From Spirochaetaceae bacterium (GTDB lineage: Bacteria; Spirochaetota; Spirochaetia; DSM-27196; Alkalispirochaetaceae): DNA of 34,380 bases. Every line of letters begins with the position of its first letter. Within the stretch, counting starts at the first letter, position 1. The position numbers were made by a program, and so were the translations under genes. The notes beneath the pieces were generated by a model that worked only from the letters and a program-made list of their open reading frames with translations, searched no databases and had not been told where the DNA came from. Shown here one piece after another: positions 1-34,380 of the stretch. The DNA lies in the NCBI GenBank assembly GCA_007695175.1, contig REEH01000148.1, positions 1-34,380 on the forward strand. The letters run 5' to 3'.

Positions 1-2
1 TC

Positions 3-1340
3 GAAACGGACTTCGCCTACGTGGACGAGCTCTCGGCGGAGGATATCCGCCGGTACCGCGGGACACCCACCGAACCGGGAAGCAACAGCCCCTGGCGGGA
101 CCGGCCGCGGGAGGAAAGCCTGGATCTCTTCCGGCGCATGCGCGCGGGAGAGTTCCCTGATGGGCACTGCATCCTGCGGGCGAAGATCGATATGGCCCAC
201 CCGAATATCAATATGCGTGACCCGGCGCTCTACCGGATCCGTCACGCTCATCACCACCGCACCGGTGACCAGTGGTGCATCTATCCAACCTACGATTTTG
301 CCCACGGCCAGTCCGATGCGATCGAGGGCATCACTCATTCGATCTGTACGCTGGAGTTTGAGAACCATCGCCCCCTTTATGACTGGCTCCTGGAGCATCT
401 GCCCGTACCGCACCGGCCACGGCAGATTGAGTTTGCCCGGTTGAATCTCACCTGGACAGTTATGAGCAAACGAAAATTGCTCCGCCTGGTACAGGAGAAG
501 TACGTGGACGGGTGGGATGACCCCCGCATGCCCACCATCAGCGGACTGCGGAGGCGCGGGTACTCCGCGGCCTCGATCCGCGAGTTCTGCAACCGGATCG
601 GAGTCTCCAAGACAAACAGTACGGTGGAGCTTTCCCTGCTCGAATTCTCTCTCCGGGAGGATCTCAACGCGCGGGCTCCACGGTACATGGGCGTGACCGA
701 TCCGGTCAGGCTTGTTATAGAAAACTGGCCCCGGGGGCACGTCGAATGGTTTGAGGCCTCAACGAGCCCCGTGGAGGGGGAGGGGCTGGTGCGAAAGATT
801 CCCTTCTCGGGCGAACTCTGGATCGAACGTGAGGATTATCTGGAGGATGCGCCGCGCAAGTGGTTCCGCCTGGCTCCGGACCGGGAGGTGCGCCTCAAAT
901 TTGCCTACTACGTGACATGCCGTGAGGCGATACGGGATGAAACGGGGGAAATCACGGAAATCCGCTGCACCTACGACCCGGAAAGCCGCGGAGGGGATAC
1001 CCCGGACGGCCGCAAGGTAAAAGGTACGATCCACTGGGTCTCAGCGGAACACGCTCTTCCCGCGGAAATCCGCCTCTACGACACCCTTTTCGACCGGGAG
1101 AATCCGGAGGAGGTGGACGATTTCACCACCGCCCTCAATCCGGATTCCCTGCGGATATGCGAGGGATTCCTTGAACCGGCCCTGGCGGAAATCGCTCCGG
1201 GTGATTCCGTGCAGTTTCTCCGCATGGGCTACTTCTGTCGCGATCTGAAGAACAGTGCCGGGCCGCTGGTGTTCAACCGGTCCGTTTCCCTCAAGGACAA
1301 CTGGGCCCGTATCGTGCGCAACAAGCGCGAGGACGAATAG
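3..1340 (+). CDS. glnS: Glutaminyl-tRNA synthetase, 3' part (5' end outside window)
   Basis: Class I aminoacyl-tRNA synthetase that charges tRNA-Gln with glutamine. The reading frame is open from the first complete codon at position 3, so the N-terminal part with the HIGH motif (about 110 residues by comparison with the usual ~555) lies upstream. Visible landmarks are the GlnRS segment RAKIDMAHPNINMRDP, the active-site stretch YPTYDFAHGQSDAIEGITHS, the KMSKS-type signature VMSKRKL at about nt 457-477, and the GISVSKTNS-like region that leads into the two C-terminal anticodon-binding beta barrels. The internal GTG at 21 is not a start because homologous sequence continues upstream of it. The stop lies 15 bp from the convergent ilvD stop, with no terminator between them. 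Identification is secure; only the left part is missing. Confidence 0.96.
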   Translation, partial: ETDFAYVDELSAEDIRRYRGTPTEPGSNSPWRDRPREESLDLFRRMRAGEFPDGHCILRAKIDMAHPNINMRDPALYRIRHAHHHRTGDQWCIYPTYDFAHGQSDAIEGITHSICTLEFENHRPLYDWLLEHLPVPHRPRQIEFARLNLTWTVMSKRKLLRLVQEKYVDGWDDPRMPTISGLRRRGYSAASIREFCNRIGVSKTNSTVELSLLEFSLREDLNARAPRYMGVTDPVRLVIENWPRGHVEWFEASTSPVEGEGLVRKIPFSGELWIEREDYLEDAPRKWFRLAPDREVRLKFAYYVTCREAIRDETGEITEIRCTYDPESRGGDTPDGRKVKGTIHWVSAEHALPAEIRLYDTLFDRENPEEVDDFTTALNPDSLRICEGFLEPALAEIAPGDSVQFLRMGYFCRDLKNSAGPLVFNRSVSLKDNWARIVRNKREDE

Positions 1341-1355
1341 AACCCGCAGGCCGGC

Positions 1356-3047
1356 TCAGCTCGTAACCGCTCCGGTGGCGGCGCTGCCGCAGAGTCGCGC
1401 AAACTTGTAGAGAGCTCCCCTGTTGTATCCCGTGTCGCGGGGCTTCCAGTCCCGTCGGCGCCGTTCCAGCTCCGACTCCGGCACATCCACGGTGAGCTCC
1501 TTGGTGCCGGTGCTTATGGTTATCACGTCGCCATCCCGGAGAAGAGCGATCGGCCCGCCCACCTGCGCCTCCGGTGCGACATGACCCACCACCATGCCGT
1601 GGCTGCCTCCTGAAAAGCGTCCGTCCGTGATGAGAGCCACCTCCCTGCTCAGGCCGGCCCCGGCGATGGCGGCGGTGGGAGAGAGCATTTCCCGCATTCC
1701 CGGTCCGCCCTTGGGTCCCTCGTAGCGGATCACCACCACGTCGCCCGCCGATACGCCATCGTTGAGGATCGCCTCCAGAGCGGCCTCCTCGTTCTCAAAG
1801 ACCCGGGCGGGTCCGGTATGACTGAACTCGTTGAGACCGCACGTCTTGACCACCGCGCCCTCGGGGGCGAGGTTTCCTTTCAGAATCGCTACCGGACCCC
1901 TGGGCTGTTCCGGTCGGGAGAAACTGTGGACCACCTCCTGGCCCTCCAGCTTCACCTCCACACCGGAGAGATTCTCGGCGATTGTCTTTCCGTTTACCGT
2001 AATACAGTCCCCATGGAGCAACCCTTCGTCCAGGAGCATGCGCATGACCATCTGCACACCTCCGGCGGCGTAGAGGTCCGTCATGACGTACCGACCCGCC
2101 GGTTTCATGTCCGTGAGGATGGGAGTTGTGTCGTAAAAATCGTTGAACTCATCGATGATCAGGGGCACGTCCACTTCATGGGCCAGGGCAAGCAGGTGCA
2201 GAACTGCATTGGTGGAACCTCCCAGGGCCATCACCACACGGATCGCGTTCTCAAAGGCCTTGCGGGTCATGATCGCCCGGGGCAGGAGATCCTCCCTGAC
2301 GCAGTGCATCAGCGCCTCCGCACTCGCTTCCATGACCCATTTGCGGTGTTCATTTACGGCGGGGACGGAGGAGCTTCCGGTGATGCTCATGCCGATCGCC
2401 TCCATCGCCGCCGCCATCGTATTGGCCGTGTACATACCGCCACACGCACCGGCGCCGGGGCAGGCGGCGCGCTCGATAAGCAGACGCTCCTCCTCGGTGA
2501 TTTTTCCCGCGCTGAAGGCGCCAACCGCTTCAAAGGCGCTCACGATATCCACCGCCTTGCCCCGGTGGATTCCCGGGGCAATGGATCCTCCGTAAATGAA
2601 AACGGAGGGAACATCCATGCGAGCCATCCCCATGACGGTGCCGGGTATCGTCTTGTCACACCCCCCGATCCCGAGGAGCGCGTCCATCTGGTGGCCCCGG
2701 GCGTCCAGCTCGATCACGTCGGCGATTACTTCGCGCGAGATAAGGGAAGACTTCATTCCCTCGTGACCCATGGCCTCGCCATCGGTCACCACGAAGGTAT
2801 GGAAGGTCAGGGGCATCGCACCCAGTTCCTTCAGTCTTGCCCGGGAGTACTGCGCAATGTGGTCCAGGTGCACGTTGCAGGGACTGACGTCGCTGTCGGC
2901 GCTGGCAATTCCCACGATCGGTTTCTCGAAATCTCCGTCCCCGAATCCGACGGCCCGCAGCATGGCGCGATTCGCCGTCCGCTCGACACCGGCGGTCATA
3001 ACGCGGGATCGTTTATTGAGTATTTTTGTCGTGTTTTTCGGTTGCAT
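1356..3047 (-). CDS. ilvD: Dihydroxy-acid dehydratase
   Basis: Dehydrates 2,3-dihydroxy-isovalerate and 2,3-dihydroxy-3-methylvalerate to the 2-oxo acids in valine, isoleucine and leucine synthesis; a cytosolic Fe-S enzyme. The 563-residue chain has the usual family length. The three family cysteines are visible: C57 (DSDVSPCN), C130 in the signature [11 protein letters not shown], and C202 in [15 protein letters not shown]. The C-terminal signature [15 protein letters not shown] is also present. The ATG start follows a strong GGGAGGAGGG ribosome-binding site. It is the last gene of the leftward ilv-leu operon, separated from leuD by 76 bp that hold a hairpin, so its expression may be partly uncoupled from the genes before it. 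Confidence 0.97.
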
Positions 3048-3089
3048 TGTCCCTCCTCCCTTTGGGGAAAGATACTGGAATGAAAGATC

Positions 3090-3132
3090 GGCGGAAACGG
3101 TCTACCGACCGTTCCGCCGCTTTTTACTTTTT
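3090..3132 (+). terminator. Hairpin with T-tract in the leuD-ilvD gap, best oriented rightward
   Basis: Left arm 3090-3101 and right arm 3108-3118 pair over 11 bp with one bulged A around a 6-nt loop. On the + strand the stem is followed by GC and then TTTTTACTTTTT, a convincing intrinsic terminator tail. On the - strand, the direction in which the operon is read, the downstream side is only GATCTTTCATT, so termination there would be weaker. The T-tract runs into the leuD stop codon. It could stop rightward transcripts that read through from glnS across ilvD, attenuate leuD-ilvD readthrough, or do both. Confidence 0.6.
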
Positions 3133-3753
3133 CGCCGGCGTGGAAAACCCGCAAAGATAGGGGATGCGCCGAGCCGTGGATTCTATCGAATCAACGTTGG
3201 AAAGAAGGACCGAGGTGGAGTCCCAGTTCCCGGCGATGAGCGCGCTCCGATAAGCGGGGTGCATCTCAAAGGGGAAGGTCCGCTCGCCGCACCGCACCGT
3301 GCTGGAGGGAAGATCGACTTCGATGGTCAGGGAGGAATCGTGCTCCACCATCTGCATGAGAGAGCCCGTATCCTCGCCGCTCAGCACTACCGTGGGCACG
3401 CCCATGGCGGTGCAGTTACCGCCGAAGATTTCCGCGAAGGACTCTCCGATTACCGCACGGATACCGGCGCGCATCAGAGCCTGCGGTGCGTGCTCCCGGG
3501 ATGAACCGCATCCAAAGTTCCTGTTTACGATGAGAATGCCCGCTCCCTGGTACCGTTCTTCGTTAAAGGGGTGCGATTTCTTCTTCCCCTCCTCGTCATA
3601 ACGCAGATCAAAGAAGGCGTATTCTCCGAGGCCGTCAAAGGTAACGACTTTCATGAAGCGGGCAGGAATGATCTGGTCCGTGTCTATGTCGTTCCCGCGA
3701 ATCACAATTCCCCGGCCGCGTATAGTTTTTATCGCCTGTTTTATCTCATTCAT
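3124..3753 (-). CDS. leuD: 3-isopropylmalate dehydratase small subunit
   Basis: Small swivelling subunit of isopropylmalate isomerase, which pairs with LeuC to interconvert 2- and 3-isopropylmalate in leucine synthesis. The family signatures are clear: [17 protein letters not shown] near residue 20, and [17 protein letters not shown], the substrate-binding loop, near residue 78. The length of 209 residues matches bacterial LeuD (about 200). The ATG overlaps the leuC stop in an ATGA arrangement, so translation is probably coupled and subunits made in step. A homoaconitase/citraconate-type small subunit is an alternative, but the setting among ilvB, ilvN, leuC and ilvD favours LeuD. Confidence 0.95.
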
Positions 3754-5168
3754 TGCCCGTACTCCCCGAAATCCCGCACATCAACCACTTCTCCCGTAAC
3801 AGCCGCCGCCGCCACCATGGCAGGACTCATCAGGAGAGTCCGTCCCAGAGGAGAACCCTGCCGACCCACGAAATTCCTGTTGGAACTGGAAGCGGAAATC
3901 TGCCGTCCTTCAAGCTTGTCCGGGTTCATGGCAAGGCACATGGAGCAGCCCGCTCCGCGCCATTCAAATCCCGCCTCCTGGAAGATAGCGGGTAATCCCT
4001 CCCGTTCGGCCTGCATTGAGACTTGTTTGGAACCGGGTACGACAATCGCCCGCACGGAACGCGCCACTTTGTGTCCGCGCACGAGGCGCGCCGCCTCCCG
4101 GAGGTCACTGATACGGCCGTTGGTGCAGCTTCCGAGGAAGGCAACGTCGATCTTCTTGCCCAGTATCCTGTCCCGCTCGGCGAAGCCCATATGCTCGAGC
4201 GCTTTTTCAGCTATGTCCCTCTGATCTTCCGGAAGATCCCGCAGGGAGGGGAGGCGTTCGTCAACTCCGATCGCCTGCCCCGGGGTAATGCCCCAGGTGA
4301 CCATCGGCCTGAGCGTGTTCGCGTCCAGATCAAAAACGTGATCGTACTCCGCGTCCTCACCGCTCGCAATTTCCCGCCAGAACCGGCAGGCCCGCTCAAA
4401 CTCGTCCTCCCGGGGCGCGTACTTTCTGCCCCGGATGTATTCAAAGGTGGTCTCGTCGGGGTTCACGTACCCGACCCGGGCGCCCCCCTCGATACTCATG
4501 TTGCAGATCGTCATGCGTTCTTCCATGGAGAGCGCGTGTATGGCCTCGCCGTTGTACTCGTAGGCGTACCCGATTCCTCCATTTACGCCGAGATCCGCGA
4601 TGATACGGAGGATTATATCCTTCGCGTAGACGCCCGGTTTGAGGCGTCCCGATACGTTGATTTTACGCACCCTGGGTCTGCTCAACGCCATCGTCTGCGT
4701 CGCCAGGACATCGCGGATCTGGGAGGTGCCGATGCCGAAGGCGATCGCCCCGAACGCTCCATGGGTCGATGTGTGACTGTCCCCGCAGGCGATAGTCATT
4801 CCCGGCTGGGTGAGTCCCAGTTCAGGCCCGATGATATGAACGATCCCCTGATGGTCCGTGTTCAACCCGAAAAACTCGATCCCGTGCCTGGCGGTGTTGT
4901 TTTCGATCGCCTGCATCATCTCCTCCGCCAGACGGTCCTTGAAGGGTCGCGCCTGACTCGCGGTGGGTACGATATGGTCGACCGTAGCAAAGGTCCGCTC
5001 CGGATGAAGAACCTTGAGCCCCCGCTCCTCCAGCATCTGGAAAGCCTGGGGAGAGGTTACTTCGTGGATGAGGTGCAGACCTATAAAAAGCTGATCCTGT
5101 CCCGTTTCCAGCGTACCCACCTTGTGCAGGTCCCAGACGGTATTGAAAAGGTTTCTTTTGACGCTCAT
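3750..5168 (-). CDS. leuC: 3-isopropylmalate dehydratase large subunit
   Basis: Catalytic [4Fe-4S] subunit of isopropylmalate isomerase (leucine synthesis, cytosol). It has 472 residues, the bacterial LeuC length. The three cluster cysteines are visible: C348 in FLGSCTNGR, and C408 and C411 in [11 protein letters not shown]. Other aconitase-family landmarks are [14 protein letters not shown] near residue 128 and [13 protein letters not shown] near residue 427. An AAGGAG site lies about 11 nt before the ATG. It sits 15 nt after ilvN and overlaps leuD by 4 nt, inside the branched-chain operon. leuA and leuB are not in the window. Confidence 0.97.
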
Positions 5169-5183
5169 TGGGTAGATGTCTCC

Positions 5184-5690
5184 TTACGCAGTGTGCTGAT
5201 CACCGCGGATCATCAGGACTTTTCCCGTCCTGACCAGCTCAATCACCTCATATCCGCCGAGAACTTTTGTCACACTGTCTACTTCTTCAGACGATCCGGT
5301 GGCCTGCAGGGTCACCACGTTCTCGCCCAGATCGACGATACGGCATTGCAACGCGTGTGACAACTGCAGAATCTCGGACCGTGCCGCGGGAGAACAGCCG
5401 ATCTTGATGAGTGCCAGCTCCCGCTGCAGAATGTCCTCTCCCGTACGGTCTGATGCGTGCACCACGTCCACGAGCTTGTTGAGCTGTTTCAGAATCTGGT
5501 CGAGTGTCTTCTGGTCACCGGAGGCAACGATATTCATCATCGAGTACTCGGGGTTGCTCGCCGGCGAAACGACGAGGCTGTCAATATTGTATCCCCGGCG
5601 GGCAAAGACGAGAGCGATGCGTATCAGTACACCCGGTCTGTTTGCAACGAGCAGGCTGATCGTGTGTTTTCCTATTTCAGTGTTCATCAC
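5184..5690 (-). CDS. ilvN: Acetolactate synthase small (regulatory) subunit
   Basis: Regulatory subunit of acetohydroxyacid synthase; it binds the catalytic IlvB subunit and normally confers valine feedback inhibition. The N-terminal ACT domain is evident ([33 protein letters not shown], residues about 8-80), followed by the ALS_ss C-terminal domain. At 168 residues it is the long IlvH/IlvN type rather than the short E. coli IlvN or IlvM type. Its ATG overlaps the ilvB stop by 4 nt, which fits equimolar translation of both subunits. Confidence 0.95.
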
Positions 5691-7396
5691 GTGCTTCCTT
5701 TGGGTTTCTCGAGTTTGGTCCGGGGAGCTTCAACGAGCATCTCCGCGTAACTGGCACCGGCGGGGATCATGGGATAGACGTTGTCCTCCTTCGACACCTC
5801 CACGTCGATGATACAGGGACCCTCGTTGTACGCGAGAGCCGCCGCGATCACCCGTTTCACGTCGGCACTTCTCCGGAGACGAAAGCCCTTGGCGCCGAAG
5901 GCTTCCCCGAGCTTGACGAAGTCGGGATTACCCTCCATGTCCACGCCGGAGAGGCGGTTGTCGAAGAAGAGCTCCTGCCACTGCCGCACCATGCCGAGAT
6001 ACGCGTTATTGATGATCATCACCTTGATCGGCAGCTTGTTGATCACGGCCGTGGCAAGCTCGTACATCGTCATCTGGAAACCTCCGTCCCCCACGATGGC
6101 GATTACCATTTCCCCCGGGTGAGCAAGCTGCGCGCCGATAGCAGCGGGAAGACCGAATCCCATCGTGCCGGCGCCACCGCTGGAGATCCACTGAAAGCGC
6201 TGGTTGGTCAGGAAGTACTGGGCCGCCCACATCTGGTGCTGTCCCACGTCGGTGGTGACGTAGGCGTTCCCCCCGGTCTGACGATATATCTCGTCAATCG
6301 CGTGTTCCGCCTTGAGCTTGCCGCTCTTCTTGTACTTCAGAGGGTATTCCCGTCGCCACAGTTCGATTCTGGCGAGCCAGTCCGCCGTGTCCCCCGGCTG
6401 GGCGTTGGCTGCGATCTGCTCCACCACCAGTGCGGCGTCGCCCTGTATGTTGAGATCCATGGGGAGCGTCTTGTCGAACTCGGACGCATCCACGTCTATG
6501 TGGATTTTTTCCGCCGTCCGGCAGAACTTGGAGGGGTCTCCCACGATCCGGTCGTCCCATCGGGAACCGACCGAAACGATCAGGTCGCAATGTTCCACCG
6601 CCCGGTTGGCGTAGGCAGTGCCGTGCATGCCCAGCATGCCCAGGGAGAGGGGGTGGTTTTCGGGAAAGGCTCCCTTTCCCAGAAGCGTGTTCACCACGGG
6701 AATCTGCAGCTTTTCCGCCAGGTATTTGAGTTCCTTTTCCGCGCCGGATATCACCGCTCCGTGTCCCACCAGGAGCACCGGTCGCCGGGAGCGTTCCATC
6801 ATGTAGGCGGCGCGTTCGATCTGCTCCGCCGGTGCTTCCGCGGGTACGGCATACCCCGGGAGATGAAAGGTCTCGCTGTAATCTGTTTCAATGGTCGCGC
6901 TGGAGACGTCCTTTGGTACGTCTATGAGAACGGGGCCGGGCCGTCCCGTCCGGCAGATATGAAAGGCTTCCTTCATGATTCGGGGCAGATCCTGCGCGTC
7001 CTTGACGAGATAGGAATGCTTCACTACGGGATAGGAGATCCCCGAGACATCCGCTTCCTGAAATGCGTCCATCCCCAGGTTCCAGGTGGTCTGCTGACCG
7101 CAGACAACGATCATGGGTACGGAATCCATCTGGGCGGTCAGTATGCCCGTAATCGTGTTTGTGGCTCCCGGCCCGGACGTGACAAGGACGACCGCGGGGT
7201 TGCCCGTGGCACGGGCGTATCCGTCGGCCATGTGAGTTGCCCCCTGTTCGTGCCGGGTGAGAACAAACTTTACCGGAGAATCGACGATCGCATCAAAAAT
7301 CGGAATGGCCGCGCCGCCGGGATACCCGAAAATGTATTCAACCCCGTGATGATGGATCATATCCACGATCACCTGGGCACCTGTTTTCCTGTGCAT
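5687..7396 (-). CDS. ilvB: Acetolactate synthase large (catalytic) subunit
   Basis: Thiamine-diphosphate enzyme that condenses pyruvate with pyruvate or 2-oxobutyrate, the first common step to valine/leucine and isoleucine. The 569 residues hold the three TPP-family domains: N-terminal PYR domain with catalytic E50 ([19 protein letters not shown]), a central FAD-type domain, and the C-terminal PP domain with the GDGGF...[16 protein letters not shown] signature (about residues 437-480). The latter favours anabolic AHAS over catabolic AlsS. The ATG follows a near-consensus AAGGAGGT site. It is the first gene of the operon, with a sigma70 promoter just upstream. ilvC is absent from the window. 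Confidence 0.97.
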
Positions 7397-7421
7397 ACGT
7401 ACCTCCTTGCATCAACTGGTG

Positions 7422-7433
7422 CTACTGCGGTAG
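7422..7433. promoter_or_regulatory. Small inverted repeat at the predicted ilvB transcription start
   Basis: CTAC-tgcg-GTAG is a perfect 4-bp dyad that overlaps the -10 edge and predicted start site of the ilvB promoter. It could be part of an operator or chance; the arms are short. Confidence 0.25.
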
Positions 7434-7460
7434 TATTTTCACAAAATTCAGCAATGTCAA
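7432..7460 (-). promoter_or_regulatory. Sigma70 promoter of the ilvB-ilvN-leuC-leuD-ilvD operon
   Basis: On the - strand a perfect TTGACA (-35, 7455-7460) is followed by a 17-nt spacer and AATACT (-10, 7432-7437). The predicted start is near 7425, giving a 5' UTR of only about 28 nt that contains the Shine-Dalgarno. There is therefore no room for a peptide attenuator, T-box or other leader riboregulator at this promoter. Confidence 0.75.
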
Positions 7461-7513
7461 GTACAACGAGTGGATTTGCACCAAAAAATTTACGGAAATA
7501 GTGCTAAGTTTGC

Positions 7514-7526
7514 CCGGGAGTCCCGG
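7514..7526. promoter_or_regulatory. GC-rich palindrome in the ilvB/phytoene synthase intergenic region
   Basis: CCGGGA-g-TCCCGG is a perfect 6-bp dyad about 54 bp upstream of the ilvB -35 box and about 106 bp upstream of the phytoene synthase -35 box, in an otherwise AT-richer 271-bp divergent gap. It could be an operator; no regulator can be named. I see no further gene in this gap. Confidence 0.3.
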
Positions 7527-7631
7527 ATATACGTAAAAAAATGACGCTCTACACCACTAAAAATGCCTTCAAAGCTCTGTGCGGTACAGGTTTTGCACGA
7601 ATAAAATTGCCTGTCGTGACGTGAAACGCTG

Positions 7632-7661
7632 TTGGACCCGTCCTCCGATAATTGTTATCTT
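7632..7661 (+). promoter_or_regulatory. Predicted promoter of the phytoene synthase gene (leaderless geometry)
   Basis: TTGGAC (7632-7637), an 18-nt spacer and TATCTT (7656-7661) preceded by TGT, an extended -10. Six nt separate the -10 from the GTG start at 7668, so transcription would begin at or next to the start codon. No Shine-Dalgarno precedes that GTG. The -35 match is modest, so the call leans on the extended -10 and on similar geometry elsewhere in the window. Confidence 0.45.
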
Positions 7662-7667
7662 CCGGAA

Positions 7668-8489
7668 GTGACAAAATCAGGCACGGTACATCGTGACACC
7701 TTCCGCCGGGGAAGCCGGACATACTACAACTCAACCCGCTTCTTTCCGCGCCGGGTGAGGGATGACGTGTTTATCCTCTACGGCTTCGTCCGCGTAGCGG
7801 ACGACTATGTAGACCGGATACCGCAGGATCGCGTCGGTTTCGAGCAGTTTGTTACCCGCTATCGCCGTGCCCTGCGCGGGGATACGACGGGGGACCCGAT
7901 CGTCGACAGTTTCGTGGAACTGGCGCGGCGCCGTTCCTTTGACCCTGACTGGACCGATGCATTCCTGCAGTCCATGCGAATGGATCTGGAGAAATCGGTG
8001 CACGCTACTCTTCCGGAAACGCTGGAGTACGTGTACGGTTCGGCCGAGGTGATCGGACTTTTCATGGCCCGTCTCCTGGAGCTGGACCGCGCGGCGGAAG
8101 AGGCGGCATGCATGCTCGGTCGTGCCATGCAGTTCATCAACTTCATCCGTGATATCCGGGAGGACAACGAGCTGGGAAGAATATATCTGCCCATATCGGA
8201 GACGTCGCTTCCGGACCTCACGATCGAGTCGGCACGGCGGGATCCCCAGGAGTTTGAACGGTTCCTCAGGGCGCAGCTCCAGCGGTACCGGGAGTGGCAG
8301 GACAAAGCCGAAAAGGGATACGCCATGATTCCCCGTCGGTACAGAATACCGATAAAGACCGCGGGTGACATGTACAACTGGACGGGACGCGTTATCGCCA
8401 GGAACCCCTATATCGTCTTTCAAAGAAAAGTAAAACCGGCGCATCCGCGGATCATAACAGCCGGCTTGATCAACGCAGTTTTCTGCTGA
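7668..8489 (+). CDS. crtB: Phytoene/squalene synthase family protein, probable phytoene synthase
   Basis: Head-to-head prenyl transferase; expected to join two GGPP to phytoene, the first committed carotenoid step. Both aspartate-rich motifs are present: DDYVD in LYGFVRVADDYVDR and DIREDNELGR in NFIRDIREDNELGRIYLP. GSRTYYNSTRFFPRRVRDDVF matches the family's N-terminal helix. The GTG at 7668 (273 residues) is chosen over an upstream in-frame TTG at 7632 because that TTG is also the best -35 box and the family starts close to the GSRT helix. The next gene supplies the allylic substrate. No desaturase (crtI) is in the window. Squalene or C30 dehydrosqualene synthase are alternatives; the neighbouring C20-type synthase favours phytoene. 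Confidence 0.87.
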   Translation: MTKSGTVHRDTFRRGSRTYYNSTRFFPRRVRDDVFILYGFVRVADDYVDRIPQDRVGFEQFVTRYRRALRGDTTGDPIVDSFVELARRRSFDPDWTDAFLQSMRMDLEKSVHATLPETLEYVYGSAEVIGLFMARLLELDRAAEEAACMLGRAMQFINFIRDIREDNELGRIYLPISETSLPDLTIESARRDPQEFERFLRAQLQRYREWQDKAEKGYAMIPRRYRIPIKTAGDMYNWTGRVIARNPYIVFQRKVKPAHPRIITAGLINAVFC

Positions 8490-8500
8490 GGAGCTTTACG

Positions 8501-9550
8501 GTGCACCCATTCTTGACGGAATCGATCCAGTCGGTACGGCATTGTCTCCAGGAGTACCTCGCGACGGGTGCCCCCACGCTGCTGACCCTTGAGCCCTGGG
8601 GGCCGGACCTTCACAAGCGCCTCAGCGAGTACGCGGAGCGCGGCAAAATGGTGCGGGGAGCACTGGTGACCTTCGCGTACCGTCTCTTTGATCCTGATGG
8701 TTCGGTACCCCCCGCGTGCTGTGAGGCGGGCGTGGCCATGGAGCTTCTCCAGTCCTTTCTTCTGATTCACGATGACATCATGGACCAGGATGATCTGCGC
8801 CGGGGAGTCCCGGCGGTCCATTCCCAGTACCGGGAGCTCATGAAGAGCCACCCGGGAGCAAAACAGTACGGCTTATCCATGGGTATCTGTGGTGGCGACG
8901 TGGCGGCTTTTCTGGCGATGGAACGGATCGCCACTCTATCGGTCCCACCGGAACTGCGGAGTGAGCTGAGCGCCCTGGTGGCCCGGGAAGTCGTCTCGGT
9001 TGGACTCGCCCAGATGCAGGACGTGCATCACGGGTATGTTTCGGAGGTCGACCGGGAGGCGATCCTGAAGGTCTACACCTACAAGACGGGACGGTACACC
9101 TTCAGCCTTCCCCTTATGGTGGGAGCCCGCATCGCCGGAGCATCCCTGCAGCAGGCTTCCGCGCTGGCGCGAATTGGCGAGCATCTGGGAAGGATCTTTC
9201 AGATCCGGGACGATCAGCTCGGTATTTTTGGCCGGAGCGAGGAAATCGGCAAGCCCGCGGGAAGCGATATCCGGGAGGACAAGAAAACGATCTTCCGGGA
9301 AGAGCTCTTCCGGACTCTGCCTCAGAACCATGTCGTCCGGAGTTACTTCGGGTCACCTCTGGCGGGAGAGGCGGAGATGGAGATTGTCCGGCAGGAAATC
9401 ATTCGCACCGGGGTGCTCGACAGAATCAATGATCTGGTCGCGGAGGAAGAGCAGCGGGTGAATACCCTGGTGGGGGAGCTTGAGATACCGCCGGAAGGAG
9501 TGGCCGCTCTGAACGCGCTGGCCCTGTACAACGACACCCGCCGTACCTGA
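8501..9550 (+). CDS. crtE: Polyprenyl diphosphate synthase, probably GGPP synthase
   Basis: Trans-prenyltransferase that elongates allylic diphosphates with IPP. The first aspartate-rich motif is DDIMD in LIHDDIMDQDDLRRG and the second is DDQLG in QIRDDQLGIFG; both bind Mg-diphosphate. The first motif has no two-residue insertion, and the residue five positions before it is Phe while position -4 is Leu. In archaeal-type (type I) enzymes this pattern stops elongation at C20, so GGPP is the likely product. The 349-residue length is typical. The GTG start has GAGGAG 7 nt upstream and lies 11 nt after the phytoene synthase stop, so the two are probably co-transcribed for carotenoid synthesis. Confidence 0.85.
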   Translation: MHPFLTESIQSVRHCLQEYLATGAPTLLTLEPWGPDLHKRLSEYAERGKMVRGALVTFAYRLFDPDGSVPPACCEAGVAMELLQSFLLIHDDIMDQDDLRRGVPAVHSQYRELMKSHPGAKQYGLSMGICGGDVAAFLAMERIATLSVPPELRSELSALVAREVVSVGLAQMQDVHHGYVSEVDREAILKVYTYKTGRYTFSLPLMVGARIAGASLQQASALARIGEHLGRIFQIRDDQLGIFGRSEEIGKPAGSDIREDKKTIFREELFRTLPQNHVVRSYFGSPLAGEAEMEIVRQEIIRTGVLDRINDLVAEEEQRVNTLVGELEIPPEGVAALNALALYNDTRRT

Positions 9551-9551
9551 C

Positions 9552-10133
9552 TCAGGGGGCGCACATTCCGAGGAAGAGCCGGTGTATGCGAGCGTCCCCG
9601 GTCAGCTCCGGGTGGAAGGTAAGGGCAAGCTGGTTCTCCTTCCGCACCACCACCGGATCGCCATTGAGGGCGGCCAGTGTGAGAACACCCGCCCCGAGCG
9701 CGGTGATGCGGGGCGCCCGGATAAAAACTCCCGGAATCGGCTGCTCCGCCCCATCCTCATCCTCCGTGAAGGATAGGGAAGCGTCAAAGCTGTCTATCTG
9801 CCGTCCGTAGGCGTTCCGGCGGATCCTGATGTCCAGAGTCCCCAGATGAACCTGAGAGCTCTCTTCGATCTCACGGGCCAGCAGAATAGCTCCGGCACAG
9901 GTGCCCAGCACGGGGAGGCCCTCGCGGATAACGTTCCGCACCGGGTGGAGCAGTCCGAAACGCTCCATGAGCAACCCGATTGTCGTACTCTCTCCGCCGG
10001 GAATGACGAGACCCGCGAGTCCCTCCAGTTCCTCCGGACGCCGAACTGAACGGGCCTCCGCTCCCAGGCGACGCAGTACTTCGAGGTGCCGCTGGAAATC
10101 ACCCTGAAAGGCGATAACCCCGACTGCTACCAT
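9552..10133 (-). CDS. pdxT: Pyridoxal 5'-phosphate synthase glutaminase subunit
   Basis: Class I glutaminase of the DXP-independent PLP synthase; it releases ammonia from glutamine and channels it to PdxS. The catalytic triad is visible: C79 in GTCAGAILL, and H174 and E176 in TFHPELTGD. The N-terminal [12 protein letters not shown] and the oxyanion/substrate loop PGGESTT (about 45-51) are diagnostic. The length of 193 residues is normal. The start overlaps the pdxS stop by 7 nt, so expression is coupled to the synthase subunit. Its stop is 1 nt from the stop of the convergent prenyl synthase gene. Confidence 0.96.
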
Positions 10134-11032
10134 CCGCGGCCGGCGATCCGGTCTTCATGGGGCATGGCGGAGACGTTGATTCCCGTCATGGGCTCCCCGA
10201 TACCGCGGGAAATCTCCACCAGTCTGGAGGGATCATCGTGGTAGGCCACGGCGTCCACGATCGCCCGGGCACGCAGTTCCGGATTGTCCGACTTGAAGAC
10301 ACCGGATCCTACGAAAACGGCCTCCGCCCCAAGGTAGACCATGAGGGCCGCGTCGGCGGGGGTGGCCACGCCGCCGGCGGAGAAATTCGGCACCGGAAGT
10401 TTTCCTGTTCGGGATACCTCCAGGACCAGGTCGTAGGGGGCTCCCAGTTCCTTCGCGCGCGTCATGAGCTCTTCCGGAGGACAATTCCGGAGGGACCGGA
10501 TATCGCTCAGGAGGGTGCGCATGTGGCGCACCGCTTCCACCACGTCTCCCGTACCCGCTTCTCCCTTTGTTCTGATCATTGCGGCACCCTCGCCGATGCG
10601 GCGCAACGCCTCCCCCAGGTTGCGGCAACCGCACACAAAGGGAACCTTGAAACCGTACTTGTCGACGTGATAGGCGTCGTCCGCCGGGGTAAGAACCTCA
10701 CTCTCATCGATAAAATCCACCCCCATCGCTTCAAGCATCCGGGCTTCCACCACGTGGCCGATCCGGCACTTGGCCATTACCGGTATAGTCACTGCCTTCT
10801 GGATCTCTTCGATCATTCTGGGGTCACTCATGCGCGCCACGCCTCCGTGGGCGCGAATATCAGCGGGTACCCGCTCCAGTGCCATCACTGCCTGAGCCCC
10901 GGCATCAGCGGCGATTTTTGCCTGTGCGGCGTCGGTGACGTCCATGATCACGCCACCCTTGAGCATTTCCGCGAGTCCCACGTTTCTGCGCCACGTCGTG
11001 GTCTGGCGCTCGGACCAAAGTGTTTCGTTCAT
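10127..11032 (-). CDS. pdxS: Pyridoxal 5'-phosphate synthase lyase subunit
   Basis: TIM-barrel synthase that makes PLP from ribose 5-phosphate, glyceraldehyde 3-phosphate and ammonia supplied by PdxT. Catalytic residues are visible: D31 in VIMDVTD, K88 in [14 protein letters not shown] and K156 in [13 protein letters not shown]. Phosphate-binding [12 protein letters not shown] and GSGVFKS are intact. The ATG at 11032 (301 residues) is chosen because it gives the family length and has an AAGGA site upstream; a further upstream in-frame start would add 22 unrelated residues covering the promoter. It is divergent from yggS, another PLP-related gene. Confidence 0.96.
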
Positions 11033-11063
11033 CGTTTGATATCCTTCTTCAGATCTGGGTTCA

Positions 11064-11092
11064 AAGGTATACGGGGGGCGTACTCTCGTCAA
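11064..11092 (-). promoter_or_regulatory. Predicted pdxST promoter
   Basis: TTGACG (-35, 11087-11092) on the - strand, with TACCTT at 11064-11069 (17-nt spacer) or TATACC at 11066-11071 (15-nt spacer) as -10. The 5' UTR would be about 25 nt and include the AAGGA site. The -35 overlaps the -35 of the opposing yggS promoter. Confidence 0.45.
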
Positions 11093-11115
11093 CATCATCG
11101 GCCCCGTGCTACAAT
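11086..11115 (+). promoter_or_regulatory. Predicted yggS promoter (leaderless geometry)
   Basis: TCGTCA (11086-11091), 18-nt spacer, TACAAT (11110-11115) preceded by TGC, an extended -10. Six nt later comes the ATG at 11122, which has no Shine-Dalgarno, so the transcript should start at the start codon. Confidence 0.55.
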
Positions 11116-11121
11116 GCGCTC

Positions 11122-11811
11122 ATGGGTGTGATCGCGGAGAACCTGCGGGAAATAGAGGAAAAAATTTATCTTTCCTGCGGCAGGGCGGGACGGGACCGCG
11201 AGGCGGTGCGTCTTATGGCAGTCAGCAAGCTTCAGCCGGAGGAGAGCATCCGGGAAGCTCTGGATCTGGGACTGCGCCTTTTCGGCGAGAGCCGGGTCCA
11301 GGAGACGATGAGCAGGACCAGTCTCTTTCCGGAAGATGCGGAGGTTCACCTTATCGGGCACCTGCAGCGAAACAAGGCACGGGACGCGGCGTCCTTTTAC
11401 CACGCGATCCAGTCGATAGACGCCGTGCGAACGGTGGAAGCGCTTGAGATGAGGCTTGACCAGGCGGGACGCACGATCACCGCCATGGTGGAGGTCAATA
11501 CTTCGGGAGAGGAGAGCAAACAGGGGGTCACCACCTATGAGGACCTCCTGGAGGTGGCCCGGTCCGTTCAGGAGGCAAAACACATGAGGCTCACGGGCCT
11601 CATGACCATTGGTCCGATCAGTACAAACGAGAAGATACTGCGCACCGCTTTTGCCTCGCTCAGGGATTTTCGCGATCGCCTGGAGCGGGATCTGGGAGCT
11701 CCCTTGCCGGAACTGTCCATGGGAATGAGTAACGATCTGGAAGAGGCGATCCTGGAAGGTGCCACGATGGTGCGAATCGGAAGTTCCCTCTTCGGGGAGC
11801 GACGCCGATGA
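11122..11811 (+). CDS. yggS: YggS/PLPBP-type pyridoxal phosphate homeostasis protein
   Basis: Non-catalytic alanine-racemase-fold protein that binds PLP and buffers cellular B6 vitamers and amino-acid pools. The PLP lysine is K36 in LMAVSKLQPEESI. Family landmarks FGESRVQE, HLIGHLQRNKAR, VNTSGEESKQGV, GLMTIGP, SMGMSNDLEEAI and GATMVRIGSSLFG are all in order. The length of 229 residues is standard. The ATG at 11122 starts just before the family's first helix (MGVIAENLREIEEKI); the upstream extension runs through the promoter and is rejected. It is divergent from pdxST and overlaps the next gene by 4 nt. Confidence 0.95.
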   Translation: MGVIAENLREIEEKIYLSCGRAGRDREAVRLMAVSKLQPEESIREALDLGLRLFGESRVQETMSRTSLFPEDAEVHLIGHLQRNKARDAASFYHAIQSIDAVRTVEALEMRLDQAGRTITAMVEVNTSGEESKQGVTTYEDLLEVARSVQEAKHMRLTGLMTIGPISTNEKILRTAFASLRDFRDRLERDLGAPLPELSMGMSNDLEEAILEGATMVRIGSSLFGERRR

Positions 11812-12305
11812 TGCGGCGCTGCTCATCCCCGCTGGCTCTGATCCTCGCGGTGCTGCTCCTGCTCCCGGGCCTTTCGGCCGGGCCCGGAATCCGGGCACAG
11901 GACGCTCCCGGCGCGCAACAGACCGGAGAGAACGGAAGCGACGAGAACGGACGCGACGAAAACGGAAACGGGGATGATGAGACGCAGGTACCGCTTCCCT
12001 ACGAGCGGGAGGAGTTCCCTGAGTGGGCCTGGGACGTACGGCGAGGGGAGATTATCGCTTTCGGGGCATTCCCTCTGGCGATGATTATCAGCGGAATCGG
12101 CCTGCAACTGGGACGGTTCACCGCCGCCAGCGTCAGGGAGGGCGGTTTTTCTCAGGAGAACGCGCCCTTTTTTCTCTCCACCCGCACCGGCCCGAGGTAT
12201 GACGAGAATGAACGCATCGGCCTGTTGATCTCGGCGGGAGTCATAAGCGTGGGAGTTGCCCTGGTGGATTATTTCCTGGGACGGCGGGAACAGCGGAACC
12301 GATGA
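11808..12305 (+). CDS. Small membrane protein of unknown function with signal peptide
   Basis: I do not recognise a named family. The 165 residues start with a signal peptide (MMRR, then a Leu-rich core to about residue 30), then an acidic Asn/Gly/Asp/Glu linker built from three ENG-type pentads (about 41-55). Two hydrophobic helices follow (about 85-105, IIAFGAFPLAMIISGIGLQLG, and 143-162, IGLLISAGVISVGVALVDYF), and the chain ends in a basic tail RREQRNR. It probably sits in the inner membrane with the linker outside. It overlaps yggS and rluD by 4 nt at each end, so it is a translated middle gene of a three-gene operon. Function is not inferable from the neighbours. Confidence 0.8.
   Translation: MMRRCSSPLALILAVLLLLPGLSAGPGIRAQDAPGAQQTGENGSDENGRDENGNGDDETQVPLPYEREEFPEWAWDVRRGEIIAFGAFPLAMIISGIGLQLGRFTAASVREGGFSQENAPFFLSTRTGPRYDENERIGLLISAGVISVGVALVDYFLGRREQRNR
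11928..11972 (+). repeat. Three 15-bp tandem repeats in the linker of the membrane protein
   Basis: Units at 11928-11942, 11943-11957 and 11958-11972 share GA(G/A)AACGGA and encode ENGSD, ENGRD and ENGNG. The unit is in frame, so copy-number change would alter linker length without a frameshift. Confidence 0.7.
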
Positions 12306-13258
12306 CTCCCTCCTTCGATGTCCTGGTCCCTCCCGACGCCCCCCGGGGCAAACGACTTGACCTCTATCTCGTGGAAGATCTGCAGCTCTGCCGCCGGAAC
12401 CGGCTCAGGCACCAGCTCGAGGGTCTCCGTTGCAACGGAAAGGAAGCAAAACTCTCCACGCGGATCGGTCCGGGCGACCGAATTTCCGGAACGCTGGTCG
12501 CGCCGCCACCCCTGGTAGCGGAGGGCGAGCCCCTGGACTTTACCATTCTGCGGCAGGAACCCCTGTACCTGGTAATCGACAAACCCCAGGGACTGGTGGT
12601 GCATCCCGGAGCGGGGAACCGCCGGGGGACGCTTGTCAACGGTCTGCTCTGGCGCTACCGTGACGACCCCTTCTTCGCTTCCGCCGGAAGGGAGGACCCT
12701 TCGGAGACGGTCGAGTCATTTCGACCCGGCATCGTGCACCGCCTGGACAAGGACACGAGCGGCGTGATGATCGTGGCACGTAATCCGGACGTCCACCACC
12801 ATCTGGTGGAGCAGTTCGCCCGGGGAACGGTGAAAAAGCAGTACCTGGCGATCATCCGGGGCCGGCTCGTTCCTGACGAGGGGGAAATCGACGCGCCGGT
12901 GGGACGGGATCCGCACCACCGGCAGCGCTTTTCCGTGAGTCCCCGGGGAAAAGCGGCGCGCACCCTCTGGAAAGTGCTCCGCCGCGTGCCGGGGTACACC
13001 CTGGTGCTGCTCCGACCCCTCACGGGGCGTACACACCAGCTCCGCGTTCACATGGCCTCTCGGGGCACTCCCATCGTGGGGGACCCCATATACGGCGGAC
13101 GGGAGGCTCCTGCATCGGGGGTGACCCTCATGCTGCACGCCCTCACGCTTCAACTCTCTCCCGCGCCGGGACACGAACCGGTGCTCTTTCGTTCCGCCGT
13201 ACCGCACCGATTTCACCAGTTTCTCGACACTCACTCCGCCGCTTCAAACTCCCGGTAG
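12302..13258 (+). CDS. rluD: RluA/RluD-family 23S rRNA pseudouridine synthase
   Basis: Isomerises uridine to pseudouridine in rRNA. The N-terminal S4-type RNA-binding segment covers about residues 15-75. The catalytic domain begins near LYLVIDKPQGLVVHPG (88-103). The catalytic aspartate is D149 in the signature GIVHRLDKDTSGVMIVA. LTGRTHQLRVHMASRGTPIVGDPIYGG is the second conserved block. The length of 318 residues and presence of S4 fit the RluD/RluC/RluB-like RluA branch; the exact target uridine (1911/1915/1917 if RluD) cannot be told from motifs. The start overlaps the preceding gene by 4 nt. The 3' end overlaps the convergent MBL-fold gene by 28 nt. Confidence 0.93.
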   Translation: MTPSFDVLVPPDAPRGKRLDLYLVEDLQLCRRNRLRHQLEGLRCNGKEAKLSTRIGPGDRISGTLVAPPPLVAEGEPLDFTILRQEPLYLVIDKPQGLVVHPGAGNRRGTLVNGLLWRYRDDPFFASAGREDPSETVESFRPGIVHRLDKDTSGVMIVARNPDVHHHLVEQFARGTVKKQYLAIIRGRLVPDEGEIDAPVGRDPHHRQRFSVSPRGKAARTLWKVLRRVPGYTLVLLRPLTGRTHQLRVHMASRGTPIVGDPIYGGREAPASGVTLMLHALTLQLSPAPGHEPVLFRSAVPHRFHQFLDTHSAASNSR

Positions 13259-13851
13259 TAGGGGCTGAGGTGGAGTTCCGCCCGGAGCGTTGATGGAGGA
13301 CCCACAGAGGGCAGAAGCAGAAGATCCGAATCCGCCCCGGGAAGGGTGAAGAGCTGATCCTTGACGGTGGCTATCAGGAGTTCCTCGTTATAGTTGGTGG
13401 GCGTCTCCCCCAGTGTTCCGGCGTGGACGATGGCACCGCTGAAAAGGCAGTTTCCCATGCGGTACACGTAGGAACTCCGGGAGTGTGGCAGAAAGGGAAT
13501 TGCCTCAAGGGTAATGCCCTCCAGCACCAGCGGCTCCCGTGCCTCAGGATATATCTGGCGGCACGTCCGCCCGAAGAGCTCCTCCTCTCCGGCAATCACC
13601 TGATAAGCAAAAATTCGTCCCAATGTATGCAGGGGATGACGCATATACTCTTCCGGGTGCGTCACGACGATCCACCGGACTTCGATCTGAAGCCGCAGAA
13701 GCAGCGCGTAGAAATCATTGTCCACATGAACGGGATCCACCAGGATCGCCCCTGTTCCTTCCCGGGGCGCCACAATGTAACAGGTGGTGCGGCTCACGGG
13801 GCTGAAATAGGGAACAACGCGCAACGATGGATTCTGGTCGCTCAAAAACAT
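13231..13851 (-). CDS. Metallo-beta-lactamase-fold protein with degenerate metal site
   Basis: The 206 residues follow the glyoxalase II/MBL-hydrolase plan: SRTTCYIV...AILVDP (about 20-40), a strand ending VVTH, GITLEAIPFLPHSRSSYVYRMGNCLFSGA (112-140) in place of GITL..TPGHTPGSV...LFTGD, and LLLPSVGPPSTLRAELHLSPYY near the end. The HxHxDH motif reads THPEEYM (64-70): only H65 remains. H123 aligns with the PGH histidine, but the GD aspartate is A140 and the GHG histidine is V183. A two-metal hydrolase is therefore unlikely; a binding or structural pseudoenzyme is more plausible. The ATG lies 1-2 nt after GAAGAGG; the TTG two codons later has better spacing and could be the real start. It overlaps the upstream pentapeptide gene by 10 nt. 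Confidence 0.78.
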   Translation of the reverse strand: MFLSDQNPSLRVVPYFSPVSRTTCYIVAPREGTGAILVDPVHVDNDFYALLLRLQIEVRWIVVTHPEEYMRHPLHTLGRIFAYQVIAGEEELFGRTCRQIYPEAREPLVLEGITLEAIPFLPHSRSSYVYRMGNCLFSGAIVHAGTLGETPTNYNEELLIATVKDQLFTLPGADSDLLLLPSVGPPSTLRAELHLSPYYREFEAAE

Positions 13852-14336
13852 GCCTCTTCGTAGTTTGAATGACGGAAAGTCACCTCATTTCGCTGGGAAA
13901 ACTGAAAGAGAGCGTCCTTCACGTCGCAGTTTACGAAATTGACTGTGCTCAACCGGGCGTTTACGAATCGGCTTCCTCTCAGGGATGCGTCGCTGAAATC
14001 GGTATCCCGGGCGTAGATCCCGTTGAAATTGCAGAGATCGGCGGTAACGCCGGTGAAGGAGCAGTTTATCAGGCGACATCCCGCAAAAACGGACTCGAAT
14101 ATGTGGGCCTGATCAAAATGACAGTTTTCAAAGAGCGCGAAATCGGCGAAGAAACACTCAAGCGTACTGTTGCGGAAGTCACAGTCCTTCAGCATCGAGC
14201 CGGTGAAGCGGACCCAGCGCAGATGGCGGCTGGTGAGATCCATTCCGGAGAATCCCTTGTTTCGTCCGTCCACGTACTCTATCAGGGGTGCCGGGAGGCT
14301 CTCCAGGTAGTACTGATCCCGTGATTGTCCAAACAC
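13842..14336 (-). CDS. Pentapeptide-repeat protein
   Basis: 164 residues, of which about 28-155 show the A(D/N)LXX-like periodicity of a right-handed quadrilateral beta helix, with Phe or Leu at every fifth position: FRNSTLECFFADFALFENCHF, then CSFTGVTADLCNFNG and FSDASLRGSRFVNARLSTVNF. No signal peptide or membrane segment is seen, so it is probably cytosolic. Members of this fold include DNA-mimic gyrase protectors (Qnr, MfpA), but most have unknown roles and nothing here is specific. GTG is used as start; it has no Shine-Dalgarno and lies 8 nt after a TACAAT box. It is the first gene of a two-gene unit with the degenerate MBL protein, which suggests a joint role. Confidence 0.85.
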   Translation of the reverse strand: MFGQSRDQYYLESLPAPLIEYVDGRNKGFSGMDLTSRHLRWVRFTGSMLKDCDFRNSTLECFFADFALFENCHFDQAHIFESVFAGCRLINCSFTGVTADLCNFNGIYARDTDFSDASLRGSRFVNARLSTVNFVNCDVKDALFQFSQRNEVTFRHSNYEEACF

Positions 14337-14344
14337 GATAGGGC

Positions 14345-14373
14345 ATTGTATGACCAGACCGGAACTTGCACAA
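14345..14373 (-). promoter_or_regulatory. Predicted promoter of the pentapeptide-repeat gene (leaderless geometry)
   Basis: On the - strand, TTGTGC (-35, 14368-14373), 17-nt spacer and TACAAT (-10, 14345-14350). The GTG start follows after 8 nt, so the leader would be 0-2 nt. The -35 shares four bases with the opposing promoter inside TTGCACAA. Confidence 0.5.
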
Positions 14374-14394
14374 CCGCTGTCCGCAAGCTACAAT
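14366..14394 (+). promoter_or_regulatory. Predicted promoter of the cysteine-rich protein/murI-rsgA/mutS2 operon (leaderless geometry)
   Basis: TTGCAC (14366-14371), exactly 17 nt, TACAAT (14389-14394). Seven nt separate the -10 from the ATG at 14402, which has no Shine-Dalgarno, so transcription should begin at or 1 nt before the start codon. The divergent gene has a mirror-image promoter. Confidence 0.6.
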
Positions 14395-14401
14395 CTTCCT
14401 G

Positions 14402-14689
14402 ATGGCAAGGTGTTTCAAGTGTGGACAGGATCTTCCCCGGGAGATGCAAATTACGCGCACAGTGGAATGCCCTTCATGCAACCAGCCGGTGCGGTGCTGT
14501 CGCAATTGCGTCTTCTACCTGCCCGGAGCACATTGGGATTGCAGAGAGACTGTTCCCGAACAGGTCATGGACAAGGAACGCTCGAATTTCTGCGAATACT
14601 TTCGCCTGAATCAGAGTTCGGGCGGCGCCGGTGCCCCCTCGGACAAGGGGCGCAGCGCACGCAATGTATTCGATGATCTCTTTTCCTGA
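14402..14689 (+). CDS. Cysteine-rich zinc-ribbon-like protein of unknown function
   Basis: 95 residues with nine cysteines: C4 and C7 (CFKC), C23 and C26 (CPSC), C32, C33 and C36 (CCRNC), C47 and C64. This looks like a rubredoxin-type zinc ribbon plus a second metal- or redox-active part. The segment CRNCVFYLPGAHWDCRE...DKERSNFCEYF resembles a widespread bacterial unknown family with an FYDPGAYNQCRE-like core; I know no function for it. The ATG at 14402 is preferred over an upstream in-frame TTG that coincides with the -35 box and would add 12 residues unlike the family start. It lies 12 nt before the murI-rsgA fusion and is the first gene of that operon. Confidence 0.85.
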   Translation: MARCFKCGQDLPREMQITRTVECPSCNQPVRCCRNCVFYLPGAHWDCRETVPEQVMDKERSNFCEYFRLNQSSGGAGAPSDKGRSARNVFDDLFS

Positions 14690-14701
14690 AGTACGGACCT
14701 G

Positions 14702-16432
14702 ATGGTTCTTTTTCTCGATTCCGGTGTGGGCGGTCTGGTGTACCTGGAGGAGTTCAGGCGCCGCAACCGGGGCGTCCCCTGTGAGTACATCGCCGATACG
14801 GCGTGGTTTCCCTACGGAGAACGCCCCCCCGCGGAGGTGCGCCGACGCGTTCTCTTCCTGGTGGAGCACTGGATGCAGAAATCCCGGCTGGAAGAATCAC
14901 CGCTCCCCGGGGCGGTAGTGATCGCATGCAACACAGCCTCCGTCGTTGCCCTGGAGGCGCTCCGGCTCCGTTTTCCCGTACCTTTTGTCGGAGTCGTGCC
15001 GGCGGTCAAACCGGGAGCAGAATCGACGTCCACCGGTCACATAGCACTTCTGGCAACAGCGCGCACCGCTGATGACCCCTACACGGACGAACTGGTTCAA
15101 CGTTTCGCACGGTACTGCCGGGTAACCCGGATCGGCCTCCCGCGGCTCGTAGAGGCGACGGAACGGGGCTTCTGTGGAACGGCAGAGGATGTGGCGCGCG
15201 TCTTCCGGGAGGACGCGCTCGCAAGAATGGATTCCTCCGTCGATACGGTCGTGCTGGCCTGTACCCATTTCGTACGGCACCGCGATCTCTTCCGGAAAAT
15301 TCTGGGACCAGGTGTGCGCATCACCGATTCCCTGGAAGGCGTGGTGCGCCGTGTGGAATCCATCCTTCGGGAAGGAGGGACCGACGCTTCCGGCCGGGAC
15401 CGGGGGCGGTTCCTCCATACCGGAACACTTCCCTCCGAGATGGAGTGTCTTGAAGGACGGTACAGGGTCACTCCCTTTTCCCTGCCGGAGGAGATGAGGG
15501 CCACCGTTCTGTGGGGGGCAAACAATATTTACAGTCTCCGCACAAGCTCAGGAGAGATTCTTGAACACCTTCGGATAAAGGGAAAGGTCCTGCCCGGAAC
15601 GGAGGAGGGCGAGTACAACCCTCTTGCACCGGGAGACGAGGTTACTCTGGTAGGGAGTGGCTCGGACCGTCGCATTCTGGAGCGCCGCCCTCGACGGAAC
15701 CTGGTGCGCCGGTGGAACAGGAAACGGCGTGCTCTGCAGGCGATCGCGGCCAACGTGGATACAATCCTGGTCGTTTCTTCCGCTACGGATCCCCCATACC
15801 GCCCCGGATTCGTGGATCGCGTTCTGGTGATGGCGGAACTGGAGGGAATACCGGCGGCGATCGTCCTCAACAAGGCCGACTATTCCGTACCGCCCGAGGT
15901 GGAACGGCACCTGACCATCCTGGAGGAACTGGGTTATCCGCTCTATCGCACAATTGCCGGCGGCGACGGGGAAAGCCTTCCGGAGATACCCCTGGAGTTG
16001 CGCCGTTACACCGCCGGCACCGTTACGGTCCTGGTGGGACGGTCCGGCGTGGGTAAATCCTCGCTCATCAACCACCTCGTTCCTGAAGCGGACCTCACCA
16101 CGGGAGCCACCTCGCGCAAGTACAGTCGCGGGCGCCATACCACCACCCTGGCACGGCAGGTCGTTGCCAGTGATCCCAAGCTCGACGGGGCGATCTACAT
16201 CGATACGCCGGGGGTTCGCGAGTTCGATCTGGTGGGGTACAGCTGCACCGAGATGGCTGCCGGTTTCCGGGAATTCCTGCCGCTGATTCCTCACTGCCGC
16301 ATGCCCGGGTGCACGCACCTGCACGAGCCGGACTGTGCGGTAAGGAACGGGGTGGCGAGCGGATCGGTCGCGCCGGAACGGTACCTCTCTTACCGGATTC
16401 TGGCGGAAAGTCTTCTCAAGGAGTTTTCTTGA
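14702..16432 (+). CDS. murI-rsgA: Fusion of glutamate racemase and ribosome-assembly GTPase RsgA
   Basis: One uninterrupted 576-residue frame with two full-length enzymes. Residues 1 to about 262 are glutamate racemase, making D-glutamate for peptidoglycan: FLDSGVGGL with D6, IADTAWFPYGE, catalytic C76 in VIACNTAS and C187 in VVLACTHF. Residues about 266-576 are RsgA/YjeQ, a 30S-maturation GTPase: OB fold (266-330), circularly permuted G domain with NKAD (390-393) before the P-loop GRSGVGKS (446-453), G2 region GRHTTT, G3 DTPG (501-504), and the C-terminal zinc knuckle C532-x4-C537-x-H539-x5-C545. All key residues are intact in both. M265 sits directly after GGAGGAG with essentially no spacing, so separate internal initiation is possible but poorly placed. 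mutS2 overlaps its stop. Confidence 0.93.
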   Translation: MVLFLDSGVGGLVYLEEFRRRNRGVPCEYIADTAWFPYGERPPAEVRRRVLFLVEHWMQKSRLEESPLPGAVVIACNTASVVALEALRLRFPVPFVGVVPAVKPGAESTSTGHIALLATARTADDPYTDELVQRFARYCRVTRIGLPRLVEATERGFCGTAEDVARVFREDALARMDSSVDTVVLACTHFVRHRDLFRKILGPGVRITDSLEGVVRRVESILREGGTDASGRDRGRFLHTGTLPSEMECLEGRYRVTPFSLPEEMRATVLWGANNIYSLRTSSGEILEHLRIKGKVLPGTEEGEYNPLAPGDEVTLVGSGSDRRILERRPRRNLVRRWNRKRRALQAIAANVDTILVVSSATDPPYRPGFVDRVLVMAELEGIPAAIVLNKADYSVPPEVERHLTILEELGYPLYRTIAGGDGESLPEIPLELRRYTAGTVTVLVGRSGVGKSSLINHLVPEADLTTGATSRKYSRGRHTTTLARQVVASDPKLDGAIYIDTPGVREFDLVGYSCTEMAAGFREFLPLIPHCRMPGCTHLHEPDCAVRNGVASGSVAPERYLSYRILAESLLKEFS

Positions 16433-18816
16433 ATACGCTGCAGGCGCTGGAGTTTGATCGCATCCGGGCCGATCTGGCGGAGTTCTGCGTCTCCCGGGAG
16501 GGGCGGGAGGATATGCTCTCCCTGGAACCCCGGACCGACCCGGAGGAAATCGCCCGCACGAACGCGGAAGTGGATGCAGTTCTCCGCGCCCTGGAGGCGG
16601 ATCTTGCACCCCCGGGCGGGTTCGTGCCTCCACTGGAAACGATTTTTTCCGCGCTCCGCCATCGCGGAGAGGTTCTGGATCTTGAGGCGCTGGGAGCGCT
16701 CCGGGCGTTTCTGGAAGGGGCGGGTGAGTTCTACCGTTTCTTCCGGTCCGGAGAGGAAAGGGAGCTCCTCCCGGGCACGCGTTCCACCATGCTGAAACCG
16801 CCGCGGGAGCCGACCGCTTCGCTGCGTCGTCTGATTACCGGCGAGGGCCGCCTCAACGAGGACGCCGTTCCGCAGATCGTCACGCTCCGGCGCCGCATCA
16901 CCGAGGTACACCAGGAACTGCAGCACACATCGGAGCAGATTATCCGTGCCGACCGCGATCTGTACCGGGAAGACCGTGCCACCGTTCGTGACGGCCGGAC
17001 GGTACTCCCCCTGGTGGCGGACTTCAAGGGACGTCTTGACGGCATCGTACACGAAGCATCGGGCAGCGGGGAAACGCTTTTCGTGGAACCGCGGGAGCTG
17101 GTGGACCTCAATAATCGCCTCGCCCGCACCCGCAACGAGATCCTCCGGGAAATACGGCAGGTTCTGCAGGATCTGACCGAATCGGCCCGTCTGCACCGGG
17201 AAGAACTGGAAGAACTCCGGCGGGAACTCACCCTTGCGGATGGCCTCCTCGCGCGAGCGCGGTACGGCCGCGACCGGCAGGGCCGTATCGTACCCTCCGG
17301 TGAGAGAATCGTCCTCCTGAACGCCCGCCACCCCCTCCTGGGACGCGCCTGTGTTCCTCTGGATATCGCCTTTGAGCCGGGCATTCGCCTGATGGTGCTG
17401 AGCGGTCCCAACACGGGAGGCAAGACGGTTCTCCTCAAGACGCTGGGACTCCTGGCGGTGATGAATCAATGCAGCGTACCTCTCCCGGTGGCGGAGGGGA
17501 GTTCTCTACCCTGCTTCCGCTGGATCGGGGTCGATATCGGGGATGAGCAATCAATCGACGAGGCTCTCTCCACCTTCTCGGCCCACCTGCGCACGCTGGG
17601 GGAGATCACGCGGCGGGCCGACGCGGAGAGTCTCGTTCTCCTGGACGAGCTGGGGACGGGAACGGACCCGGAGGAGGGCGCCGCTCTCTCCCTGGCGATC
17701 ATCGATCACCTGATGGATCGGGGCGCCGCCGTTCTGGTGACGACGCATCAGACCGTTCTCAAGCACTACGGCTACACCCGTGACGCGGCCTCCAATGCGG
17801 CCATGGCTTTCGACGAGGAGGAACACCGCCCTACCTATCGTGTCATACCGGGCAAACCGGGCGTAAGCCACGCTCTGGAGACAGCTCTTGAGCAGGGGCT
17901 CGCGCCGGAGATAGTGGCCCGCGCCCGCGCTTACCATGGGGACAATCGGAGCAGCGTGGCGACGATCATCACCCGTCTTCTGGAGGAGGAGGAGCTTCTG
18001 CAGGAACGGATGCGCGCGGTGCAGGCGCGGGAAGCTTCACTCCTGGAAGAACGGGATCGCCTCAGGGAGACAGGACGGCGTCTGGAGGAACGGGAACGGG
18101 AGTTGAAAGAGGAGGGCCTGCGGGAGCTCAAACAGACACTGCGGCAGGCCCGCAGCCGGCTGGAACAGGAGATCCGCACCCTGCGGGAGCGGGGAGTCGC
18201 GCTGGACCGGGAGGAAATGCAGCTGGCCCGGGAACCTCTCGATGAGCTGGAGCAGATCCGGCAAACGATCGGCCGGGACGTTGCTCGAAGCGAACACTCC
18301 GCCCCGCCGGCGGACCTCGCGCCGGGGAGGGAGGTGAGGCATCGGCTCACCGGCCAGTCCGGGAGGGTCCGTTCCCTGCGCCGCGACCGCGTGGAAGTGC
18401 AGTTCGGCGACCTCCGGATGAGCGTCGCCCCGAAGGACCTCCTCGCCGGTCCATCGGAGGGAGACAAAGCGCAGTCCCGGCCGTCCCGTACGGAACCGAA
18501 GAGCTTCACGTACACGGGAGACGCCTCCGGTACCGGCACCTCCGGCGGACCGGCGCCATCGATGGAAATCGACCTCCGGGGACTCCGGCTCGAGCAGGCG
18601 CTGGAGGAGGTGGAACGGCAGGTGGACGCGGCGATCGTGCACAGCCTCTTCACCTTCAGCGTGATTCACGGTACCGGCACGGGCGTACTCCAGAAGGGGA
18701 TACAGGATTACCTGAGAACGAGGCGTGAAGTACAGGGTTTTCACTTTGCCCGCCCCGAGGAGGGGGGATACGGAAAAACGGTGGTTGAGCTCGCAAAAGA
18801 CTCCGGGGTAGGATAG
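16429..18816 (+). CDS. mutS2: MutS2 (MutS-like ATPase with Smr domain)
   Basis: 795 residues. The N-terminal part is the MutS2 core/clamp. The ABC-type ATPase has Walker A GPNTGGKT (326-333) and Walker B LVLLDELGTGTD (around 402-413). A long Glu/Arg-rich coiled coil follows (about 510-610), then a C-terminal Smr nuclease domain from about 712 with IDLRG and IHGTGTG. The MutS mismatch-recognition domain is absent, as in all MutS2. The family is linked to suppression of recombination and, in Bacillus, to rescue of collided ribosomes. The start is TTG at 16429: AAGGAG lies 6 nt upstream, the stop of the preceding gene overlaps it (TTGA), and the family starts with LNTLQALEFDRI-like sequence. Earlier in-frame starts would only re-read the rsgA end. 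Confidence 0.94.
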   Translation: MNTLQALEFDRIRADLAEFCVSREGREDMLSLEPRTDPEEIARTNAEVDAVLRALEADLAPPGGFVPPLETIFSALRHRGEVLDLEALGALRAFLEGAGEFYRFFRSGEERELLPGTRSTMLKPPREPTASLRRLITGEGRLNEDAVPQIVTLRRRITEVHQELQHTSEQIIRADRDLYREDRATVRDGRTVLPLVADFKGRLDGIVHEASGSGETLFVEPRELVDLNNRLARTRNEILREIRQVLQDLTESARLHREELEELRRELTLADGLLARARYGRDRQGRIVPSGERIVLLNARHPLLGRACVPLDIAFEPGIRLMVLSGPNTGGKTVLLKTLGLLAVMNQCSVPLPVAEGSSLPCFRWIGVDIGDEQSIDEALSTFSAHLRTLGEITRRADAESLVLLDELGTGTDPEEGAALSLAIIDHLMDRGAAVLVTTHQTVLKHYGYTRDAASNAAMAFDEEEHRPTYRVIPGKPGVSHALETALEQGLAPEIVARARAYHGDNRSSVATIITRLLEEEELLQERMRAVQAREASLLEERDRLRETGRRLEERERELKEEGLRELKQTLRQARSRLEQEIRTLRERGVALDREEMQLAREPLDELEQIRQTIGRDVARSEHSAPPADLAPGREVRHRLTGQSGRVRSLRRDRVEVQFGDLRMSVAPKDLLAGPSEGDKAQSRPSRTEPKSFTYTGDASGTGTSGGPAPSMEIDLRGLRLEQALEEVERQVDAAIVHSLFTFSVIHGTGTGVLQKGIQDYLRTRREVQGFHFARPEEGGYGKTVVELAKDSGVG

Positions 18817-18820
18817 GCGC

Positions 18821-19477
18821 GTGAAACAGTACTCGCAACTGCTCTCTTTCAGCCGACTGCTTCGCCTGGTCGCGATTGCGTCGATCCCGGTCCTGGTATC
18901 CTCCTGTCTTTCTCTTGAGGCGGAGTTCGATCTGCGCCGTCCCGGACAGACGGACCTTACGATACACTATCACCTGCACGAGTCGCTCTGGGAACTTGGT
19001 GTTTTTGATGAGAACTCGCCGGAGCGGGCCGTGCCCGTTTCGCGCCGGGACGCGGAGGAGACGGCCCTGCGCTACAGGGACGTGACGCTTCAGGATCACC
19101 GCGTTCTCCGGGAGGGTGAAAGGGTGACAGTCACCGTCCGGTACCGGGCCGGTTCCACGGAGAGCCTGCAGGGACTATGGGGCGAGGCCGGGGGTGGCCC
19201 GCTCACCGTCCGCGGGGACGGCCGGGGCATCACGATACCCCTGGCGGCACAATCCTCGCCGCTCGAGGCGAATCAGCGCGAACTGTTCGATACGATTCTC
19301 CGGAACGAGTTTGCCCGGATAACCGTGCTGGCTCCGGAGACCGTCCGGAGCGGATCCGCCGGCGGAGCGGGAGTTCCGGGCGAGGAGGAACGGGCGGGGA
19401 ACCGCTATACCTTTACCGTGCCCATGGCGGATCTCCTGGCGGCGCCGCAACCCTTTTCTCTGGAAGTGGAGTGGTAG
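18821..19477 (+). CDS. Putative lipoprotein of unknown function
   Basis: 218 residues with a spirochaete-style lipoprotein signal: basic start, hydrophobic stretch LVAIASIPVLVSS and the lipidation cysteine C29 (LVSSC, a relaxed lipobox of the sort used by spirochaetes). The mature part is rich in beta-prone, charged segments and lacks recognisable catalytic motifs. GTG start, 4 nt after the mutS2 stop, preceded by GGGGTAGGA. Expected location is the periplasmic face of the inner or outer membrane. I do not recognise the family. Confidence 0.8.
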   Translation: MKQYSQLLSFSRLLRLVAIASIPVLVSSCLSLEAEFDLRRPGQTDLTIHYHLHESLWELGVFDENSPERAVPVSRRDAEETALRYRDVTLQDHRVLREGERVTVTVRYRAGSTESLQGLWGEAGGGPLTVRGDGRGITIPLAAQSSPLEANQRELFDTILRNEFARITVLAPETVRSGSAGGAGVPGEEERAGNRYTFTVPMADLLAAPQPFSLEVEW

Positions 19478-19482
19478 GAACG

Positions 19483-19875
19483 GTGCGGGGACACGAGGTG
19501 CGCCTCTTCGAGAAGAAATTGAAGGCTCTTTTCGATCGGATTGACGTCGAACTGGAGGAGGAGTGGGGTGATGAGTACCCCCTTCACCCGGCGCGGGCGG
19601 AAGCGGGCACCGTGGGAAACCCGGAACACGAGGGACTCTTCAGTCTCGGAGCCTCCTTTTCCGCGGGATTCGGCAGTGCCCACGGGCGGGGATACGTGAT
19701 GGAAATTCGACTGGCCACCCTGGCGGACGTTCCGGGACCGGTACTGCAGCAGATTCGGGATCACGTGGGACGCCGGTGCGGCGAACTCCTGCCGGAGTAT
19801 TTTCCGGATCGCGACCTGGACGTGGTGCGGGAAAACGACACCTTCAAGATCACCGGTGATCTCTCATTGCGTTGA
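19483..19875 (+). CDS. Conserved-looking protein of unknown function
   Basis: 130 residues, no signal peptide or membrane helix, acidic, probably cytosolic. Notable segments are LFDRIDVELEEEWGDEYPLHPAR, a Gly/Ser-rich stretch FSLGASFSAGFGSAHGRGYV (about 52-72), a strand-helix unit VMEIRLATLADVPGPVLQQI, and DRDLDVVRENDTFKITGDLSL at the end. The order looks like a compact alpha/beta domain. The GTG at 19483 follows TAGGA and lies 5 nt after the lipoprotein stop; a GTG at 19471 would overlap that gene and is less likely. It is the last gene before the V-ATPase promoter. Function unknown. Confidence 0.75.
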   Translation: MRGHEVRLFEKKLKALFDRIDVELEEEWGDEYPLHPARAEAGTVGNPEHEGLFSLGASFSAGFGSAHGRGYVMEIRLATLADVPGPVLQQIRDHVGRRCGELLPEYFPDRDLDVVRENDTFKITGDLSLR

Positions 19876-19884
19876 GTTCCATGC

Positions 19885-19914
19885 TTGATGTTTTGAGAAT
19901 ACTGAATATATACT
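19885..19914 (+). promoter_or_regulatory. Sigma70 promoter of the V-ATPase operon
   Basis: TTGATG (19885-19890), 18-nt spacer, TATACT (19909-19914) in an AT-rich patch of an otherwise GC-rich gap. The predicted start near 19921 gives a leader of about 31 nt with AAGGA 7 nt before the ATG, unlike the leaderless geometry seen elsewhere. Confidence 0.65.
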
Positions 19915-19951
19915 ATCGCGAACCTGGCTACTGCAGAAAAAAGGAACGGGC

Positions 19952-20560
19952 ATGGAAACTCAGCTACAGGACATCATAGCAAAAATACACGATGAGGGTG
20001 TAAAGGGCGCCGAGGAACGGGCCCACGCCATCACCGAGCAGGCGGAAAAACAGGCTCAGGAGCAGATATCCAAGGCGCGCTCCGAGGCGGAGAGAATCGT
20101 CAAGGAAGCGAAGCAGGAAGCCGCCCGGTTGCAAAGCGCCGGTGAGGCGGCGTTGCAGCAGGCCGGTCGTGATCTGCTTCTCTCCGTTCAGAAGAAGCTC
20201 AACTCGCTCTTTGAGACGGTGATGAAGGATGCCGCCGCGGAAGCTCTCTCGCCGGAGAAGATGGCGGGGATTATCGCCGCTCTCGTGGAGAAGTGGTACG
20301 AGGCGGAAGAGGATGACCTGACCGTGCTTGTTCCGGAGAAGGACAGGGACGCGCTGGAGAAGACGCTGCGCAGTCGCCTGGGAAAGAAAATGCAGGAAGG
20401 TGTATCGGTGAAGCCCGTGCGCTCCATGGCGACGGGATTCCGTATCGCCACCGGGGACGGGTCCTCATACTACGACGTGACCGAGGGCACGCTCACGGAT
20501 CTGCTCTCGGCATATCTCAACCCCCGTCTGACTGCGATCATGCGGGACGCCGGGGAGTAG
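19952..20560 (+). CDS. atpE: V-type ATPase subunit E
   Basis: Peripheral-stalk subunit that ties the catalytic head to the membrane I subunit. 202 residues: a long N-terminal amphipathic coiled coil rich in Ala, Glu, Lys and Gln (about 8-75), then the globular C-terminal domain that caps the A/B head (about 90-202). Sequence similarity within this family is low, but length, architecture and position at the head of the A-B-D-I-K cluster make the call firm. It is the first gene after the operon promoter and has a good AAGGA site. Confidence 0.92.
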   Translation: METQLQDIIAKIHDEGVKGAEERAHAITEQAEKQAQEQISKARSEAERIVKEAKQEAARLQSAGEAALQQAGRDLLLSVQKKLNSLFETVMKDAAAEALSPEKMAGIIAALVEKWYEAEEDDLTVLVPEKDRDALEKTLRSRLGKKMQEGVSVKPVRSMATGFRIATGDGSSYYDVTEGTLTDLLSAYLNPRLTAIMRDAGE

Positions 20561-20573
20561 GTGGGTCGAAACG

Positions 20574-21146
20574 GTGCAACAGTACTACTATACGGTAGCG
20601 TCGCTCCCGGCGATCCGTCTTGAGGAGCCCCCTTTTCTCACATCCGAGGAGTTTCTCGAGATTTGCCGCACCGAGGCGAGTCCCGAGGATCTTGAGGTGA
20701 TACGGTCCGCTGTGATTCTACCGGACGCCCCGGACCACTCCTCGGATCAGCCTTCGCCTCCGCCCGGAGTCCTGGGAATCTGGAACAGAATGGTCCGGGA
20801 GTTTCAGGCTCATGCGGCGCCGATGCGCGCCCAGAACCTCGGATGGGAGGGAGACCGTCTGCCTCGCACCGAAGGGCTGGATGCGTCGATGGCGGAGCGG
20901 ACCCGCGCGATCCTCAGCGAGGATACGCCCCTGAAGGCGGAAAACGCCCTTATGCGCTGGCTCTGGCAGCTGGCGGAAGACCTGGAGACGGGACATCACT
21001 TCGACAGGGAAAAACTGGTTGTGTATCACCTGAAACTTCAACTCGCAACGCGCCGGGCACGACTTGCGGACCACGAGTCGGGCAGTGAAGAGTTCAGCCG
21101 TCAGTACGAGGTGGTCGCACAGTCACTCATGGAGATAGGCACATGA
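20574..21146 (+). CDS. DUF2764-type V-ATPase-associated protein
   Basis: 190 residues, cytosolic, mostly helical and acidic. The start QQYYYTVASLPAIRLEEPPFLTSEEFLEIC is the characteristic beginning of DUF2764 proteins, which occur between the E and A subunit genes in spirochaete, chlamydial and Bacteroidetes V-ATPase clusters. No subunit C (d) or F gene is present in this cluster, so this protein is the obvious candidate to fill the central-stalk connection to the rotor; that is inference. GTG start 13 nt after atpE; the stop overlaps the atpA start by 4 nt (ATGA), so it is translationally coupled to the catalytic subunit. Confidence 0.85.
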   Translation: MQQYYYTVASLPAIRLEEPPFLTSEEFLEICRTEASPEDLEVIRSAVILPDAPDHSSDQPSPPPGVLGIWNRMVREFQAHAAPMRAQNLGWEGDRLPRTEGLDASMAERTRAILSEDTPLKAENALMRWLWQLAEDLETGHHFDREKLVVYHLKLQLATRRARLADHESGSEEFSRQYEVVAQSLMEIGT

Positions 21147-22915
21147 CAAAAGGAAATGTAGTCGCAATCAACGGTAACATGGTCAGCGTGAACGTTGATG
21201 GTGACGTATCGCTCAACGAGGTGGGTTACATTCTCGTGGAGGATAAACGCCTCAAGGCGGAAGTGATCCGCATCAGGGGAAGCCAGGCGGAGCTGCAGGT
21301 CTTCGAGATAACCCGCGGTATCGCGGTGGGTGATCCCGTAGAGTTCACGAAAGAGCTTCTGGCCGTCGAGCTGGGACCGGGGCTTCTCACTACGATCGTG
21401 GATGGACTCCAGAATCCGCTCCCGGAACTGGCGGAGAAATCGGGCTTCTTTCTGGAGCGGGGAGTGTACCTGCAGGCCCTGCCCCGGGAAAAAAAATGGC
21501 ATTTTACCCCCACCGTTTCCGTGGGAGATTCCGTTTCCCGGGGAGACCAGCTCGGTCACGTTCCGGAAGGGATTTTTGAGCACTGGATCATGGTGCCCTT
21601 CGGGCTTTTCGACACCTATACGGTGGAGACGATCGCTTCCGAGGGGGACTACACCCTGGAGGAAACGATAGCCACCGTGAAAGACAGCGCCGGCGCCACC
21701 CACGAGCTCTCCATGGTCTTTGAATGGCCCGTAAAGCGTGCCATTGATGCCTTTCCGGAGCGGCTGCGCCCGGAGGAACCCATGGTTACCAAGGTGCGCC
21801 TCATTGATACCTTTCTTCCGGTAGCGCGGGGCGGGACCTACTGCATTCCCGGTCCCTTCGGAGCGGGTAAGACGGTGCTTCAGCAGATAACAAGCCGCAA
21901 CGCCGAGGTGGATATCGTAATCATCGCCGCCTGCGGCGAACGGGCAGGAGAGGTGGTGGAGACGCTGCGGGAATTCCCGGAGCTCACCGACCCGCGTACG
22001 GGCAAGTCCCTCATGGAACGGACCGTCATAATCTGCAACACCAGCTCCATGCCCGTGGCCGCGCGGGAAGCGTCGGTGTATACCGCCGTGACCATCGCCG
22101 AGTACTACCGTCAGATGGGCCTGGACGTGCTCCTTCTGGCGGATTCCACGAGCCGCTGGGCTCAGGCGATGAGGGAGATGTCCGGACGCCTGGAGGAGAT
22201 CCCCGGGGAGGAAGCGTTCCCGGCGTACCTGGAATCGGTCATAGCCGCCTTCTACGAACGGGCGGGACTGGTTCGGCTCAACAACGGAAAGACCGGCTCC
22301 GTCACGATCGGCGGTACCGTAAGCCCCGCGGGCGGCAACTTCGAGGAGCCGGTAACGCAGGCGACCCTCAAGGTAGTGGGGGCCTTTCACGGACTCTCCC
22401 GGGCGCGGTCGGACGCGCGCAAGTATCCCGCCATCGATCCGCTGGACAGCTGGAGCAAGTATGCCGGAACGGTTGACCATGAGATGACCGAATACGCCCG
22501 GAGCATACTCTTCCGGGGCGACGAGGTGGGACAGATGATGAAAGTCGTCGGTGAGGAGGGAACCGCCCTGGATGATTTCATTCTGTACCTGAAGAGTGAC
22601 TTCCTGGACGCGGTCTATCTGCAGCAGAACGCCTTTGATCCTGTCGACGCCTCGGTCGGGACCGAGCGGCAGCGCCACATATTCGATCTGGTCTTCACGG
22701 TCCTGGGCAGTAAAATCAAGACGGACAGCAAGGAGCAGGCGCGAAACTTCTTCTACGAATTCCGGCAGAAGTTCATCGATTACAACAGCGCCGAGTGGGA
22801 ATCGGAAGCGTTTGAGAAACTGGAGAAGGAGATGAGGGAGATGCTCTCCCGGGTATCGTCTGAACTCGAACCTCGCGCTCAGGAAGCGTACCGCAACCGG
22901 GGGGATTATGCGTAA
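21143..22915 (+). CDS. atpA: V-type ATPase catalytic subunit A
   Basis: Nucleotide-hydrolysing subunit of the A3B3 head, 590 residues, the V/A-type length with the extra non-homologous region that F-type beta subunits lack. The P-loop is GPFGAGKT at 237-244 (Ala where many V-ATPases have Cys or Ser). Other landmarks are [14 protein letters not shown] (Walker-adjacent arm), the catalytic-glutamate region [38 protein letters not shown] (Walker B and following) and [19 protein letters not shown]. It overlaps the preceding gene by 4 nt and atpB by 8 nt. Confidence 0.97.
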
Positions 22916-24230
22916 AGTATACAGTCGGATAGAAACTATCGCGGGCAACGTGATTTCCGTAAAGGCGGAGGGTGTGCGGTACGGCGAACTGGCCACGGTG
23001 AACACCCGGTACGGCACCTCCCTCGCGGAGGTAATCCGCATGCGCGATGATGAGGTGAGTCTCCAGGTCTACGCGGGCGGTCGCGGAATCTCCACCGGGG
23101 ACGAGGTTCGCTTCATGGGACACCCCATGCAGGTTTCCTTTTCCGACAATCTCCTGGGCCGGGTTTTCAACGGATCCGGTCGGCCCCGGGACAATGGTCC
23201 GGAGCTTACGGAGGGATTGATCGAGATAGGTGGTCCCTCGGTCAATCCGGCCAAGCGCATCATTCCCCGCAATATGATCCGCACGGGAATACCCATGATC
23301 GATCTCTTCAACACTCTCGTGGAGAGCCAGAAACTTCCCATCTTCAGCGTCTCCGGAGAACCCTACAACGAGCTTCTGGCGCGCATCGCCATGCAAGCGG
23401 AGGTGGATATCATCATCCTCGGCGGCATCGGCCTGAAGTACGATGATTATCTCTTCTTCAAGGATTCCCTGGAGGAGGGGGGCGCCCTTTCGCGGACCAT
23501 ATTCTTCGTACACACCGCCAGTGATCCCGTGGTGGAAGCGCTTCTCGTGCCGGATATCAGTCTTGCCGTAGCGGAGAAGTTCGCTCTCAAGGGCAAGCGC
23601 GTGCTCGTTCTGCTTACGGACATGACCAACTTCGCCGACGCCATGAAGGAAATCGCGATCACCCAGGAGCAGGTCCCTTCCAACCGGGGGTACCCGGGTG
23701 ACCTCTACAGCCAGCTTGCCTCACGCTACGAGAAGGCTGTGGACTTTGAAGGCGCCGGATCGATTACGATTCTAGGAGTGACCACGATGCCCGGTGACGA
23801 CGTGACGCACCCCGTTCCGGACAACACCGGGTACATCACCGAGGGACAGTACTATCTCCGAAACGGGCGAATAGAACCATTCGGTTCGCTCTCGAGACTC
23901 AAGCAGCTCGTGAATGATTCCACCCGGGATGACCATCGCGCCCTCATGGACGGGATGATCAAGCTCTACGCCAACTACAAGGAGAGTCAGGAGAAGAAAT
24001 CCATGGGGTTCCGCATGTCGGAATGGGATGACAAGCTTCTGAAGTACGGCGAGATCTTTGAACGCACTCTCATGGATCTTTCCGTCAACATTCCCCTGGA
24101 AGAAGCCCTGGATCGAGGGTGGTCGATCCTGGCGGACTGCTTCAACTCCCAGGAGACGGGCCTCAAATCTGAACTGATCAAGCAGTTCTGGCCCAAAAAG
24201 GATGAAGAGAGCGGGGAGGCCACAGCCTGA
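22908..24230 (+). CDS. atpB: V-type ATPase subunit B
   Basis: Non-catalytic partner of subunit A in the hexameric head; 440 residues. It lacks a functional P-loop, as expected: the equivalent region reads [16 protein letters not shown]. The family signature [17 protein letters not shown] and [27 protein letters not shown] are present, and the C-terminal helical domain continues to [20 protein letters not shown]. The ATG lies 8 nt inside atpA after a GGGGGGA stretch. The stop shares one base with the atpD ATG (TGATG), implying tight coupling. Confidence 0.97.
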
Positions 24231-24823
24231 TGGTCAAGCTGACCAAGAATGAGCTGAAAAAACAGAAAGACTCTCTCAAACGGTTCGAGCGGTACCTGCC
24301 GACGCTGCAACTCAAGAAGCAGCAGCTGCAGATGGTTATTCGCCAGGTGGAACAGCAGTTCGATGCGATCAAGCGGGAGCGCGATCAGCTGCAGCGGGAT
24401 ACCAAAACGTGGATCGGTGTGTTCAACGATGGGATCGACCTGAGTCCCTACGCGGAAACGGAACAGATCCGGACTTCAGTCGGCAACATCGCCGGTATAG
24501 ACATCCCCGTTTTTGAGGAGTTGCGCTTCACCGACACGCGCTGGGATATCATAACGCTGCCCCCCTGGGTGGATCGGGGAGTTCAGGCACTCCGGGAGAT
24601 GCTGGAGTATGAAGCGCAGCTGAAGATCCTCAGGGAGCAGTTGCGCCTCCTGGGGAACGAGTTGAGAACAACCACGCAGCGGGTGAATCTCTTTGAGAAA
24701 GTCAAAATTCCGGAAACCCGGGAGAATATCCGCATGATACAGATTTACCTGGGAGACCAGCAAACCGCCGCCGTGGTCCGGGGAAAGATCGCCAAACGCA
24801 ACCTTGTAAAGGCGCCACGATGA
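24230..24823 (+). CDS. atpD: V-type ATPase subunit D
   Basis: Central rotor shaft inside the A3B3 head, functionally like F-type gamma. 197 residues; the N-terminal helix (VKLTKNELKKQKDSLKRFERYLPTLQLKKQQL, about 2-60) and the C-terminal helix (about 125-190) form the antiparallel coiled coil, with a short central domain between them. The T-K-N-E-L start is characteristic of the family. In most V-ATPases it binds subunit F, for which no gene is present here. ATG overlaps the atpB stop; the end overlaps atpI by 4 nt. Confidence 0.93.
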   Translation: MVKLTKNELKKQKDSLKRFERYLPTLQLKKQQLQMVIRQVEQQFDAIKRERDQLQRDTKTWIGVFNDGIDLSPYAETEQIRTSVGNIAGIDIPVFEELRFTDTRWDIITLPPWVDRGVQALREMLEYEAQLKILREQLRLLGNELRTTTQRVNLFEKVKIPETRENIRMIQIYLGDQQTAAVVRGKIAKRNLVKAPR

Positions 24824-26715
24824 TCGCAAAAATGAAAAAGATTTCGGTCATTACCCTGAAATCGCAACGGGACAGGACTCTCGAGAACCTGCGCGCTCTG
24901 GGCGTGGTGCACGTCTTCACCGATCGGATCGAGGTTGAATCGGGCGAAAAGCTGAGGGAACAGAAGAACGACCTGGAACGATGCCTTTCTCTTCTTCCCC
25001 CGCCGTCGGAGGCCCGGGCGGCGGATCAATCCCCGGTTACCGGTGACGGCGCCGTCGATGCCGCCCTGGCCCTGGCGGAGGAGCTGCTTGCAAAAGCGGA
25101 TCGGCGTTCACAGCTGGAGGATGACCGGGATCGGTTACAGCGCGAACTGGAACGAATAGCTCCCTGGGGCGAAATGGACCCGGACCTGGTGCGTGCTCTC
25201 CACGAAAAGGGCGTTGATGTGCGCCTCCTGGAGGCGCCGCGTGATCAGGAAGAGGAGATCCTCGCACGCGTACCGCGCTCGATAGTGCTGCGGAGAACCA
25301 AGGCCCTTGTGCGCATTCTCGCTGTCGCTGTAGGCAAGGAGGAAGCGCCCGCCGAGGAGTTGCCCCAGGTAGCGCTGCCGGAGATTTCCACCGCCGATCT
25401 TCGCGCCGGAATCACTCAGCGATCGGAGGAGATCGCGGGGATCACCGCTGAACTCGAGGATCACCGGGGGGATATTCCCCTGATACGGGAAGCGCTGGCG
25501 CAGCTTGACCAGGACCTGGAGTTTACCCGGGTCGCCTCCGGGATGGAGCGGGATCGGCTGCTGCAATGGGTAACCGGCTTCGTTCCTCATGACGAGGTGG
25601 AGCGGGTCCAGGCCGCCGCCCGTGAGGAGGGGTGGGGCGTGGTTGTCCGCGATCCCGATCCGGACGAACAGGTACCGACCCAGCTGCGCAATCCCGCCCC
25701 GATCAGGATCATCCGGCCTGTTTTCGATTTACTCGGTACGGTGCCCGGTTACCGGGAGCTGGACATCTCCTTTTTCTTTCTCATATTTTTTACCGTTTTC
25801 TTTGCCATGATCATCGGAGACGGTGGATACGGTCTGGTCCTGCTGGGAGGAACCCTCTTTGCCGCTCTCCGGGGGCGGGCGGCGGGGAAGGCTCCGGGTA
25901 ATGGCCTCATCCTGATGATCGTCCTCAGCTCCGCCACGGTGATCTGGGGTGCCATAACGGGCAACTGGTTCGGGTATGCCCCCTTCAACCAGCTCCCATT
26001 TCTGCGCTCCCTCGTGATACCTCAAATCGCGATCGACAACGAGATGAGTACCGAGCTGATACAGTACATGTGCTTCATTATCGGGACGGTGCACCTCTCC
26101 ATCGCGCACATATGGAAGTTCCTGCGCGGTATGCGGGAGAGGCCCCGCATCAGAGCTCTGGAGCAGCTGGGGTGGCTGTCGATGGTGTTGGGCCTTTATT
26201 ATCTCGTCCTGCAGCTCGTCATCGATGCGGACAAGTATCCCATGCCGGACTTCGCCGTTCCCATGATCGCCGGCGGCCTGGCGGGCGTCATCCTTTTCAG
26301 TGCCCAGGAGGAGGGACGGAACTTCTTTATCGGGATTGCCATGGGTTTTGCCGGTATCATCACAACGATCCTGGACAGCATCAGTGCCTTTTCAGACATC
26401 ATCTCCTACATCCGTCTTTTTGCAGTGGGCCTTGCCACCCTGGCCATTGCGGAGGCCTTCAACAGCATGGCCGGTGGAGTGGCGGAGGGGCTTGGCGGCG
26501 CCGGGGGCGCAATCGCGGCGGTATTGATACTCTTTCTGGGACACACACTCAACCTCGCCATGGGGGCTCTTTCCGTGGTGGTGCACGGGGTGCGACTGAA
26601 TATGCTCGAGTTTTCCGGGCATCTTGGAATGGAATGGACCGGGGTGGAATACGCCCCGTTTAAATCACGGACACAAACAACCAATCAAGGAGAAGTAGCG
26701 CATGAATATCGGTGA
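24820..26715 (+). CDS. atpI: V-type ATPase membrane subunit I (a-subunit)
   Basis: Stator subunit carrying the ion half-channels; 631 residues. The N-terminal half (about 1-310) is a cytosolic hairpin of coiled coils that binds the peripheral stalks. The C-terminal half has about seven or eight membrane helices beginning near ISFFFLIFFTVFFAMIIGDGGYG. The essential arginine that releases the ion from the rotor is R532 in ISYIRLFAVGLATLAIAEAFN. LGHTLNLAMGALSVVVHGVRLNMLEFSGHLGMEW is the usual C-terminal helix pair. The ATG overlaps atpD by 4 nt; the last 14 nt overlap atpK. Confidence 0.95.
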   Translation: MIAKMKKISVITLKSQRDRTLENLRALGVVHVFTDRIEVESGEKLREQKNDLERCLSLLPPPSEARAADQSPVTGDGAVDAALALAEELLAKADRRSQLEDDRDRLQRELERIAPWGEMDPDLVRALHEKGVDVRLLEAPRDQEEEILARVPRSIVLRRTKALVRILAVAVGKEEAPAEELPQVALPEISTADLRAGITQRSEEIAGITAELEDHRGDIPLIREALAQLDQDLEFTRVASGMERDRLLQWVTGFVPHDEVERVQAAAREEGWGVVVRDPDPDEQVPTQLRNPAPIRIIRPVFDLLGTVPGYRELDISFFFLIFFTVFFAMIIGDGGYGLVLLGGTLFAALRGRAAGKAPGNGLILMIVLSSATVIWGAITGNWFGYAPFNQLPFLRSLVIPQIAIDNEMSTELIQYMCFIIGTVHLSIAHIWKFLRGMRERPRIRALEQLGWLSMVLGLYYLVLQLVIDADKYPMPDFAVPMIAGGLAGVILFSAQEEGRNFFIGIAMGFAGIITTILDSISAFSDIISYIRLFAVGLATLAIAEAFNSMAGGVAEGLGGAGGAIAAVLILFLGHTLNLAMGALSVVVHGVRLNMLEFSGHLGMEWTGVEYAPFKSRTQTTNQGEVAHEYR

Positions 26716-27136
26716 AATCGGAGTCGGATCGGCTCTGGCATTTGCGGCTATGGGTTCGGCTCTCGGAGCCGGCACCGCGGGTATGGCTGCCGTGGGAGCG
26801 TGGAAGAAAGCGTTCATCCAGAACAAGCCCGCCCCGTTCCTCCTGATAGCTTTCGTAGGAGCCCCTCTTACCCAGACGATCTACGGCCTCATCCTGATGA
26901 ACGCGCTCATGGCGGCTGCTTCCGCCGGTGTTGACGCGGGTCTTCTGATTGGTGCAGGTATACCCGGCGGTATCGCCATGGGCTTTTCCGCGTGGTTCCA
27001 GGGCAAGGCCGGTGCGGTCGCTTCGGATGCTCTGGCGGAGACGGGGAAAGGTTTCGGAAACTATCTTCTTGTCCTCGGACTGGTGGAAACGGTCGCCCTT
27101 TTCGTGATGGTCTTTCTCCTGGGTCTCGTTGGCTGA
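26702..27136 (+). CDS. atpK: V-type ATPase rotor-ring subunit K
   Basis: Sixteen-kDa-type proteolipid of the rotor ring; 144 residues with four membrane helices made of two related halves (GSALAFAAMGSALGAGTAGMAAVGAW and AGLLIGAGIPGGIAMGFSAWFQG). The ion-binding carboxylate is E129 in GLVETVALF (helix 4). T57 and Q58 (PLTQTIYG, helix 2) and Q100 (FQGK, helix 3) correspond to Na+ ligands of Enterococcus hirae NtpK (T64, Q65, Q110, E139), with the same 29-residue spacing from Q to E. This suggests Na+ coupling. AAGGAG precedes the ATG, which lies 14 nt inside atpI. A hairpin terminator follows. Confidence 0.95.
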   Translation: MNIGEIGVGSALAFAAMGSALGAGTAGMAAVGAWKKAFIQNKPAPFLLIAFVGAPLTQTIYGLILMNALMAAASAGVDAGLLIGAGIPGGIAMGFSAWFQGKAGAVASDALAETGKGFGNYLLVLGLVETVALFVMVFLLGLVG

Positions 27137-27151
27137 CGCGCTGAAGAGTCG

Positions 27152-27190
27152 GCTGATTCCGGGATGGATCGCCCGGAATCAGCTTTGTTA
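27152..27190 (+). terminator. Intrinsic terminator of the V-ATPase operon
   Basis: A perfect 12-bp stem (27152-27163 with 27172-27183) and 8-nt loop are followed by TTTGTTA. The tail is short and imperfect but placement 16 nt after the atpK stop is right. The tail TTGTTA also serves as the best -35 box of the next gene. Confidence 0.8.
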
Positions 27191-27212
27191 CCGCTCCGTA
27201 CCGGCCGATATT
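27185..27212 (+). promoter_or_regulatory. Predicted promoter of the TPR-protein gene (leaderless geometry)
   Basis: TTGTTA (27185-27190), 16-nt spacer, GATATT (27207-27212), then 6 nt to the ATG at 27219, which lacks a Shine-Dalgarno. Weaker boxes than the other sites with this geometry. Confidence 0.4.
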
Positions 27213-27218
27213 GCTTAT

Positions 27219-28097
27219 ATGAAGATCCGGGCCTCCCGTCCGACGGTATTCCTCCTGCTGATCCCTCTTCTCTTTCTCCTGGTTTGTGAAGTCCCGCTAA
27301 CGGCGCAGCAGCGCACCGCGGAAAAGCCCGCCTGGGTGCTGTACCAGGTCGCGGAACGGCATTTCCGGCAACGGGAGTTTGCCCGGGCCCTGGAGATGTA
27401 CGGCGAGGCCCTGGCGGTGCAACCGCTCTTTCCGGAGGCGATGGTGGGGATGGCCCGCGTGCACCGGGCAGCCGGTGACATCACACTCGCCCGGCGATAC
27501 TATCTCGGCGCCCTGGAAGCGGCCGTACATATGACGATACCCGACGAGGAGTACGCCGTACGGCTGGAACTTGCACGCCTTCTGGCCCTGTCGGGAACGG
27601 ACGATCATCGTCGCCTCCAGAGGGAGCAGCTGGAAAACGTTGTCGCCCGGGATCCTGTCTTCTCCCGGACCGAGAACTCACTCCACCGGGACGCGATGCG
27701 GGAGCTCCTGTACCGGAGCGGACTCGATCGTGTCCTCGTACTGTATCGTCTGGACTTCCCCCAGGCGCGGGAAGCACATCACCGCATGGGCGAACTCCTG
27801 CTGGAATCGAGGGATCCCGCCGACGTTGACCTCGCCATTGAACACTTTCTCTTCGCCGTCGTGGAGAGCGCCGGTCGAGCAATCAACACGATCATCGAGA
27901 TACACTTTGATTTCGAGTTTTCCACCATGGAGGAATTCCTGGCCATGGCGGAGCAATACCCGGAAGTCAGGCAGTACCTGCGAACGGTGGACTTCTTCGA
28001 AGCCCTGAGCGGCCTCGCCGACGCCCTGGAGAAGTCCGATCACCCCGCCGCGCCCGATCGTGCGGCGGAACTCCGGCGCGTTCTCCTTTCGCGATGA
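27219..28097 (+). CDS. Exported TPR-containing protein
   Basis: 292 residues. An N-terminal signal peptide or anchor (MKIRASRPTVFLLLIPLLFLLV, cleavage plausible near LTAQQ) is followed by TPR-like helix pairs at about 38-105 (WVLYQVAERHFRQREFARALEMYGEALAVQPLFPEAMVGMARVHRAAGDITLARRYYLGAL is spread over this part). A mostly helical, acidic C-terminal region completes it. It is probably periplasmic and acts as a protein-binding scaffold; no catalytic motif is visible. The ATG at 27219 is used because an upstream in-frame TTG at 27129 would add residues encoded by the terminator hairpin. It lies 47 bp before uvrA, with which it may be co-transcribed. Confidence 0.83.
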   Translation: MKIRASRPTVFLLLIPLLFLLVCEVPLTAQQRTAEKPAWVLYQVAERHFRQREFARALEMYGEALAVQPLFPEAMVGMARVHRAAGDITLARRYYLGALEAAVHMTIPDEEYAVRLELARLLALSGTDDHRRLQREQLENVVARDPVFSRTENSLHRDAMRELLYRSGLDRVLVLYRLDFPQAREAHHRMGELLLESRDPADVDLAIEHFLFAVVESAGRAINTIIEIHFDFEFSTMEEFLAMAEQYPEVRQYLRTVDFFEALSGLADALEKSDHPAAPDRAAELRRVLLSR

Positions 28098-28144
28098 CTC
28101 AGATTGCCACGACGCGTTCCTTCGGGTAGCCTGTCCCGATCAGT

Positions 28145-30997
28145 ATGAACCGGTTATTCGTAAAAGGTGCTCGTGAGCATAACCTGAAAAATATCGATGT
28201 GGATTTGCCGCGGGATGCCTTCGTCGTCATCTCCGGCATGAGCGGCTCCGGAAAATCCTCTCTTGCCTTTGACACTATCTTCGCCGAGGGGCAGCGCCGG
28301 TACGTGGAGTCGCTCTCGGCCTACGCGCGTCAGTTTCTCGGTCGCATGGACAAACCCGATGTCGACTACATCGAGGGACTGTCTCCGGCTATCTCGATCG
28401 AGCAGAAGACAACCAACCGCAACCCGCGGTCCACGGTGGGCACGGTTACTGAGATATGGGACTATTACCGCCTCCTTTTCGCGCGCGTCGGGATACCTCA
28501 CGATCCGACAAGCGGCAAACGGATAGAAAAACAGACGGTGGACGAGATCATCGAGCGCATTCTCAGGATTCCGGAGGAAACACGCCTGATGATTCTTGCC
28601 CCGGTCGTGCGAGGGCGCAAAGGCATCCATCAACGCGTTCTCGATGATGCGCGCCGTACCGGTTTTGCCCGCGTCCGGGTGAACGGAGAAATCATCTCCC
28701 TTGACGAAAATATAGAACTGGACCGCAATCGAAAGCACTCCATCGAGATCGTGGTTGACCGCGTGAAGGTCAGCCCCGATCGCCGGAAGCGCATCGTCGA
28801 GTCCCTGGAAACGGCGCTGGAAACGGCAGGCGGTACGGTGGTGATCCTGGTGGAGGAGGAGGAGGGACGCTTCTCGGAACAGTCCTTCTCGCAGCATTAC
28901 GCTTACCCGGACAGCAACGTAACCTTTCCGGAACTGGAACCGCGCCTTTTCTCCTTCAACAGCCCCTTCGGGGCGTGCGAAGCGTGCAGCGGGCTGGGTG
29001 TGACCAAGGAGTTTGACCCGGACCTGATCATACCCGATCGGTCCCTCTCCTTCGACCAGCATGGAATCCGTCCCTACAATCCCTCGGCCCGGTGGTATCG
29101 AACGCGCTTCTCAGCCCTGGCGGATGTGCTTGGATTCCATCTCAATCAGCCGCTGGAGTCCGTTCCGGAGGAGATCATGGAGCAGATCCTCTACGGATCG
29201 CGGGAGCGGTTGCGCTATACCTACGAGAAACCCGACGACGGGGGAAGCGTAGAGTATCACCGCCCCTTTCCCGGCGTCATACCGGATCTGGAACGACGCT
29301 ACAAGGAGACCGGTTCGACTCAGATGAGAGAGTGGTTCGAGACGTTCATGACCGAACGGATCTGCCACGAATGCCGCGGACGCCGGCTCAGGCCGGAGTC
29401 ACTGGCCGTTCTTATCCACGGGCATGGCATTCACGAGGTAGCGGCCCTCTCCGTTACGGAAGCGCTGCGGTTCTTCGGCTCCCTGGAGCTTACGGAGAAC
29501 GAGCGACGCATATCGGAGGAGATCCTCAAGGAGATAAGGTCCCGCCTTTCCTTCATGCAGAGCGTGGGGCTGGAGTACCTGACGCTGGATCGGAACGCCT
29601 CCACCCTCTCCGGTGGGGAGGCTCAACGGATCCGGCTGGCCACGCAGATCGGTTCGCAACTGGTAGGGGTGCTCTACGTACTGGATGAACCCACGATCGG
29701 TCTGCACCAGCGCGACAACGAACGTCTCCTGAAGACGCTCCTCCACTTGCGGGATCTGGGAAATACGCTGCTGGTGGTGGAACATGATGAACAGACCCTG
29801 CGGGCGGCGGACCACATCGTGGATCTGGGCCCGGGCGCCGGCGTACACGGCGGTACCATCGTCGCGCAGGGTACCCCCGCCGAAGTTATCGCAAATCCCC
29901 GGAGCGTGACCGGCCCCTATCTCTCGGGGGAGAAGACGATCCCCGTACCGGAGAGCCGGCGAAAGGGATCGGGGGCAACGATTCGAGTCGTGCGGGCCCG
30001 GGAGCATAACCTCAAGGGAATCGACGTGACCTTTCTCCTGGGGGCCATGAACGTGATCACCGGTGTCTCCGGTTCCGGGAAGAGCACGCTGCTTTCGGAC
30101 ATTCTCTATCCCGCCCTGGCAAACAGGATCAATCCCCGGGGAATACATCACAGCGAGGGAGCGTATGACTCCCTGGAGGGGGCGGAAGCGATCGACAAGA
30201 TCATCAATATCGATCAGAGCCCGATAGGGCGCACGCCCCGGTCGAATCCAGCTACGTACGTGGGACTCTTCACCCCGATACGGGATCTCTTCGCGGGACT
30301 GCCCGAAAGCAAGGCTCGGGGATACAAACCGGGACGCTTCTCCTTCAACGTCAAGGGCGGACGCTGCGAACACTGCCAGGGAGCGGGGACGATCAAGATC
30401 GAGATGCACTTTCTTCCGGACGTGTACGTTACATGCGATGTCTGTCACGGTCGCCGGTTCACGCGGGAGACACTCGACATCCGGTACAAGGGCAGGAACA
30501 TCCACGATGTTCTGGACATGACAATCGAGGAGGCGCGGGACTTCTTCTCCCCGATTCCGCAGATCCGGCGGCGTCTGGAAACGCTCGGTGCGGTGGGACT
30601 GGATTACGTGAAGCTCGGGCAGAGTGCCCTGACCCTTTCCGGCGGGGAAGCCCAGCGGGTAAAGCTCTCCCTGGAGCTGAGCAAGCGGAGTACCGGCAAG
30701 ACGCTGTATATTCTGGACGAACCTACCACGGGCCTCCACTTCGCGGATGTGGAGAAGCTTCTGGAGGTGCTGCAGCTTCTCGTGGAGCGGGGCAACTCCA
30801 TCATCCTTATCGAGCACAACCTGGATGTAATCCTGCAGGCGGATTACGTGATCGACCTGGGCCCCGAGGGGGGCGACCGGGGGGGAGAACTGATCGCCCA
30901 GGGAACACCGGAGGAGGTCGCCCGCGTGCCCTCTTCGCACACGGGCCGGTTCATAGCGGAATCCCTTTCGCGCCGCCCCGGGCGTAAAAGCGCCTGA
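28145..30997 (+). CDS. uvrA: Excinuclease ABC subunit A
   Basis: Damage-sensing ATPase of nucleotide excision repair; 950 residues with two ABC ATPase halves. Walker A motifs are [10 protein letters not shown] (about 32-41) and [10 protein letters not shown] (about 640-649); signature motifs [12 protein letters not shown] and [12 protein letters not shown] precede [12 protein letters not shown] and [12 protein letters not shown]. The C-terminal zinc finger is intact (CEHC near 741-744 and CDVC near 764-767). In the first zinc finger the leading CxxC is replaced by Y254-P-D-S257 while C278 and C281 remain, so it cannot coordinate zinc in the usual way. The ATG has no clear Shine-Dalgarno; weak boxes TTGCCA (28104) and TAGCCT (28127), 17 nt apart, lie just upstream. 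Confidence 0.97.
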
Positions 30998-31016
30998 AAG
31001 GAAGCTTCCGACACTG

Positions 31017-34000
31017 ATGAAACATCCGGCTCTCGCCCTGGTGGCCATCAGCGCACTTCTTTTTCTCGTGACTCCCATCCTGCCGGGGGAGGATACGCTC
31101 TTTGAACGCACCCTCACCAGCGACGTGGAAACGGCGGAAAGGCAGGAACTCATCGACTGGGCCGGTTCCCTCGGTTTGAGCACACGGGGCACACGACGGG
31201 AGGTGGAGAATAGAATCCTGGCGTACTACGGCGTGCAACGGCGCGTCACCGCCCCGGAGGAGGAACGGGACGGCGTATCGATGCGCATCGAGCGCGCCCG
31301 GGGCAGCCGATTTTTTGACATCGAGCAGGCCGATGAGCGCAACCTGAGACTCGTCGGGGGCGTTCGGCTGACCGTGGAGGATGAGGGCGTCGTCCATACG
31401 ATAGAGGCCGAGGAAATTCTCATAAACGTGGAGAAGAATACTCTTGCCGCCCGGGGCGGCGTGGTGTACGTGGTGCGGCGCGCCGACGGGGAGGAGAGCT
31501 TCCGGGGCGACGAGATCGTCTTCCGCATCGAGACGTGGGAGGGAATCTTTGTCCGGGGCATCACCGAGACGCGGGACCGGATCGAGGAAGAGGAGATCGA
31601 TTTCTTCGTGGAGGGACGCAGGATATCCCGCTCCGAGGAGGAAATCATCCTCGTGGAACGAGGGACCATAACCTCATCCTCCGCGGAGCCGCCCAACTGG
31701 CGCATACGGGCCAGCCGGATCTGGATACTGGCTCCGGGAGAGTGGGGACTGCGTCACGCCGTCCTCTACGTGGGGCGTGTCCCGATGTTCTATCTGCCCT
31801 TCTTCTTTCTTCCGGGGGACCGTCTTTTCTTTCATCCCGTGGCGGGCACGCGCACCCGGGATGGGACATTCATCCAGACTACCACGTACTTTTTCGGCAA
31901 GCGGGAGGACGACGATCCCCCCATCTCCATCATGCGCATCGCTGAGACACCCGATGAGTCGGAACGGGTCATTCAGGGTCTCTTCCTGAGGATTCCCGAG
32001 GAACCCCGTGAACCGCAACGACCGGACTGGTCGCTCAAGTTCATGGCCGATGTCTATACGACCCTGGGTGGTTACAGCGGAGTCGCCGGTTCCATGCCCA
32101 ATCTGGGTCCGCTCAGCACCTTTGACTGGCGACTTGGCCTGGGCGTTTCCAGAAACATCTACTTCGAGAACGAGCAGTACTCCAACTACTACGTGGAGGA
32201 GGGAATCGCAAAACAGCACTGGAACAGCGGATTCTTCCTCGGTTCACCCGTACCGTACCGGTACGAGACGGAGACGCGGGGGCGTGCCCGATTCCAGTCC
32301 CTGACGGTGAACTGGAACTTCCTGCTCCTCTCGGACCCGGAGTTCCGACGCGACTTTCACGAACGCAGCGAGAGGATGGACTGGGCCTTCCTTTTAAGCC
32401 CATCCGACGAGGAACCGGAACGGACAGCCGCATCCGTAACATCGCTCAACTGGGAGGCGGGACTCACCTGGAACCCCTCCGTACGCCCCCTCAACCCCTG
32501 GATAACGTCCTTCTCCGTCTCCCAGTTCCGCAGTCAGGTGGCGTGGCGCACCCGGGAGGACCGGCGGGATGACCCCGATTGGGCCGCCGCCGTACTTCGT
32601 CCCGAAAGCGACAAGAGTCCGGAACGGACCTTTTTCTATCCCCAGTCCGTGCTGTTGCCGGAACTGCAGATGCGTCTCGCCGGTACGTTCTGGGAGTATC
32701 CGCCGCGACCGGGGGCGACGGCGAGCCCGGACCCCGGAGAAACCCCGGTGGAGGAGGATGAAAGCGATCGTGCGGATCGGCACCCCCTGCGCCCGCCCTG
32801 GGAAGGTGACGCACCGGATCGGGAAGATGAAAGGGAGGAGCTTTTTCGTCTCCCGGAACGAGTACGAAACCTGGCGGGCATCCAGGACCCGGAGAGCGGT
32901 CGCGTTACCTTCAGCTACAATCTGCAGCCCACCCTGCGGAACGATCGTTTTACCGACAACCGGGACTGGGTGACCGGTACGGACGTGGACACGACGTGGC
33001 GGTACAATACCTTTCAGACGCGAAACCGGGGACAGCTGGTCCTGGATATGCGCGCCCGGGACCGGCTGGCCACGGCGTCCAGCACTCTCAGTATGGACCA
33101 TCGCTACCAGGGGCTGGACATAATGGCCGACGTGGATGAGGCGGAGCGGGAGCGGCTGGAACTGGATACGTTCCGCTTCAGAGGTTTCACCGCAAACCAG
33201 GCGAGCCAGATTACCCTTTTTCCCCTCCGTCGCGTTGAACCGCTGGAGGCAAGCTCCCTCCGCTATTCGATCTCGTCCCTCGTCTACGAGAACCGCTTCG
33301 TCGAGGTGGACGAGGCCGGTGATCCCCGGTACGAGACGCGCTGGGGTGAATGGAACGAGGACGATATCACGGGACACCAGACGAGAGCCCAGGTTCTGTG
33401 GAGCCTCTGGTCGGCAACGCAGAGTCTTACCGCAACCTCGGACCTGCCGCCCCGGGACAGGACGTACCTGGGAGAACTGAAAGTGGTAACCGGTCCACTC
33501 ACCACGACGCTCTCCGGGGGATACCGGGAAATCGAGGATGAGTGGAAGCCCGACAACGTCGTTCAGACACACCTGCTGCAATTCTACGAAGGAAAACTGA
33601 GGGCGGAACAACGCCTGGAGTACGACGTGGAGGAGGAGGAACTCCTTCAGTCCCGCTCATCCCTGCGCGTGTGGCCCCTGACGATGAGTCTCCTGGGACA
33701 GCGTACGGAGGGATTCGATTTCGATCCCTCCCTCGGATGGGTCCGTAATGAAGAGGAGCAGTTCCGGTGGACCCGGTATACTCTCGGCCTCAAGGGCGAG
33801 CACTCGATCCAGCGATGGTATCGACGGGTCAATCTCACCCTGCAGGGCGAGGTGGCCCTGGACGTGGATCTTCTCCGGTACAGCAATACGGGCATGACGC
33901 TCGAGTACGGTTTCCGCCTTGATGTGTACCGCTTTCTTCGACTTGACCTCATGGCGCGGAGCAGAAACGATTTCATGTACCAGTACGTGCGGCCGCTCTC

Positions 34001-34310
34001 GGAGGAGGTGGGCCGCACTCACCGCAGCTTCCTGGAAGATCTCGCCAACGGGCTCAATATCTTTGACCGGGACGCCCGGGAGGAATCTCTCTTCAAGATG
34101 GATTCGCTCCGGTTCTCCGCGGTTCACGATCTGCAGGACTGGGAACTGGAGATTACCTACAGGGGGAGTCCCGAGCTGGACTCCACGGGACCACAGCAGC
34201 GCTACGAATGGCGCAGCATCCTGGCAATAATGCTCCGGTGGCGCCCCATCTCGGAGTTGCGGCGAGCCGTCCAGGTTGACCAGGATGGCTCCGTCGAGTT
34301 CATCGATTGA
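31017..34310 (+). CDS. lptD: LptD/OstA-family outer-membrane assembly protein
   Basis: 1097 residues. Signal peptide (about 1-24). Residues about 35-72 (ETAERQELIDWAGSLGLSTRG and on to RILAYYGV) read like a SAP-type two-helix motif. Residues about 90-250 form the OstA-like beta-jellyroll (LRLVGGVRLTVEDEGVVHTIEAEEILINV...) that receives lipid from the LptA bridge. The rest is a long Arg/Tyr/Trp-rich beta barrel (RVPMFYLPFFFLPGDRLFFHP marks its start, a typical LptD junction). A disordered acidic Pro-rich insert lies at about 563-615. There is no cysteine in the whole protein, so LptD disulfide maturation does not apply. The C-terminus ends VEFID without the usual terminal aromatic. It starts 19 nt after uvrA, after AAAGGAAG. 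Substrate could be LPS or another glycolipid. Confidence 0.87.
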   Translation: MKHPALALVAISALLFLVTPILPGEDTLFERTLTSDVETAERQELIDWAGSLGLSTRGTRREVENRILAYYGVQRRVTAPEEERDGVSMRIERARGSRFFDIEQADERNLRLVGGVRLTVEDEGVVHTIEAEEILINVEKNTLAARGGVVYVVRRADGEESFRGDEIVFRIETWEGIFVRGITETRDRIEEEEIDFFVEGRRISRSEEEIILVERGTITSSSAEPPNWRIRASRIWILAPGEWGLRHAVLYVGRVPMFYLPFFFLPGDRLFFHPVAGTRTRDGTFIQTTTYFFGKREDDDPPISIMRIAETPDESERVIQGLFLRIPEEPREPQRPDWSLKFMADVYTTLGGYSGVAGSMPNLGPLSTFDWRLGLGVSRNIYFENEQYSNYYVEEGIAKQHWNSGFFLGSPVPYRYETETRGRARFQSLTVNWNFLLLSDPEFRRDFHERSERMDWAFLLSPSDEEPERTAASVTSLNWEAGLTWNPSVRPLNPWITSFSVSQFRSQVAWRTREDRRDDPDWAAAVLRPESDKSPERTFFYPQSVLLPELQMRLAGTFWEYPPRPGATASPDPGETPVEEDESDRADRHPLRPPWEGDAPDREDEREELFRLPERVRNLAGIQDPESGRVTFSYNLQPTLRNDRFTDNRDWVTGTDVDTTWRYNTFQTRNRGQLVLDMRARDRLATASSTLSMDHRYQGLDIMADVDEAERERLELDTFRFRGFTANQASQITLFPLRRVEPLEASSLRYSISSLVYENRFVEVDEAGDPRYETRWGEWNEDDITGHQTRAQVLWSLWSATQSLTATSDLPPRDRTYLGELKVVTGPLTTTLSGGYREIEDEWKPDNVVQTHLLQFYEGKLRAEQRLEYDVEEEELLQSRSSLRVWPLTMSLLGQRTEGFDFDPSLGWVRNEEEQFRWTRYTLGLKGEHSIQRWYRRVNLTLQGEVALDVDLLRYSNTGMTLEYGFRLDVYRFLRLDLMARSRNDFMYQYVRPLSEEVGRTHRSFLEDLANGLNIFDRDAREESLFKMDSLRFSAVHDLQDWELEITYRGSPELDSTGPQQRYEWRSILAIMLRWRPISELRRAVQVDQDGSVEFID

Positions 34311-34327
34311 GCACCTGATTGAGTACA

Positions 34328-34374
34328 GCAATTCTAAATGTGAAAGTCGGAACGACTTCCGCATTTAGAATTGC
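34328..34374. repeat. Long near-perfect hairpin downstream of lptD
   Basis: Outer arms 34328-34340 and 34362-34374 pair perfectly over 13 bp. Inside them come a T-G wobble, a G-C pair, one A-C mismatch, then six pairs (34344-34349 with 34353-34358) around a GAA triloop. The outer arms are strikingly AT-rich. There is no T-tract after it on either strand in view, so it is not a standard intrinsic terminator; it could be a transcript-end or processing hairpin, or a dispersed palindromic element. The window ends 6 bp later. Confidence 0.75.
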
Positions 34375-34380
34375 ACCCCA

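Follow-up and report, generated by a model that had tools for sequence, protein, structure and literature searches.

A single open reading frame in the 34,380-nt stretch of DNA analysed here (the window), from an Alkalispirochaeta-like bacterium, encodes a complete glutamate racemase (MurI) followed by a complete RsgA, a ribosome-assembly GTPase, and we consider it most likely (probability of about 0.72) that this frame is an in-frame fusion of the long-overlapping neighbours murI and rsgA, likely giving two tethered, independently working enzymes. The frame runs from the ATG at 14702 to the TGA ending at 16432 and comprises 576 codons with zero internal stops, passing uninterrupted through the murI-rsgA junction as expected of a one-chain fusion gene. 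Stop-codon read-through was rejected because no stop lies in the frame, and programmed frameshifting was rejected as not needed. The features of the locus are as follows.

14702..16432, + strand: fused murI-rsgA open reading frame, 576 aa; single frame, both curated NCBIfam equivalogs above cut-off
14702..15475, + strand: MurI (glutamate racemase) domain, residues 1-258; TIGR00067, PDB 2jfn; sole TIGR00067 match in the genome
15476..15493, + strand: linker of ~6 residues (259-264); AlphaFold2 strand 255-258, loop, strand 265-273
15494..15497, + strand: ATGA, where stop and start formerly overlapped by 4 nt; GTGA or ATGA here in congeners
15494..16429, + strand: RsgA domain, residues 265-576, with OB fold, permuted G domain and zinc knuckle; TIGR00157, PDB 6h4d, motifs
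16429..18816, + strand: mutS2, with a TTG start that shares 4 nt (TTGA) with the end of rsgA; MutS_V and Smr domains; third gene of the string

Both halves of the probable fusion are complete

The MurI half scored 159.9 bits against TIGR00067 (cut-off 146.65, residues 2-242), which places it in that equivalog, and 58.6 bits against PF01177 (cut-off 31), and its best glutamate racemase match in the PDB by sequence, 2jfn (E=3.1e-39), covers the half. The family signature, two catalytic cysteines and an N-terminal Asp-Ser, is present as DSGVGG at residues 6-11 (D6-S7), C76 in ACNTAS, and C187 and H189 in ACTHF (C187-T188-H189), and the last conserved MurI residues are GRYRV at codons 252-256. The domain thus resembles known MurI proteins (TIGR00067; PDB 2jfn and others) in its full-length match, its catalytic Asp/Cys/Cys/His and its occurrence as the one such gene found in the genome, but differs from them in that its C-terminus continues straight into another protein. 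A profile search of the genome revealed no second glutamate racemase, the fused MurI being the only TIGR00067 match, and racemase activity in this organism therefore probably rests on the fusion. NCBIfam does not assign the other racemase-family proteins of this genome to the glutamate racemases: P0004 is similar to cysteate/aspartate racemases but falls below cut-off, and P0005 corresponds to PRK07475.

The RsgA half scored 167.7 bits against TIGR00157 (cut-off 100, residues 310-568), again within the equivalog, and 146.3 bits against PF03193 (cut-off 30), with 6h4d as its best RsgA match in the PDB by sequence (E=3.5e-40), covering the half. Its G domain is circularly permuted, with NKAD at 390-393 ahead of GRSGVGKSS at 446-454 and DTPG at 501-504; it also contains RGRHTTT at 476-482 and a zinc knuckle formed by C532, C537, H539 and C545, while the strands that an AlphaFold2 model places from residue 265 onward were read as the OB fold. 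The frame, the family scores and these signature residues bear out the sequence-only reading, which had proposed an intact MurI joined to an intact RsgA in a single 576-codon frame. In its OB fold, its NKxD ahead of the P-loop and its C-C-H-C knuckle the domain is like RsgA/YjeQ/CpgA (TIGR00157, PF03193; PDB 6h4d, 1u0l); unlike these, it has no free N-terminus, as ~264 residues of MurI and linker stand ahead of the OB fold, and its genome encodes a second, unlinked RsgA.

This second RsgA (P0003, contig C27:1730-2467; genome G000, loci L002 and L106) scored 162.2 bits against TIGR00157, and unlinked RsgA copies akin to it occur in many relatives. The expectation that neither gene would exist separately in the genome consequently held for murI, with no second TIGR00067 match, and failed for rsgA, and judging by sequence the fused RsgA and P0003 may share the RsgA function in this organism.

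The junction lies at a former overlap between the two genes

In every sampled congener (G001-G006), murI and rsgA are adjacent, out of frame, and overlap by 4 nt as GTGA or ATGA. Where G003 has GTGACTGCCACC, the window has ATGAGGGCCACC at the aligned site, the GTGA overlap of the relatives appearing as ATGA; MurI enters in the frame of RsgA, which puts ATG265 in the reading frame and leaves the TGA outside it. MurI would have been shifted into the RsgA frame by a small indel in the final few codons of murI, which must fall within the ~24 nt of poorly conserved tail between GRYRV and ATG265, allowing the ribosome to pass the old overlapping TGA and to produce one protein of ~64 kDa.

An AlphaFold2 run on a 19-row alignment (A2) modelled two confident domains (mean pLDDT 89.4) separated by a 6-residue loop; MurI ends in a strand at 255-258, and the OB fold opens with one at 265-273. 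The pTM of 0.69 fits two bodies in a loose mutual arrangement. The linker is accordingly as short as had been proposed, but its position moves from near 262-266 to ~259-264 in the model.

One wrong base in the same tail could mimic a fusion, and we considered whether a sequencing or assembly error (a 1-nt insertion or a 2-nt deletion in the murI tail) joins genes that are truly out of frame and overlapping. The assembly comprises 256 contigs, all sampled congeners are unfused, ATGA is preserved at the window junction, and the murI tail ahead of it contains short homopolymers (TTTT, CCC), all of which would suit such an error. Against it, over 34 kb of synteny with G001, G002, G003 and G005, real genes of the window each match congener proteins in one frame and none is frameshifted, so this contig is not rich in indel errors. 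Across the junction, codon preference points to frame 0 with no sign of a frame change, though the preference is weak over codons 228-242 and 272-286. An error at exactly the junction is therefore unlikely, and we estimate the chance of one in these 24 nt at ~1e-3 or less, compared with a fusion frequency of ~1 in every 100 or more pairs sampled. Further evidence against an artefact is a second fusion of independent origin, which lies on a contig titled as a curated scaffold. We regard this explanation as improbable and conclude that the merger in this bacterium is probably a true fusion.

The junction also bears on whether one frame gives mainly two products, RsgA being made mostly from an internal start at ATG265 and the full-length chain supplying MurI. 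ATG265 sits exactly at the rsgA start of the relatives, with GGAGG just upstream at 15487-15491; however, GGAGG ends merely 2 nt from ATG265, compared with a spacing of 6 nt in a congener (L009), termination-reinitiation is lost in the absence of a stop, and the junction of the second fusion retains no suitable ATG, with TTG at codon 279 as its only possible start. We find internal initiation as the main source of RsgA slightly less credible still than an assembly error, although under the fusion reading some separate RsgA may still initiate at ATG265.

The probable fusion arose sporadically in spirochaetes

To place the fusion among spirochaetes, two partly overlapping samples, one of 393 Spirochaetota genomes and one of 395 Spirochaetia genomes, were searched for both domains in one chain, as the sequence-only reading had proposed. 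Two stop-free spanning matches were obtained across both samples, the window and G043, which is a lower bound, a fusion being missable where the query splits into two matches. The G043 fusion (P0002, 584 aa) belongs to a Spirochaetales MAG of another family, its contig is titled as a curated scaffold (CG_2015-01t), and no other MurI or RsgA in that genome exceeds the curated cut-offs. No counterpart of the unlinked RsgA that many related genomes carry was detected in G043.

In an RsgA tree (56 rows, quick method, SH-aLRT support only), the window fusion grouped with the unfused G002 and G005 (99*) and the G043 fusion with the unfused G045 (99*). Since each nests with its own unfused relatives, the tree indicates that the two fusions are independent events and that the merger occurred at least twice. 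Five further genomes are near-fused, with murI and rsgA in frame and a single stop between them: G217 (L035), G449 (L078), G480 (C77), G501 (L079) and G535 (L080). G015, G051, G362 and G383 also have long RsgA open frames, but these are not fusions, the MurI frame differing where MurI was found alongside; nor is the long frame of G156 a fusion, the adjoining stretch examined giving no MurI match. The MurI-RsgA fusion is thus not a conserved architecture but a merger of two overlapping genes that has happened sporadically and, independently, more than once.

The linkage itself is maintained across most Spirochaetia examined. An overlap of 4 nt was counted at 27, and one of 1 nt at 10, of the 51 unfused murI-rsgA junctions from Spirochaetia (37/51 together); termination-reinitiation has been shown to operate at such spacings (PMC10666635). 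The window retains the gene order, orientation and start/stop overlap position of the unfused murI-rsgA(-mutS2) string and departs from it in that the murI stop is out of frame, turning two genes into one.

Borrelia burgdorferi has the same order, murI-rsgA-mutS2, as BB0100, BB0099 and BB0098. In other bacteria, MutS2 acts on ribosomes that have collided, and counting this role, two of the three genes of the string at 14702-18816 in the window are ribosome-related. Elsewhere in the window, a pentapeptide-repeat protein is encoded near murI (13842-14336, - strand), and a similar pentapeptide-type open reading frame lies beside the G043 fusion (L010:3631-4218). A V/A-type ATPase cluster at 21143-27133, with A, B and D subunits and a proteolipid 94-95% identical in three congeners, is ordinary.

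Functional implications

The fused protein is a variant of known proteins, and its function is a matter of speculation. We infer that the protein folds as two tethered enzymes, each working on its own: MurI would supply D-glutamate for peptidoglycan and would probably be essential as the only glutamate racemase found, while RsgA would serve as a checkpoint GTPase of the 30S subunit, perhaps jointly with the second RsgA. The main effect of the fusion would be a fixed 1:1 ratio in place of translational coupling, and catalytic cross-talk is unnecessary to explain it.

A more ambitious proposal is a regulated bifunctional enzyme, in which the racemase would respond to the GTP state of RsgA or to its binding of 30S, or RsgA to wall precursors, linking wall-precursor supply to ribosome maturation. 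The sequence-only reading had suggested such a tie of D-glutamate supply to ribosome maturation or GTP level, and our findings lend it no support. The G043 fusion, the sole RsgA and sole MurI found there, speaks for such an enzyme, but stop-free fusion is rare (2 cases in both samples), the AlphaFold2 domains are modelled as separate units, the window genome has a second RsgA, and no link between RsgA and MurI was found in the open-access literature. Short overlaps are in any case the commonest gene spacing in prokaryotes (PMC10666635), and mutS2 overlaps as well. The premise that B. subtilis CpgA connects RsgA to peptidoglycan proved weaker than had been supposed: CpgA also detoxifies 4-phosphoerythronate, a metabolite-proofreading role separable from ribosome assembly, and the relation of its wall phenotypes to the ribosome role has been called unresolved (PMC6449344). 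We therefore hold the link through CpgA to be weak, and consider the regulated enzyme improbable, although even a fusion of sporadic occurrence could serve in regulation in a way that sequence would not reveal.

Short overlaps are also enriched among genes for complex subunits (PMC10666635), and the long-kept murI-rsgA overlap across Spirochaetia leaves some room for a shared-dosage or complex rationale. In its strongest form, MurI and RsgA would be physical or functional partners throughout Spirochaetia, their expression locked by the overlapping stop and start, and the two fusions would expose a direct tie between D-glutamate and 30S maturation; we think this a long shot.

Returning to two tethered, independently working enzymes, the attachment may still affect RsgA. 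In E. coli, RsgA touches the decoding centre at h18 and h44 through its OB fold, and its residues 1-20 are important for binding the 30S tightly (PMC9032327). By analogy, MurI may affect 30S binding sterically, because it occupies the RsgA end that makes these contacts in E. coli. In G043 no RsgA other than the fused one was found, which suggests that the RsgA domain tolerates MurI at its N-terminus, although the TTG at codon 279 there could still act as a start.

The sequence-only reading knew of no description of this fusion, and we likewise found no paper naming RsgA with MurI or glutamate racemase in a search confined to an open-access library, where a broader query also turned up nothing relevant. 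The linkage that spirochaetes have long kept between an enzyme of peptidoglycan-precursor supply, a GTPase of ribosome assembly and mutS2 is apparently undescribed. The fusions indicate that a translationally coupled gene pair can become a two-domain protein via one small indel, and has done so at least twice, and the fused protein would offer a direct way to test the functional meaning of the murI-rsgA linkage.
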